DNA of 64,000 nucleotides from Vibrio bivalvicida. GTDB taxonomy: Bacteria; Pseudomonadota; Gammaproteobacteria; Enterobacterales; Vibrionaceae. A program made the position numbers and the translations under genes. Under the pieces are notes generated by a model. The model saw only the letters and a list, made by a program, of their open reading frames with translations, had not been told where the DNA came from and did not search any database. This document shows positions 1 to 64,000 of this stretch, piece after piece. Every line of letters begins with the position of its first letter. Position 1 is the stretch's first letter. The DNA lies in contig NZ_LLEI02000053.1 of assembly GCF_001399455.2 (NCBI RefSeq), positions 168,241 through 232,240 of the forward strand, given 5' to 3'.

Positions 1-1
1 G

Positions 2-3100
<3,099 letters not shown>

Positions 3101-3114
3101 GTAACCTCGTTCTA

Positions 3115-3144
3115 CAAGGGGGCAGTTTAGCCCCCTTGTTTTTT
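3115..3144 (+). terminator. Rho-independent terminator after fimV
   Basis: A perfect 9-bp stem CAAGGGGGC/GCCCCCTTG with a 6-base loop is followed at once by six T residues. It sits 14 bp after the fimV stop and before truA. Confidence 0.9.
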
Positions 3145-3198
3145 GGTATATACTTCTGCCCCCATTATTCGGCCCAAAATTTCAACGAGAACACCCTG

Positions 3199-3993
3199 AT
3201 GAGAATTGCTTTAGGTATTGAATACAACGGTACTCAGTATTTTGGTTGGCAGCGCCAACGAGAAGTTAAAAGCGTACAAGAGAAGCTAGAACACGCGTTG
3301 AGCATCGTTGCAAACCATCCTATCGAAGTCCAATGTGCTGGACGTACAGACGCAGGCGTACATGGTACGGGCCAGGTTGTTCATTTCGACACCACAGCAA
3401 CACGCAAAATGGTCGCTTGGACGATGGGAGCCAATGCTAACTTGCCTGATGATATCGCCGTACGCTGGGCTAAAGAAGTGCCAGAAGCCTTTCACGCCCG
3501 TTTTTCTGCCACAGCGCGTCGTTACCGCTACATCATTTTTAATAGTGCATTACGACCAGGAATTCTTTCTTCGGGTGTCAGCCACTACCACGGCGACCTT
3601 GACGAAAAGAAGATGCACCAAGCAGCGCAATACCTGCTGGGAGAAAATGACTTCACTTCTTTTAGAGCTACTCACTGTCAATCACGTAGTCCGTGGCGCA
3701 ATATGATGCACATCAACGTGACTCGTCATAATCAGTATGTGGTGATCGATATTAAAGCCAATGCATTTGTTCATCATATGGTTCGTAATATCACGGGTAG
3801 TCTGATTTGTGTTGGCCGTGGTGATCAAAACCCAGAGTGGATAAAAGAGCTATTAGAGATCAAAGATCGCAAGCAGGCTGGGGCAACGGCAAAGGCAGCA
3901 GGTTTGTACCTAGTTGATGTTGATTATCCTGAAGAATTCCAATTGCCAAGAGTGCCGATTGGGCCACTATTTTTGCCAGACAATTTGAACTAA
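3199..3993 (+). CDS. truA: tRNA pseudouridine(38-40) synthase TruA
   Basis: Converts U38, U39 and U40 of the tRNA anticodon stem to pseudouridine. The product is 264 residues, close to the usual 270. The catalytic motif GRTDAGVH places the nucleophilic Asp at residue 51, and the N-terminal [17 protein letters not shown] is typical of the family. The frame is open further upstream (to 3136), but that extension runs through the region just after the fimV terminator and lacks family sequence, so I take the ATG at 3199. It lies between fimV and accD as in other Vibrio. Confidence 0.95.
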
Positions 3994-4168
3994 TACGTGG
4001 TAAATTGTCGAACTAATCAGGTTTTTAGTGTGTGTGGAATTGATTCAAGAAATAGGTACAACCAGTTTTTTGTCTACACTTGGCATTTAATATGCTTTAA
4101 TCCTCACGCGTAAATTCAGAATTTGTATCCTTCGCTTTAAGCGCGGGAGTAGAGAGAAAAGGTCTTCC

Positions 4169-5095
4169 ATGAGTTGGCTTGAAAAGATTTTAGAAAAAAG
4201 CAATATCGTTAGTTCACGTAAAGCGTCAATCCCTGAAGGGGTTTGGACAAAATGTACTTCATGTGAACAGGTGCTTTACCACGCTGAACTAGAGCGTAAC
4301 CTAGAAGTATGTCCGAAATGTGACCATCATATGCGTATGAGAGCACGTCGTCGCCTTGAAACATTCCTAGACGAAGATAATCGTGTTGAGATTGCCGACG
4401 AGCTTGAGCCGCAAGATAAGCTGAAGTTTAGAGATTCAAAGAAATACAAAGATCGTATTTCTGCGGCTCAGAAAAATAGTGGCGAGAAAGACGCGCTAGT
4501 TGTAATGAAAGGTGAGCTACTTGGTCAGCCTATCGTTGCCTGTGCATTCGACTTCTCTTTCATGGGCGGTTCAATGGGCTCTGTTGTTGGTGCTCGCTTC
4601 GTTCGTGCAGCTGAAGCAGCGATGGAAGCCAACTGTGGTCTAGTGTGCTTCTCTGCAAGTGGTGGTGCACGTATGCAAGAGGCGTTGATGTCTCTTATGC
4701 AAATGGCAAAAACCAGTGCTGCGCTAGAGCGTATGTCTGCCAAAGGCTTACCGTTTATTTCAGTAATGACAGACCCAACTATGGGTGGTGTTTCTGCTAG
4801 TTTAGCCATGCTTGGTGACGTCAACATTGGTGAGCCTAAAGCACTGATTGGTTTTGCAGGTCGCCGAGTTATTGAACAAACAGTACGTGAAGATCTACCG
4901 GAAGGCTTCCAACGTAGTGAGTTCCTTCTTGAGCACGGTGCGATTGACATGATCGTTGATCGTCGTGAGATGCGTCAACGTATCGGTAGCCTGATGGCGA
5001 AGATGAACAACAATCCATCACCTTTGGTGGTTTCTGTTAACGATTCGCCAAATGAAGCTGCTTATTCTGTACCAGAAGCAGACGAAAAAGGGTAA
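4169..5095 (+). CDS. accD: Acetyl-CoA carboxylase carboxyltransferase beta subunit
   Basis: Forms with AccA the carboxyltransferase half of acetyl-CoA carboxylase, moving CO2 from biotin carboxyl carrier protein to acetyl-CoA to make malonyl-CoA for fatty acid synthesis. The 308-residue product has the N-terminal four-cysteine zinc ribbon (C29, C32, C48, C51), which binds nucleic acid and is needed for catalysis in the E. coli protein. The crotonase-fold body follows with glycine-rich segments such as [12 protein letters not shown] and [13 protein letters not shown] 175-bp leader precedes it after truA. folC follows after 44 bp, as is usual in gammaproteobacteria. Confidence 0.97.
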
Positions 5096-5139
5096 AGTAG
5101 CTCACTAACAAGCAACCGCAATCAATTGGTTATAGTTAG

Positions 5140-6405
5140 ATGAGTCAAACCCAAATTCCTCAAGCCACATCTCCACTATCGATGTGGCTTGATTATTTAA
5201 CAAACATCCACACCTCTGCGATAGATCTAGGTCTAGACCGCGTCCAAGCTGTCGCTCAAACAGCCAATCTTACTAAACCTGCTGCTACTGTTATTACTGT
5301 CGCTGGTACTAACGGCAAAGGCTCTACATGTGCGCTGATGGAAGCAATTTTGCTCGATGCTGGCTACTCTGTTGGTGTCTATAGCTCACCACACCTTATT
5401 CGTTACAACGAGCGTGTCCGTATTAACGGTGAAGAGCTAAGTGATGACAAGCATGCACAAGCGTTTGATTTTGTTGAAAAACAACGCGGAGAAATAAGCT
5501 TAAGCCTATTCGAATACGGAACGCTAGCTGCACTGCGCCTTTTCCAAACAGAGAAAGTGGATATTGTTCTGCTGGAGGTCGGCTTAGGTGGTCGTCTTGA
5601 TGCGACCAACGTGGTGGATCATGATGTCTCTGTGATTACCAGCTTAGCGATTGATCATGTTGACTGGCTTGGTGACGATATTAACGTCATCGGTTTCGAA
5701 AAAGCGGGAATTTACCGTAGTGGCAAACCGGCGATTTGTGGTCAACCCAAAGCGCCATCAACCGTTGCAGCTCATGCTGATGACATTGGTGCTGAGTTCT
5801 ATGCAGTTGATATACAGTACAGCTACGAACTACAAAGTGAATCAGTTTGGCAGTGGACACATGGAAGCTACACCTTAGAAGATTTACCTGTCCCAAACTT
5901 ACCACTGCAAAACGCCGCAACGGCGCTTATGGCACTTGCGACAGCGAACTTAGACTTAAGCGACGTAAATATCGTTAATGGCCTCAAAAACGCTCAGTTA
6001 CCGGGACGTATGCAAGTTATCAGCACTAAGCCAACCATCTTGCTTGACGTTGCTCACAACCCGCACTCAGCTGAATATTTGGTTGAAAGAGTTGAACAGC
6101 AGTACCAAGGTAACAACATTCATATTGTGGTGGCTATGTTGCATGACAAAGACGTTGAAGCGACGCTAAATGCGCTAAGCCCAATCGCTGCCAATTGGTA
6201 TCCTGCTTCTCTTTCTGGTCAACGTGCGGCAAGTTCTGAGGAGCTATGTCAGTATCTTCCGTCAGGTACAACCCAGTATCCAACTCCAGTAGAAGCATTT
6301 GAAGCAGCAATGACAAACGCCAAGCCTCAAGATGTCATTCTAGTTGTTGGTTCTTTCCACACTGTGGGTGAAGTACTAGAGTATTGGCAAAACAAAGGTG
6401 AATAA
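5140..6405 (+). CDS. folC: Bifunctional dihydrofolate synthase / folylpolyglutamate synthase
   Basis: Adds glutamate to dihydropteroate and then further glutamates to folates, using ATP. The 421-residue product has the P-loop GTNGKGST at residues 56-63, followed by the SSPHL and RYNER signatures of Mur-ligase-like FolC enzymes. A later DVAHNPHSAE motif belongs to the C-terminal domain. The stop codon directly abuts the dedD start, so the two are co-translated. Confidence 0.96.
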   Translation: MSQTQIPQATSPLSMWLDYLTNIHTSAIDLGLDRVQAVAQTANLTKPAATVITVAGTNGKGSTCALMEAILLDAGYSVGVYSSPHLIRYNERVRINGEELSDDKHAQAFDFVEKQRGEISLSLFEYGTLAALRLFQTEKVDIVLLEVGLGGRLDATNVVDHDVSVITSLAIDHVDWLGDDINVIGFEKAGIYRSGKPAICGQPKAPSTVAAHADDIGAEFYAVDIQYSYELQSESVWQWTHGSYTLEDLPVPNLPLQNAATALMALATANLDLSDVNIVNGLKNAQLPGRMQVISTKPTILLDVAHNPHSAEYLVERVEQQYQGNNIHIVVAMLHDKDVEATLNALSPIAANWYPASLSGQRAASSEELCQYLPSGTTQYPTPVEAFEAAMTNAKPQDVILVVGSFHTVGEVLEYWQNKGE

Positions 6406-6945
6406 ATGGCAAGTAAATTTCAAAACCGCCTCGTTGGTACCATCATCCTTGTCGCGATAGGGATTATTGTTTTACCAGACGTGCTAGACGGCAAGAAAAC
6501 CCATTATAAAGAAGAGATCGCTAGCATTCCTCTTAAACCTGAGCTTGATAGTGAGTTAGAGAGTTTTGAAGTGTTAGATCCGGTTGATGATAGCCAAAGC
6601 TTACCTGACACACCAGTTGAGGTAACCATCTCGAGTAACGAACCAGTTGCAGAAGATAAACCATTACCAGTGGTGGTAAAAGAAGTTCCAGAGCGCAACG
6701 AGTACCAAGATAGTGCATGGATCGTTCAATTAATGGCATTAAAAAATGCCGACAACGCTAAAAATCTGGTGAAAGATCTACAAAAGCGCGGTTATCAAGC
6801 TCACACAAAACCCGAAAATGGTTTTACACGAGTCATTATTGGTCCTGATGTATCAAAGAGTAAGCTTGAGCGTCAGATCATTGAACTAGAAAAAATTACT
6901 GGTTCCAAAGGTCAGTTGCTCAAATTTAAACCACTAAATCCATAA
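6406..6945 (+). CDS. dedD: SPOR-domain cell division protein DedD
   Basis: Inner-membrane protein recruited to the septum by binding denuded peptidoglycan. The 179-residue product has one N-terminal membrane segment (about residues 9-27), an acidic, Pro-containing periplasmic linker, and a C-terminal SPOR domain (about 100-178; seen as WIVQLMALKNADNAKNLV and later FTRVIIGPD). It starts one base after the folC stop. A PurR box begins inside its stop codon region, marking the start of the next operon. Confidence 0.9.
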   Translation: MASKFQNRLVGTIILVAIGIIVLPDVLDGKKTHYKEEIASIPLKPELDSELESFEVLDPVDDSQSLPDTPVEVTISSNEPVAEDKPLPVVVKEVPERNEYQDSAWIVQLMALKNADNAKNLVKDLQKRGYQAHTKPENGFTRVIIGPDVSKSKLERQIIELEKITGSKGQLLKFKPLNP

Positions 6946-6959
6946 GAAAACGTTTGCGT
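6944..6959 (+). promoter_or_regulatory. PurR operator upstream of cvpA-purF
   Basis: AAGAAAACGTTTGCGT matches the E. coli PurR consensus ACGCAAACGTTTGCGT at 14 of 16 positions, including the CG centre. PurR represses the cvpA-purF operon in E. coli. The site overlaps the likely -35 region of the cvpA promoter. Confidence 0.82.
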
Positions 6960-6980
6960 CAGCGTTTTTTCTGTTAAAAT
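6953..6980 (+). promoter_or_regulatory. Probable cvpA-purF promoter
   Basis: A -10 element TAAAAT (6975-6980) lies 16 bp after a -35-like TTTGCG (6953-6958) that overlaps the PurR box. Transcription would start near 6987. This rules out the upstream in-frame ATG at 6979 as the cvpA start. Confidence 0.6.
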
Positions 6981-7008
6981 GCGCGCCAACTTAAGATGTA
7001 AGTACAGA

Positions 7009-7500
7009 ATGAATCCGTTAGATATTGTCATTTTAGGTGTGATCGGCCTGTCGGCTTTGATCAGTTTAGTTCGTGGCTTCGCTAAAGAAGCGTTGTCATT
7101 GGTGATTTGGTTTGGGGCGTTTTTTATCGCGAGTCAGTACTACGCGAAGCTAGCGGTCTACTTTACCAATATCCAAGATGAGATGGTTCGTAATGGAGCC
7201 GCGATCGCAGCCTTGTTTATTGCAACCTTAGTTGTGGGTGCTCTCGTTAACTACGTGATCTCTCAGCTAGTGCAGAAAACAGGCTTGTCGGGAACAGACA
7301 GAGTATTAGGCATCGTCTTTGGCGGTTTGCGTGGTGTTCTAATTGTTTCTGCCGGACTATTTTTTATGGATGCGTTTACTTCGTTTCCAGATTCACAGTG
7401 GTGGAAAGGTTCTCAATTGGTGCCGGAATTTAGCCGCGTCATTGCCCCTTTCTTCGAACACTTACAAGCAACATCTAGTTTCTTATCTGGCGCGCTATAA
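7009..7500 (+). CDS. cvpA: CvpA family inner-membrane protein
   Basis: Four-helix inner-membrane protein of 163 residues. It is linked by name to colicin V production and is needed for envelope homeostasis in several enteric bacteria. The sequence begins MNPLDIVILGVIGLSALISLVRGF, the family hallmark with the conserved RGF after helix 1, and three more hydrophobic segments follow. I chose the ATG at 7009 because the earlier ATG at 6979 falls in the promoter. It is the first gene of the cvpA-purF operon, with purF 34 bp downstream. Confidence 0.92.
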   Translation: MNPLDIVILGVIGLSALISLVRGFAKEALSLVIWFGAFFIASQYYAKLAVYFTNIQDEMVRNGAAIAALFIATLVVGALVNYVISQLVQKTGLSGTDRVLGIVFGGLRGVLIVSAGLFFMDAFTSFPDSQWWKGSQLVPEFSRVIAPFFEHLQATSSFLSGAL

Positions 7501-7534
7501 CGCGCCAGTCATTGTCAAAATCGAGGGTTAGGAC

Positions 7535-9049
7535 ATGTGTGGTATTGTTGGAATCGTGGGCACTTCGCCTGTAAACCAGTCTATCTATGATGCATTGACG
7601 GTATTGCAGCACCGTGGCCAAGATGCCGCGGGTATTTGTACCATAGAAAGCAATCGTTTTCGTCTGAGAAAAGCGAACGGTTTGGTGAAGGATGTGTTTG
7701 AAGCAAAACACATGCAAAGGCTCCAAGGCAGTGTGGGTATCGGCCATGTTCGCTACCCTACCGCGGGCAGTGCAAGCTCTTCTGAGGCTCAACCATTCTA
7801 CGTAAACTCTCCATTTGGTATTACGCTTGCACACAACGGTAACCTTACCAATGCAGCTGAAGTTCGTGAGAAATTGTTCGAGAAAGATCGTCGTCACGTA
7901 AACACTACTTCAGATTCAGAAGTTCTGCTCAACGTGCTTGCCCATGAAATTGACACCGTAAAGGGGAATGTCACGGCTGAAGACGTGTTCCGCGCAGTGA
8001 CCAATGTCCATCGCACTATTCGCGGTGCTTACGCAGTTACAGCAATGATTATCGGTCATGGCATGGTGGCGTTTCGTGATCCTAACGGCATTCGCCCTCT
8101 ATGCCTAGGTAAACGCGAAGTAGCAGGTAATGTCGAATACATGGTTGCTTCAGAGTCTGTTGCTCTCGATGCTGTAGGTTTTGATTTCCTACGTGATGTT
8201 GCGCCAGGTGAAGCGATTTACGCTACATTTGATGGGCAACTTCATACTAAGCAATGTGCCGATAACCCAGCACTAAACCCATGTATTTTTGAATTTGTCT
8301 ACTTTGCTCGCCCTGATTCATTTATCGACAAAATCTCGGTATACAGTGCCCGGGTTGAAATGGGCAAAAAACTAGGTGATCGTATTCGCGACGAGTACGA
8401 GCACCTAGATATCGATGTGGTTATTCCAATTCCAGAAACTTCATGTGATATCGCGCTTCAAATTGCCCAAGCGATTGATAAACCGTACCGTCAAGGCTTT
8501 GTGAAAAACCGCTACGTAGGTCGAACCTTCATCATGCCGGGTCAGCAGCAACGTAAGAAATCGGTTCGTCGTAAGCTAAACGCGATTCGTTCTGAATTTA
8601 AAGATAAGAACGTTCTACTAGTAGATGACTCTATTGTCCGCGGAACTACCTCAGAGCAGATCATTGAGATGGCGCGTGATTCAGGTGCGAAAAAGGTATT
8701 TATGGTATCAGCAGCGCCAGAAATTCGTTTTCCGAACGTGTACGGTATTGATATGCCAAGCGCGACTGAGTTAATTGCTCATGGCCGTGACAACAATTCA
8801 ATCTGTAAGCAAATTGGTGCTGATGAGCTTATCTTCCAAACACTTGAAGACCTTGTTGATGCAGTCGGCATGGGTAACCGCGATGTCGAGAAGTTTGAGA
8901 CATCGGTATTCAGTGGCGAATACGTTACAGGCGACATCGACCAAAGCTACCTAGACTTTTTAGAATCCCTACGCAGCGACGATGCAAAAGTACAGCGTGA
9001 GCTCCAGCAAGACCTAGCTAACCTAGAGTTGCATAACGAAGGTGCTTAA
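7535..9049 (+). CDS. purF: Amidophosphoribosyltransferase
   Basis: Catalyses the first committed step of purine synthesis: PRPP plus glutamine gives phosphoribosylamine. The 504-residue product starts MCGIVGIVG, so Cys2 becomes the N-terminal nucleophile of the glutaminase domain after methionine removal. The C-terminal phosphoribosyltransferase domain carries the PRPP loop [13 protein letters not shown] near residues 360-372. It is the second gene of the PurR-controlled operon. A long perfect inverted repeat lies about 90 bp downstream. Confidence 0.97.
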
Positions 9050-9050
9050 G

Positions 9051-9101
9051 AGCGGGAACGCTGCGCTCGGGAACGGGCTTCGCCCTATGGAGCGCTTCGC
9101 T
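9051..9101. repeat. Intergenic cluster of three short hairpins
   Basis: Directly after the purF stop come three small hairpins: AGCG-GGAA-CGCT (9051-9062), GGGC-TTC-GCCC (9075-9085) and AGCG-CTT-CGCT (9091-9101). The GC-rich, gggaacg-type sequence differs from its surroundings and looks like a dispersed intergenic palindromic element. Only one copy is visible here, so dispersal is an inference. Confidence 0.45.
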
Positions 9102-9140
9102 GCTGGAAAGCAACCTAGTTGATGATAACTAAATTAAGCC

Positions 9141-9168
9141 CTAACGCCCCACTTAAGTGGGGCGTTAG
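9141..9168 (+). terminator. Terminator-like inverted repeat after purF
   Basis: CTAACGCCCC and GGGGCGTTAG form a perfect 10-bp stem around ACTTAAGT, itself palindromic. Only a weak T-rich stretch follows (CAGTTTGTC), so termination may be inefficient. Confidence 0.65.
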
Positions 9169-9271
9169 CAGTTTGTCACCCCTTTGACGCATTATTGGCG
9201 TTAAACTGTCGTATAAGAAATTTGGAATTATTATATGCTTTGGACATCAAACATTAGATGTTGGACGTGTG

Positions 9272-9862
9272 ATGAAGGTTAATACAAAAACAATACTCAA
9301 TGAACGTAAGTCAAGGGCATGGAGTCAACAACATTTAGCTGATGTAAGTGCTTTAAGTTTAAGAACAATTCAAAGAGTTGAGAAAGAAGGTGCAGGTTCA
9401 CCTGAAACAGTGAAGGCACTAGCGGCTTGTTTTGAATTAGATGCTAGTGAACTGCTTCTACGAGAAGAGACCAGAAGAAATTCATTCGAGATAAATATCA
9501 GAACGAAACTGGCTGCAATGTGTTCTTCAATTATCGTCATTTTTGTCAGCACGATTATGTTTTTTGTGCAGCCTACAATGGCTTCAGATATAGAAATTAG
9601 TGCGGATCAGATAGAAAGTACTGATGAAAATAACTATCAACTATTTAGTGGTAATGTAGAAATATTTGTGCCGGAAGAGATTACTTTTGAAGTCGAATCT
9701 GATGAACTTTGGGGGACCGAAGCAGCTTCAGTTGTCACGGGGAGTGTGAAGGTAGTACTAGATGAAGCTACGTTGGTAGTAGGTGATGGTGTGATCATCA
9801 AAGTCGACAAAGGTATAAAAATAACTACAGATTACGCCGAACTGCGCCCTTTACCGCTATGA
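9272..9862 (+). CDS. XRE-type HTH - transmembrane - LptA/OstA-like fusion protein
   Basis: Function unknown. The 196-residue product has three parts. Residues 6-62 form an XRE helix-turn-helix domain (LNERKSRAWSQQHLADVS, then LRTIQRVEKEG). Residues 80-99 form a hydrophobic membrane segment. Residues 104-196 are a beta-rich periplasmic part whose pattern IEISADQIES...FSGNVEI resembles the repeat of LptA/OstA lipopolysaccharide-transport proteins. The layout suggests a membrane-bound transcription factor with a cytoplasmic DNA-binding head. The ligand or partner is not known. I chose the ATG at 9272; a GTG overlaps just upstream at 9269. It stands alone between purF and the oppositely oriented znuB. 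Confidence 0.7.
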   Translation: MKVNTKTILNERKSRAWSQQHLADVSALSLRTIQRVEKEGAGSPETVKALAACFELDASELLLREETRRNSFEINIRTKLAAMCSSIIVIFVSTIMFFVQPTMASDIEISADQIESTDENNYQLFSGNVEIFVPEEITFEVESDELWGTEAASVVTGSVKVVLDEATLVVGDGVIIKVDKGIKITTDYAELRPLPL

Positions 9863-9953
9863 TAGAAAACTGCTAACGAAAGCTTAAAGTTTCAAGATCC
9901 TCTTTCTAATCTGGCCAAAATTGTTAGAGCTATAATCTAAAATATTCCTGTCC

Positions 9954-10007
9954 AAAAATAAAAAGAGCTGGCGTAGAACGCCAACCCTCCAAAACTGTTC
10001 CAGCTCT
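9954..10007 (-). terminator. Terminator of the znuCB operon
   Basis: On the minus strand AGAGCTGG/CCAGCTCT (10000-10007 with 9964-9971) closes a structure that holds an inner hairpin TGGCG/CGCCA (9969-9973 with 9979-9983). A T-rich run follows (A-rich on the plus strand, 9954-9964). It begins next to the znuB stop. Confidence 0.7.
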
Positions 10008-10793
10008 CTAGCTCTTAACCCGATACATCTGACTCAGCATAAACATCGCTGTCGCGCTAATTACTACTGATGGGCCGGCAGGTGTGTCGTAGTGCCAAGA
10101 CATGCTCAAACCAAGTAGAACAGCAATTGCACCAATGACAGAGGCGAGTATCGCCATTTGTTCCGGCGCTTTGGCGAAGCGGCGTGCGGTTGCTGCTGGG
10201 ATGATCAGTAGTGACGTCATAATCAGAGCACCAACGAACTTCATACCAATGGCGATGACAAGGCCGACCATAAGCATTAGGATTAGGCGCATCAGATCAA
10301 CGTTATGGCCTTCTACGGCTGCTAGATCTTCATTTACTGTGGTAGACAAAAGTGAGCGCCAGAATAAGGTCAGCACTGCTGAAACAACTGCCACACCAAT
10401 ATAGATATATACGAGATCTTCTGGCGTTACTGCTAACAAGTCGCCAAATAGATAACTCATTAGGTCAATACGCACGTTATCAAGAAAGCTTACTGCCACT
10501 AAACCTAGCGATAGGGCGCTGTGTGCAAGAATACCTAATAAAGTATCGGTCGCGACTAACTGTTGTTTTTGTAACGTCACTAAGATAACCGCTAACGCTA
10601 AGCAACAAACAGTCAATGCGAGATACAGGTTAATATCGAATAAGAAACCGAGCGCGAGCCCCATTAGAGAAGCGTGAGCTAGCGTATCACCAAAGTAGGC
10701 CATACGGCGCCAGACAACAAATGAACCCAAAGGGCCGGCGATTAATGCGATACCTAAGCCCGCTAATATTGAAGGTAGCAAAAACTCAATCAT
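10008..10793 (-). CDS. znuB: Zinc ABC transporter permease ZnuB
   Basis: Membrane channel of the high-affinity zinc importer ZnuABC. The 261-residue product is hydrophobic throughout with several membrane helices typical of the ABC-3 permease family, and starts [20 protein letters not shown]. The frame is open upstream to 10835, but that extension lies inside znuC and lacks family sequence, so I choose the ATG ending at 10793. It overlaps the znuC stop by 8 bp, which implies translational coupling. Expression should follow the Zur box upstream of znuC. Confidence 0.95.
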
Positions 10794-11571
10794 GATGATG
10801 GCCGTGAGAATGGTTTGAACAGATTTCTGCATCACCGTCGACGGGCTCTCCGGCTAAGTCATGATGGTGATGGTTGTGTTTATGGTGATAGAAGGCAAAT
10901 GGCTGCTGATGCGTATGACCGAATAGTGCTATATAGCTTGGGTGCTGTGCGATTTCTGCAGGTGCACCAGAACAGCATACATGGTGATTGATACACACTA
11001 CGTCATCGGTTTTTGCCATCACGAGGTGTAGGTCGTGTGAAACCATAAATACAGCACAGTTGAAGCGATGACGAATCGTGTCGATTAGCTCGTAGAGATC
11101 AATTTGCCCTTGAACATCGACACCTTGCGCAGGCTCATCTAGCACCAATAAATCAGGACGTTGTAGAAGTGCACGCGCAAGAAGTACTCTTTGGTTCTCG
11201 CCACCCGAAAGAGAGTGCATGTTACTCTTGAATAGGTGTTCTGCTCCAACGAGTTTAAGCGCATCATTCAGTTCTTGTTTACTGTATTTGCCCGCCAAAC
11301 GCAGAAATCTTTCTACATTCAGGGGCAGCGAGTCATTGAGCCTAAGTTTTTGTGGCACATAACCAATCTTGACACCTTTGGTCTTGGTCACTTTACCGTT
11401 ATAGTCTTTCAATAACCCAAGAAGCACCTTGACTAAAGTAGATTTACCCGCCCCGTTTGGGCCAATCAAAGTGGTAATTTCACCTCTATTGAGGCGTAGA
11501 GATATATTGTCGAGTACTTTGCGTTCACCAAATTGAACGTTAATACTATTGAGTTCGACTAGAGCCGACAT
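10786..11571 (-). CDS. znuC: Zinc ABC transporter ATP-binding protein ZnuC
   Basis: ATPase that drives zinc import through ZnuB. The 261-residue product has Walker [10 protein letters not shown] (about 38-46), the ABC signature [16 protein letters not shown] and Walker [13 protein letters not shown]. The last 45 or so residues are very His-rich ([10 protein letters not shown], then HSHGHHHD), suggesting metal binding or sensing on the cytoplasmic side. It is first in the minus-strand znuCB operon and diverges from znuA. Confidence 0.96.
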
Positions 11572-11596
11572 GAATGGAACTCATTTGCAATTGACT

Positions 11597-11615
11597 AATG
11601 TTATAATGTAACATT
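11597..11615. promoter_or_regulatory. Zur operator between znuC and znuA
   Basis: AATGTTATAATGTAACATT is a near-perfect palindrome matching the gammaproteobacterial Zur box core (ATGTTATAnTATAACAT type). It contains a -10-like TATAAT and lies between the divergent znuC and znuA starts, so zinc-loaded Zur could repress both. Confidence 0.85.
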
Positions 11616-11651
11616 TATTCACTCTTTTAACCAGTCGGTAATCACCAATCT

Positions 11652-12530
11652 ATGAAACGTTTTCTAATGGCTTGTGCAATTGTTGTTGCAAGCCCGTCTT
11701 TTGCTCAAGCATCAGAGGTTTTAACTAGCATCAAGCCAATTCAGCTCATCACGGTTGAGTTGACAAAAAATATCTCACAACCTGATGTACTCCTTGGTTC
11801 AAACACCTCACCTCATGACTACGCATTACGCCCTTCAGACGTAAAACGCCTGCGAAATGCGGATCTCGTTGTTTGGTATGGTAATGATTTAGAACCGTTT
11901 TTAACTAAAGTTCTTAAAGACCAAGACAATGTACTGACATTGAGTGATATCAATGGCTTAGAGTTGCGTGAGTTTGCTGGTGGTCATCACGATCACCATG
12001 ATCATGACCATGGTTCTCACGATCCGCACTTTTGGTTAGGTTATAAACCGACTATGCAAGTTGCTGAAGCGATCACGCAAAAACTTGTTGGGTTAGATGT
12101 GACCAACAAAGCTGAGTACGTAAAAAATCTAGAAGCGTTTAAGCAGAAGTTAACCGAACAGAAAGCGGCAATAACTAAACAGTTAGCGCCAGTTGCCGAT
12201 GCTGGCTACTATGTCTTCCATGATGCTTACGGTTACTTTGAGCAAGATTTCCCACTTAATCATCTCGGTTATTTTACGGTGAGCCCTGAACGCAAACCAG
12301 GGGCCAAAACACTGATCGCTATTCGTAAAACGTTAGCGGCAGAAAAAGCGCGATGTGTTTTTTCAGAGCCACAATTTACTCCTGCGGTTGTAGAGTCTGT
12401 CATTCGAGGTAGCAAAGTCAAAACAGGTGTACTGGACCCGCTGGGGATAGAAGTAGAAGCCGTTGTTGGCGGATACTTTGAATTCAAACAGAATCTTGCT
12501 GATAGCTTTAGTCGTTGCTTGGTGCATTAA
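11652..12530 (+). CDS. znuA: Periplasmic zinc-binding protein ZnuA
   Basis: Captures zinc in the periplasm and delivers it to ZnuB. The 292-residue product has a signal peptide ending near residue 20 (SFAQA). It also has the SPHDY metal-site histidine (H55), a His/Asp-rich flexible loop at about 111-123 (GHHDHHDHDHGSH) typical of zinc-specific cluster A-I binding proteins, and DPHFW after it. Regulation by the adjacent Zur box is expected. A 15-bp perfect stem follows the stop. Confidence 0.96.
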   Translation: MKRFLMACAIVVASPSFAQASEVLTSIKPIQLITVELTKNISQPDVLLGSNTSPHDYALRPSDVKRLRNADLVVWYGNDLEPFLTKVLKDQDNVLTLSDINGLELREFAGGHHDHHDHDHGSHDPHFWLGYKPTMQVAEAITQKLVGLDVTNKAEYVKNLEAFKQKLTEQKAAITKQLAPVADAGYYVFHDAYGYFEQDFPLNHLGYFTVSPERKPGAKTLIAIRKTLAAEKARCVFSEPQFTPAVVESVIRGSKVKTGVLDPLGIEVEAVVGGYFEFKQNLADSFSRCLVH

Positions 12531-12536
12531 CGTGAT

Positions 12537-12570
12537 ATTCAGCCAAAGACTCTCGAGTCTTTGGCTGAAT
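12537..12570 (+). terminator. Inverted repeat after znuA
   Basis: A perfect 15-bp stem ATTCAGCCAAAGACT/AGTCTTTGGCTGAAT with a 4-base loop CTCG starts 6 bp after the znuA stop. No T-run follows on either side, so it may be a barrier or processing hairpin rather than an efficient terminator. Confidence 0.6.
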
Positions 12571-12736
12571 ACCTATCTGTGAACTGATCGAAAAAGTCGT
12601 CAACTAATTCTCTTCCTTACTTGTTAATCCCGCTATTTACTAGATAATTATTACCACAAAATAACAATAGAGCCTGCCAAGGTTCAGAATCGCGCACGAT
12701 TGGTAACTTTCATTTGCTGCTAGGGATCGGATTATC

Positions 12737-15700
12737 TTGAATAAGTTTATAATGTTGCTTCTTTTGCTCCTACATACCGGAGTATCTTTAGCTGCAAATA
12801 CTTCGCCTAAGTTGTTTTACCCTTTGCCAACCTTAGCGCAAGGAAAAATTTTCGCGGCGAAGCAGTTATTCTTGGCTGATGATGGCGGCATTTGGTTTCA
12901 AGATGTGCGAGACCAAGTCCTTTTTTTTGATGGTCAACATATTCTTCCTGAGAAAGGCTCTGCACTTGATCACGAAGCCTCACATATCGCTTTTCTAGAC
13001 AATGCATTCTGGTCATTCTTCCAAAACGAAATCTACCGCACTGTTCCTAATCAAGAAAAAGAGTTGGTGTTTAGTCTAACGCCCGGAACCGAGATTTTAA
13101 GAATTGGTTCATCGAAGCGTTATATTTGGGTGTCAGATGAAAGGAATTTTTATACTTATCATATCGATACCGGAGAATTTCAAACCTTCTCTTTAATGGT
13201 GCTGTATCAATATAATCAATCGTCGCAAATTACGATTAATGATGCCAAATTCATTCTATCTAAATGGGTAGTAGCGACGAATGCGGGGGTGTACTTATCT
13301 GATGGTGAGCAGTTTGAACACGTTCCAAGCTCCGGGAAAAATTATGTTGAGAAACTCTATTTTTCTGAAAAACGTCGAGAGTTGATTGTTGGCTCTTTGA
13401 ACGGGGCACTGATTTTTAATATCCAAAAGCCTCAGAAACCGATAAGAACCATTTCGGGTAGTCATGTTTTAAGTATCACAGAAACAAGCCAAGAGTACTG
13501 GATTGGAACAGAAAAAGGCTTATACGTTTATACCTTTTTGACAGGAGAAACTCAGAAATTTGAACATGGGATTGGTGCTGGAAACAGTCTTGCTGGGGAA
13601 AAGATCTATTCGTTACTTAATGACAATACAGGTGGTATTTGGGTTGCAACAGATCGAGGGGTGAGGTACTTCTCACTCTATTCGCATAAATTCACCCGCT
13701 ACTCCAATGAAGCTATGTCGCTCCTTAGTCGCGGGGAGAAAACACTCGAGATCTATCGAAGTAAAGGGCAAGACGGATACTGGTTGCTGACCAACAAAGG
13801 AGTCTTTCGCCTTAACTTACTCAATTTGGCGTCACGTCAGCAACTATATAGAGGGAATGTTTATGACCTGGAAGAACGCGACGGTGTACTGTGGTTAGCG
13901 ACTGATGATGGAGTCGTGTGTGTGAATGCAGATACTGGGGAAGTGATCGATGATGACCTACCAAACTTTCTGAAAACGACCAAGGTTAGATTTATTGAGT
14001 TCGATCACCATCAAATGTTGTGGGGGGCGAGTGAGACTGAGCTTTGGAGTTACCAACCCGGTAGTCGCAAACTGACTCAGTACGGTTCTGATTGGATGAT
14101 CGACAAGTATTTACCCGCTCAGTTAACGCATATGCATGTGACTTCTCAAGACTATGTGATGTTGGGGACAGAACATGGTATGTACATGGTGCAGGACGGG
14201 CAAATTAGCTTTGTTGGAGAGAGTATTCCCTATGGTGAAGTCATCGATACTGCGCAAGTTTCAGAACAAGAGCTTTGGGTGGCAAGTCGTTATGGATTGT
14301 ATCGTCTAGACCTTGATAAAAATAGAGTTGAGCCGATCGATATGGTCGATGGGCACGTGACGCCAAAATGCTTAATCAAAAACCAAGATGGTATCTGGTT
14401 GACTTCGTCCACAGGGCTATCACGTTACTCATCAAACGGTGCACTTAGTCAGCACTATGGAGAGCCTTTCGGGGTGATTAGTAACGAGTTTCTTTCTGGT
14501 GTATGCAGCTTTGGGAGTGACAGTGAACGAACAATTCTGTTGGGAGCAAAAAGTAGCTTGGTTAAAGTCAACACTCAGCAGCTTGTTGTGAGTCGCTTAC
14601 CTGATACACGGGTAATATTTAGCCAGATAAAACATAACCAAAAGCTATTTTCATTAGCCAATACACTAAAGCAGACTCCAGAGATTGGTTATGGCGAGTC
14701 GATTTTCTTCCAGTTTGGTTTTCTTCCCAGTTCAAGCAACATTAATCTTGAGTATCGACTAAACCAAAGCAGCGAGTGGCAAGTATTAGAGGGGAGCACA
14801 TTGACCATAGAACACCTTATGCCAGGAGAGTATCAGCTTGAGGTGCGTCCAATAAGACACAATCGAGTAAAAGGTGACAGCAATAGCTACCATTTTGTGG
14901 TGACAGAACCTTGGTTTTTAAGCCATGTCGCTTTTGCCATTTATATATTGGCGATTCTGATCATTATCGCGATCATTGTTTATTGGCGCTCTCGGTTGAT
15001 GGCAAAGTCAAACCGTGTGCTTAAGGCTCAAGTGGCACTAAAAACCAACCAGTTACGTCATCAAAGTAGAGTGTTGCTAGGTAATAACAACCAGTTACGT
15101 AAACAGCTTCAAGTACGTTGGTTGATCTACAGCCAGTCTATCAGTGGTCTAAAAGAACGGCTCAAAGTCGTGGGCTCTAAAGAACTCGCCCCGGAACAGC
15201 TAGTTGACTATGTACAACGAGAGTTAGAGATGTTGGTCAATGTAAGGTCTACCAATGGACAAGCGTTACCCGTTTTTAATCTAACCATGATATTGCATTC
15301 GGTTATCAGTAGCTGGAAAGATGAGTTGGCTAAAGTGGGAGTCAATGTCACTTTTGAATCGGACACAGAGCTACATATATGCCTGACTGATTTTAATCTT
15401 GATGAGATCTTCAACCTGGTGTTTGACGGCATTCTACGTCGTTGTTACCGCAATCAAACCGTTGTAATTCAACTTACCCAAGCAGAAGGTAAAGTTACGT
15501 TTTCTATGCTCGATCAAGGCGATGCCTTTGACGCAAGTACAGCTAGCGCTAGCTCCTCGGAAAACTTGCATGAGCTCGTTGCACAAAGTGGTGGCGAGAT
15601 GAGTGTGTTCAGTTCAGATGAGAGAAATTTACTGGAGATTAGTTGGCAAGAAAGTGTGTCATTTGAACGTAGCCCTGTTGTAATGTTAGATGAGGAAGAT

Positions 15701-16045
15701 GGGGCTGACTTAGTGCAAGATGATCCTTGGCTTTCAAGAGTGGTGAAAGTGGTTGAATTGAACTACACAGATCCTGACTTTGGTACTTCATCTGCAGCCA
15801 AGATGCTTTACGTTTCTGAGCGTAGTCTACAGCGACGATTTAAATCGTCGGTAGAGAAAACTTTTACTGAGTATTTGACTGAAGTGCGCTTAGATAATGC
15901 TTGCCGACGCTTGCTGGCCGGAGAGAAGGTGTCGGACGTTGCCTTTGAATGTGGCTTCAATGATCCATCTTACTTTAGCCAAAGGTTTAGACATCGCTTT
16001 GGTATGTCACCGACGCAGTTTGTTGAACAACAAGGCGATTATTAG
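12737..16045 (+). CDS. tfoS: Membrane-bound AraC-type regulator, TfoS-like (chitin/competence)
   Basis: A 1102-residue one-component regulator. Domains in order: signal peptide (1-20); periplasmic beta-propeller repeats of the two-component-regulator type (about 40-630; motifs like GGIWVATDRGVRYF); a Y_Y_Y domain (about 645-720); one membrane helix (730-750); a cytoplasmic region resembling a histidine-kinase ATPase fold that lacks a recognisable H-box and has a broken N-box (near 886); and a C-terminal AraC DNA-binding domain (about 995-1100; VSDVAFECGFNDPSYFSQRFRHRFG). The size, layout and place between znuA and feoA match Vibrio cholerae TfoS, which activates the small RNA tfoR in response to chitin (established). 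The start is probably TTG at 12737, which gives a basic N-terminus; ATG 12752 is an alternative. Confidence 0.85.
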   Translation: MNKFIMLLLLLLHTGVSLAANTSPKLFYPLPTLAQGKIFAAKQLFLADDGGIWFQDVRDQVLFFDGQHILPEKGSALDHEASHIAFLDNAFWSFFQNEIYRTVPNQEKELVFSLTPGTEILRIGSSKRYIWVSDERNFYTYHIDTGEFQTFSLMVLYQYNQSSQITINDAKFILSKWVVATNAGVYLSDGEQFEHVPSSGKNYVEKLYFSEKRRELIVGSLNGALIFNIQKPQKPIRTISGSHVLSITETSQEYWIGTEKGLYVYTFLTGETQKFEHGIGAGNSLAGEKIYSLLNDNTGGIWVATDRGVRYFSLYSHKFTRYSNEAMSLLSRGEKTLEIYRSKGQDGYWLLTNKGVFRLNLLNLASRQQLYRGNVYDLEERDGVLWLATDDGVVCVNADTGEVIDDDLPNFLKTTKVRFIEFDHHQMLWGASETELWSYQPGSRKLTQYGSDWMIDKYLPAQLTHMHVTSQDYVMLGTEHGMYMVQDGQISFVGESIPYGEVIDTAQVSEQELWVASRYGLYRLDLDKNRVEPIDMVDGHVTPKCLIKNQDGIWLTSSTGLSRYSSNGALSQHYGEPFGVISNEFLSGVCSFGSDSERTILLGAKSSLVKVNTQQLVVSRLPDTRVIFSQIKHNQKLFSLANTLKQTPEIGYGESIFFQFGFLPSSSNINLEYRLNQSSEWQVLEGSTLTIEHLMPGEYQLEVRPIRHNRVKGDSNSYHFVVTEPWFLSHVAFAIYILAILIIIAIIVYWRSRLMAKSNRVLKAQVALKTNQLRHQSRVLLGNNNQLRKQLQVRWLIYSQSISGLKERLKVVGSKELAPEQLVDYVQRELEMLVNVRSTNGQALPVFNLTMILHSVISSWKDELAKVGVNVTFESDTELHICLTDFNLDEIFNLVFDGILRRCYRNQTVVIQLTQAEGKVTFSMLDQGDAFDASTASASSSENLHELVAQSGGEMSVFSSDERNLLEISWQESVSFERSPVVMLDEEDGADLVQDDPWLSRVVKVVELNYTDPDFGTSSAAKMLYVSERSLQRRFKSSVEKTFTEYLTEVRLDNACRRLLAGEKVSDVAFECGFNDPSYFSQRFRHRFGMSPTQFVEQQGDY

Positions 16046-16267
16046 CGATCGTATGAACTGCAATCCATCCTTTGTTTCCTAAGTTATATCAATCTCTGTT
16101 CTCTGATAGGCCTTGAATGCTTAATTCAGCACTATCTCTGAGAGCCACGTCATTGCAACTTTAAGAATGCGCGGATAGCCATACTTCACTACAAACTGTG
16201 TGTCGACTATTGATATAAATCACTGGGTTAGTACTACGTTGTACGTGGATGTGGTGTTAAGGATAAG

Positions 16268-16398
16268 AAAAAAATGTCGTGGTATAGTCGGGGAGACTAT
16301 ACCACGGGTGTCAATGACACCTTCGCTTGCTGCCGGAGTGACGCTGATGCGTCACCTCTGGAATTTTAATGTCGTCTTAAGGGCGTTCCCTCTTGACG
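16268..16398 (-). ncRNA. Candidate small RNA, possible tfoR homologue
   Basis: The minus strand carries a strong orphan terminator: 12-bp perfect stem CGTGGTATAGTC/GACTATACCACG (plus-strand 16278-16306), then ACA and seven T residues (16274 down to 16268). No minus-strand gene lies upstream. Two more hairpins (16307-16321 and 16338-16355) precede it, separated by a likely single-stranded segment (16322-16337). A -10-like TATAGT at 16410-16405 without a good -35 fits an activator-dependent promoter, with a start near 16398. The 5' end is uncertain. The place next to tfoS suggests TfoR, but I have not confirmed this by sequence comparison. Confidence 0.42.
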
Positions 16399-16822
16399 TG
16401 ATTAACTATAGCGAGGTGGACTTTTTTTACTTATAAAATTAACGCCAAGGTGACATAAGAAAAGCGACACTTAATTAAGTATATGTTTTATTTGAACTAA
16501 TTTGTTTGCTTGATATTCAGTTGAGTGATTGTTGGGTCGAGCTGATAACTGGATAAGTCTTTTTTGACGAAATTGACGAGTATTGTTTTGACGTTTTTAG
16601 AGCAGGGCCTGTGGAGCGATATCTCTACCAATTGTGCTAGTAATCGCAAGAGCTGTTGCTTCAATATCTGCCTATATCACATCACCCCATCTTTACGCTC
16701 ATACTCCACTTATATATCGCTTCTTTTAGTAACCAGTTACTGACCCCGATTTTCTCGAAACATGAAAACATTGATTTCAGGCAAGATCTGTTAAAACAAT
16801 TGAAGATAGAATTGTAAGCACA

Positions 16823-16841
16823 AATGAAAATATTTCTCATT
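16823..16841 (+). promoter_or_regulatory. Fur box upstream of feoA
   Basis: AATGAAAATATTTCTCATT fits the 7-1-7 Fur pattern (TGATAATnATTATCA) at 11 of 14 half-site positions. It lies 14-38 bp before the feoA start codons, a repression position. Confidence 0.72.
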
Positions 16842-16854
16842 ACAAATAACTGGT

Positions 16855-17088
16855 ATGATAATGAAACTCTCACAACTACAACAGGGACAAGGTGCGACCA
16901 TCACTGGGCTTTCTGAGCTCTCTACGGATGTGCGTAAAAAATTGATGGTTATGGGGCTTCTGCCGCAAACACCTGTCACATTAATTCGAAAAGCACCGAT
17001 GGGAGACCCACTCCAAGTAGAAGTTCGCGGGGTTTCGCTAGCAGTACGTGTCAATATTGCTGATGCAATTACAGTGGAGGCAAACTGA
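16855..17088 (+). CDS. feoA: Ferrous iron transport protein A
   Basis: Small SH3-like cytoplasmic partner of the FeoB iron(II) transporter. The product is 77 residues from ATG 16855, or 75 from the in-frame ATG 16861 (MKLSQLQQGQGATITGL); neither has a clear ribosome site, so the start is uncertain. The C-terminal VRGVSLAVRVNIADAITVE is typical of FeoA. Its TGA overlaps the feoB ATG by one base. Confidence 0.93.
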   Translation: MIMKLSQLQQGQGATITGLSELSTDVRKKLMVMGLLPQTPVTLIRKAPMGDPLQVEVRGVSLAVRVNIADAITVEAN

Positions 17089-19364
17089 TGGAATACAAGA
17101 TTCTTACGGTAGGTAATCCAAATAGCGGTAAAACAACGCTTTTTAACGGACTCACTGGTGCCAAGCAACAGGTAGGTAACTGGGCGGGCGTTACCGTCGA
17201 GAAAAAAACAGGTAAGTACTCACATTCTAGCGACGACTTTTTACTTACCGATCTGCCAGGTATTTACGCTTTAGACAGCGGCAATGATGGAAACAGTATC
17301 GATGAGTCTATCGCTTCTAGGGCTGTGCTGACTCATCCTGCTGATTTGATCATCAACGTAGTCGATGCGACTTGTCTTGAGCGTAGTCTCTATATGACGT
17401 TGCAGTTGCGTGAACTTGGTCGTCCTATGGTTGTTGTACTCAACAAGATGGATGCCCTAAAACGTGAACGCCAAACCATCGATATTAAAGCTTTGGAAAA
17501 AGTGCTTGGTTGCCCAGTTATGGCTATCTCGGCCAACAACAATTCTCAAGTTCAGGCATTTAAAGAGCGTTTACATAAAACGCTTGTACAAGGTGTTGCA
17601 CTGGATGAACTGCGCCTTAATTATGGTCAAGAATTTGAATCAGCAATTGAACAAGTACAGCCACTATTTGCAGATCATTCAGAGGTTGCTAAGCGTGCTT
17701 TGGCGATTCGCGCACTTGAAAATGATGTGTTGGTACTGAACTCTCTATCTCAACAGCCACGTACAATGGCGCTAGCTGCACAACGCAATGTAGAGCTAGA
17801 CGTTGATTTGCTTGTCGCTGATGTCAAATATACGTTTTTGCACGAACAGTGTAAGAAGGTACGCCGCTCAGAAGGTAAACTCAGTCACAGCTTCACAGAG
17901 AAGGTTGACGCTATCATCCTAAACAAATGGGTGGGTGTACCGTTTTTCTTTGTTGTAATGTATTTGATGTTTATGTTCTCGATCAACATTGGCAGTGCCT
18001 TTATCGACTTTTTCGATATTGGTGTTGGTGCTCTGCTGGTTGATGGCGGTCACTACTTGTTAGACGATCACCTTCCTGTTTGGCTGGTGACACTGTTAGC
18101 TGATGGTGTCGGTGGCGGTATCCAAACTGTTGCGACATTTATTCCCGTCATTGCATGTCTATACCTATTCTTAGCATTACTAGAAAGCTCGGGCTATATG
18201 TCTCGCGCTGCGTTTGTATTGGACAAGGTCATGCAAAAAATTGGCTTACCAGGAAAAGCGTTCGTTCCGCTAGTGTTAGGCTTTGGTTGTAACGTACCTT
18301 CTATTATGGCCACCCGCACACTCGATCAGGAGCGTGAACGCAAATTAGCGGCCTCGATGGCGCCATTTATGTCATGTGGTGCTCGTTTACCCGTTTATGC
18401 TTTGTTCGCTGCTGCATTCTTCCCTCAAAGTGGTCAGAACATTGTATTCTCACTTTACCTGCTAGGTATTGTTGCCGCAGTGTTCACTGGTTTGGTACTT
18501 AAGAAGACACTTTACCCAGGTTCAAGTGATAGCTTGGTGATGGAAATGCCGGACTATGAACTACCGACGATTCGTAATATCGTGATTAAAACATGGCAGA
18601 AATTAAAGCGCTTTGTTTTAGGGGCGGGTAAAACGATCGTGGTTGTTGTTACTATTCTTAGCTTCCTAAACTCTGTAGGTACAGATGGTTCATTTGGCAA
18701 CCAAGACAGCGAAAACTCAGTGTTATCAAAAGCATCACAAATCGTGACGCCTGTCTTTGCTCCTATTGGTATCCAAGAAGACAACTGGCCTGCAACAGTA
18801 GGTATTATCACTGGTATTTTTGCGAAAGAAGCCGTAGTGGGTACATTGAATAGTTTGTACGCACCAAGTGAAGAGGAAGGCGGCGAGTACGATCTGATGG
18901 GAAGTCTAGAAGAGGCGGTGATGTCTATTCCAGACAATCTAGCAGGGCTTAGTTATTCCGATCCACTTGGTATTGAAGTGGGCGATCTTTCTGACAGCCA
19001 AGCGGTAGCAGAAGAGCAAGAAGTTGATGCTTCAATCTTTGGTAACCTAAAAGGATATTTTGCTTCCAGCAATGCGGCATTTGCCTACCTAATCTTTATA
19101 TTGCTGTACACGCCTTGTGTGGCCGCTATGGGGGCCTATGTGCGTGAATTTGGTCAGAAATACGCACGCTTTATCGCGGTATGGACTATGGGGCTGGCAT
19201 ACGGAAGCGCAGCCTTATACTACCAAGTGACGCACTTTACTGATCACCCTGCGTCAAGTTCGGCGTGGATTGCTGGTATTTTGTTGGTGAGCTTTGCGAC
19301 ATACAGAGTGCTTAAATCTGTCGGTACCAAACAAAATCAAACGCTAGAGGTACAAGTTGCATGA
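17088..19364 (+). CDS. feoB: Ferrous iron transporter FeoB
   Basis: GTP-hydrolysing inner-membrane iron(II) permease used mainly in anoxic or acidic conditions. The 758-residue product has an N-terminal G domain with G1 GNPNSGKTT (residues 9-17), G3 DLPGIY and G4 NKMD, then a helical regulator domain. The membrane region has the conserved FeoB core motif GCNVPSIMATRT and Gate repeats. It is coupled to feoA (one-base overlap) and to feoC (ATGA overlap). The operon should be Fur-regulated. Confidence 0.97.
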   Translation: MEYKILTVGNPNSGKTTLFNGLTGAKQQVGNWAGVTVEKKTGKYSHSSDDFLLTDLPGIYALDSGNDGNSIDESIASRAVLTHPADLIINVVDATCLERSLYMTLQLRELGRPMVVVLNKMDALKRERQTIDIKALEKVLGCPVMAISANNNSQVQAFKERLHKTLVQGVALDELRLNYGQEFESAIEQVQPLFADHSEVAKRALAIRALENDVLVLNSLSQQPRTMALAAQRNVELDVDLLVADVKYTFLHEQCKKVRRSEGKLSHSFTEKVDAIILNKWVGVPFFFVVMYLMFMFSINIGSAFIDFFDIGVGALLVDGGHYLLDDHLPVWLVTLLADGVGGGIQTVATFIPVIACLYLFLALLESSGYMSRAAFVLDKVMQKIGLPGKAFVPLVLGFGCNVPSIMATRTLDQERERKLAASMAPFMSCGARLPVYALFAAAFFPQSGQNIVFSLYLLGIVAAVFTGLVLKKTLYPGSSDSLVMEMPDYELPTIRNIVIKTWQKLKRFVLGAGKTIVVVVTILSFLNSVGTDGSFGNQDSENSVLSKASQIVTPVFAPIGIQEDNWPATVGIITGIFAKEAVVGTLNSLYAPSEEEGGEYDLMGSLEEAVMSIPDNLAGLSYSDPLGIEVGDLSDSQAVAEEQEVDASIFGNLKGYFASSNAAFAYLIFILLYTPCVAAMGAYVREFGQKYARFIAVWTMGLAYGSAALYYQVTHFTDHPASSSAWIAGILLVSFATYRVLKSVGTKQNQTLEVQVA

Positions 19365-19591
19365 TTCTTTCTGATCTAAAGCTGTGTATCGAGCAAAGTG
19401 CTGGTATTTCTCGTCGTGAGTTAGCGAAGAAGTTTGCGATGAGCGAGGATGGGGTAGACGCAATGCTGTCTGTGTGGATTAAAAAGGGCAAGATCTCAAG
19501 GTTTGTTGATACTAACTCTTCAAAAAATGTCACTCGGATTAGATACGCAAAAGTCAATGATGACGCTTTAGCTCTGAATGTCACCATGTAA
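19361..19591 (+). CDS. feoC: FeoC-like winged-helix protein
   Basis: A 76-residue winged-helix protein (LKLCIEQSAGISRRELAKKFAMSEDGVDAMLSVW read in part) that closes the feoABC operon. In V. cholerae FeoC binds the FeoB cytoplasmic domain. This copy has a single cysteine and lacks the four-cysteine iron-sulfur cluster wing of the E. coli protein, as reported for Vibrio FeoC. It overlaps feoB by 4 bp and is followed by a strong terminator. Confidence 0.85.
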   Translation: MILSDLKLCIEQSAGISRRELAKKFAMSEDGVDAMLSVWIKKGKISRFVDTNSSKNVTRIRYAKVNDDALALNVTM

Positions 19592-19606
19592 TCGGAGACT
19601 AATGTT

Positions 19607-19641
19607 AAAAAGCCGTTCTTGATAGAAGAACGGCTTTTTTT
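19607..19641 (+). terminator. Rho-independent terminator after feoABC
   Basis: AAAAAGCCGTTCTT/AAGAACGGCTTTTT forms a 14-bp stem with loop GATAG and a T-run. The A-run on the other side could also serve the convergent HIT gene. Confidence 0.93.
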
Positions 19642-19672
19642 ATGTCCGACGTTTTATTAGTAGGCTTAGAAT

Positions 19673-20101
19673 CTATGCGGCAGTAAATATCGAGCTTAAA
19701 GAAAGGACATTCTTAATTCGGTTTAGAAGTCTACCTTGCTCATCATCGCTGCGGAACTTACCTTCGGTATTACCCCAGACAGGGCCAGGCCAGGCCACGT
19801 CATCTTTAAAACGAGCGATATGATGAATATGAAGCTGAGGAACCATATTGCCGAGTGCGCCAAGATTTAGCTTATCAGGTTGGAATGTCGCTTCTAACGC
19901 TTGGCTTACCGCTTGTGATTCAAGCAAGAATTGCTGTTGCTCTTTCATTGGTAAGTGATGCAACTCTTTTAAGTTGTTTCGTTTAGGCACTAAAATAACC
20001 CAAGGCACAGCGGTGTCTTTATGCAGTAGGGCAACGCATAAAGGGAATTGACCAATCACAGTGGTATCTTTAGCGAGTTGAGGATGCAGTTCAAAACTCA
20101 T
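19673..20101 (-). CDS. HIT-family hydrolase
   Basis: Nucleotide hydrolase or transferase of the histidine-triad family; substrate unknown. The 142-residue product has PWVILVPKRNNLKELHHL in the first half and the active-site strand QLHIHHIARF at 89-98. The usual H-x-H-x-H triad reads H91-I-H93-H94-I here, so the third histidine is displaced by one position. A short tail after the active site contains WPGPVWGN, seen in bacterial HIT proteins of this size. It is convergent with feoC and downstream of argS on the same strand, separated from it by a terminator. Confidence 0.85.
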   Translation of the reverse strand: MSFELHPQLAKDTTVIGQFPLCVALLHKDTAVPWVILVPKRNNLKELHHLPMKEQQQFLLESQAVSQALEATFQPDKLNLGALGNMVPQLHIHHIARFKDDVAWPGPVWGNTEGKFRSDDEQGRLLNRIKNVLSLSSIFTAA

Positions 20102-20139
20102 AGTCGTAATCCATTTTTATCCGATTGTGCCTAGTATAC

Positions 20140-20179
20140 GCCAAATAAAACAAAAGGTTGACGCTCTCGCACCAACCTT
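20140..20179 (-). terminator. Terminator of argS
   Basis: Read on the minus strand, AAGGTTG/CAACCTT (20173-20179 with 20154-20160) forms a 7-bp stem followed by TTTTGTTTTATTTGG. It lies just past the 8-bp tandem repeat after argS. Confidence 0.65.
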
Positions 20180-20183
20180 CATT

Positions 20184-20247
20184 CTAGCTCTCTAGCTCTC
20201 TAGCTCTCTAGCTCTCTAGCTCTCTAGCTCTCTAGCTCTCTAGTTCT
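20184..20247. repeat. 8-bp tandem repeat CTAGCTCT after argS
   Basis: Seven perfect copies of CTAGCTCT (20184-20239) and one copy with a single change (20240-20247) run up to the argS stop codon. The related CTCTCTAGCTCTTA overlaps the end of znuB at about 10004-10016. The copy number suggests a slippage-prone variable locus. Confidence 0.9.
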
Positions 20248-21980
20248 TACATACGCTCTAGCGTATCGATACCAAGCAAAGAGAGACCTTGCTTGATTGT
20301 TTTTGCAGTAAGTGCTGCTAGCTTCAAGCGGCTTTGCTTCACAGACTCATCTTCACTGCTTAGGATTGGGCATGCTTCGTAGAAGCTTGAGAATTGACCT
20401 GCAAGTTCGAATAGGTAGCTACACATGATATGCGGTTGACCTTCACGAGCAACAGATTGAACCGCTTCTTCAAATTGAAGAAGTTTAGCAATCAGTGCTT
20501 TCTCTTTGTCTTCAGTTACTTTGATCTCACCAGATAGCTCGTCCATAGAGATACCCGCTTTAGCGAAGATAGAAGAAACACGAGTAAAGGCGTATTGCAT
20601 GTAAGGTGCAGTGTTACCTTCAAATGCTAGCATGTTGTCCCAATCAAACACGTAGTCAGTGGTACGGTGCTTAGATAGGTCTGCGTACTTAACCGCTGCC
20701 ATAGCAACAGTTTTCGCGATGTTGGCTTTCTCTTCAGAATCAAGGTCAGCGTTCTTAGACTCAATCAGTTTAATTGCGCGCTCTTCAGCTTCATCTAAAA
20801 GATCGGCAAGACGAACCGTGCCACCTGCGCGAGTCTTAAATGGACGACCATCTTTGCCTAGCATCATACCGAAAGCGTGGTGCTCTAAAGAAACTTCTTC
20901 TGGCACATAGCCTGCTTTACGAACGATAGTCCAAGCTTGCATTAGGTGTTGATGCTGACGAGAGTCAATAAAGTAAAGTACGCGATCTGCACCGAGTGTT
21001 TCGTAACGGTACTTAGCACAAGCGATATCAGTGGTGGTGTATAGGAAGCCGCCATCACGCTTCTGGATGATAACACCCATCGCTTCGCCGTCTTTGTTCT
21101 TGTACTCGTCTAGGAACACAACTTGAGCGCCGTCATCTTCTTGCGCTAGGCCTTGCTGCTTAAGGTCAGCAACAATGCCAGGTAGCATGTCGTTGTACAT
21201 GCTTTCACCCATTACGTCAGCACGAGTTAGAGATACGTTTAGGCGGTCGTAGTTACGCTGGTTTTGAACCATAGTAACATCAACAAGCTTTTTCCACATT
21301 TCAGCGCAGTATTCGTCACCGCTCTGAAGTTTTACAACGTAGTTACGTGCTCTTGCAGCGAACTCTTCGTCTTCGTCGTATAGCTTTTTAGATTCGCGGT
21401 AGAAGGCTTCAAGGTCTGAAAGTTCCATTGAAACTTCACCAGACTCCTTCTGTACGCGCTCAAGGTTGGCGATAAGCATACCGAACTGAGTACCCCAGTC
21501 GCCGATGTGGTTAGCACGAACAACTTTATGACCAAGGAACTCTAGTGTACGAACAACAGCATCACCGATGATAGTTGAACGTAGGTGACCGACGTGCATT
21601 TCTTTAGCAACGTTTGGTGCAGAGTAGTCAGCAACAATCGTTTTCTGCTCTTCTGCTGCAACGCCTAAACGAGTGTCTGCTAGGGCTACATCAGCCTGTT
21701 TCGCTAGGAACTCTTCGCTTAGGAAAATGTTGATAAAACCAGGGCCTGCGATTTCTGTTTTACTCGCGATACCTTCTAGGTCTAGAACATCCAATACTTT
21801 TTGCGCGAATTCGCGTGGGTTAGTCCCTAGTTTTTTTGCAACGCCCATAACGCCATTTGCTTGGTAATCACCAAACTGAGGTTTTGCAGATTGACGAACG
21901 GCTGCAGGGCTGCCTGCAGGTGCGCCAGCGGCTTCTAAAGCCTGAGAAACTTTGTCATTAATAAGTGCTTGGATATTCAC
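20247..21980 (-). CDS. argS: Arginyl-tRNA synthetase
   Basis: Charges tRNA-Arg with arginine (class I synthetase). The 577-residue product has HVGH (129-132) as the HIGH motif within [20 protein letters not shown] and the C-terminal anticodon-binding DALR-type helices, and ends [11 protein letters not shown] chose the GTG at 21980 because it yields the family N-terminus [10 protein letters not shown] and a length equal to E. coli ArgS, with AAGGA a few bases upstream. A TTG at 21995 would only add five residues. The yecM-like gene diverges from it, as near E. coli argS. Confidence 0.96.
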
Positions 21981-22228
21981 ACGCGCTTCCTTCAATTCTT
22001 GGGAATTGGTTAGCTATGCATTCGTTATCACTCGGCTGGTTCATCGACAGGAGCCGTGAATAATATCCAACAAGTGGAATGAATGCATATCTCGATCTAG
22101 TTCATAAATTTGGCGCACATAATAGCAACTTTATTGCTTCGCTTATAGGGAGTTAACTGGGAAATTTTCTACTTTTCCTGGCGATCTTGTTAGTATTGGG
22201 GAAAAATCAACGCATTGGGTACGAAAAA

Positions 22229-22828
22229 ATGTCACAACCGCTGTTCAACGCTGAATTAATGCCTTCTCAGATGAAAACAAACCTTGATGAATTTATGCAT
22301 AAAATTCAAGGTTTAAGCGATACTTTGCATATTAATCTCAAGCCATTTCAGGCTGATCATATCGCTTTGCGTATCAATGATGCTGAACTGGCGAAATTAG
22401 CGCATCAAGAGTGGCAAAAAGAAGGGAAGGTCATTTCGAATGCTCAGATTAATGGCCGCCCAATCATCGTAATTCTGTTTGAGCAAGCTTTGAATAGCCA
22501 TGGCTGGGATATTGAGTGCTTGGAACTGCCTTACCCAGCGCATGGGAAAATCTACCCAGAGCAGGATTGGGAGCATGTCGAGTTTGTTGTTCCTTCAACT
22601 GCGCAAACCGCAGATGATTACCTCGCAGATCTAAAGAAGCAATTTCCTGATTTCGCGGCTCAGTGGGAGCGACTGTCAGATCTTGGGATCAAAACCAAGC
22701 TATCAAGCCCGAAAGGGGAAGGTGAGCGTTTGAACAACCCAACGGTTGCATTTAAATGGCAAAGGGTGTGCATTAAGCTTCACCCCCATTCATTGAAGAA
22801 CATTGTTGAATCTGAGCAGGCAGGCTAG
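22229..22828 (+). CDS. yecM: YecM family protein (VOC-like fold)
   Basis: Function unproven; E. coli YecM has a vicinal-oxygen-chelate-like fold and is proposed to bind metal. The 199-residue product carries H-x-A-L-R (ADHIALRINDAELA), ELPYPAHGKIYPEQDWEHVEFV and a late VAFKWQRVCIKLHPHSL, all typical. I chose the ATG at 22229, since the frame upstream to 22187 adds only a non-conserved TTG-started leader. It diverges from argS, the same association as in E. coli. Its stop overlaps the convergent protease gene. Confidence 0.88.
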   Translation: MSQPLFNAELMPSQMKTNLDEFMHKIQGLSDTLHINLKPFQADHIALRINDAELAKLAHQEWQKEGKVISNAQINGRPIIVILFEQALNSHGWDIECLELPYPAHGKIYPEQDWEHVEFVVPSTAQTADDYLADLKKQFPDFAAQWERLSDLGIKTKLSSPKGEGERLNNPTVAFKWQRVCIKLHPHSLKNIVESEQAG

Positions 22829-25599
22829 CCTAACTCAATATCTTGTGGTCTTAATTGGAACTCTTCAATTGAGCCTATTTCCATACCTAGGTTAAGCGTC
22901 TCTGATTCATGATGCGCGTTACCCTGAGTGTGCATTATGAGTCGATTCGCTGTGCGTGGTTTGAGTTCATTGACCACGAAGCGAATCATATCTGTGCGGG
23001 TTAAGGTTTTGAGCTCCTCCAAAACCACCTCTTTCTGATTGAAATCCGTATCTTTATTGCCAATAGCAACCCACAGTCGCTGAGCGCGGCCGCGTAAGGT
23101 GGTATCAGGGGTTGAGATCTGATTCCATAATCCCCGTTTACTGCTATGCCATTGGTACTCGTTTAGCTCTAATAGCACCATATAGAATGCGTTGAGGAAT
23201 TCATCTATTGAGCTGATCAAGTCAATCGGAGCAGCGTTGGGAGATTGCACATACAACGCAATACCTGGGTGTCGATTTAGTGGTAAGTTGCCTGTACCTA
23301 CCATATAGCCAAGCTGCTGCTTAGTACGAATCTCATGGAAAAAGGTGGCTGACATTAGGTGGTTGGCTAATGAATATAGGGCGATACTTTTTGGACTAGT
23401 GTCGTCACATTGATAGTAGAGTACCGTCGCTGAGTCTTCTTGATCGCAGAACACTTCGCGTTGGAACGAGCCATTTTTACCTAACATAACCAGTGGGCGT
23501 AGTGCTTCTTCATACTGTTGGTTTTGCACTCTAAGTGCATCTTTTAAGGTGTGACCGAGAGCAAGGGCGTCGGCTCGAGTCCAATCTCCGTAGACAAACA
23601 TTTCAACATGCAACTCAGCTAGTATGGCTTCGACAAAACTTGCCAACTCATCGACTTCGATTGATTCCAGTGCTTCCACCAATACTGAGTAAGGTGGGTT
23701 GTTTGGTTGTAAAATCCCAGTAAGTGCATTGAAAAGCTGTGAAATTGGACGATCTTGAGCTGAATTACGCCAATTTCTTAGTAATTGCTGTTTGATGGTA
23801 TTAAATCTCTGGCTACTGAACTCACGTTGGGCGAAGCGAGTTAAGATCTGCTTCATCAGTTCTGGCTGTTTTTGACTAAAGCCTGAGATGGTTAACGTTA
23901 CTCCCCCTTGATGAGCATACATGTTGTAACCCATCCCTGCGATTTCTGCTTGATAAGTATCAGCAGCGAGGCTGTCTAGAAACATCTCGACGCAGAGGCG
24001 AGTCTTAACAATATTGCGTGGGTTGGCTACGGCATGAGGGCTATCAATGGCGATATAAACCACGCCTTTTGGGACGCGAAATTCATCGTCTTGCAAGTGC
24101 CAAAGTTTAAAGCCTGGTAACTCTTCTAATACTTGTGGTACAGAGTGAGAAATCTCTAATTCCTTTGGGTCTAAGTCATAGCAGATAAAAGGATTCTTTT
24201 CGGGCAGTTCAAAGACCAATGGGCTAGGACGTAAGTAATGTTCTATTTGCTCATGGGCTAATGCACTTACAGAATAAGGTGTGAAATACCATTTAGCCGC
24301 TTTGGTGTATTCATACCCATGTGCGATAAGTGTTGTACGGAGATTGGCCGGAGTGAAATATTGCAACAAAGATTTTAGGACGGACTCGTCATAGTGATTC
24401 ATCATGAAATCACCATAAACAACATCCTCTTCTTGATAATGCTGCATATTAATAACTAAATGGCTGACTAAATCGAGTGAACGAGTGGGCTCTTGAAAAC
24501 GAAATGCTGACTCCAAGACCGCTTGCTTTTCTGCGTATCGCCACTCATCTAGCCCCTTCTCGCTAATCAAAGAGATATAGCTAAAGACAGCCTGGGTAAT
24601 ATCATCAATGTGATCGAGGCCAAGCGGAGTTAACGCGCAGCTAACGGTAAATTCACGATAGTTGCTGCCACTGGTGCCACCGCCAGCAGATAGAGAGGTG
24701 ATCCAGTCTTTGTCTTTGAGTGTTAGCATTAAACTGCCGCTACCTTCATAACCTAACAAGTGGGCAAAGTAAGACAGAGGTTTGCTTTGGTAGTACTGAT
24801 CCATGCTTGGCATAGGAAAGGTAAGAATCAGTTTTCGGATCTCCTTTACGGGTTCTACTTTGACCAAAATCGAGGTTGAATACTGATCAGTAAATGGCGT
24901 TGTAATGCACTTTCCGGCTAATTGATGATTTGGGATCGCTGAGAACTTTTCATGACACATTGTTTCAAGTTCATCTAGATCCTGAGGGCCAGTCACAGCC
25001 AACGTCATTAAATCGGCAGAATACTGCTCGTAGTGGAAGGCAATAATTTCCTCTCTGATCGACTCACCGTTACGATCCTCTAATGTTTCTAAGTTGCCAA
25101 CAGAAAACTTACTAAAGGGATGAGCGGGATTGACAATTTCTTTATGGACTTGATAGAGCCTTCTTGAATCATCATTGAGTTTAAGTTTGTATTCAGACTC
25201 AACAGCTAGGCGTTCTTTGTCTAATGCTTCGGGGTTGAAAAGTGGGGCGGTAAAAAACTGACTGAAGCGATCTAGGCTTGACTCGAATGCATTGGGTGTT
25301 ACATCGAAGAAGAAGCAGGTGTGTTCGGTACCTGTCCACGCATTATTACTGCCGCCATGCTGATTAATATAGCTTTGAAATTCTCCGACTTTGGGGTATT
25401 TTTCTGTGCCCAAAAACAACATATGTTCTAAATAATGGGCGAGACCTTCTCTATCGGATGGGTCGTCGAAGTGACCCACATTGACCGCGAGGGCTGCTGC
25501 TGATTTTTGCGCACCTTGATCGTGAATCAATAAAACCCTGACTCCGTTAGCTAAGGTAAGATAACGATATTGGTTCGTATCATTGGGGCTAATGTGCAC
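22825..25599 (-). CDS. Insulinase-family (M16) zinc protease, protease III-like
   Basis: A 924-residue M16A peptidase related to pitrilysin (PtrA). It has the inverted zinc motif HYLEH at 55-59, preceded by GLA and followed by MLFLGTEKYP. The downstream glutamate is expected within ERLAVESEYK. Four homologous halves follow, as usual for the 100-kDa class. No clear signal peptide is seen (MHISPNDTNQYRYL), so a cytoplasmic location is likely, unlike E. coli PtrA. It converges on yecM with a 4-bp overlap of the stops. Confidence 0.9.
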   Translation of the reverse strand: MHISPNDTNQYRYLTLANGVRVLLIHDQGAQKSAAALAVNVGHFDDPSDREGLAHYLEHMLFLGTEKYPKVGEFQSYINQHGGSNNAWTGTEHTCFFFDVTPNAFESSLDRFSQFFTAPLFNPEALDKERLAVESEYKLKLNDDSRRLYQVHKEIVNPAHPFSKFSVGNLETLEDRNGESIREEIIAFHYEQYSADLMTLAVTGPQDLDELETMCHEKFSAIPNHQLAGKCITTPFTDQYSTSILVKVEPVKEIRKLILTFPMPSMDQYYQSKPLSYFAHLLGYEGSGSLMLTLKDKDWITSLSAGGGTSGSNYREFTVSCALTPLGLDHIDDITQAVFSYISLISEKGLDEWRYAEKQAVLESAFRFQEPTRSLDLVSHLVINMQHYQEEDVVYGDFMMNHYDESVLKSLLQYFTPANLRTTLIAHGYEYTKAAKWYFTPYSVSALAHEQIEHYLRPSPLVFELPEKNPFICYDLDPKELEISHSVPQVLEELPGFKLWHLQDDEFRVPKGVVYIAIDSPHAVANPRNIVKTRLCVEMFLDSLAADTYQAEIAGMGYNMYAHQGGVTLTISGFSQKQPELMKQILTRFAQREFSSQRFNTIKQQLLRNWRNSAQDRPISQLFNALTGILQPNNPPYSVLVEALESIEVDELASFVEAILAELHVEMFVYGDWTRADALALGHTLKDALRVQNQQYEEALRPLVMLGKNGSFQREVFCDQEDSATVLYYQCDDTSPKSIALYSLANHLMSATFFHEIRTKQQLGYMVGTGNLPLNRHPGIALYVQSPNAAPIDLISSIDEFLNAFYMVLLELNEYQWHSSKRGLWNQISTPDTTLRGRAQRLWVAIGNKDTDFNQKEVVLEELKTLTRTDMIRFVVNELKPRTANRLIMHTQGNAHHESETLNLGMEIGSIEEFQLRPQDIELG

Positions 25600-25909
25600 A
25601 GTACACTCTCCGAAACTGTTTAAGTGGTCTTATAGACAATAGAGTAATTATGACTCGGATGTAGTCGACTGCAAACTATCTGTTTGAGAAATATGAGCAA
25701 AATGGGTCAAAGAACTGAACTGATTAGCTTTAAATAGTGTTAAGAAAGTCGGGGTCTTTAGTTAGAGAGTTGATATAATTGTTTATAGGTCCACGCTGAT
25801 GTTGGGGCCGAAATAGCTCAACACTTGATAACAATGAAGCTGTGTTTAAACCAGCACGACAAAAATAAAACCGCGCCAGAAATAAAGCGGATAGTATTAG
25901 GAAAATGCC
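25600..25909. other. Divergent promoter region between the protease gene and sixA
   Basis: The 310 bp separate two divergent genes and must hold both promoters. I see no clear operator palindrome, terminator or small reading frame. The sequence is AT-rich near sixA. Confidence 0.5.
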
Positions 25910-26374
25910 ATGAAAATTTTCATCATGCGCCATGGGGAAGCCGAGCACTTTGCTCAATCCGATGCCCAGAGAGAGCTAACAAACAACGGTAGAAGTGCTT
26001 CTGTTGCTGTCGCCCGTGCCTGTGTTAAAAGAGGTTTCTCACAGTTTGATAAAGTGCTTGTAAGTCCATACATTAGAGCCCAACAGACTTGGCAAGAGAT
26101 CTCGGAGTGTTTCAGTTCCGACCAAGTGGAAATTTGTGATGAGATCACGCCATATGGCGACTCGGAGCAAGTGGCAGACTATGTATCGGCCCTTATTGAT
26201 GTACATCGCTATGAGCGTATTTTACTGGTGTCGCATTTACCTCTTGTCGGATATCTAACAGCTGAGTTTGTGCCTGATCTTGCCCCGCCAATGTTCCCGA
26301 CCTCTGGGCTCACATGCATAGAGTATTCTTTAGAGAAGTTAACGGGCGAAGTTGCTTTTAATATTCAACCGTAG
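25910..26374 (+). CDS. sixA: Phosphohistidine phosphatase SixA
   Basis: Removes phosphate from phosphohistidine; in E. coli it acts on the nitrogen phosphotransferase system protein NPr. The 154-residue product starts MKIFIMRHGEAEH, with the RHG signature at 7-9, then LTNNGR and the second histidine in LVSHLPLVG. It is a stand-alone gene, followed after about 100 bp by a hairpin. Confidence 0.92.
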   Translation: MKIFIMRHGEAEHFAQSDAQRELTNNGRSASVAVARACVKRGFSQFDKVLVSPYIRAQQTWQEISECFSSDQVEICDEITPYGDSEQVADYVSALIDVHRYERILLVSHLPLVGYLTAEFVPDLAPPMFPTSGLTCIEYSLEKLTGEVAFNIQP

Positions 26375-26472
26375 CGACTGAGTTTGGCCAACTTGTGTTG
26401 GTCATATGTTTGCTGAACACAAACTCCCCTTGCGCTGAGTTATTGCGCAGCCATTAATTTGACAGAGTTGCT

Positions 26473-26508
26473 GGACTAGATATTGCATAGCTAGTCCAAG
26501 TTCTTCTT
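26473..26508 (+). terminator. Weak terminator between sixA and flhA
   Basis: GGACTAG/CTAGTCC (26473-26479 with 26491-26497) forms a 7-bp stem with an 11-base loop, followed by a mixed T-rich stretch (AAGTTCTTCTTTTT). Confidence 0.5.
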
Positions 26509-26534
26509 TTTCAGACTATTGTAGCTACTCAACT

Positions 26535-28628
26535 ATGAAGTTTTCTCTGCCGTTTACGGACAAATTGCCTCCAATCCCTCAACGTGCGATGCCCGCTGTT
26601 GGCGCGCCAGTTATGGTATTGTCGACATTGGCAATGGTTATTCTGCCAATTCCAGCATTTTTGCTCGATTTGTTCTTCACCTTCAATATCGCGTTAGCGA
26701 TGGTTGTCTTACTGGTGACGGTATATACGCGTCGACCACTTGATTTTGCTGCTTTCCCCACGGTGTTACTTATCTCGACGCTTCTGCGTTTGGCGTTAAA
26801 CGTCGCATCAACACGTGTTGTTCTTCTCTATGGTCATGAAGGGTCAAGTGCGGCAGGTAAGGTGATTGAAGCCTTTGGTAGTGTGGTTATCGGTGGCAAC
26901 TATGCTGTTGGTCTGGTTGTTTTCCTTATCTTGATGATCATTAACTTTATGGTTGTAACCAAAGGTGCAGGACGTATTTCGGAAGTGAGTGCACGTTTCA
27001 CCTTGGATGCGTTACCGGGTAAGCAGATGGCTATCGATGCCGATTTAAATGCTGGACTCATTGATCAAGACCAAGCAAGAACAAGGCGTCAAGAAGTTAC
27101 TAAAGAAGCAGATTTCTACGGTTCTATGGATGGTGCTTCGAAATTTGTAAAAGGAGATGCCATTGCCGGTATCTTGATTTTGTTTATCAACATTATCGGC
27201 GGTCTTTCTATCGGTATGATCCAGTATGACCTTGGCTTCAAGGAAGCACTGCAAATCTATACTCTGTTGACCATTGGTGATGGTTTGGTCGCACAAATCC
27301 CATCGCTACTCCTTTCCATTGGCGCGGCGATCATGGTTACACGCCAAAACACTGATGAAGATATGGGTCAACAGGTTGCCTTTCAAATGTTTGACAACCC
27401 GAAAGCACTCATGATTACCGCGGGCATACTCGGTGTGATGGGGCTAGTACCTGGCATGCCGCACTTTGCTTTTTTACTACTTGCGCTTATTGCGGGTGGT
27501 GGTGCTTACTGGATCTTCCGCAAGCAGAAGAAAGCGGCGGAAGAGCCAAGCACTCAAGCGACGACAGAGCAAGAGACAACAACGCCGAAAGAACTATCTT
27601 GGGATGACGTTCAGCCTGTTGATATTATTGGACTAGAGGTGGGATATCGATTAATTCCATTGGTGGATAAAGACCAAGGTGGTGAGTTATTAGAACGCGT
27701 TAAAGGGGTGCGTAAGAAGCTTTCCCAAGACTTCGGCTTTTTAATCCCTGCTGTACACATTCGAGACAATCTAGAGCTTACGCCCAACAGTTATCGTATT
27801 ACCTTGATGGGTGTCGCAGTTGGTGAGGCAGAAATTCGACCAGATATGGAGTTGGCGATTAACCCAGGTCAGGTTTATGGAATGATTGAAGGCGAGCCGA
27901 CCATCGATCCTGCTTTTGGCCTCGAAGCCGCTTGGATTCGAGAAGAGCAACGTGAGCATGCTCAAGCACTTGGCTATACAGTGGTTGACTCTTCAACGGT
28001 GTTGGCGACTCACCTTAGCCAACTACTGACTAACAATGCTTCTCAGCTTATTGGCCATGAAGAAGTTCAGAACCTACTCGAAATGTTGGGTCGAAGCACG
28101 CCTAAGCTAGTAGAAAGTTTTGTACCGGATCAGCTTCAATTGGGCGTGGTAGTGAAAGTGTTGCAAAACCTGCTTAATGAAGCGGTACCAATCCGAGATA
28201 TTAGATCTATTGTTCAAACCTTGTCCGAATACTCAAGTAAGAGTCAAGAAGCTGACATTCTTACGGCTGCAGTGCGCATCTCGTTAAAACGATTAATTGT
28301 CCAGGAAATCAATGGGATAGAGCCTGAGCTGCCAGTCATTACTCTTATTCCTGAGCTGGAACAAATATTGCATCAAACAATGCAGGCTTCAGGCGGGGAA
28401 TCGGCGGGAATTGAGCCAGGCTTAGCAGAACGACTACAATCATCATTAAGCCAAGCGACACAAGAGCAAGAGCTTAAAGGTGAACCAGCGGTACTTCTAA
28501 CCTCTGGTGTACTACGTTCTACGCTAGCTAAGTTTGTCAAAAATACGATTCCTTCATTAAGAGTTCTCTCTTATCAAGAGGTCCCTGACGAGAAACAAAT
28601 TCGCATTGTTCAAGCGGTTGGAAACTAG
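26535..28628 (+). CDS. flhA: Flagellar type III export gate protein FlhA
   Basis: Large gate component of the flagellar export apparatus that docks chaperone-substrate complexes. The 697-residue product has an N-terminal half of about eight membrane helices. The FHIPEP-type cytoplasmic loop carries TKGAGRISEVSARFTLDALPGKQMAIDADL (given in part). A linker and a soluble C-terminal domain (about residue 360 on) follow. It opens the flagellar and chemotaxis run, and flhF follows after 29 bp. Confidence 0.97.
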   Translation: MKFSLPFTDKLPPIPQRAMPAVGAPVMVLSTLAMVILPIPAFLLDLFFTFNIALAMVVLLVTVYTRRPLDFAAFPTVLLISTLLRLALNVASTRVVLLYGHEGSSAAGKVIEAFGSVVIGGNYAVGLVVFLILMIINFMVVTKGAGRISEVSARFTLDALPGKQMAIDADLNAGLIDQDQARTRRQEVTKEADFYGSMDGASKFVKGDAIAGILILFINIIGGLSIGMIQYDLGFKEALQIYTLLTIGDGLVAQIPSLLLSIGAAIMVTRQNTDEDMGQQVAFQMFDNPKALMITAGILGVMGLVPGMPHFAFLLLALIAGGGAYWIFRKQKKAAEEPSTQATTEQETTTPKELSWDDVQPVDIIGLEVGYRLIPLVDKDQGGELLERVKGVRKKLSQDFGFLIPAVHIRDNLELTPNSYRITLMGVAVGEAEIRPDMELAINPGQVYGMIEGEPTIDPAFGLEAAWIREEQREHAQALGYTVVDSSTVLATHLSQLLTNNASQLIGHEEVQNLLEMLGRSTPKLVESFVPDQLQLGVVVKVLQNLLNEAVPIRDIRSIVQTLSEYSSKSQEADILTAAVRISLKRLIVQEINGIEPELPVITLIPELEQILHQTMQASGGESAGIEPGLAERLQSSLSQATQEQELKGEPAVLLTSGVLRSTLAKFVKNTIPSLRVLSYQEVPDEKQIRIVQAVGN

Positions 28629-28657
28629 AATGGATGCGTTGAGATACGGTACTTAAT

Positions 28658-30139
28658 TTGAAGATTAAACGATTTTTTGCCAAAGACATGCGCAGCGCCT
28701 TACTCCAAGTTAAAGGGGAGTTAGGTGATGACGCGGTGATCATGTCAAATAAAAAAGTCGCGGGTGGTGTAGAGATCGTTGCGGCTGTCGATGGTGCTGA
28801 AGGAGTTAAGCGCCAAAGTAACGGCTATAACTCAAGTCCTCGCCATAACAATACTCGCCAGGCCCCTGCAAGTATTCCTACTCCAAACCAACGTACATTG
28901 GACGATGATCGAGTCAGTTTGCAAACTCAAGCCGATTCTGGTCGCTCTATGACTAAGCGTTTTGCCACTATGCTTAAGCAATACAGCACAAATGGTGCCG
29001 ATGCTGTCGAGCAAGAGGGCAGCGATAACCAAGACTCACTTTCAGCGTTGCTAAAAAGGCAGTCAGCGTCACGTGATCCGTCTCGAGATAATGTACAGCT
29101 CAAAGAAGATTCGCCACTTGCGCGTTTAATTGCTGAAGATCGCCGGGTAGATAAGCCAGCCGCCAAATTAGATCCAACGCGTTATGAAAGACAGCGTCGT
29201 GAAGAGCCTCCGGTCTCAAGTGAAGACTTGGAAGAGATGAAAGAAGAGATGACGTCAATACGTCAGCTTCTAGAACATCAAGTTTCGGGCCTGATGTGGC
29301 AAGAGGTAGAGCGTCGAGAGCCTCTGCGAGCCATGTTAATCAAACGTCTTGAGCGCATGGGTGTTTCATCTGACCTTGCTGATCAGCTTGCTTGCTATAT
29401 ACCGGAAGACACACCTCCGACTAAGGCATGGAAAGCATTACTCGGATTGGTGTCAGATCAGATCCCTATTTCTCGACAAGATATCTTAAAACGAGGTGGT
29501 GTGGTTGCTTTGCTCGGGCCTACTGGTGTGGGTAAAACCACCACTGTTGCAAAACTGGCGGCACGCGCCGCAATGGAGTACGGCTCAGATAATGTGGCAC
29601 TGGTTTCAACAGATACTTATCGTATTGGTGCGCATGAGCAATTAGCGATTTATGGAAGAATTATGGGTTGTCCTGTAAAAGTCGCTAAAGATTCCAATGA
29701 GTTAGCCGATGTAATATATCAATTACGAAATCGTCGCCTAATTCTAGTTGATACCGCAGGTATGGGGCAGCGTGATGTAAGGCTGTCTGAGCAATTAGAT
29801 ACGCTTATGCATGAAAGCGGAGAAATGATCCACAGCTACTTAGTTTTGCCTGCAACGGCGCAACGAAAGGTACTGCAAGAGACCATTGACCATTTCAAAC
29901 GTATTCCGTTGTCTGGTTGTATTATGACTAAACTAGATGAATCACTGAGTTTAGGTGAGTTTGTCAGCGTAGTTGTACAGAACTCTTTACCCGTTGCCTA
30001 CATAGCGAATGGACAACGAGTTCCGGAAGATATTGTGATAGCGCAACCTAAATATATGGTCGCAAAAGCAAACGAATTATTAGAGAAGTCGACAGAAGAT
30101 GAACCTCACTACTGGAATAGTGAAGCGGAGAGGTTCTAG
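28658..30139 (+). CDS. flhF: SRP-like GTPase FlhF (polar flagellum placement)
   Basis: Places the flagellum at the pole and promotes flagellar gene expression in Vibrio. The 493-residue product has the N-terminal motif MKIKRFFAKDMRSAL, a variable basic middle, and the SRP-type NG domain with G1 GPTGVGKTT (about 287-295), G3 DTAGMGQRD and G4 TKLDES. The start is a TTG at 28658, the only one giving the conserved N-terminus. HubP (left edge of the window) is a known pole partner in Vibrio. flhG follows after 13 bp. Confidence 0.96.
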   Translation: MKIKRFFAKDMRSALLQVKGELGDDAVIMSNKKVAGGVEIVAAVDGAEGVKRQSNGYNSSPRHNNTRQAPASIPTPNQRTLDDDRVSLQTQADSGRSMTKRFATMLKQYSTNGADAVEQEGSDNQDSLSALLKRQSASRDPSRDNVQLKEDSPLARLIAEDRRVDKPAAKLDPTRYERQRREEPPVSSEDLEEMKEEMTSIRQLLEHQVSGLMWQEVERREPLRAMLIKRLERMGVSSDLADQLACYIPEDTPPTKAWKALLGLVSDQIPISRQDILKRGGVVALLGPTGVGKTTTVAKLAARAAMEYGSDNVALVSTDTYRIGAHEQLAIYGRIMGCPVKVAKDSNELADVIYQLRNRRLILVDTAGMGQRDVRLSEQLDTLMHESGEMIHSYLVLPATAQRKVLQETIDHFKRIPLSGCIMTKLDESLSLGEFVSVVVQNSLPVAYIANGQRVPEDIVIAQPKYMVAKANELLEKSTEDEPHYWNSEAERF

Positions 30140-30152
30140 GCGGCGGACGATT

Positions 30153-31040
30153 ATGACTAAAAATATGATACAAGACCAAGCAAGCGGATTACGCCGCTTA
30201 ACACAGCCATCATTGACCAAGGTTATTTCGGTAACGGGTGGTAAAGGCGGTGTTGGTAAATCAAACGTAACGTTGGGCATGGCAATCTCAATGGCGCGCC
30301 AAGGCAAAAAAGTCATGGTATTAGATGCTGACCTTGGGTTGGCCAATGTCGATGTAATGCTCGGTATTCGGCCAAAGCGCAACCTAGGCCATGTGCTTGC
30401 GGGTGAATGTGAACTTAAAGATGCGATTGTAGAAGGTCCGCACGGTATTAAGATCATTCCAGCGACATCTGGTACTCAATCAATGACTGAGCTATCTCAC
30501 GCTCAACATATTGGTCTAATTCGAGCCTTTGGTAGCTTAGAAGACGAAATGGACGTATTGCTGATTGATACGGCAGCGGGTATTTCCGATATGGTTGTGA
30601 GTTTCTCTCGAGCTGCGCAAGATGTTGTTATTGTGGTTTGTGATGAACCTACGTCAATCACTGATGCATATGCTTTAATTAAGTTGCTGAGCAAAGAACA
30701 TCAGGTGCAACGTTTTAAAATCGTTGCAAATATGGTCAGAAGCTATCGAGAAGGCAGAGAATTGTTCGCAAAGTTGACCTTGGTCACAGAGCGATTCTTG
30801 AATGTGAGCCTAGAGCTCGTAGCATGTATTCCGTTGGATGATAAAGTTAGACAATCTGTTAAGAAACAAAAGATTGTTGTTGACGCGTTCCCAAGATCTC
30901 CGGCGGCACTAGCAATTGGTTCATTGGCAAATAAAGCGCTGACATGGCCAATTCCTAAAACACCGAGTGGACATCTTGAGTTTTTTGTAGAACGCTTACT
31001 AAATAGACCTGAGATGCTAGAGGAACCATTTGGTGAATAA
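30153..31040 (+). CDS. flhG: MinD-like ATPase FlhG (flagellar number control)
   Basis: Restrains flagellar number by acting on FlhF and the flagellar regulators. The 295-residue product has the deviant Walker A GGKGGVGKSN, DADLGLANVDVMLG and DTAAGISD of the MinD/ParA class, preceded by a short basic helix (ASGLRRLTQP), the usual FlhF-activating segment. I chose ATG 30153 over the open frame back to 30099, which overlaps flhF. The fliA start lies just before its stop. Confidence 0.95.
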   Translation: MTKNMIQDQASGLRRLTQPSLTKVISVTGGKGGVGKSNVTLGMAISMARQGKKVMVLDADLGLANVDVMLGIRPKRNLGHVLAGECELKDAIVEGPHGIKIIPATSGTQSMTELSHAQHIGLIRAFGSLEDEMDVLLIDTAAGISDMVVSFSRAAQDVVIVVCDEPTSITDAYALIKLLSKEHQVQRFKIVANMVRSYREGRELFAKLTLVTERFLNVSLELVACIPLDDKVRQSVKKQKIVVDAFPRSPAALAIGSLANKALTWPIPKTPSGHLEFFVERLLNRPEMLEEPFGE

Positions 31041-31767
31041 GGCTTTGACTTATGAACAGTATGCGAATCAAAACAGCCAACGAGCATTTCTAGAGAAATA
31101 CTCGGTGCTGGTGAAGCGCATTGCTCATCATTTACTAGGGCGCCTACCGCCTAGTGTACAAGTGGAAGATCTTATTCAGGCGGGCATGATCGGTTTGCTC
31201 GAAGCGCAAAAAAACTACGATGGCAGTAAAGGCGCTAGTTTTGAAACATATGCTGGCATTCGTATCCGAGGTGCTATGCTTGACGATATACGTCGTGGGG
31301 ATTGGGTTCCTCGGTCAGTGCATAAGCATAATCGTGAGGTTAGTCAGGCGATCTCCACTCTAGAAGGTTTACTGAATAGAGATCCTACTGATGCAGAAGT
31401 TGCACAGCAGCTAGGAATAAGCCTTGACCAATACCATACTATTTTAACGGATATAAACTGTTCGCGTTTGATTGGAATCGAAGATCTCGGAGTGTCAGAA
31501 GATTCAATTTCTCCCGAAGATGCCGATGAAGATAATCTTCCATTTCAGGGTGTGGCAGACGAGTTTTTCCGAAAAGCGCTAGTAGATTCAATTAAATCGC
31601 TTCCAGAACGTGAAGCCCTAGTACTTTCGCTTTATTATGATGAAGAGTTAAACTTAAAAGAAATCGGTGAGGTGATTGGTGTTAGCGAGTCACGCGTTAG
31701 CCAAATACTAAGCCAATCAATGCAGCGTCTACGCACAAAGTTAAGTGCATGGACAAATAATGAGTAA
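31033..31767 (+). CDS. fliA: Flagellar sigma factor FliA (sigma-28)
   Basis: Directs transcription of late flagellar and chemotaxis genes. The 244-residue product has region 2 (VEDLIQAGMIGLLEAQKNYD, FETYAGIRIRGAMLDDIRRGDWVPRS read in part), region 3, and region 4 (LNLKEIGEVIGVSESRVSQI). The start is GTG 31033 (MNKALTYEQY); a TTG codon directly before it would add one residue. The start overlaps the end of flhG by 8 bp. Confidence 0.95.
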   Translation: MNKALTYEQYANQNSQRAFLEKYSVLVKRIAHHLLGRLPPSVQVEDLIQAGMIGLLEAQKNYDGSKGASFETYAGIRIRGAMLDDIRRGDWVPRSVHKHNREVSQAISTLEGLLNRDPTDAEVAQQLGISLDQYHTILTDINCSRLIGIEDLGVSEDSISPEDADEDNLPFQGVADEFFRKALVDSIKSLPEREALVLSLYYDEELNLKEIGEVIGVSESRVSQILSQSMQRLRTKLSAWTNNE

Positions 31768-31800
31768 ACATCACTGATCTCGAACTCAGTGGAGGCAATT

Positions 31801-32181
31801 TTGAATAAAAACATGAAAATCCTTATTGTTGATGATTTTTCAACGATGCGTCGTATTGTTAAGAACCTACTGCGCGATCTTGGGTTTAACAATACTCAAG
31901 AAGCGGATGATGGCTTAACGGCGTTACCTATGCTGAAGAAAGGGGAGTTCGACTTCGTCGTGACAGACTGGAATATGCCAGGTATGCAAGGTATTGACCT
32001 TCTAAAGCATATTCGAGCGGACGAAGAGTTGAAGCACTTGCCGGTGTTGATGATTACTGCAGAAGCTAAACGTGAGCAGATCATCGAAGCTGCGCAAGCC
32101 GGTGTTAATGGGTACATCGTTAAACCATTCACCGCTGCAACACTAAAAGAAAAACTAGATAAAATATTTGAACGTTTATAA
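31801..32181 (+). CDS. cheY: Chemotaxis response regulator CheY
   Basis: Carries the phosphate signal from CheA to the flagellar switch. The 126-residue single receiver domain has the acid pair D11-D12, the phospho-acceptor D56 (TDWNMPG), T/A switch region MITAEA and the conserved Lys in VKPF. The start is TTG 31801: GGAGG (31791-31795) sits five bases upstream, and the resulting N-terminus [12 protein letters not shown] matches Vibrio CheY3. The open frame to GTG 31789 would cover the ribosome site. Confidence 0.95.
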
Positions 32182-32220
32182 GTCAAGGTATTGACTTAAG
32201 GCGCTAAAGGCCAATTCAGA

Positions 32221-32940
32221 ATGATTTCATTAGAACAGGCAAAGCAACTCGTAGAGATGTTGGAAGCAGGTCAGCAGCAAGAAGCGGATCTTCTTGTCAA
32301 AGATATCTACCAAAACAACTCAAATCCAATGTTTCAAGAAATTGGGGAGTTGACTCGTGATTTACATGAGTCAATCAAACATTTCAGCGTGGATGACCGT
32401 ATGAGTGAGATTGCCAATGACGAAATCCCAGATGCAAGGGATCGCCTCCAATACGTCATTGACAAAACAGAGGTAGCTGCAAATAAAACAATGGATGCAG
32501 TTGACCGCTGTATGCCAATAGCGGACAACCTCCATGAAGGACTGCTACAAGTTCGCCCTCAATGGAATGAACTTATGCATGGTCGAATTGAGCTAGCTGA
32601 GTTTAAGGCGCTCTGTCATCGTATTGACGATTTGCTCGGTGAAGTGGAAGGAGACAGTTCTGAACTTCGAGGGCAATTAACCGAGATTCTAATGGCTCAA
32701 GACTTTCAAGATCTGACAGGTCAGATTATTCGCCGTGTGATTACCTTAGTCGATGAGGTCGAAGGTAGGTTAGTCGAAATACTTACGGCGTTTGGTTCGA
32801 GTCAGCTGGAAGAAAGCACGAATAACAAGAACAAAGCATCTACGGATCCTGAAGGTCCGATCCTTAACCCTCAAGAAAGGGATGATGCCGTTTCATCACA
32901 AGACGAAGTCGACGACTTACTCTCAAGTCTTGGGTTTTAG
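32221..32940 (+). CDS. cheZ: CheY-phosphate phosphatase CheZ
   Basis: Dephosphorylates CheY. The 239-residue, mostly helical product has the active-site stretch AQDFQDLTGQ (159-168). The C-terminal CheY-binding peptide reads DEVDDLLSSLGF. It lies between cheY and cheA as in other polarly flagellated gammaproteobacteria. Confidence 0.95.
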   Translation: MISLEQAKQLVEMLEAGQQQEADLLVKDIYQNNSNPMFQEIGELTRDLHESIKHFSVDDRMSEIANDEIPDARDRLQYVIDKTEVAANKTMDAVDRCMPIADNLHEGLLQVRPQWNELMHGRIELAEFKALCHRIDDLLGEVEGDSSELRGQLTEILMAQDFQDLTGQIIRRVITLVDEVEGRLVEILTAFGSSQLEESTNNKNKASTDPEGPILNPQERDDAVSSQDEVDDLLSSLGF

Positions 32941-32949
32941 AGGTAACAT

Positions 32950-35187
32950 ATGAGCTACGATTTAGACGAAGACATCCTACAGGACTTTTTAGTCGAAGCA
33001 GGGGAGATACTAGAACTTCTCTCTGAGCAGTTGGTCGAGCTGGAAAACAATCCTGAAGACAAAGATCTCCTCAATGCCATTTTCCGTGGGTTTCATACGG
33101 TAAAAGGTGGGGCGGGGTTCCTAGCGTTAACAGAACTCGTTGATACCTGTCACGGTGCAGAAAACGTGTTCGATATTTTGCGAAATGGACAGCGCTCCGT
33201 TACCGCAGGCCTGATGGATACCATGCTTCAAGCCTTAGATACGGTTAATGAACAATTTCAAGCCGTTCAAGATCGTGAACCTCTGCCTCCAGCAGAGCAG
33301 TCTCTGCTCGACGAGCTACATCGATTATGTAAGCCTGAGTCTGAAGATGAAGTTGTAGCAGATGCTCCTGCTGTTGTTGAAGAGGCAGTAGTTGCAGAGC
33401 CTGTTATCGAAGAGCCTGTTCAAGTTGAAGCTCCTCAAACTGAGGTTTCATCTGGTTCTATTGATGAAATCACACAAGATGAATTTGAGAAGTTGCTTGA
33501 TGAGTTGCATGGTTCAGGCAGCGCGCCTGGTTCTGCGGCAGGTGAAGCAACGCCTCCACCATCCACGCCACCTCCTGCTGCACCGAGCGCAGACTTGAGT
33601 GGTGATATTACCGATGACGAATTTGAGAAGCTGCTCGATGAGTTGCATGGTTCGGGACAGGGTCCTGGTAAAGGCGAGGCGGCACCAGTCGCTCCGGAGA
33701 CGCCAGCAGCAGCGCCACCCCCACCTCCACCTTCTCCTGCAGCGGGGGCTGGAGACAGCGACTTGATGACCGATGCCGAGTTCGAGAAACTACTCGATGA
33801 TCTTCACGGTTCGGGCAAAGGTCCTTCGATTGAAGAGCTTGATGCTGCGACTAAACCTGTAGCGGCAAATCCAGCTCCTCAGCCAGCACCAACACCTAAG
33901 CCTGAATCTAAGCCGGCTCCTGTAGCTCAAGCAGCACCAAAAGAAGCACCTAAACCGCCAGCGAAGAAAGAAGCCGCTGTACCGGCAGCGCAGGCTAAGA
34001 AACCTCAGGCTGAAGCTACAGTACGTGTTGATACATCTACTCTCGACACCATCATGAACATGGTGGGCGAGTTGGTATTGGTGCGCAATAGACTACTTAG
34101 CTTAGGATTAAATAGCGACGACGAAGAAATGGAGAAGGCGGTTGCGAACTTAGATGTGGTCACTGCCGATCTGCAGGGCGCGGTAATGAAAACGCGTATG
34201 CAGCCAATCAAAAAAGTATTTGGTCGTTTCCCTCGCGTGGTACGAGACCTTGCGCGTAGCCTGAAGAAAGATATTAACCTAGAGATGCGTGGTGAAGACA
34301 CAGATCTAGATAAAAACCTAGTTGAAGCACTAGCTGACCCATTGATTCACTTGGTGCGTAACTCGGTTGACCACGGTGTTGAAATGCCTGCAGATCGTGT
34401 TGCCGCCGGTAAGTCTAAAACAGGTAAAGTGATTCTGTCTGCATCTCAAGAAGGTGACCATATTGAACTCGCTATCGTCGATGATGGTGGCGGCATGGAC
34501 CCAGACAAATTACGTGGTATCGCAGTTAAACGCGGTATCATGGATGAAGATGCCGCGTCACGATTGACTGATAAAGAATGTTTCAATCTTATCTTTATGC
34601 CAGGCTTTTCAAGTAAAGAACAAATCTCTGACATTTCAGGTCGTGGTGTTGGTATGGACGTTGTAAAAACAGCGATCAATACCCTAAACGGTTCAATTGA
34701 TATTGATTCTGAAATGGGCAAAGGCACCAAGATTACCATCAAGGTACCATTAACACTTGCTATCTTACCGACGCTGATGGTTGGTGTTGCCAATCACCCA
34801 TTTGCGCTTCCGTTGGCAAGCGTAAACGAGATTTTCCATTTAGATCTGAGTCGCACTAACGTGGTTGATGGTCAGTTAACCATTATTGTGCGTGAAAAAT
34901 CGATTCCACTTTTCTATCTACAGAACTGGTTGGCACCTCAAGCAGGTCAAGTTGAGTTGCGTAAAGGTCACGGTCATGTAGTGATTGTGCAAATTGGTAG
35001 CCAGCGTGTTGGTTTTGTAGTGGATACACTTATCGGTCAGGAAGAGGTGGTGATTAAGCCGCTAGATAACTTACTACAAGGTACACCGGGTATGGCTGGT
35101 GCGACCATTACAAGTGATGGTCACATTGCACTTATCTTAGATGTGCCAGATTTGCTTAAGCAGTATGCTGCTGCTTCTCGAATCTAA
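32950..35187 (+). CDS. cheA: Chemotaxis histidine kinase CheA
   Basis: Autophosphorylates at the Hpt histidine and passes phosphate to CheY and CheB. Domains of the 745-residue product: Hpt (1-120, H49 in FHTVKGGAG); a long Pro/Ala/Glu-rich linker (about 135-355) in place of a classic P2 domain; dimerisation P3; ATPase P4 (HLVRNSVDHGVE, DDGGGMDP, GRGVGMDVVK); and CheW-like P5. The linker holds three copies of DEFEKLLDELHGSG (residues 177-190, 223-236, 276-289). In V. cholerae CheA a linker segment (LID) binds ParP, which keeps the array at the pole. cheB follows after 24 bp. Confidence 0.97.
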   Translation: MSYDLDEDILQDFLVEAGEILELLSEQLVELENNPEDKDLLNAIFRGFHTVKGGAGFLALTELVDTCHGAENVFDILRNGQRSVTAGLMDTMLQALDTVNEQFQAVQDREPLPPAEQSLLDELHRLCKPESEDEVVADAPAVVEEAVVAEPVIEEPVQVEAPQTEVSSGSIDEITQDEFEKLLDELHGSGSAPGSAAGEATPPPSTPPPAAPSADLSGDITDDEFEKLLDELHGSGQGPGKGEAAPVAPETPAAAPPPPPPSPAAGAGDSDLMTDAEFEKLLDDLHGSGKGPSIEELDAATKPVAANPAPQPAPTPKPESKPAPVAQAAPKEAPKPPAKKEAAVPAAQAKKPQAEATVRVDTSTLDTIMNMVGELVLVRNRLLSLGLNSDDEEMEKAVANLDVVTADLQGAVMKTRMQPIKKVFGRFPRVVRDLARSLKKDINLEMRGEDTDLDKNLVEALADPLIHLVRNSVDHGVEMPADRVAAGKSKTGKVILSASQEGDHIELAIVDDGGGMDPDKLRGIAVKRGIMDEDAASRLTDKECFNLIFMPGFSSKEQISDISGRGVGMDVVKTAINTLNGSIDIDSEMGKGTKITIKVPLTLAILPTLMVGVANHPFALPLASVNEIFHLDLSRTNVVDGQLTIIVREKSIPLFYLQNWLAPQAGQVELRKGHGHVVIVQIGSQRVGFVVDTLIGQEEVVIKPLDNLLQGTPGMAGATITSDGHIALILDVPDLLKQYAAASRI

Positions 35188-35211
35188 ATCGCGAAATATA
35201 GAAGGACAAAT

Positions 35212-36333
35212 ATGGCGATCAAAGTATTAGTTGTAGATGATTCGAGTTTTTTCCGTCGTCGCGTAAGTGAAATCATTAACTCTGATGCACGTTTAGAGGT
35301 GATTGATGTCGCGACTAACGGTAAAGAAGCAGTAGATAAAGCGTTGCGAATCAAGCCTGATGTCATAACCATGGATATCGAAATGCCTGTCATGGACGGT
35401 ATTACCGCGGTTCGCGAAATCATGGCAAAAAGCCCAGTGCCAATTTTGATGTTTTCGTCATTGACCCATGATGGAGCGAAAGCAACGCTCGATGCGCTTG
35501 ATGCCGGAGCGTTAGACTTTTTGCCCAAGAAATTTGAAGATATCGCTCGTAATCGCGATGAAGCCGTCACTTTGCTGCAGCAGCGCGTGATTCAAATCGC
35601 GTCAAAACGTGCAATGATGCGCCGCAGCATGCCAAAGCCCACGACGACAGCCAAGCCAGCTTCTCAGACTGCTACTGCGCGTTCATCGCTCCGCCCTTCC
35701 CCAACATCACCTGCCTCGAAACCGCCTGTAGCGACGCGTTTTAAAGCGAGTGGTAAAAAGTATCAGCTAACCGCAATTGGTACGTCAACTGGCGGGCCAG
35801 TTGCATTACAAAAAATCCTGACCAAGTTGCCAGTCAATTATCCACACCCAATTGTGCTGATTCAACATATGCCAGCAACCTTTACCGCAGCATTCGCTAG
35901 CCGTTTGAATTCTCTGTGTAAGATCCAAGTAAAAGAAGCGGCTGACGGTGATGCGCTGAAGCCAGGGGTCGCTTATTTGGCACCTGGTGGAAAGCAGATG
36001 ATGATCGAAGGTCGACCAGGTTCTGCCAAGCTGCGCATCATTGATGGTGGAGAGCGCATGAACTACAAGCCATGTGTTGATGTTACTTTTGGAAGCGCAG
36101 CAAAAATCTATTCCGACTCAGTCTTATCTATGGTGTTGACGGGAATGGGAGCAGATGGTCGTGAAGGTGCGCGTATGTTGAAAGGTGCAGGCTCAACCAT
36201 ATGGGCTCAAGATGAAGAGAGCTGCGTTGTTTATGGCATGCCGCAAGCGGTTGCAAAAGCGGGTATATCCACAGAAGATTTGCCGCTAGAGAGAATTGCT
36301 GAACGTATGTTAGTCGAAGTCGGTCTAGCATAG
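35212..36333 (+). CDS. cheB: Chemoreceptor methylesterase CheB
   Basis: Demethylates or deamidates chemoreceptors once phosphorylated by CheA. The 373-residue product has an N-terminal receiver domain (D55 in MDIEMP), a long Pro/Ser/Thr linker, and the CheB esterase domain with the serine in GTSTGGP, the histidine in IQHMP and the late aspartate in [11 protein letters not shown]. parC starts 9 bp after its stop. Confidence 0.96.
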
Positions 36334-36342
36334 AGGTTATAG

Positions 36343-37119
36343 ATGATTGTTTGGAGCATAGCAAACCAAAAAGGCGGGGTCGGTAAAACCACAACAACCA
36401 TTACGCTAGCTGGCTTACTTAGCAAGCAAGGTAAGCGCGTTTTACTGGTTGACACGGATCCACATGCTTCGCTAACTACTTACCTAGGCTATGACTCGGA
36501 CAGTGTGCCTGTTAGCTTATTCGATTTGTTTCAGTTAAAAGAGTATACCGAACAAACGGTTATGCCACTTGTGATGCAGTCTGATATTGAAGGTATAGAT
36601 TTGATTCCGGCTCATATGTCTCTGGCGACGTTGGATCGTGTTATGGGTAATCGTAGCGGTATGGGTCTTATCCTCAAGCGCGCGCTCCTCGCTATCAAGG
36701 AGCGCTATGATTACGTGCTGATCGATTGTCCGCCAATTCTTGGTGTGATGATGGTTAACGCCTTGGCAGCAAGTGACAGAATCCTTATCCCCGTACAGAC
36801 AGAGTTCTTGGCAATGAAAGGCCTAGAACGAATGATTCGCACTTTGGCAATTATGCAAAAGTCGCGCAATAAATCATTCAATGTCACGATTGTGCCAACC
36901 ATGTACGATAAACGAACACGAGCGTCATTGCAGACTTTGCAACAGCTTAAGAAAGATTATCCAAGTCAGGTATGGTCGTCAGCCGTACCAATTGATACTA
37001 AATTTAGGGATGCTAGCTTAAAGCATTTACCTGTGTCCCATTTTGCATCGGGCAGTAGGGGGGTGTTTGCTTATAAGCAACTGTTGATTTATTTAGAGAG
37101 GTTAGCGATTGATGACTAA
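36343..37119 (+). CDS. parC: ParA-family ATPase ParC (polar chemotaxis array positioning)
   Basis: Positions chemotaxis arrays at the old pole and drives their inheritance in Vibrio. The 258-residue ParA-like protein has the deviant Walker A KGGVGKTTT (10-18), the DTDPHAS motif and DCPPILG. Placement between cheB and a CheW-like gene identifies the chemotaxis ParC and not a plasmid or chromosome partition ParA. It is recruited by HubP in V. cholerae. It overlaps parP. Confidence 0.92.
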   Translation: MIVWSIANQKGGVGKTTTTITLAGLLSKQGKRVLLVDTDPHASLTTYLGYDSDSVPVSLFDLFQLKEYTEQTVMPLVMQSDIEGIDLIPAHMSLATLDRVMGNRSGMGLILKRALLAIKERYDYVLIDCPPILGVMMVNALAASDRILIPVQTEFLAMKGLERMIRTLAIMQKSRNKSFNVTIVPTMYDKRTRASLQTLQQLKKDYPSQVWSSAVPIDTKFRDASLKHLPVSHFASGSRGVFAYKQLLIYLERLAIDD

Positions 37120-38143
37120 CCACTCTTCGCTTTCAAGTGAACAAGCATTAGATGACTACTTTTCTGCTTTATTAGAAGAGTCTCTCGACGTAGAGGTAAG
37201 TGAAAGCACGCAGGAACAAACGCCAGAGTTGTCTGTAGTCCCTGCCGCTGGTACTGAACTTGATGAAGAGTCTAACCTAGACCCGATGGTTCAATCAGTA
37301 GAAGAAAAAAGCTATTACCAACTTCCAACTGAAGAGGTTGAGGTCCCTAACCTAGAAGATGTTGAACGTCTGTTAGAGCAGTTAGAAAACACCAACCCAG
37401 TTGCTGAGCTAGAACTTGAAGAGGTGATGGAGAAAAACACAGCTGATATTGCTCAAGTTCAGACAGAAATTGCCGTTGAAGAAGAAGAGATTCAAGAGTG
37501 GGTTGTTGAAGAACCCGAAATTTTGGTTGAAGAGCCAGAACCTAAGGTTGATGTGCCCGACCTTGATGAAGTTGTCGCTGAACCAGTGATATCTGAGCCA
37601 GACGTAGCAGTCGATGCCAGTATTGAAACTGAGCAGGACCTTGAAACACAGGCTGGTGGCAGTGAGATTGGTGTTTGGCACTCAACGCAACGAGATGTTG
37701 ACTTTCAAGTGCTCTATTTTGATGTCAATAGCGTGACTTTTGCAGTCCCGCTTGATGAGCTAGGCGGTATTCATAGAATAGCCGAGCTAAACCATTTAAT
37801 TGGCCGTCCAGATTGGTACTTAGGGTTACAGACCAGCCGTGAAGCGCAATTAGATGTTGTAGACACTGCAAAATGGGTGATGGCTGAGAAGCTACAAGAC
37901 GACAGTTACAAAGAGCAGTACCAATATATAGTGATGCTAGGTGCAAGCATGTGGGGCCTAGCATCAACACAGCTAATGGGTACTGAAGCTTTAAATCCAG
38001 AAATGGTCCGCTGGCGAGAAACGGCAGGAAAACGCCCTTGGCTTGCTGGTATGGTAAAAGAAAAAATGTGTGCTTTGATCCACGTTGAAGCATTGATAGC
38101 TATGCTTAATGCAGGACTTGATGTTAAAGCATTAGATAATTAG
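37112..38143 (+). CDS. parP: ParP, CheW-like coupling protein of the polar array
   Basis: Links ParC to CheA and holds CheA in the array. The 343-residue product has an N-terminal, very acidic and Pro/Glu-rich region (about 1-190) and a C-terminal CheW-like AIF domain (about 195-335; QVLYFDVNSVTFAVPLDELGGI read in part). ATG 37112 overlaps the parC stop, so translation is coupled. cheW follows after 37 bp. Confidence 0.88.
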   Translation: MTNHSSLSSEQALDDYFSALLEESLDVEVSESTQEQTPELSVVPAAGTELDEESNLDPMVQSVEEKSYYQLPTEEVEVPNLEDVERLLEQLENTNPVAELELEEVMEKNTADIAQVQTEIAVEEEEIQEWVVEEPEILVEEPEPKVDVPDLDEVVAEPVISEPDVAVDASIETEQDLETQAGGSEIGVWHSTQRDVDFQVLYFDVNSVTFAVPLDELGGIHRIAELNHLIGRPDWYLGLQTSREAQLDVVDTAKWVMAEKLQDDSYKEQYQYIVMLGASMWGLASTQLMGTEALNPEMVRWRETAGKRPWLAGMVKEKMCALIHVEALIAMLNAGLDVKALDN

Positions 38144-38180
38144 AACATTTGTGCCGATTTAGGCTTAGAGAGGATAAGGT

Positions 38181-38675
38181 ATGTCTCAAACAAATGAAGT
38201 AGAAGTAAGAAAAGAGCAGTCTAACGACGAAGTGCTTCAGTGGGTGACGTTCCAGCTAGAAGAAGAAACCTATGGCATCAATGTAATGCAGGTACGAGAA
38301 GTACTTCGTTATACTGAAATTGCGCCAGTGCCAGGAGCACCAGACTATGTTCTCGGTATTATAAACCTGCGTGGTAACGTGGTTACTGTTATTGATACAC
38401 GCTCTCGTTTTGGTTTGATGGAAGGTGAAATCACAGACAATACGCGCATTATTGTGATTGAATCTGAGCACCAAGTTATCGGTATCCTAGTGGATAGCGT
38501 TGCTGAAGTTGTTTACCTACGCTCATCAGAGATCGATACAACACCAAGTGTTGGTACAGATGAAAGTGCTAAGTTTATCCAAGGTGTTAGCAACCGTGAT
38601 GGCAAGCTACTTATCTTGGTTGATCTTAACAAGCTGCTGACTGATGACGAGTGGGATGAGATGGCTCACCTATAA
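38181..38675 (+). CDS. cheW: Chemotaxis coupling protein CheW
   Basis: Couples chemoreceptors to CheA. The 164-residue single CheW domain has EETYGINVMQVREVLRY, the VPGAPDYVLGIINLRG signature and ILVDSVAEVV. Its stop overlaps the start of the next gene by one base. Confidence 0.96.
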   Translation: MSQTNEVEVRKEQSNDEVLQWVTFQLEEETYGINVMQVREVLRYTEIAPVPGAPDYVLGIINLRGNVVTVIDTRSRFGLMEGEITDNTRIIVIESEHQVIGILVDSVAEVVYLRSSEIDTTPSVGTDESAKFIQGVSNRDGKLLILVDLNKLLTDDEWDEMAHL

Positions 38676-39166
38676 TGGACATGAGTTGGATGACCAGTGC
38701 TCCAGTTGTTGCTGGGGCAATAGCGTTAATTTTTCTGTTTATCTGCTTAGCGTTATTTCGACTTAAACGTGGCCAAGTTCGTTCTGCCGAGCACTTACGC
38801 CAACAAAATCGTCATCTAGACAAAGAGCTGCAAAAAGCGAGCAAACAGCTTCTAGAAGTTCGCTCGGTTGTTGTTGGACTCGGACAAAAGGTCAGCGAGC
38901 AGCAAGATATTATCCAGCATTTAAATGAGCGTATCACAGAACTAGAACAAGCAGACAGTGATGGTCGTTTATACTCGCGAGCAAGTAAAATGGTTCAGCT
39001 AGGAGCTGACGTTAATGAGCTCATAGAGGAGTGTGAGTTACCAAAAGCGGAAGCTGAGCTGATGATGTCGTTGCAGAACAAAATATCGGGTAAAGAGAAA
39101 GTCCCGCCCCTTGAAACTCGCCCCCAGCGGCAAAAGTTTGCGACCAAAAAACGAAGCGCGAAATGA
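38675..39166 (+). CDS. DUF2802 membrane/coiled-coil protein
   Basis: A 163-residue protein of unknown function with one N-terminal membrane helix (about 8-28), a coiled coil (about 40-95), a short conserved helical segment typical of DUF2802 (YSRASKMVQLGADVNELIEE) and a basic tail. The one-base overlap with cheW and the terminator after it make it the last gene of the chemotaxis run. A role at the chemotaxis array or pole is an inference from context only. Confidence 0.82.
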   Translation: MDMSWMTSAPVVAGAIALIFLFICLALFRLKRGQVRSAEHLRQQNRHLDKELQKASKQLLEVRSVVVGLGQKVSEQQDIIQHLNERITELEQADSDGRLYSRASKMVQLGADVNELIEECELPKAEAELMMSLQNKISGKEKVPPLETRPQRQKFATKKRSAK

Positions 39167-39176
39167 CCGGCTGAAT

Positions 39177-39202
39177 AAAAAGTGTCTTAGGGCACTTTTT
39201 TT
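39177..39202 (+). terminator. Terminator of the flagellar/chemotaxis run
   Basis: AAAAAGTG/CACTTTTT (39177-39184 with 39193-39200) with an 8-base loop, continuing into further T residues, 10 bp after the DUF2802 gene. Confidence 0.85.
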
Positions 39203-39358
39203 ATATTTGAATGTAACTATTTAGTGGTAGTTAATACGATTTATGTTTGAATATTAACAGATTCTTACTTAGTTTCGTGATTCGTATAGGTCTAATTCTA
39301 TTTTGCGATGAAAAGGCTGTGGTAAGATGTTAGCTCAAAGTTTACCTAGTGACCGCAA

Positions 39359-39979
39359 ATGTTAGAAGTATCTCAACTGACAGCAATAAGAGATGAAAGA
39401 ATTCTCTTTGAATCCCTATCTTTTTCCATAGAGTCTGGAGAATTAGTTCAAGTAGAAGGGCGAAACGGTACAGGAAAAACCACCTTACTGCGTATCATTA
39501 CTGGATTAGGCGACCGCGACAATGGCGACATCTATTGGAGTGGTGAGAACATTGAGTCTAACCGAGATGCTTTTCATCAAGATCTTCTCTTTCTAGGCCA
39601 CCAAACAGGTGTTAAGCGCGAACTAACGGCCTACGAAAATTTGCGTTTTTATCTAAGTATTCATTCACGCAAGCCAGTCGACAAGCAAACCATTTTCAAT
39701 GCTCTCACCAAGGTCGGGTTGGCGGGGCGAGAAGATGTCCCAGTGGCTCAATTGTCAGCGGGCCAACAGCGTCGAGTGGCATTAGCCCGATTGTGGTTGA
39801 GTGATCACAAATTGTGGATACTAGATGAGCCTTTGACTGCGATTGATAAACAGGGTGTGAAAGTGCTTGAATCTCTGTTTCTTCAACATGCGGAAAATGG
39901 TGGTATCGTTATGCTGACTACGCACCAAGATATGTTCGCAGATAACCCAAAACTAAGAAAAATTAAGTTAGGTAATTGA
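39359..39979 (+). CDS. ccmA: Heme ABC exporter ATPase CcmA
   Basis: ATPase of the CcmABCD complex that releases holo-CcmE during cytochrome c maturation. The 206-residue product has Walker [10 protein letters not shown], signature [14 protein letters not shown] and Walker [13 protein letters not shown]. It opens the nine-gene ccm operon, and its TGA lies just before ccmB. Confidence 0.95.
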
Positions 39980-39981
39980 AC

Positions 39982-40650
39982 ATGCTAGGCACTATGAACA
40001 GTATTATAAGACGCGAGCTGCTCATCGCTTTTCGCCGCCAAGCAGATATCTTTAATCCTCTGTGGTTTTTTATTATTGTTATTACACTGTTTCCGCTAAG
40101 TATTGGTCCAGAGCCAAACCTACTGGCTCGTATTGCGGCTGGTATCGTTTGGGTTGCGGCTCTACTCTCTGCTTTATTGTCTCTTGAACGTTTGCTTCGT
40201 GACGACTTTCAAGATGGCGCGTTAGAACAGATGATGTTGATGCCTGTTCCATTGCCCATAGTGGTGATTTCAAAAGTCATCGCACATTGGTTGTTAACTG
40301 GTTTGCCACTAATTCTGATTAGTCCATTGCTGTCCATATTGTTGTCGTTAGACTTCAACACTTGGTTAGCGGTGGTATTGACACTACTGATAGGCACACC
40401 GACGCTGAGTTTTATTGGTGCTATCGGTGTTGCACTGACCGTTGGGCTGCAGAAAGGGGGCGTGCTGCTCAGTCTGCTTGTTTTACCGCTTTACATTCCA
40501 ATATTGATATTTGCGACGTCTGCCATTGATGCTGCGTCGCTTGGAATGGCGTATAACGGACAATTGGCTATATTAGGCGCGATGTTTATGGGGGCAATGA
40601 CCCTGACACCGTTTGCTATTAGTGCGGCACTCAGAGTAAGTGTCAATTAG
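39982..40650 (+). CDS. ccmB: Heme exporter protein CcmB
   Basis: Membrane permease partner of CcmA. The 222-residue product has six predicted membrane helices and the conserved NPLWFFIIVITLFPLSIGPEP and LLGTPTL-like (LIGTPTLSFIGAIGVALTVG) segments. The exact start is uncertain: ATG 39982 is preferred over TTG 39976 inside the ccmA stop, and ATG 39994 is also possible. Confidence 0.95.
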   Translation: MLGTMNSIIRRELLIAFRRQADIFNPLWFFIIVITLFPLSIGPEPNLLARIAAGIVWVAALLSALLSLERLLRDDFQDGALEQMMLMPVPLPIVVISKVIAHWLLTGLPLILISPLLSILLSLDFNTWLAVVLTLLIGTPTLSFIGAIGVALTVGLQKGGVLLSLLVLPLYIPILIFATSAIDAASLGMAYNGQLAILGAMFMGAMTLTPFAISAALRVSVN

Positions 40651-40753
40651 TTGTTTTTGATCAAGCACGAAATTTCCCCTTTATATAAATTACAAAACTA
40701 ATAATTGTTTAACAAAATAAGTTAAACGAACTGAAGTAAGAGTGAGAACGACG

Positions 40754-41506
40754 ATGTGGAAATGGCTCCATCCCTATGCCAAGCCCGAATCAGCCTACCA
40801 GTTATGTGGTAAGCTTTTGCCCTGGTTCTCCGTACTGGCGCTGGTGTGTTTAACCGTCGGCACAGTGTGGGGATTAGCTTTCGCACCTTCTGATTACCAG
40901 CAGGGTGATAGCTTTAGAATTATCTACATACATGTCCCTTCTGCGATTTGGTCAATGGGCGTTTATATGTCTATGGCTATTGCAGCCTTCATTGGTATCG
41001 TATGGCAGATCCGTTTGTCAGATATGGCGGCATCGGCGATGGCTCCCATTGGTGCAGTTTACACCTTTATTGCTCTTTTAACTGGGGCGATCTGGGGCAA
41101 GCCGATGTGGGGTACATGGTGGGTATGGGATGCCCGTTTAACCTCCGAACTTATTCTTCTTTTCCTCTACTTAGGTGTGATTGCTCTTTATCATGCATTC
41201 GACGATCAGAAAACGGCAGCAAAAGCAGCAGGTATCTTGGCAATTGTCGGAGTGGTAAACCTACCGATTATTCATTTCTCAGTTGAGTGGTGGAACACCC
41301 TTCATCAAGGCGCAACGATCACTAAGTTTGAAAAGCCTTCAATTTCTAGCAATATGTTGTGGCCGTTGCTATTGAACATATTTGGATTTGCTTTCTTCTT
41401 TGGCTCAGTCACTATGATTCGTCTGCGCAACGAAATCATTAGTAAAGAGAGTCATCGCCCGTGGGTGGTTGAGTTAGCTGCGAATAAATCTCAGAGAGGG
41501 AGTTAA
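40754..41506 (+). CDS. ccmC: Heme transporter CcmC
   Basis: Binds periplasmic heme and attaches it to CcmE. The 250-residue, six-helix membrane protein has the tryptophan-rich WWD motif (WGTWWVWDARLTSELILLFLY read in part) and flanking His residues in IHVPSA and IHFSVEWWNTLHQ. ATG 40754 gives the family start MWKWLHPYAKPE; a GTG at 40742 would add four residues. Confidence 0.96.
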   Translation: MWKWLHPYAKPESAYQLCGKLLPWFSVLALVCLTVGTVWGLAFAPSDYQQGDSFRIIYIHVPSAIWSMGVYMSMAIAAFIGIVWQIRLSDMAASAMAPIGAVYTFIALLTGAIWGKPMWGTWWVWDARLTSELILLFLYLGVIALYHAFDDQKTAAKAAGILAIVGVVNLPIIHFSVEWWNTLHQGATITKFEKPSISSNMLWPLLLNIFGFAFFFGSVTMIRLRNEIISKESHRPWVVELAANKSQRGS

Positions 41507-41508
41507 AC

Positions 41509-41715
41509 ATGCATTTTGAGTCTTTGAGTGATTTCTTTGCCATGGGCGGCTATGCCGGTTATGTCTGGACTGCATTTGGTGTCACATTTGGTGTCATGCT
41601 CTTTCTATTGGTATTAAGTGTGAGAAGAGGTCAATCTCTACTCTCTGAAGTACAAGCAAAAGTAGACAGACAAGCACGAATTGACGCGGCGAAAAATTTG
41701 GAGAACACATTATGA
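41509..41715 (+). CDS. ccmD: CcmD, small membrane subunit
   Basis: A 68-residue single-helix protein needed to release holo-CcmE from CcmABC. It has the family N-terminus ([20 protein letters not shown]) followed by one membrane helix and a short basic coiled tail. An AGGGAG ribosome site precedes the ATG, and the stop overlaps ccmE by 4 bp. Confidence 0.93.
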
Positions 41716-42197
41716 ACCCAAGACGTAAAAAGAGGCTCGGCATTGTTCTTGCGATCTTTATTGGTATCAGTGCCACATTAGGTTTGATGCTTTATGCACT
41801 TAATCAGAATATGGATCTTTTCTATACACCGACTGAGCTTGTTAATGGTAAGCCTGATGGGACAAAGCCAGAGGTAGGTCAGCGCCTACGCATTGGTGGT
41901 ATGGTCGTTGTTGGATCGGTAAAGCGAGATCCAGAGTCATTGCGCGTATCGTTCGATTTACATGATGTCGGTCCAAAAGTCACCATCGTTTATGACGGTA
42001 TTCTTCCTGATCTATTTCGTGAAGGGCAGGGTATTGTTGCTCAGGGTGTATTGAAAGATGCGACAACGATACAGGCGTTTGAAGTCTTGGCTAAGCACGA
42101 TGAAGAGTATATGCCACCAGAAATTGCTGAAGCGATGAAGAAGACCCATGAACCGTTGCAATACTCAGAACAACAGAAACAAGGAAGCGGTCAATGA
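41712..42197 (+). CDS. ccmE: Periplasmic heme chaperone CcmE
   Basis: Carries covalently bound heme from CcmC to CcmF. The 161-residue product has an N-terminal membrane anchor (about 9-28), an OB-fold body, and the heme-binding motif AKHDEEYMP with the covalent histidine at H129 and the ligand tyrosine at Y133. It overlaps ccmD and ccmF by 4 bp each. Confidence 0.96.
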
Positions 42198-44152
42198 TTG
42201 CTGAAATCGGTCACTTTGCACTGATCATCTCTTTGGCATTGGCAGTATTGCTAAGTATCTTGCCACTGGTTGGTGCATCTCGAAACAATACATTGCTAAT
42301 GAACAGCGCAAGACCTTTGTCTTGGGGCATGTTCTTACTTTTATCGATCTCCTTCGCCATTTTGCTGTGGGCGTTTTACACCAATGATTTTACCCTCAAT
42401 TACGTGGCCAGTAACTCTAATAGCCAGTTGCCTTGGTATTATCGTTTAACAGCAGTTTGGGGGGCGCATGAGGGCTCGCTGCTGCTTTGGGTATTGATCC
42501 AAGCCGCGTGGACCGTCGCAGTAGCCACATTCAGTCGCGGTATGCCACAAGAGTCGGTAGCGCGCGTGTTGGCAGTGATGGGTTTGATTACAGTCGGCTT
42601 CTTGCTGTTTATCATTCTGACATCGAATCCATTCCTGCGTACTTTACCGTTCTTTCCTGTAGATGGTCGAGATTTGAACCCGCTTCTGCAAGACCCGGGC
42701 TTAATTATTCATCCCCCTATGCTCTACATGGGGTACGTGGGTTTCTCGGTAGCCTTCTCTTTCGCGATTGCTTCACTAATGACGGGTCGCTTAGATACGG
42801 CATGGGCCCGTTGGTCTCGTCCTTGGACAACCGCTGCTTGGTTATTTTTAACACTTGGTATCGCACTAGGCTCTTGGTGGGCATATTACGAACTCGGCTG
42901 GGGCGGTTGGTGGTTCTGGGATCCAGTAGAAAACGCATCGTTTATGCCGTGGTTAGCGGGTACTGCATTAATGCACTCACTAGCAGTCACAGAAAAACGC
43001 GGTACGTTTAAAGCGTGGACAGTACTGCTTGCTATTTCTGCATTCTCACTCAGTTTGTTGGGGACGTTCCTTGTTCGTTCAGGGATTTTGGTTTCAGTAC
43101 ATGCGTTTGCCTCTGATCCATCACGAGGTATGTTTATCTTAGGTTTCCTTGTGTTTGTTATCGGTGGTTCACTGCTGTTGTTCGCACTTAAAGGCGCGTC
43201 AGTAAGAGTTCGCGGTAACTTCGATTTGGTATCGCGTGAAAACGCATTACTCGCTAACAACGTTCTGCTGATTGCAGCGCTTGTTGTTGTACTTGTCGGC
43301 ACATTATTGCCATTAGTACACAAACAGATTGGTTTAGGCTCAGTGTCCATTGGTGCGCCATTCTTTGACATGCTGTTTGCTTGGTTAATGATCCCGTTTG
43401 CCTTTTTGCTTGGTATTGGTCCTCTGATCCGATGGAAGCGTGACAATCTATCTGCGCTGAGGAAACCTATGCTGATTTCAGGCGTAGTGTCGCTAGTCCT
43501 CGCGGGTGTATTCGTTACTCTGCTCTCAGAACACTTCCTGTTTATGGCTTATCTTGGCTGGGTAATGGCACTATGGATCATTTGTTTGCATGGTTTTGAA
43601 CTATATGAACGTGCCACTCATCGTCATCCATTTTTTGAAGGTGTGAAAAAACTTCAGCGTAGCCACTGGGCGATGATGTTCGGTCACCTTGGTTTAGCTG
43701 TAAGTGTGATCGGCATTGCAATGGTGCAGAACTACAGTATCGAGCGAGATGTACGCTTGGCTCCGGGGGAGCATATCCAGATTCAAGGCTACGATTTCCA
43801 TTTTGAAGGGCTGCGTGACAAAGACGGTCCAAACTATGATGGATATATTGCAGACTTTAAGATCACTCGCGACGGGAAATACATCAATACTCTGCATGCG
43901 GAGAAACGCTTCTATACTACAGCGCGTTCTATGATGACTGAAGCCGCGATTGATCGTGGTATTACTCGCGATTTGTACATTGCGATGGGTGAACGTCTAG
44001 GCGATAACAAATCTTGGGCTGTGCGTATTTACCACAAACCGTTTGTACGTTGGATATGGGCTGGTTCACTGTTTATGGCACTAGGTGGTGCGATTGCTAT
44101 TAGTGATAAACGCTACCGTTTTAGAAATAGTGCGAAGAAACAGGAGGCATAA
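42194..44152 (+). CDS. ccmF: Cytochrome c heme lyase subunit CcmF
   Basis: Transfers heme from CcmE to apocytochrome c together with CcmH/CcmI. The 652-residue membrane protein has the WWD domain [20 protein letters not shown] (near 235-254), flanking histidines in [11 protein letters not shown] and [10 protein letters not shown], and a C-terminal periplasmic domain. The one-base overlap with ccmG shows coupling. Confidence 0.97.
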
Positions 44153-44706
44153 TGAATAAGAAGTTTCTGTTTATTCCCTTAGTGGCATTTTTGGGCTTGG
44201 TCGCTGTTTTTGCCACCCAGTTGATCAAAAACCAACATGGCGACGATCCAACTAAGCTTGAATCTGTGCTCGTGGGCAAGCACGTTCCTGAGTTTCGCTT
44301 AGAAGACCTCGCCGAGCCTGGCAAGTTATACGACCAAGCGATATTTAAAGGGGAGCCGTTGCTTCTCAATGTTTGGGCAACTTGGTGTCCAACTTGTTAT
44401 GCGGAGCACCAGTATCTCAATGAGCTAGCTGCGAGTGGGGTAAAAATCATCGGTCTTAATTACAAAGATCAGCGTGACAAAGCAGTTGGTTGGTTAAATG
44501 ACCTAGGTAATCCTTACCTGATTAGCTTATTTGATGGCAACGGTATGCTTGGGCTCGATTTAGGTGTTTATGGCGCGCCTGAGACATTCCTCATTGATGC
44601 TAATGGCATTATCCGTTACCGCCATGTTGGTGACGTTAACGACCGCAACTGGAATGAGACGTTAAAGCCAATGTACGAGGCAATGTTAGCGGAGGCGAAA
44701 TCATGA
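44152..44706 (+). CDS. ccmG: Thiol:disulfide interchange protein CcmG/DsbE
   Basis: Membrane-anchored periplasmic thioredoxin-like protein that keeps the apocytochrome CXXCH cysteines reduced. The 184-residue product has an N-terminal anchor (about 5-24), the active site WCPTC (C79, C82) and the conserved GAPETF loop. It overlaps ccmH by 4 bp. Confidence 0.95.
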   Translation: MNKKFLFIPLVAFLGLVAVFATQLIKNQHGDDPTKLESVLVGKHVPEFRLEDLAEPGKLYDQAIFKGEPLLLNVWATWCPTCYAEHQYLNELAASGVKIIGLNYKDQRDKAVGWLNDLGNPYLISLFDGNGMLGLDLGVYGAPETFLIDANGIIRYRHVGDVNDRNWNETLKPMYEAMLAEAKS

Positions 44707-45185
44707 AAAAATGGATGATGGCGTTACTCGCTAGTTTGAGCTTTGCTGTGGTCTCTCATGCGGCGATTGAAATCCATGAATTTGATACGTTAGAGCAAGA
44801 ACTGCAGTTCAAAGAGCTAGGTGATACACTACGTTGCCCTAAATGTCAGAACAACACTATAGCTGATTCCAACGCTGAACTTGCCGTCGATTTGCGTGAG
44901 AAAGTGTATGAAATGACGAAAGCGGGCAAATCGAAGCAAGAAATAATCGACTATATGATCGCTCGCTACGGCAACTTTGTCACTTATAATCCGCCATTTA
45001 CAATGGCCACTTCTATCTTGTGGCTTGGCCCTATTGCAGTAGTTTTGTTTGGTTTTGGATTCATCTTAGTCCGAAGCCGAAAACGTAAGGCTACCGTTGC
45101 TGAAGGTGCAAAGCAGTGGGATGAAGAAAAAGAAGCACGCTTAAAAGCGCTGCTTGATGAAAAGAATGATGGAGATAAGCAGTAA
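44703..45185 (+). CDS. ccmH: Cytochrome c maturation protein CcmH
   Basis: Thiol-reducing component of the heme lyase complex. The 160-residue product has a signal peptide (1-20), the LRCPKCQ motif (C45, C48) and a C-terminal membrane helix (about 100-121), then a charged cytoplasmic tail. This is the short form; the TPR part found in E. coli CcmH is encoded separately as ccmI here. Confidence 0.95.
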   Translation: MKKWMMALLASLSFAVVSHAAIEIHEFDTLEQELQFKELGDTLRCPKCQNNTIADSNAELAVDLREKVYEMTKAGKSKQEIIDYMIARYGNFVTYNPPFTMATSILWLGPIAVVLFGFGFILVRSRKRKATVAEGAKQWDEEKEARLKALLDEKNDGDKQ

Positions 45186-46402
45186 TGACACTATTTTGGA
45201 TAGCTTCTGTCATTCTAGTAGCCGTTAGCGTATTGCTAATAGCGCTGCCTTTTATCAAGAAGAAATCAAATATCGATGAAGAGCTTCGTGATGAACTCAA
45301 CAAAGCGTTCTATAAAGACCGTTTGGAAGAGCTAGAAGAAGAGACAGATGAAGGTTTAGTCGAAAACCAACAAGAGTTAATTGAGGATCTAAAACAGTCG
45401 CTCCTTGATGATATACCGCACGAAGAGCAGCAGAAACAAGAGAGTCGTATCTCTGCTCTAGCGGTCATTGTTCCTTCTACTCTGTTGGTTATCGGATTGT
45501 CATATGGGCTGTACTTCAAATTTGGAGCATCTGAAGATGTGCAGAAATGGCATGAAGTTAGTGCTAACTTACCAGCGCTGTCTAAGAAGCTAATGTCACC
45601 AGAAGGTGCCGCTCTGAGCGAAGATGAAATGCAAGATCTCACTTTGGCTTTGCGTACTCGTTTGCACTATCAACCTGATGATTCCACAGGCTGGCTGCTG
45701 CTTGGTCGGATTGCACTCGCTAACCGAGATGTGGGCACTGCTGTTGGGGCGATGAAAAAGGCCTATAATCTAGAGTCAGATAATCCAGATGTGATGTTAG
45801 GTTATGCTCAAGCGCTAATGTTGTCTCAAGATGATACTGATCAAGATAAAGCACGTCGCTTACTAGGACAGCTAGTTCAACAAGATTATGTTGATTTACG
45901 AGTATTCTCACTTTTGGCATTTGATGCTTATGAAAGGAAAGATTATCCTGCTGCTGTTCGTTATTGGAGCATCATGCAGCAGATGATAGGCCCGAAAGAC
46001 AGCCGCTATGAAATGCTTTCTAGAAGTATCGAAAATGCTCAGAAGCAGATGGGGCAGAAGGTGGGAACAGGTAAGTCAGTATCGGTCAGTATCTCTTTAG
46101 CGGACGATATCAATGCCGATCCAAATTCTTCGCTGATTGTTTCTGTGCATACTGCTGATGGTTCGCCAATGCCAGTAGCGGCAGCAAGATACCCGCTTGG
46201 AACTTTCCCACGAACCGTTGTCTTAGATGATGGCAACAGTATGTTGGAAGATAGAAAACTATCGTCACTTGAATCTTTGATGGTGCGCGTTCGTATAGAC
46301 AGTGATGGTAACGTTGCAACCAAACAAGGGGACTGGTTTGGAGAGAGCGAAGCCGTTAGAATGGGTGAACCAGTTGAAGTTATAATTGATAGTCAATATT
46401 GA
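45185..46402 (+). CDS. ccmI: Cytochrome c biogenesis protein CcmI
   Basis: Apocytochrome c chaperone of the heme lyase complex. The 405-residue product has two membrane helices (about 4-23 and 92-112) flanking a cytoplasmic leucine-zipper-like loop, a TPR region (about 150-280, GWLLLGRIALANRDVGTAVGA), and a C-terminal periplasmic domain. It is last in the operon, overlaps ccmH by one base, and is followed by a strong terminator. Confidence 0.93.
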   Translation: MTLFWIASVILVAVSVLLIALPFIKKKSNIDEELRDELNKAFYKDRLEELEEETDEGLVENQQELIEDLKQSLLDDIPHEEQQKQESRISALAVIVPSTLLVIGLSYGLYFKFGASEDVQKWHEVSANLPALSKKLMSPEGAALSEDEMQDLTLALRTRLHYQPDDSTGWLLLGRIALANRDVGTAVGAMKKAYNLESDNPDVMLGYAQALMLSQDDTDQDKARRLLGQLVQQDYVDLRVFSLLAFDAYERKDYPAAVRYWSIMQQMIGPKDSRYEMLSRSIENAQKQMGQKVGTGKSVSVSISLADDINADPNSSLIVSVHTADGSPMPVAAARYPLGTFPRTVVLDDGNSMLEDRKLSSLESLMVRVRIDSDGNVATKQGDWFGESEAVRMGEPVEVIIDSQY

Positions 46403-46425
46403 TAATTGTTGATTATGAATATACG

Positions 46426-46453
46426 AAGGCCGGTAACATTACCGGCCTTTTTT
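46426..46453 (+). terminator. Terminator of the ccm operon
   Basis: AAGGCCGGT/ACCGGCCTT (46426-46434 with 46441-46449) with loop AACATT, then a T-run. It lies 23 bp after ccmI and just before the mlaA start, so mlaA needs its own promoter or read-through. Confidence 0.93.
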
Positions 46454-46467
46454 ATGGATTTATAATA

Positions 46468-47223
46468 ATGAAAAAAAGCACGTTGCAAATAGGGATCTTG
46501 TGTTTAGCCTTTGCGCTAACCGGGTGTGCGTCAGCACCTGAAGACGATTCTGCTTTCAGCGAACCGCAAGTCTATGACCCGATGGAAAGCTTTAACCGCT
46601 CAATGTGGGCGTTAAACTACGACTATCTAGATCCTTATTTCGTTAGACCCGTTTCTTTAGCATACGTAAACTATATACCCTCGCCAATTCGTACAGGTAT
46701 TAGCAATTTTTTAGGCAACCTAGACGAGCCTGCAAGTATGGTCAATAACATCATTATGGGTAATGGTGAGAAAGCGGTCGATCACTTTAACCGTTTTTGG
46801 ATCAACTCAACCTTTGGTATTGCTGGCCTAATCGATATTGCTTCTGAAGCAGGTATTACAGACCACAATGAGAAAACCTTTAGTGATGCGGTAGGTCACT
46901 ATGGTGTAGGCAATGGGCCTTATGTGATGGTGCCTGGTTATGGTCCTTGGACGGTTAGAGAAGCGTCGGACTTTGTTGACAAAACCTATGTCCCGCTGTC
47001 ATTTCTGAATTTTTGGGCTGGCTTAAGTAAATGGGCGTTAGAAGGGATGGAAACACGGGCTGCTTTAGTAAACCAAGAAGCACTGCTTGAAAACTCTCCC
47101 GATCCTTATGCTGTTGCACGAGATGCGTATCTTCAGCGTCAAGCTTATAATGCTGAGATCGAAAAAGATGACTATAACCACGAAGAAGAAGAGCTATTAG
47201 ACGAGTACTTAGAAGAGTTTTAG
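46468..47223 (+). CDS. mlaA: Outer-membrane lipoprotein MlaA (VacJ)
   Basis: Removes mislocalised phospholipid from the outer leaflet of the outer membrane. The 251-residue lipoprotein has a signal peptide with lipobox LTGC (Cys20) and the family motif DPMESFNRSMWALN. DFVDKTY-type late segments follow, and the tail is acidic. I chose ATG 46468; the frame open upstream to 46399 crosses the ccm terminator and ends before the signal peptide. Confidence 0.95.
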   Translation: MKKSTLQIGILCLAFALTGCASAPEDDSAFSEPQVYDPMESFNRSMWALNYDYLDPYFVRPVSLAYVNYIPSPIRTGISNFLGNLDEPASMVNNIIMGNGEKAVDHFNRFWINSTFGIAGLIDIASEAGITDHNEKTFSDAVGHYGVGNGPYVMVPGYGPWTVREASDFVDKTYVPLSFLNFWAGLSKWALEGMETRAALVNQEALLENSPDPYAVARDAYLQRQAYNAEIEKDDYNHEEEELLDEYLEEF

Positions 47224-47244
47224 TCAAAAGTTACTGGAGACAAT

Positions 47245-47274
47245 AAAGGCTTGGAAAATTCCAAGCCTTTTTCT
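47245..47274. terminator. Bidirectional terminator between mlaA and fadL
   Basis: AAAGGCTTGG/CCAAGCCTTT with an inner AAAATT region (47245-47270), followed by TT on the plus strand and preceded by ATAA. It sits between convergent genes. Confidence 0.8.
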
Positions 47275-47290
47275 AAACGTGCTTAGATGG

Positions 47291-48562
47291 TTAGAAAGTG
47301 TAGTTAGCTTGTAGACCGATTAGCCATACATCGCCTGAAATTTCACCTTCAAAGTTACCACCGATCAATGCAGCTGTTTGATCAGAAGAGTCACGAGGTT
47401 CACTGATTGGCGCGTCCTTAGCTAGAATGTAAGTAAATCCGCCATCAAGCGAGAATTGGTCAGTGAACTGGTAGCTTGCACCCATACTTAACCAAGTACG
47501 ATCTGTTTCAGGAATTGTTGTGGTGCGGTTTTTATCGTCAACTGCGGATGTGTCATACGCAATACCTGTACGCAAAGCCAGTTTAGCGTTGTACTGATAC
47601 GTTGAACCTAACGCAAAACGGTAACTATCTTTCCAGTTCTCTGTTTTGATTGTGTCTGGGCCAGTTGCGAACTGTGCTTGTAGTTCTTTGAACTTGCTCC
47701 AATCTGTCCAGTTGATGCTTGCATGGATTGCAACAGTATCTGTTAGCTGATGGAAGCTAGCGATTTCTAAAGTCGCAGGTAACGGGATAGACAGAGTACC
47801 TGGTCTTGAAGGTGTGTAAGATAAACCTGATGCTGTGCCTTCAAAGTCCATTGTTACTTCAGATTTGTAAGCTATGCCAAGACGGTTGCTTTCGTTGATG
47901 TCCCAAGCTGCACCAAGTTGGTAGCCCCATGATGTGTCATCACCTTCCATGTACTTGAGAGTGGTCACTGAGCCATCAGCTACACTTTTGAGGCTAGCAC
48001 CAAAGTGCCCTTCCCCTGTTACGTAGCGAATACCAGCACCTAGACTGATGCTTTCGACCACTTGATAGCCTAGGCTTGCTACTGCTTCAACAGTTTGTAC
48101 GCTCGCTTTGTCGCCAAAGTGCTGGGCCGTGAAGCTAGATTCCAGTTCAGTTTCCATGCCATAGTTTGTGCCAAGTGCAAAACCCACAGCTAGCTTGTCA
48201 TTGTACTTGTGCGAGAGGTAAAAGTTAGGAATGACGGCACTATTAGCGATATCTTTAGAGGACGTTGCACCGCGACGATCACCCGTTGCCGAGTTCGTTG
48301 TTACTTGACCATCAATATCGATATTTGGGTCAACATAAATAGCACCAACGGAAATTTGTGTGCCTTCTAAATGAGTCAGCATTGCAGGGTTACGCCATTG
48401 TGCGCTTGCATTGTCTGCCATTGCAGCTTCACCTGCGTATGCGCGGCCTAAGCCCGTTGCTGAGTATTCAGCTAATTGAAAGCCTGCTGCGTTAACAGTC
48501 GATGAGGTTGCCACTAGACCACAAGCGACGGCAAGTGATAAAAGAGTCTTATTTGTTTTCAT
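47291..48562 (-). CDS. fadL: FadL-family long-chain fatty acid outer-membrane porin (copy 1)
   Basis: Takes up long-chain fatty acids or other hydrophobic compounds across the outer membrane. The 423-residue product has a signal peptide (cleavage after residue 25, before AGFQLAEYS) and the N-terminal hatch with SATGLGRAYAGEA and WRNPAML, containing the conserved Asn-Pro-Ala. A 14-strand barrel follows, ending in an aromatic LQANYTF. I chose the ATG ending at 48562; the upstream frame to 48640 precedes the signal peptide. It is in tandem with a second fadL gene, 329 bp apart, so likely with its own promoter. Confidence 0.92.
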   Translation of the reverse strand: MKTNKTLLSLAVACGLVATSSTVNAAGFQLAEYSATGLGRAYAGEAAMADNASAQWRNPAMLTHLEGTQISVGAIYVDPNIDIDGQVTTNSATGDRRGATSSKDIANSAVIPNFYLSHKYNDKLAVGFALGTNYGMETELESSFTAQHFGDKASVQTVEAVASLGYQVVESISLGAGIRYVTGEGHFGASLKSVADGSVTTLKYMEGDDTSWGYQLGAAWDINESNRLGIAYKSEVTMDFEGTASGLSYTPSRPGTLSIPLPATLEIASFHQLTDTVAIHASINWTDWSKFKELQAQFATGPDTIKTENWKDSYRFALGSTYQYNAKLALRTGIAYDTSAVDDKNRTTTIPETDRTWLSMGASYQFTDQFSLDGGFTYILAKDAPISEPRDSSDQTAALIGGNFEGEISGDVWLIGLQANYTF

Positions 48563-48891
48563 TGTAATGTTCGCTGAATTGGTTTTATTTGCGTTGGGCG
48601 ATGATAAGGTTAGAGTTATTACTTTAAAAATTAAAAACACTGTATTTCGAGTTTTTGAAGCTATTAATTAGCCCATGGTTATTTTTTAGTGTTTTATTCT
48701 GTATGTTAACGGCGTGTGTGTTAATTTCAGCGAACGTTTGTAGTGCCAAAGGCAGGGGCTTGAGTACATCTGTGCGCTAAAATCCGTAAACATTGGATCA
48801 CGAACTGACAGAAATTTTAATATCAGAGTAGGTTAGAGGCATAGAAAAGGCCAGCGAATGCTGACCTTTGTGTAGATAATGTAAGCTTAGT
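48563..48891. other. Gap between the two fadL genes
   Basis: The 329 bp should hold the promoter of fadL copy 1 (minus strand) and the terminator of copy 2 (near 48846-48869). I see no FadR-like palindrome and no reading frame. Confidence 0.5.
48846..48869 (-). terminator. Terminator of fadL copy 2
   Basis: AAAGG-CAGC/GCTG-CCTTT stem with one internal mismatch and loop GAAT; TTTTCTAT follows on the minus strand. It begins 23 bp after the stop. Confidence 0.6.
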
Positions 48892-50190
48892 TTAGAATTT
48901 ATGTGTGTACTGAACACCAAACAGCATCGCTGTCGCCTTGGTCGTCGTATCTAGCTTAACTGTACCGATCGTATCATTAACTTGCTTATCTTTACCCACT
49001 AGGTAAGTAAAGCCTACATCAAGAGCCTGATCTTTATTGATATGGTAAGTCGCACCTGCTGAGAACCACTGACGGTCAGAGTCTGGTACAGATACTGAAG
49101 TTAGCTCGTCTTGCACCCCTTCATCGAACATGTAACCGATACGAGCTTCCCAGTTCTCATTTACGTAGTAAGTACCACCGATTGAGTAGTGGAAAGTATC
49201 TTTCCATTTGTACTCTTTAATCTCTGTACCATTGGTCGTTGCTAGGCGGTCAAATGCACTCCAACCGATCCACTGTACGCTGTAGTGAACGGCAAACTTA
49301 GTGTCTTCAATGCGGTGATAACCAGAGAACTCAAACATATCTGGTAGTGGGATTTTTAGATCGCCAATGTTCGAATTACCGCTGTAAGAAACTGTGCCGC
49401 TTACTTCTTTCTCTGGGCTGTAATGGTAGCTTAAACCGAAACGGTTGTTCTCATCCATTTCAAATACGGTACCTAGGTTAAAACCAACAGCCCAACCTGA
49501 AGCATCGATATCCATCAATTGTTGTGTGGTTGTCGTTCCAGCAGGAGCTCCGAAAACATTCATTTCTGATTGACGCTTTAGTTCACCTTCACCGTAGATG
49601 ATATCTAGACCACCACCTACACTCCATTGCTCGTTGATACGATACGAGCCTAGTAGGGCAATATTTGTAGTGGTTACGTTAGTAACACCACCAAATCCAT
49701 CAGCACCAGGAACCACAGTAGTACCCACAACTGTACCTGTTTTAGTTCCCCAACTACTATCAAATTCGTTGGTAGTGCCAAAGTTAGAGTAAATACCTAG
49801 GCCAACGGCAAACTGATCATTCACTGGGTGAACGACATAAAGGTTAGGGACAACAGATGTTGCATCATTTGTCGTGTTATCTAACGAAGTTGGTGTACTA
49901 CCTGGTAGAGGGGAAGTATACGTAGCGTCTTTGATCTCTACTTTCGAGTCAATAACGTTAAAACCAACAGAAATTTCAGTACGGTCAAATAGAGACATTG
50001 CCGCTGCATTACGAGACATTACCGAAGCGTTGTCTGCGATGACAGCATCGCCTGCAAATGCTCGGCCTAGGCCAGTTGCAGATTGAGAGTTAAGTTGGAA
50101 ACCGGCAGCGAGAGCTTGCTGCGAAGCTAAAGTAGCGGTTGTGATAGTCACGGCTAATAGTGATTTTTTAAACAGACGCGTCTTGTTCAT
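48892..50190 (-). CDS. fadL: FadL-family outer-membrane porin (copy 2)
   Basis: Second FadL paralogue, 432 residues, with a signal peptide (cleavage after residue 28, before AGFQLNSQS). The hatch signature is SATGLGRAFAGDAVIADNASVMSRN and the barrel ends in VQYTHKF. The conserved hatch tripeptide Asn-Pro-Ala reads Asn-Ala-Ala here (SRNAAAMSLFDR), unlike copy 1. The two copies differ clearly in loop regions, so substrates may differ. A partial FadR-like site lies about 100 bp upstream. Confidence 0.9.
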   Translation of the reverse strand: MNKTRLFKKSLLAVTITTATLASQQALAAGFQLNSQSATGLGRAFAGDAVIADNASVMSRNAAAMSLFDRTEISVGFNVIDSKVEIKDATYTSPLPGSTPTSLDNTTNDATSVVPNLYVVHPVNDQFAVGLGIYSNFGTTNEFDSSWGTKTGTVVGTTVVPGADGFGGVTNVTTTNIALLGSYRINEQWSVGGGLDIIYGEGELKRQSEMNVFGAPAGTTTTQQLMDIDASGWAVGFNLGTVFEMDENNRFGLSYHYSPEKEVSGTVSYSGNSNIGDLKIPLPDMFEFSGYHRIEDTKFAVHYSVQWIGWSAFDRLATTNGTEIKEYKWKDTFHYSIGGTYYVNENWEARIGYMFDEGVQDELTSVSVPDSDRQWFSAGATYHINKDQALDVGFTYLVGKDKQVNDTIGTVKLDTTTKATAMLFGVQYTHKF

Positions 50191-50455
50191 TTGTGCTTTT
50201 TCCTTTTTGTTCGTCTCTAGTGGACGATATTATTTGAGCAAAAGCTCAGTGGTGGCTGATACTAGACTCAAGTATATGATATAGAAATCCGACCATTGCC
50301 GATCAGGACGATAAAATTATGGAAATGATGTATATCTGGCAGGAAAGTGCTGCAAAAAGCGCCTTTTTAGAGTCTTGACTCTAATTTTGTGCTAAAAAAA
50401 TGGCTTGGGCGCGATGTCCAAGCCATGATGTTGGTCACAAAATGTTGCGATTTTG
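50191..50455. other. Leader of fadL copy 2 and terminator of the sigma operon
   Basis: The minus-strand sequence TGGTCGGATT (plus 50286-50295) matches the FadR core TGGTCnGACC at 8 of 10 positions and could regulate fadL copy 2. No reading frame is seen. Confidence 0.4.
50393..50426 (-). terminator. Terminator of the ECF sigma/DUF3379 operon
   Basis: Read on the minus strand, a 9-bp perfect stem ATGGCTTGG/CCAAGCCAT (50418-50426 with 50400-50408) is followed by a run of T residues (plus 50394-50400). Confidence 0.88.
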
Positions 50456-51184
50456 TTAAGTCATGGGTTTGATGATTTTGGATACGCTTTCTGCGATCTT
50501 AGCGACATTTTCACCTTGTTCGCCAACGATGATCAAACTGGTATCACCCATAGGCTCAACAATGCCTGTCATACCATCTTCGTTAAAGTCGACGGCTTGA
50601 TTCGATGGAATGCCGGTCAAAAATAGAGTGACTTTGCCTTTTTCTCCTTGGAATACCATGTGTAGAGCGTTGGTTTTGCCAAAGCCACAGTGATTTAAGT
50701 AGTACACGTGGTAAGGGAAAGAGTCTGACAACTGATGGTCAAATGGCATCATCTTCGCATTGATCTGTGAAGACTCTACTTGCTCATCCAGTCGGTCGAC
50801 GAAAGGCTTCTCATTTACAACATGTTTCATTGCTGTTGAAGCTAGGTTCGCTTGTGCAGGTGATACAACTAAGTTCCCCCAATTGAGCTGGCCAACTAGT
50901 AAACCTGCAACAAAAGCTACTGATGCAGCCATTGCCATCGCTTTACGAGCAAAGTTCGGGCGCACCACATTATCTCTACTAACAGAGGTTTGATTAAATA
51001 AAATTCGGTCTGCGAGATCTTCTGGCACGTCGACAGTCATCGCTTTCGCAATTTGTTTGTCGAGTTCGAGGACTTCATCTGCGAATTGCGCATTTTGTTC
51101 ATTCTCTTTTAGCGCTGTATTTACCTCGCCATCTCTCTGTTTAGGATCGGACATAATGCGTCGGCGAAATTCTAATTCATCCAT
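50456..51184 (-). CDS. DUF3379 membrane protein, putative anti-sigma factor
   Basis: A 242-residue protein with an acidic N-terminal cytoplasmic part (1-85), one membrane helix (about 86-103, KAMAMAASVAFVAGLLVGQL) and a periplasmic C-terminal domain (NHCGFGKTNALHMVFQG). The start overlaps the end of the ECF sigma gene by 8 bp. The layout (sigma gene first, then a single-pass membrane protein with an N-terminal cytoplasmic domain) is that of an anti-sigma factor. The role is inferred and the inducing signal unknown. Confidence 0.75.
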   Translation of the reverse strand: MDELEFRRRIMSDPKQRDGEVNTALKENEQNAQFADEVLELDKQIAKAMTVDVPEDLADRILFNQTSVSRDNVVRPNFARKAMAMAASVAFVAGLLVGQLNWGNLVVSPAQANLASTAMKHVVNEKPFVDRLDEQVESSQINAKMMPFDHQLSDSFPYHVYYLNHCGFGKTNALHMVFQGEKGKVTLFLTGIPSNQAVDFNEDGMTGIVEPMGDTSLIIVGEQGENVAKIAESVSKIIKPMT

Positions 51185-51740
51185 TTTGCTGCCCCCTATG
51201 AGTTTTGTCTGAATCTAACATCTCTTTAAGCTGGTTTCTCGCTCTGAATAGTCGAGTCATCACTGTATTTTTGTTTAGGCCTAAGATCTCACCAATCTCT
51301 TCGCCGCTAAATCCTCCGACTACTTGAAGGAACAAAGGCTCACGGTAGTCTTCCTCAAGCTTCATTATCTGCGCCTGAACCCATTGTGTCTGATGGTGAG
51401 GATCGTCGGAGACCTTAGCATCATTGCCGTGGTCATCGATATCAACCAGATCAAATTGTTTGCGCTCGAATCGACGTGCGTTCTCGCGCCTTAATATGGT
51501 GATGAGCCAAGATTTGGCCGCTTTTTCATCTTGTAGGCTATCAAGAGATTTCCACGCTCGCAGGCAGGTTTCTTGCACCAGATCTTCTGCAACGGTTGGG
51601 TCTTTACACAACCAATAGGCGTATCGGTATAAGTCCCTATGGTAGGCCCTGACGAGCGCTTCGTATTTTCTTTGTCTGTCCATATCCGAGTTGACCGGAT
51701 CTTTGGACTTTTTCTTTCCAAAAATATTTATGATTGACAC
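51177..51740 (-). CDS. ECF-type RNA polymerase sigma factor
   Basis: A 187-residue sigma-70 family protein with region 2 (LYRYAYWLCKDPTVAEDLVQETCLRAWKSL read in part) and region 4 (FSGEEIGEILGLNKNTVMTRLFRARNQL). It is not RpoE itself, since the expected rse partner genes are absent. It is paired with a DUF3379 gene and lies between fadL and fadI-fadJ. Target genes are unknown. Confidence 0.9.
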   Translation of the reverse strand: MSIINIFGKKKSKDPVNSDMDRQRKYEALVRAYHRDLYRYAYWLCKDPTVAEDLVQETCLRAWKSLDSLQDEKAAKSWLITILRRENARRFERKQFDLVDIDDHGNDAKVSDDPHHQTQWVQAQIMKLEEDYREPLFLQVVGGFSGEEIGEILGLNKNTVMTRLFRARNQLKEMLDSDKTHRGQQNG

Positions 51741-51976
51741 AGGAGCCTCCCTCGTTGCTCTGTGATTTTTATTGTTGTCTTTTGCTCTATAGTTTTAGAG
51801 CAATATCCACGGTTGAATGTAGCAAGCTCTAAGTTTTCGATGACCATTGGTCAAATGCACCACTAATTGATGATGTGAATAGGTAAAGTGAAATATAACA
51901 GCATCTATAGGGCAGTATTCCACTTAAAATTGATCTATTTCAAAATCTAGCCAACTCTAACGGTTATAGTAACACC

Positions 51977-52134
51977 TGTCATCTAGTCGGTGTTTCACTG
52001 ACAAGTTGAGCAAGATGACACTTCCTTTTGAAGGCTGACTTTACTTTCTCCTAATCAGGAAACTGATTATTTCAATTGGCGTAAGTTAATTGCTTTATAT
52101 ATTCCAACCACACAGTTCTGTGTGGTTTTTTTTT
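51977..52134 (+). ncRNA. Candidate small RNA upstream of fadI
   Basis: A strong terminator (stem AACCACACA/TGTGTGGTT, 52106-52127, then seven T residues) lies on the plus strand, with no plus-strand gene in the 5.0 kb before it. Two further pairings precede it: TAATCAG-GAAA-CTGATTA (52052-52069) and the long-range TGTCATCT/AGATGACA (51977-51984 with 52013-52020). A -10-like TATAGT at 51965-51970 would start transcription at the first stem; no good -35 is seen. I do not recognise the RNA. The 5' end is a guess, the terminator is firm. Confidence 0.4.
52106..52134 (+). terminator. Strong orphan rho-independent terminator
   Basis: A 9-bp perfect stem with tetraloop GTTC and a T-run of at least seven. 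It serves no annotated gene and is the main support for a transcript starting in this gap. Confidence 0.92.
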
Positions 52135-52275
52135 GCCTTTCGTATGGGCTTCTCCGTGTAGTTCATTAGATCTCACACCTACCTAACTTAACGATTTTTC
52201 TTCACGATACTATTTACCGTAATTCTAGTTATAGTAGCGGAATCTGTTGTAAGTCACGTTTATTCAAACGACCGT

Positions 52276-52303
52276 TTGATTGAATTAACATTCTCGTTAC
52301 AAT
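52276..52303 (+). promoter_or_regulatory. fadI-fadJ promoter
   Basis: TTGATT (52276-52281) and TACAAT (52298-52303) are spaced by 16 bp, giving a sigma-70 type promoter with a start near 52310, inside the FadR operator. Confidence 0.7.
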
Positions 52304-52305
52304 GA

Positions 52306-52322
52306 TTCTGGTCAGACCTCTA
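52306..52322 (+). promoter_or_regulatory. FadR operator of fadI-fadJ
   Basis: TTCTGGTCAGACCTCTA contains the full palindromic core TGGTCAGACC of the FadR consensus. It starts just after the -10 element, where bound FadR would block transcription until long-chain acyl-CoA releases it. Confidence 0.85.
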
Positions 52323-52339
52323 TTTATTAAGGAGTAACA

Positions 52340-53647
52340 ATGGGCAAGCAGGAAGTTAAAACTCGCTCAGGAGAACGTGTGGCGATTGTCGCTGGGTTGC
52401 GAACGCCGTTTGCACGTCAAAGTACGGAGTTTAGTCAAGTTCCCGCAGTGGACTTGGGTAAAATGGTAGTGAGCGACATGCTTGCTCGTACAGAAATCGA
52501 TCCAAAGCTGATTGAGCAGGTCGTATTTGGTCAGGTTGTGCAAATGCCTGAAGCGCCAAACATTGCTCGTGAGATTGTTCTGGGCACTGGAATGCACATT
52601 CATACTGATGCTTATAGCGTGACTCGTGCTTGTGCGACAAGTTTTCAATCAGCGGTGAACGTTGCAGAAAGCATTATGGCAGGAACAATCGATGTTGGCA
52701 TTGCGGGTGGAGCGGATTCTTCTTCGGTGTTGCCTATTGGTGTGTCTAAAAAACTGGCGGCTAATTTGTTGGCGTTAAGTAAAACAAAAACACTGAGCCA
52801 AAAGCTAAAAATTCTAAAGACACTTTCTTTGAAAGACCTTATGCCTGTCCCACCAGCGGTTGCCGAATACTCGACTGGGCTATCTATGGGCCAGACAGCG
52901 GAACAAATGGCGAAGTCACACGGCATTACTCGCCAAGCACAAGACGAACTCGCCCACCGTTCTCATTCTCTTGCTGCTCAAGCTTGGAATGAAGGTAAGA
53001 TCGAAGGGGAAGTGATGACCGCATTCCCAGAGCCGTACAAGAAATGGATCGCGAAAGATAATAACATTCGCGAAGACTCGACTATCGAAGGTTACGCAAA
53101 ACTTCGCCCGGCATTTGATCGTCAATACGGCAGCGTGACTGCGGCAAATAGTACACCATTAACTGATGGCGCAGCGGCGATTATGTTGATGCGTGAAGGT
53201 AAAGCAAAAGAGCTTGGCCTAGATATCATGGGATACATTCGCTCTTATGCTTTCTCAGCTATCGGGGTAGAGAGTGACATGTTAATGGGGCCTTCTTACG
53301 CCACTCCTATGGCGCTTGACCGCGCGGGTATTGAGCTTTCTGATCTTACCTTGATAGATATGCACGAAGCATTCGCAGCTCAAGCGCTTTCAAACGTAAA
53401 GATGTTCGGTAGTGCACAGTTTGCTAAAGAAAAACTCGGCCGTTCAAAAGCGATTGGCGAAATTGATATGGATAAATTTAACGTGCTAGGTGGCTCAATC
53501 GCTTATGGTCACCCATTTGCTGCGACAGGTGCTCGTATGATTACGCAAACGTTGCGTGAACTACAGCGCAGAGGTGGTGGTTTAGCACTGAATACTGCAT
53601 GTGCGGCAGGTGGTTTAGGCGCAGCTATGGTACTGGAGGTCGAGTAA
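52340..53647 (+). CDS. fadI: 3-ketoacyl-CoA thiolase FadI
   Basis: Last step of the beta-oxidation cycle: thiolytic cleavage of 3-ketoacyl-CoA. The 435-residue product (E. coli 436) has the acylated cysteine C98 in TRACATSFQ, the [10 protein letters not shown] histidine motif and the C-terminal [15 protein letters not shown] precedes the ATG. Its stop overlaps the fadJ start by one base. Confidence 0.95.
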
Positions 53648-55770
53648 TGAGCGAGAAAACAGCATTTAACTTATCAATTGATGATCAAGATATCGCTTGG
53701 CTTTCTATAGATGTTCCTGGCGAAAAGATGAATACCCTTCAAGCGGCATTTGCAGAGGAAATGGAAGCGATCTTCGGCCAACTTGCTGAAAAAGGGGCGG
53801 CAATTAAAGGTCTGGTTGTACACTCTTTAAAGCCAGACAACTTCATTGCGGGTGCCGATGTTCGTATGCTTGACGCTTGTACCAGTGCCAAGGAAGCCCA
53901 AGCACTGGCGGAAAAAGGCCAACAGATGTTCCAGCAACTATCCGATCTGCCTTATCCAGTAGTTGCCGCTATTCATGGCCCTTGCTTAGGTGGCGGGCTG
54001 GAGCTTGCTTTAGCGTGTGATTACCGCGTGTGTACGGATTCGGATAAAACTCGTCTTGGTTTACCTGAAGTTCAGTTAGGTTTGCTACCTGGCTCGGGCG
54101 GGACGCAACGCTTGCCCCGGCTCATTGGTTTGCTACCGTCGCTAGACTTGATTTTGACGGGTAAACAGCTACGTGCCAAGAAGGCGAAGAAACTTGGTGT
54201 GGCAGATGCAGTTGTCCCACACACAATTTTGCTCGATGTTGCTAAAAGCTTTGTAGAAATAAATGCAGGCAAGAAGAAGGGCAAACGTAAAGTCTCGACC
54301 AAAGAGAAGCTAATTTCTAATACTGGGCTAGGGCGTAAAGTTATTTTCGAGCAGGCGGCAAAGAAAACCAATGAGAAAACTCGCGGTAATTACCCTGCGG
54401 CTGATGCGATTTTAGAAGTAATTCGATTTGGTCTAGAAAAGGGCTTTGAAAAAGGCCAGAAGAAGGAAGCAGAGCGCTTTGGTGAGCTAGTGATGACTTC
54501 TGAATCGAAAGCGCTACGTTCAATTTTCTTTGCAACCACAGAAATGAAGAAAGAAAATGGCAGCGATGCTCAACCAAAACCCATTGAACGCACTGCGGTA
54601 CTTGGGGGCGGTCTTATGGGGGCGGGCATTAGTCATGTAAGTATCGCTAAAGCCAAAGTGCCTGTGCGTGTCAAAGATGTCTCAAATGATGGTGTGCTTA
54701 ACGCGCTTAAATACAACTACAAGTTGTTCGACAAGCAAAGAAAGCGCCGTATCATTTCTAAAGCTCAGCAACAAAGCAAAATGCTTCAGCTTTCTGGTGG
54801 GACGGATTTTACAACTTTCAATCACACCGATATCGTGGTTGAAGCCGTATTTGAAGACTTGAATCTAAAACAACAAATGGTTGCAGATATTGAGAGTAAC
54901 GCGAAAGATAGCACTATCTTTGCGACCAACACCTCTTCTCTACCTATACATCAAATTGCTGAAAAAGCTGCACGTCCAGAGAATGTCGTTGGGCTACATT
55001 ACTTCAGCCCAGTAGAAAAAATGCCTTTGGTTGAGGTGATCCCACACCATGGAACATCGGATGAAACGATTTCGACTGTGGTTGAGTTTGCGCGTAAGCA
55101 GGGTAAAACTCCGATTGTAGTCAAAGATTGTGCAGGCTTTTACGTTAACCGTATACTCGCGCCCTATATGAATGAAGCGGCGCAAGTTCTGTTGACTGGA
55201 GAGCCAATCGAGCAGCTTGATACTGCACTGCTTAACTTTGGTTTCCCTGTTGGGCCAATCACCCTACTGGATGAAGTAGGCGTTGATATAGGTGCCAAAA
55301 TTATGCCTATCTTAGTCGCTGAGCTTGGTGATCGTTTTCAGGGGCCAGACGTGTTCGATAAGCTGCTCAACGATAATCGTAAAGGGCGTAAGAGTGGCAA
55401 AGGCTTCTATACCTACAAAGGTAAAAAGAAAGAAGTCGATAAGTCAGTTTATAAGCTACTGAGTTTAAATCCTGAATCTAAGATGGCAGAAAAAGATATC
55501 GCTATGCGTTGTGTGCTGCCGATGCTCAATGAAGCCGTTCGTTGTTTGGATGAAGGTATCATTCGCAGCCCAAGAGATGGCGACATTGGTGCGATCTTTG
55601 GTATTGGTTTCCCTCCTTTCCTTGGTGGACCATTCCGCTATATGGATCAGATTGGAATTAAGAAGCTAGTTGAAATCATGAATGAGCATGCTCAGAAGTA
55701 CGGAGACCGCTTTGCGCCATGTGATGGCTTACTAACACGGGCAGGGCTTGATAAACCGTTTTATGATTAA
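53647..55770 (+). CDS. fadJ: Multifunctional fatty acid oxidation protein FadJ
   Basis: Alpha subunit of the FadIJ complex, with enoyl-CoA hydratase and 3-hydroxyacyl-CoA dehydrogenase activities. The 707-residue product has the hydratase motif [18 protein letters not shown], the NAD-binding [12 protein letters not shown] and the dehydrogenase segment [17 protein letters not shown] chose ATG 53647 (MSEKTAFNL); the open frame to 53599 lies inside fadI. A terminator follows. Confidence 0.96.
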
Positions 55771-55787
55771 TGACATACCATGAATTG

Positions 55788-55814
55788 AGGCGAGCCATTA
55801 GGTTCGCCTTTTTT
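55788..55814 (+). terminator. Terminator of fadI-fadJ
   Basis: AGGCGAGCC/GGTTCGCCT (one G-T pair) with loop ATTA, then a T-run, 17 bp after fadJ. Confidence 0.88.
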
Positions 55815-55866
55815 GTGTGTGAGAGTTATTATCAAGAAGAAAACAATAAAGCTTTAAGGAAGTGAA

Positions 55867-56415
55867 ATGGATGCGTTAGATTTACTGCTCAATCGCCGCT
55901 CAATTGCGAAACTATCAGAGCCAGCACCTGAAGGAAAAGCGTTAGAAAACATAATCCGAGCGGGCCTACGAGCCCCAGATCATGCAGGTCTAACACCGTG
56001 GCGGTTCGTTATTGCGCAAGGAGAAGGGCTCAGTAAGCTGTCCGATATCTTAGTTAAAGCGGCACAATCAGAGAACAGTGAACAAGCCGTGATTGATAAG
56101 CTAAAAAATGCCCCATTTCGAGCTCCGATGGTGATCACCGTGATTGCTAAAGTAACAGAGCATGACAAAGTGCCTGCTCTTGAGCAGTATCTGTCGGCGG
56201 GATGTGCGGTACAGGCGATGCAAATGGCTGCTGTTGCTCAAGGCTTTCAAGGGTTCTGGCGCTCTGGAAAGTGGATGTTTCATCCAGAAGTACATCAATC
56301 ATTTGATTTGGAAGAAGGCGATGAAATCGTTGGCTTCCTTTATCTTGGTACTCCTAGTTGCACGCCAATGAAAGTCCCTGAAAGGGATCTAAGCAAGTTC
56401 GTCGAATACCTATAA
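55867..56415 (+). CDS. Nitroreductase family protein, YdjA-like
   Basis: Small FMN-dependent NAD(P)H nitroreductase-fold protein; substrate unknown. The 182-residue product has the N-terminal RRSIAKL, APDHAGLTPWRFVI, AVQAMQMAAVAQGFQGFWRSG and YLGTP motifs, matching E. coli YdjA (183 residues). It is a single gene with a bidirectional terminator after it. Confidence 0.9.
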   Translation: MDALDLLLNRRSIAKLSEPAPEGKALENIIRAGLRAPDHAGLTPWRFVIAQGEGLSKLSDILVKAAQSENSEQAVIDKLKNAPFRAPMVITVIAKVTEHDKVPALEQYLSAGCAVQAMQMAAVAQGFQGFWRSGKWMFHPEVHQSFDLEEGDEIVGFLYLGTPSCTPMKVPERDLSKFVEYL

Positions 56416-56420
56416 GAATC

Positions 56421-56450
56421 AAAAAAGCTTGGTGAGTACCAAGCTTTTTT
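56421..56450. terminator. Bidirectional terminator between the nitroreductase and LysR genes
   Basis: AAAAAAGCTTGGT/ACCAAGCTTTTTT, a 13-bp perfect stem with loop GAGT. It has T-runs on both strands and lies between convergent genes. Confidence 0.92.
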
Positions 56451-56465
56451 ATTTTCAGCGTTTGC

Positions 56466-57341
56466 TTAATGTAAGTTATACGCAATCACAAAATCGATAA
56501 ACAGTCGGACCTTTTCAGGAAGGTGATCTTTGTGGTTGTACAGCATATAGATGTCTCTAGGGTTGGCACTCCAATCTTCGAGTACACGAACTAAGCTCCC
56601 ATCTTCAATATATTCTCGTAACATCACGTCTGGCATTAGTGTAATGCCTAAACCAGAAGAACATGCGCTTCTGACTACGTCGAGAGTGTTGGCTTGGAAT
56701 CGGCCCTTGTCGTTGTTGATGATGGTTTCACCACTATGATTAGACAATTGCCATTTCAGCAGTGGAGAGCCTTTAAGCAGTGAATGGTGGTGTAGATCTT
56801 CTGCGTGCTTAGGTGAAGGGCACAGCTTCAAGTACTCAGGACTTGCAACAAGAATGTCGGCCACTGCACTGATTTTACGAGCGATTAGACTAGAATCACG
56901 CTGGGGGCCCACACGGAAAATAACATCCCACTCGGTTGGGTCTAGCTGGTCAGAATGATTGCTCGTGGTGAGTTCAATGTTTATATCAGGGTACTCAGCC
57001 ATAAACGCATTGAACATCGGCATCATCATGCGTTTGGTTAAGTTAGAAGGAGCTGTGATGCGTATTTTACCCGCAGCACCTCGACATTCATCTGTTAGCT
57101 CTTCTGCCGCTGAAGCTAAACGGCTCAATAGCGGAGAGCATTCATTGTAAAAACGTTCGCCTGCTTCTGTAAGGGATAGTTTACGCGCATGACGATTAAG
57201 AAGGCGTAAGTTTAAAGAGTCTTCTAGGGCCTGAATTCGACGCGTAATTGTAGCTACTGGAATCATCGTTTTACGGGAAGTTGCGGTATAACTCCCATTT
57301 TCGACCACGAGCCTAAATAGGTTTAGATCATCTAATTTCAT
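56466..57341 (-). CDS. LysR family transcriptional regulator
   Basis: A 291-residue LysR-type regulator. It has an N-terminal winged helix-turn-helix (LNLFRLVVENGSYTATSRKTMIPVATITRRIQALE in part) and an effector domain opening with GKIRITAPSNLTKRMMMPMF. The sequence is of the broad DsdC/AaeR-like clade and the target cannot be told. It does not face a divergent metabolic gene; the next gene upstream is the response regulator, 238 bp away. Confidence 0.9.
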   Translation of the reverse strand: MKLDDLNLFRLVVENGSYTATSRKTMIPVATITRRIQALEDSLNLRLLNRHARKLSLTEAGERFYNECSPLLSRLASAAEELTDECRGAAGKIRITAPSNLTKRMMMPMFNAFMAEYPDINIELTTSNHSDQLDPTEWDVIFRVGPQRDSSLIARKISAVADILVASPEYLKLCPSPKHAEDLHHHSLLKGSPLLKWQLSNHSGETIINNDKGRFQANTLDVVRSACSSGLGITLMPDVMLREYIEDGSLVRVLEDWSANPRDIYMLYNHKDHLPEKVRLFIDFVIAYNLH

Positions 57342-57579
57342 TGTTCAGACACACATTTTTACGATTTCGGTTAATTTATATGTATATCAAATGTCAAAGC
57401 TTGCGTCACATCAACAAGTTTATCGATACTTGATATTCCATACATATAGTATGCAACAACGCTTCAAAGTGGAAGATTTGTATAAATCACGGTTCAGGAC
57501 TACTTTTTAAAGAGTGTGTGAAGCAAAAGACAAGAATAATAATAAGAGTAGTAACCGTAGTTGTGTGAGGCAAAGGTTT

Positions 57580-58680
57580 ATGCATAAAACAATAGAAGTT
57601 GGAACCAGTGCGGCTATGCCTGTCGTACCTGGGCAGAAAGTAATTATGCTGGTGGACGATGACCCAATTTTCCGCCGCATCACACTCGGCTTTTTAGAAA
57701 CCCAAGGTTATAAAGTTATTGAGGCAGAAAATGGCCTTGATGGACTACAAAAACTACGTTCGAATGAACCTGATCTCATTCTTTGTGATCTCTCTATGCC
57801 TATTTTGGATGGGATAGAGTTTGTCGAAGAAGTTAGTCTCGAGTACCCATCACTACCACTGATCGTGGTTTCTGCAACAGATGAGATTTCGGATGTCGCC
57901 AAAGCACTTCGATTTGGTATTAAGGACTTTTTAGCAAAACCGATAAGTAATCACGAGCATCTTGCTTGCGCGATTGAAAACACACTTGATGATTCTGACA
58001 ATCACCTGTGTGATCAGCGCGACTTTTCGAGTCAATGGTTTAGGGTTGATAGCGGTGATATGCCGGAAGAGCAAGAGCTGCATTGGCATCTTGAGTACTT
58101 AGAAGAAAACCCAAGTGCCGCCAAAGATCTGTTGCACGCTCTGCTACCAGACAAAGATACCTCGCAAGGGGATTGGAAGTGCAGCTATCGGTTACTGCAA
58201 TCGACAGATGTCATGCCACTTGTATTTGACTACGCATGGCTGATCAATGGTCAGTTTGCCTTCTATCTTGTTGATTCTGCAAGTGAGGGGCAACATGGGG
58301 CAGCAACGACGTTGTTAGTTCGTGCCTTGTTCCATGACTATTTACGTAATCTCAAATGCTTTAATGCTGATCTTAAGGATATAGCGGCGCTGCTTGAGAA
58401 AGGGATCAAGTGCTCGGATTGCAGCACGCCAGTTAAAGCCTTATTTGGTGTGGCTGATTTGTCTGAGGGATCACTCTCTATCTTGCCTGCGGGTTTAGAC
58501 GCACAGTGGGCCAACGGGTATTTTTCCCAACACATCCCAGCAGGCCTACTGCTTGGAGAAAATTGCGGAAAGAACTTTATCACCACTGATTTGCCAATTC
58601 AGTCCGCCTGTCAGTTAAGCTTAAGCTGTTTAGGTTCGAGCAGCTTTAGCTTAGATATATACCGCGGGAGTAATGCCTAA
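57580..58680 (+). CDS. RssB-like response regulator (receiver plus PP2C-like domain)
   Basis: A 366-residue protein with an N-terminal receiver domain (acid pair in VDDDP, phospho-acceptor D70 in LCDLSMPILDG, KPIS) and a C-terminal PP2C/SpoIIE-like domain (FAFYLVDSASEGQHGAA). This layout matches RssB, the adaptor that delivers sigma-S to ClpXP in enteric bacteria; an anti-anti-sigma phosphatase is the alternative. I chose ATG 57580 with AAAGG just upstream; GTG 57514 would add a 22-residue low-complexity leader. Confidence 0.75.
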   Translation: MHKTIEVGTSAAMPVVPGQKVIMLVDDDPIFRRITLGFLETQGYKVIEAENGLDGLQKLRSNEPDLILCDLSMPILDGIEFVEEVSLEYPSLPLIVVSATDEISDVAKALRFGIKDFLAKPISNHEHLACAIENTLDDSDNHLCDQRDFSSQWFRVDSGDMPEEQELHWHLEYLEENPSAAKDLLHALLPDKDTSQGDWKCSYRLLQSTDVMPLVFDYAWLINGQFAFYLVDSASEGQHGAATTLLVRALFHDYLRNLKCFNADLKDIAALLEKGIKCSDCSTPVKALFGVADLSEGSLSILPAGLDAQWANGYFSQHIPAGLLLGENCGKNFITTDLPIQSACQLSLSCLGSSSFSLDIYRGSNA

Positions 58681-58839
58681 ATTCAGTTCCCTCTATTCAT
58701 AATAACCCTTTTATTCGTCGGTGTTTGTCGGCGGATGATTAGGGTATAGTCCGCCATAAAACAAAAACAACCCAAGTTTTTAACATTTAGTTAATCAATT
58801 GGGAGTAAAGTCGTTACCCTGATTTAGAGAAGTGAGCTC

Positions 58840-58971
58840 ATGGCAGACAAAGATTTTAAAGAACCATATAATATCTACTACTTTCTAGGATTTATTGCAG
58901 TCCTACTTATCCCGACGCTACCAGCAACATTGACTTGGATACGCGTGCTTAACGGATATGCGGGCTTCTAA
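58840..58971 (+). CDS. Small membrane protein, 43 residues
   Basis: Reads MADKDFKEPYNIYYFLGFI and then one hydrophobic helix, ending NGYAGF. It is preceded by AGAAGTGAG as a possible ribosome site and lies 7 bp before ybaN, so the two are probably co-transcribed. The family is unknown to me; the clean start, charged N-terminus and single membrane segment support a real gene. Confidence 0.65.
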   Translation: MADKDFKEPYNIYYFLGFIAVLLIPTLPATLTWIRVLNGYAGF

Positions 58972-58978
58972 ATAGCAC

Positions 58979-59383
58979 TTGGAGCATACCATCATAATTC
59001 GTAGACTTTTTCTTCATTTTGTTGGTATGCTCAGCCTTATACTGGGCATCATAGGGATATTTCTCCCTCTTCTCCCTACTACACCATTTATTCTTCTTGC
59101 TAGTGCATGTTTTATGCGCAGCAGCCCCAGATTTCATCGCTGGCTCCATCAACATAAAACGTTTGGACCCATTCTAACCAACTGGCATCAAAACCGCGCA
59201 GTAACCACCAAGGTCAAAAAACGTGGAGTGATATGGATACTACTAAGTTTTGCGTTTTCCATATGGGTAGTACCACATTTTTGGTTAAAGATTGGTCTCG
59301 TCGTAATGTTGGTGATTTTGTTGAGTTGGTTTATTCGCCTGCCTGTGATTGAGTACCTTGCCGATAGCGAAGAAAATCACTAA
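58979..59383 (+). CDS. ybaN: DUF454 inner-membrane protein YbaN
   Basis: A 134-residue protein of unknown function with three to four membrane helices. The family signature is FLPLLPTTPFILLASACFMRSSPRFHRWL (in part), and the C-terminal end contains RLPVIEY. The start appears to be TTG 58979, since no ATG precedes the conserved first helix. Its place before apt-dnaX-ybaB-recR is the same as in E. coli. Confidence 0.88.
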   Translation: MEHTIIIRRLFLHFVGMLSLILGIIGIFLPLLPTTPFILLASACFMRSSPRFHRWLHQHKTFGPILTNWHQNRAVTTKVKKRGVIWILLSFAFSIWVVPHFWLKIGLVVMLVILLSWFIRLPVIEYLADSEENH

Positions 59384-59399
59384 GATTGTGAAGAAGTGT

Positions 59400-59428
59400 G
59401 CCCGCTTTTATAGTGGGCGTTTGTTTTT
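59400..59428 (+). terminator. Terminator after ybaN
   Basis: GCCCGCT/AGTGGGC (59400-59406 with 59412-59418, one G-T pair) followed by GTTTGTTTTTT. Confidence 0.75.
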
Positions 59429-59552
59429 TATGCACAACAAACCATGGCAACTATTTTAGTTATTTTCATTGGTTAGATTGTGCTGAGAATTACGCTAACT
59501 ATTTGGGTCAGTGTTGTAATAAACACGCCAACTCGCCAATCTAAGAAGAACT

Positions 59553-60098
59553 ATGACTACTGAAACAATCTCACAGATCAAATCTAGCATCAAAAGCATT
59601 CCTGACTACCCAAAACCAGGTATTCTATTTCGTGATGTAACCAGCCTAATGGAAGATGCGAAAGCGTATCAAGCAACGATCCAGTTGCTGGTCGATAAAT
59701 ACAAAGATATGGGCTTTACCAAAATTGTTGGTACTGAAGCGCGCGGTTTTCTATTCGGTGCGCCATTAGCTCTTGAGCTAGGTTTAGGCTTTGTTCCAGT
59801 TCGTAAGCCAGGCAAACTCCCACGTGCTACCGTTGCTCAGTCTTATGAGCTAGAGTACGGCATGGATACATTAGAGATTCACACTGATGCGATAAGTGAA
59901 GGCGACAAAGTGTTGGTTGTCGACGACTTGCTTGCAACTGGTGGTACGATTGAAGCCACAACAAAACTGATTCGTCAGTTGGGTGGTGAAGTTGAGCACG
60001 CTGCATTTGTTATTAACCTTCCTGAAATCGGTGGTGATAAGCGCCTTGAAGGCCTAGGTCTTAACGTATACAGCATCTGTGAGTTCGAAGGTCACTAA
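59553..60098 (+). CDS. apt: Adenine phosphoribosyltransferase
   Basis: Salvages adenine to AMP using PRPP. The 181-residue product has [15 protein letters not shown], the base-recognition stretch [14 protein letters not shown] and the PRPP loop [13 protein letters not shown]. dnaX follows after 29 bp. Confidence 0.96.
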
Positions 60099-60127
60099 TC
60101 GGGTAGGTTATTTATGGGTATAGTTGC

Positions 60128-62254
60128 ATGAGTTATCTTGCCTTAGCGCGAAAGTGGCGACCGACTAAGTTCAATGAAGTGGTTGGTCAGGCCCATGTAT
60201 TAACAGCACTTGAGAATGCTTTAGCTCAAAATCGTCTTCATCATGCCTACTTGTTTAGTGGGACACGAGGCGTAGGCAAAACCACAATTGGTCGCCTGTT
60301 TGCTAAGGGGTTGAATTGTGAAACAGGGATAACAGCAACGCCGTGTGGTGTATGTGATACCTGTAAAGAGATCGATGAAGGTCGCTTTGTTGATCTACTA
60401 GAGATTGATGCGGCATCACGGACCAAGGTTGAAGATACTCGTGAACTTCTCGATAACGTGCAGTACAAACCTGCACGTGGTCGGTTTAAAGTATACCTAA
60501 TTGACGAAGTTCATATGCTCTCTCGCCATAGCTTCAATGCATTGTTAAAAACATTGGAAGAGCCTCCGGAGTATGTGAAATTCTTACTGGCGACCACTGA
60601 TCCGCAAAAACTGCCTGTGACTATCTTGTCTCGCTGTCTTCAGTTTCACTTAAAACCGATCAGTGTCGATAGTATTCACGAGCAGCTCGATCACATTCTT
60701 CAGCATGAAAACGTCACGGCAGAGTCGCGGGCGCTCGGTATGATTGCCCACGCGGCAGATGGCAGTATGCGCGATGCATTAAGCCTAAGTGATCAGGCCA
60801 TTGCTTTAGGTAACGGTCAAGTACTGACCGAAAGCGTCGCTCACATGTTGGGGACATTAGATACCGATCAAGCACTGCATCTACTTGAGGCGATTAGCTC
60901 TAAGCAGCCACAAGTGGCGATGGAGTCTATTAGCGCGCTGGCCCAAAATGGCGTTGAATGGGATGGTTTGCTACAACAGCTTGCTAGTCAACTTCACCGC
61001 TTAGCCATGTATCAAGCGCTGCCTGCTACTCTCGACCAAAGTCAACCAGATGCTGAAAAAGTGGAGCTGCTTTCGCGTGAGCTAAGTCCGCAAGATGTTC
61101 AGCTTTACTATCAGATCGCTTTAAAAGGTCGGCAAGATTTACCTTTAGCACCCTCGCAAAGAGTAGGACTAGAGATGGTTGTATTACGCATGATGGCGTT
61201 TAGACCAGCCTCGCAGCCGCAAGCGAACGTGATCAGCACGCGAGTTGAGGCTCAGCCGCAATCGGCTGCTACGCCTGTTAATACGGTGCCTGTTGTTAAT
61301 CCGGCGATGCGTAGCCAAAATCGCCAGCCTCAAGCGCCGCAAGCAAGCCAACCAACTGCTATGTCTAGCTCGGAGCCACCTGCACCAGATTATGGTTACG
61401 AGCCACCACCTTACGCAGATTCGGCTGATGCCTATATGCCGCCTAATGAGCAGTTTACGCCACCACCTTCTGAGATGATGCCACCGCAAGTACAGCCACG
61501 CCCAAGTTCAGCGCAATCAGAGTCAACGCCACGTGCCTCATCACCAGTCAGTGGGCTGCGTCACCAACTGCGGTCGCAGCGAAAAGGGCTAGGGTCTGAC
61601 CAAGGCAATACGCCAAAAAAGATTAATGCGGCATCTGCAAAACCAGATTCTGTTCTAGATCGTGTTGCTAAAAAACACGCTAGCTCAGTGCAGGTGTCGC
61701 CATTGTCACAGTCGAACTTCAATGCAGCACCTGAGCCAGCTAAGGATGAGCCCTACCAATGGAAGCCAACCTTACCTCAGATACAAAAAGAATCGATAGA
61801 GCTAACGCCAACTTTACTGAAGAAAGCATTAGAGCATGAAAAGACGCCAGAAATGGTGCAAAAGTTGGTTGATGAGAGCTTAGAACAAAGCGAGTGGGCG
61901 ACATTAGTTAGCCAGTTAACGACAGCCAAGTTAACAGAGCAGCTTGCGCTAAACTCATACTATGAGAAAAATGGCGCTTCAATATCGTTAACTCTAAGAG
62001 CGAGCCAAGCGCATCTGAATACAGATAGAGCACAAAGTGAATTACTTGGTGAACTCAATCGTGTTCTTGGTGAAGAGTGCCATCTAAGTGTTGAAGTCGG
62101 CGATAGTGGTGAGACGCCGCTAGAGTTGAGAGACAAGCTTTATCAAGGGCGCTTACAGCAAGCATTCACAAGCTTAGAACAAGATGCGAATGTTCAGTTT
62201 ATTGAGAAGCGCTTTGCCGCAGAGCTCGATAAAGAGAGCGTAAGACCAATATAA
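60128..62254 (+). CDS. dnaX: DNA polymerase III subunits tau and gamma
   Basis: Clamp-loader ATPase and organiser of the replicase. The 708-residue tau product has Walker A GTRGVGKTT (45-53), zinc cysteines C64, C73, C76, C79, the DEVHMLS Walker B and a sensor SRC motif. A long Pro/Gln/Ser-rich linker (about 365-500) and C-terminal domain V follow. A slippery A AAA AAG at 61615-61621 followed at once by a -1 frame stop should yield a short gamma form of 499 residues. Confidence 0.96.
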   Translation: MSYLALARKWRPTKFNEVVGQAHVLTALENALAQNRLHHAYLFSGTRGVGKTTIGRLFAKGLNCETGITATPCGVCDTCKEIDEGRFVDLLEIDAASRTKVEDTRELLDNVQYKPARGRFKVYLIDEVHMLSRHSFNALLKTLEEPPEYVKFLLATTDPQKLPVTILSRCLQFHLKPISVDSIHEQLDHILQHENVTAESRALGMIAHAADGSMRDALSLSDQAIALGNGQVLTESVAHMLGTLDTDQALHLLEAISSKQPQVAMESISALAQNGVEWDGLLQQLASQLHRLAMYQALPATLDQSQPDAEKVELLSRELSPQDVQLYYQIALKGRQDLPLAPSQRVGLEMVVLRMMAFRPASQPQANVISTRVEAQPQSAATPVNTVPVVNPAMRSQNRQPQAPQASQPTAMSSSEPPAPDYGYEPPPYADSADAYMPPNEQFTPPPSEMMPPQVQPRPSSAQSESTPRASSPVSGLRHQLRSQRKGLGSDQGNTPKKINAASAKPDSVLDRVAKKHASSVQVSPLSQSNFNAAPEPAKDEPYQWKPTLPQIQKESIELTPTLLKKALEHEKTPEMVQKLVDESLEQSEWATLVSQLTTAKLTEQLALNSYYEKNGASISLTLRASQAHLNTDRAQSELLGELNRVLGEECHLSVEVGDSGETPLELRDKLYQGRLQQAFTSLEQDANVQFIEKRFAAELDKESVRPI
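61602..61648 (+). promoter_or_regulatory. Programmed -1 frameshift signal in dnaX (gamma subunit)
   Basis: The heptamer A AAA AAG (61615-61621) sits in the correct phase. Slipping by -1 gives Lys-Lys-Asp and then TAA at 61624-61626. A Shine-Dalgarno-like AAGG (61602-61605) lies 9 bases upstream, and a 5-bp hairpin ATCTG/CAGAT (61633-61648) lies downstream. These are the three elements known from E. coli dnaX. Confidence 0.78.
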
Positions 62255-62326
62255 TTGTTGGGGTTGAATTTTAGCAATTGAGCCCCATCTAATAACGAAA
62301 TAAGCTAACTAACCAGAGAGATTAAC

Positions 62327-62656
62327 ATGTTTGGTAAAGGCGGTATGGGCAACCTAATGAAGCAAGCCCAGCAAATGCAAGATCGCATGCAAAAGCTTCA
62401 AGAAGAAATTGCTAATATGGAAGTAACCGGTGAATCTGGTGCTGGCCTAGTGAAAGTAACGATTACTGGTAGCCATAGTGTTCGTCGTGTTGAAATTGAC
62501 GAAAGCCTGATGGAAGACGACAAAGAAATGCTTGAAGATCTTATTGCAGCAGCATTCAATGATGCGGCGCGCCGCGTTGAAGAAACTCAAAAAGAGAAAA
62601 TGGCTGGTGTGACTGGCGGTATGCAATTACCACCAGGCATGAAGATGCCTTTCTAA
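62327..62656 (+). CDS. ybaB: YbaB/EbfC nucleoid-associated protein
   Basis: Small dimeric DNA-binding protein of the nucleoid. The 109-residue product starts [21 protein letters not shown] and carries the [17 protein letters not shown] strand motif and a Gly/Pro-rich tail ([13 protein letters not shown]). recR follows after 14 bp, the classic pairing. Confidence 0.96.
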
Positions 62657-62670
62657 CAGAGTAAGAATTA

Positions 62671-63270
62671 ATGCGCACCAGTCATATGCTGGAGCAATTG
62701 ATGGAGGCCTTACGTTGTCTACCTGGGGTTGGCCCCAAGTCGGCGCAGCGTATGGCCTTTCATTTGTTACAGCGGGATAGAAAAGGCGGTTTGCAACTTG
62801 CCGATGCTTTAAGTCATGCGATGACCGAAATAGGTCACTGTAGTGAGTGTCGCACTTTCACCGAAGAAGAAACTTGCCATATCTGTACAAATCCTAAACG
62901 TCAGGAAAACGGCCAAATCTGTGTGGTGGAAAGCCCAGCAGATATCGCAGCGGTAGAAGCGACAGGCCAGTTTTCGGGGCGCTACTTTGTGCTAATGGGG
63001 CACTTGTCGCCACTCGATGGTATTGGCCCTAGTGATATCGGCCTAGACGTTCTGGATTTTCGTCTGCGCCGTGGTGATATTAGCGAAGTGATCCTTGCGA
63101 CGAATCCTACTGTTGAGGGTGAAGCAACGGCACACTATATTGCTGAACTCTGTCGAGAGCACCAAGTTCAGGCGAGCAGGATCGCGCATGGTGTCCCTGT
63201 CGGAGGCGAGCTAGAGCTTGTCGATGGCACAACCTTGTCGCATTCATTGCTCGGTAGGCAAAGACTCTAA
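62671..63270 (+). CDS. recR: Recombination mediator RecR
   Basis: Acts with RecO and RecF to load RecA at gaps. The 199-residue product has an N-terminal helix-hairpin-helix ([17 protein letters not shown]), the C4 zinc finger (C57, C60, C69, C72), and a Toprim domain with [13 protein letters not shown] and [13 protein letters not shown] terminator follows. Confidence 0.97.
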
Positions 63271-63285
63271 CCTTATCTTAAAATT

Positions 63286-63308
63286 GCCGCAAACTCGTGC
63301 GGCTTTTT
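63286..63308 (+). terminator. Terminator after recR
   Basis: GCCGCA/TGCGGC (63286-63291 with 63298-63303), loop AACTCG, then five T residues, 15 bp after the stop. Confidence 0.88.
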
Positions 63309-63367
63309 ATTGCTTGCTAGCCCCAGAATCATAGGATTTTTATCTCCAACTATTTGGGGAATAGCCG

Positions 63368-63616
63368 CTAAGTCAAAGACTCTAACTCGGTAATGTTCTT
63401 GAGCGCGGCAGCATTGGTATTGCCACATATAACAGGACAAGGCTTAAACGCATGGCACACCTTGGGTCTTTCTGACTTACCAAACAGTTTACAAAGATTG
63501 TCTTCATTTAGCTGAATACATCGAGTACCAGCAGGCTTACCATTTGGCATACCTGGAATTGGTGAAGAAATACTTGGTGCGATACAACACGCCCCGCAAC
63601 CCAATCGACATTCCAT
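63368..63616 (-). CDS. YkgJ-type cysteine-cluster protein
   Basis: An 82-residue protein with eight cysteines in the pattern CRLGCGACC near the N-terminus, then RCIQL, LCKLFG, VCHAF and PCPVICG. This matches the YkgJ/zinc-or-iron-chelating cysteine-cluster family; the metal and function are not known. Convergent with recR. Confidence 0.85.
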   Translation of the reverse strand: MECRLGCGACCIAPSISSPIPGMPNGKPAGTRCIQLNEDNLCKLFGKSERPKVCHAFKPCPVICGNTNAAALKNITELESLT

Positions 63617-63707
63617 CTACATACACCTTTTACTGAAATTGGCGGCATTGTAACAAAAGATGTGATCTGTATCAGTAGGATTATAACTGTCGTATTACTA
63701 ATGATTT

Positions 63708-64000
63708 TTAGGGCTCGAGTGCAGTATGTGCGAGAGCCTGGACAAGTTCATTGCGATCGAGCTGAGCTGAAATTAATTTTTTCGGGTCACCCATAGAGCG
63801 AGGCGTTGAGCTAGTATAGTGCTCAAAGTCAACATGTCTGCCGTTAAGTACAAGCTCAATGTGTAGGTGGGGACCCGTTGTCCTGCCACTGTTTCCAGAG
63901 CGTCCAATTTGTTGCCCTTGTGTAATTTTGTCTCCTGCTCTTACATTTCGTTGAGATAGATGAAGGTATCTGGATATCGCTCCATCTGCGTGCTGAATAT
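63708..64000 (-). CDS. M23-family (LytM) peptidase, C-terminal part
   Basis: The frame enters from the right edge and ends at a TAA at 63708-63710, giving the last 96 residues. It reads HADGAISRYLHLSQ and later GQQIGRSGNSGRTTGPHLHIEL, containing the Y-x-H-L and H-x-H signatures of zinc metallopeptidases that cut peptidoglycan cross-links. The N-terminal part, including any signal peptide and the first zinc ligands, lies outside the window. Confidence 0.85.
   Translation of the reverse strand, partial: IQHADGAISRYLHLSQRNVRAGDKITQGQQIGRSGNSGRTTGPHLHIELVLNGRHVDFEHYTSSTPRSMGDPKKLISAQLDRNELVQALAHTALEP

Follow-up and report, generated by a model that had tools for sequence, protein, structure and literature searches.

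The small RNA gene tfoR occupies the 809-bp gap between tfoS and feoA in Vibrio bivalvicida, on the strand opposite to both genes. TfoR is a chitin-induced RNA that permits synthesis of TfoX, the master regulator of DNA uptake. Comparative sequence evidence, comprised of a covariance-model match, presence in a single copy, covariation, and complementarity to the local tfoX leader, identifies the locus as tfoR. The explanation that accommodates these observations jointly, to which we assign a probability of about 0.9, includes a tfoR locus with a TfoS/ChiS promoter, an RNA of ~131 nt that is trimmed, pairing with tfoX, and a possible contact with rpoS. It is an already known sRNA at its known place, and the refinements presented here are modest.

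Identification and genomic context of tfoR

In an Rfam search of the window (the whole 64-kb stretch of DNA analysed), tfoR (RF02100) was the sole match above the curated cut-off, and no other Rfam family was reported at the locus. The match covers the entire model (positions 1-101 of 101) on the minus strand and scores 104 bits, compared with the gathering score of 70. The sequence-only reading had guessed this identity from the neighbourhood, a tfoR elsewhere in the genome counting against it; a genome-wide search gave this copy only, and the guess is borne out by the model, covariation and tfoX leader complementarity. Features of the locus are listed in Table 1.

Table 1. Features of the tfoR locus and adjacent genes, with positions in the window.
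Feature	Position	Strand	Basis
tfoS, beta-propeller sensor carrying an AraC-type domain for DNA binding	12737..16045	+	Pfam Reg_prop, HTH_18, HTH_AraC
tfoR, mature sRNA, 97 nt	16268..16364	-	RF02100 boundaries, fold z -7.3, covariation
Intrinsic terminator: 12-bp stem, loop UCCCC, U7	16268..16306	-	Covariation, fold, terminator scan
Hairpin 2, GGUGUC-AUU-GACACC	16307..16321	-	Rfam alignment, covariation, fold
Near-invariant core CCGGCAGCAAGCGAAGG, tfoX leader seed	16320..16336	-	Conservation, duplex -18.3 kcal/mol
Hairpin 1, sequence variable, pairing conserved	16337..16356	-	8/8 pairs changed on both sides, 93.4% of cells paired (55 sequences)
5' CCAGA, complementary to tfoX leader UCUGG	16357..16361	-	Co-fold with local leader
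Leader hairpin ahead of the Rfam 5' boundary; probable primary start near 16398	16373..16398	-	Fold, z, half-swaps
-10 element TATAGT (probable)	16405..16410	-	74/92 distinct upstream sequences; fixed spacing to repeats
Promoter-proximal repeat with conserved TGGCGTTAATTTTATAAG, close to the -35 region; probable TfoS site	16430..16447	-	
Distal repeat TGTCGC, probable second half of TfoS site	16464..16469	-	22 bp from proximal repeat
feoA, conserved neighbour across the gap	16855..17088	+	Pfam FeoA 73 bits, synteny

Coordinates of the two genes confirm the length of the gap proposed earlier. The nearest relative of TfoS was found in V. europaeus (83%), followed by those in V. galatheae and V. 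tubiashii (73%). A Pfam family was looked for in the 63-aa minus-strand ORF at 16682-16873 and none was found; a second minus-strand ORF, of 125 aa (16791-17168), is antisense to feoA.

ChiX, which is not known to be related to tfoR, represses genes for chitin uptake. Common to both is the connection with chitin, as ChiX of E. coli and Salmonella is described as an sRNA of chitin utilisation (PMC4098024). The RNA described here resembles V. cholerae TfoR (RF02100) in that the whole model, the three helices and the core are all matched, while its hairpin 1 is shorter than that of the model by 4 positions. Its 5' end, CCAGA, differs from CCUGAU in five genomes presumed to be V. cholerae-like. 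With regard to gene neighbourhood, we take VC2078 and VC2080 of V. cholerae to be feoA and tfoS. Given these identities, the arrangement matches that of V. cholerae TfoR, whose flanking genes are named VC2078 and VC2080 in PMC8545128.

RNA structure and covariation

From 5' to 3', mature tfoR consists of AUUCCAGA, hairpin 1, core, hairpin 2, and terminator, with 16322-16336 as the core segment between the hairpins. Its fold of -42.2 kcal/mol is to be compared with the shuffled mean of -20.3, and none of 200 shuffles was as good. The terminator stem is perfect (16295-16306 with 16278-16289), encloses the loop TCCCC, and continues into ACA and seven T residues at 16268-16274 of the minus strand. 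This stem with its T-run, as well as two further hairpins ahead of it, had been recognized in the sequence alone and are confirmed. A consensus scan of the gap disclosed a single terminator, a result that is weak by itself because shuffled sequences average 0.6. The inter-hairpin stretch, previously proposed to be single-stranded at 16322-16337, is indeed unpaired in the Rfam alignment. The fold predicted for the RNA alone agrees in part, leaving 16322-16332 free and pairing GG of the core (16333-16334) with CC of the 5' end (16360-16361).

Covariation was assessed in an alignment of 55 rows, hand-picked out of 86 distinct sequences, in which 98.0% of 1416 cells are paired and GCAGCAAGC is invariant. 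Compensatory changes were found in all three helices, and two-sided changes affect 18 of 26 pairs (8/8 in hairpin 1, 3/6 in hairpin 2, and 7/12 in the terminator). In 500 shuffles, the observed value was not reached on any of five measures, with relatedness incompletely corrected. When the alignment was slid by 1-3 columns, only 24-50% of cells remained paired.

Promoter and upstream repeats

Alignment of upstream regions from 41 loci shows the conserved blocks TGTCG, TGGCGTTAATTTTATAAG, and TTATAGTTA. Among 92 distinct upstream sequences, TATAGT is present in 74 and another TATA[AT]T hexamer in 7, while the remaining 11 have neither, several of them carrying TATAAA. Two TGKCG repeats combined with a TATA box are found in 75 of 91 sequences, the pattern being missing in 16. 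The repeat period is 22 bp in 68 of these 75 sequences and 21 bp in the other 7; spacing of the proximal (second) repeat to the -10 is 37 bp in 74 of them and 38 bp in one. The distance between the -10 and the Rfam 5' end is, in contrast, variable, mostly 35-49 nt with outliers of 23, 23 and 109 nt; in V. bivalvicida itself TATAGT lies ~42 nt upstream of that end.

Because spacing to the repeats is fixed and distance to the Rfam end is not, the TATAGT hexamer at 16405-16410 is regarded as probably the true -10 element, and transcription would begin at about 16398. TATAGT was not listed in a sigma-70 scan in which a -35 is required. The earlier suggestion that TATAGT without a -35 fits activator dependence is supported by the conserved upstream repeats at constant distance. 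The paired repeats, separated by 22 bp and beginning 37 bp away from the -10 with the proximal copy, are the probable TfoS operator. This operator may already be in print, because the legend of Figure 3A in PMC11856585 lists a ChiS site, a TfoS site, -35, -10 and +1.

The 5' leader hairpin and a putative precursor

Addition of the 34-nt segment between the putative start and the Rfam boundary gives a 131-nt RNA with a fold of -54.4 kcal/mol (z -7.7). To characterize this leader, we kept loci whose end reads ATTCC and in which a TATA hexamer is found 30-60 nt upstream (83, of which 63 distinct), and dropped the others. Mean z of the 63 distinct leader segments is -2.54, with 43 below -2, while upstream control segments of equal length average -0.06, with none of 63 below -2.

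The MAFFT alignment of the leader was judged too poor for counting pairs, and halves of the hairpin were therefore swapped among sequences instead. Cognate halves average -8.06, compared with -4.64 in 2000 random re-pairings (lowest -5.60), and they outperform the median swap in every one of the 62 sequences compared, one of the 63 having been dropped for lack of a fold. Splitting segments at their own predicted loop biases this comparison toward cognate halves; the gap is 3.41 kcal/mol in real segments, 0.74 in shuffled ones (range 0.41-1.10 in 10 sets) and 0.32 in upstream ones (35 of 53 wins), and a fixed split at nt 14 gives a real gap of 3.46 with 61 of 63 wins. The innermost helices of the leader comprise 38 distinct forms in 62 sequences, which makes compensatory change the natural reading, though relatedness inflates the numbers.

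With a -10 located upstream and a hairpin kept by compensatory change, the primary tfoR transcript is probably ~131 nt long and trimmed to ~97 nt. This points to processing as the probable origin of the 5' boundary accepted for the family. The extent of 16268-16428 proposed in the sequence-only reading can be subdivided accordingly: the mature RNA covers 16268-16364, 16365-16398 is probably a 5' leader, and promoter elements reach further, to about 16469. Northern bands of V. cholerae TfoR are given as ~100 nt (major), ~130 nt and ~250 nt in PMC8545128. The major ~100-nt band and the minor one of ~130 nt would be consistent with forms of ~97 and ~131 nt, leaving the ~250-nt band unaccounted for. 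No description of a tfoR precursor hairpin was found among the titles and abstract openings searched, which does not prove that none exists.

Alternatively, tfoR may start at the Rfam 5' end, 16364, in which case the conserved TATAGT would be an untranscribed DNA element, as would the inverted repeat that follows it. The family is delimited at exactly that base, and the major V. cholerae band of ~100 nt (PMC8545128) is of suitable length. Nevertheless, the preceding 20 nt contain no conserved -10, the commonest hexamer there being found in 23 of 92 sequences, and TATAGT keeps its 37 bp from the repeats in 74 of 75 sequences while its distance to 16364 varies, mostly within 35-49 nt. In addition, the inverted repeat conserves pairing over sequence (38 helices in 62), a behaviour more RNA-like than that of a protein site. 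We consider a start at 16364 unlikely, and favour a longer primary transcript.

A second alternative concerns the plus strand, on which mutually exclusive pairings had been noticed; such hairpins could act as an attenuator or as a switch in the tfoS 3' UTR. The alternative pairing exists in V. bivalvicida, with a duplex of -11.6 kcal/mol and T7 after it. It is not conserved, as only 10 of 74 TATAG-box sequences reach -9 kcal/mol or lower (median -5.7), and its T-run is part of the conserved promoter block of the opposite strand. Moreover, the covariance model matches the minus strand, which also provides the U-tail. The pairing looks incidental, and a plus-strand switch is highly improbable compared with a minus-strand tfoR.

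Distribution and synteny

Matches to tfoR were obtained in 215 of 296 sampled Vibrionaceae genomes, 208 of them above the cut-off, and in none of 14 control genomes. For synteny, 86 loci were examined, 7 of which lack a recognised core. In 71 of the remaining 79, tfoS and feoA flank tfoR on the other strand; named loci and genomes partly overlap in species, and locus counts are not counts of independent species. In the other 8 loci, one or both neighbours were missing from the fetched stretch in tblastn searches. Two of the loci examined, L053 (V. aestivus) and L059 (V. mexicanus), have tfoR beside tfoS, while feoA is absent from the fetched stretch by tblastn; the gene on this side may differ from the usual neighbour.

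Using a cut-off of 1e-40 for TfoS, 161 of the sampled genus members have this protein, and tfoR is present in all 161. Matches to tfoR also occur in five genomes of the genus in which TfoS did not reach this cut-off, and these matches are all weak (32-36 bits). Outside the genus, agreement is less clean: in some genera with a tfoR match TfoS falls short of 1e-40, and in nine g8 genomes the TfoS search succeeded where that for tfoR gave no match.

An inert bidirectional terminator or a decayed repeat without regulatory role would be compatible with the structure by itself and with the degenerate remnants in the five TfoS-less genomes, but it is made very unlikely by a model match over the whole length, covariation in three helices, the near-invariant core, and the presence of tfoR in every sampled TfoS-bearing member of the genus.

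The weak matches in TfoS-less L132, L133, L134, L135 and L136 are positioned near 1501-1600, with feoA in the same stretch. The tfoX core is gone from L134 and L136, which still have a terminator stem with a C-rich loop; L132 retains the core-like AACAGCAAGCGTTGG. These matches look like relics, or RNAs retaining one of two functions.

Genome G224 has two tfoR matches on separate contigs (L118 and L138). Its second RNA, together with 130 nt upstream, is identical to that of G209 (L126), and contamination or recent transfer is possible. L063 (V. ostreicida) and L130 (genome G290) share a divergent core (TTTAGCAGCAAGCGTAGG) and a terminator loop without the C-run. G290 is nevertheless ordinary both in the sites of its tfoX leader and in its rpoS G-run.

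Predicted pairing with the tfoX leader

The V. bivalvicida genome contains two TfoX_N genes, of which L034 is taken as tfoX because its leader has the complementary sites. The other, L033, carries a long leader (~1230-1400) that resembles a cyclic-di-GMP riboswitch by eye, presumably as in tfoY.

When tfoR and the tfoX leader are co-folded, hairpin 1 stays intact between two contacts, one of CCAGA to UCUGG and the other of the core to UUCGCUU...UGCUGCU. The duplex of the core with the leader has -18.3 kcal/mol, compared with -10.7 in shuffled leaders, 4 of 500 being as good; the co-fold gain is -12.8 kcal/mol, compared with a shuffled mean of -6.9, and 4 of 200 shuffles were as good. Both values agree with the sequence-only reading, in which the inter-hairpin stretch was suggested as a possible seed and a prediction of pairing with the local tfoX leader was proposed as a check. 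The energy of the 5' piece is no better than chance, as 240 of 500 shuffled leaders were equally good.

Altogether 19 main-group leaders were aligned; energy and swap tests used 18 (G199 has the same leader as G195), and the opening test used 19. CUGCU and UCUGG are present in 19 of 19, and the UCUGG partner is located at -41 to -46 in all 18 examined for position. Unlike in V. bivalvicida, UCUGG is missing from tfoX leaders of the five presumed V. cholerae-like genomes, and in these the predicted tfoX contact is elsewhere or weak.

Co-evolution of tfoR and the tfoX leader was addressed by swaps between clades and was not supported, since pairing was not consistently weakened. Mean co-fold values of main-group tfoR are -9.0 with main leaders, -7.3 with V. 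cholerae-like leaders, and -8.1 with g11 leaders; those of V. cholerae-like tfoR are -7.1 with its own leaders, -7.8 with main leaders, and -9.7 with g11 leaders.

When main-group leaders are folded by themselves, positions -12 to +3 around the start are paired with a segment from -75 to -30 at a mean probability of 0.29-0.54, and this segment contains the sites complementary to tfoR. Opening of the start by tfoR was not predicted in nested co-folds computed without Hfq or ribosome, in which the mean unpaired probability is 0.26, compared with 0.25 for the leader alone (n = 19). The start became more open by 0.05 in none of the 19 main-group genomes, and less open in one, V. bivalvicida itself (0.22 compared with 0.28). 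It is no more open in the complex because it finds other partners within the 125-nt piece. In the co-fold of G227, the leader stem stays closed. As opening was not predicted in any of the 19, our confidence in the best explanation was lowered from 0.96 to 0.90. Given these folding results, translational activation rests on published work, and pairing on complementarity. Hfq-dependent activation of tfoX translation in V. cholerae is attributed to Yamamoto 2011 in citing passages.

Putative contact with rpoS

In V. cholerae, TfoR is reported to repress rpoS by way of a predicted duplex close to the start codon (PMC8545128). In V. bivalvicida, the co-fold of whole tfoR with rpoS gives -8.9, compared with -5.1 for shuffled sequences (9 of 200 as good). 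A 9-nt piece of the terminator loop reaches -13.4 kcal/mol with the rpoS start region, compared with -7.1, and 1 of 500 shuffles was as good. The site of contact is GGGGGAG of the ribosome site, the Shine-Dalgarno sequence in this genome.

We sought rpoS in 22 other genomes, leaving out sub-cut-off matches in G014 and G013 and also G260, in which no loop was read, so that the comparison includes 19 genomes in addition to V. bivalvicida. Among these 20, CCCC in the loop and GGGG in rpoS are both present in 15 and both absent in 3, while one has the loop motif only (G018) and one GGGG only (G290). Genomes with only GGG are all outside the genus of V. bivalvicida, and ancestry alone could therefore explain the association. 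Based on predicted pairing, the C-rich terminator loop may cover the rpoS ribosome-binding site.

Proposed mechanism and significance

In the proposed sequence of events, chitin would cause TfoS, together with ChiS, to act at the paired repeats upstream of TATAGT, and minus-strand transcription would begin near 16398. The RNA of ~131 nt would stop at the terminator at 16268 and would probably be trimmed to ~97 nt. Its 5' CCAGA and core GGCAGCAAGCGAA are predicted to base-pair within the tfoX leader, ahead of the start codon, and this pairing would remove the leader segment otherwise paired with the tfoX start region. TfoX would then be made and lead to competence, although opening of the start region is not supported by folding here. 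The C-rich terminator loop would possibly cover the rpoS ribosome-binding site. Action of TfoS and ChiS at the V. cholerae tfoR promoter is described in PMC11856585 and PMC13316777, and activation of tfoX is published for V. cholerae; further literature is cited as well (PMC7564644, PMC3380833, PMC3739930, PMC9732341, PMC6618264).

A more specific version of this scheme, in which a ~131-nt precursor with a fourth hairpin at its 5' end, fast-evolving yet conserved in pairing and omitted from Rfam, is cut to ~97 nt, and two seeds act in opposite directions, the core activating tfoX and the C-rich loop covering rpoS, stands in our estimation at even odds. If true, the 5' hairpin would be a control point of tfoR maturation or stability.

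Three refinements are worth keeping: the 5' leader hairpin with a promoter ~42 nt upstream of the Rfam end, the geometry of the repeats, and complementarity between the terminator loop and rpoS. They provide a probable geometry of the TfoS operator and a testable contact for the published repression of rpoS, and the chitin-to-competence circuit is extended to V. bivalvicida on evidence beyond gene neighbourhood.
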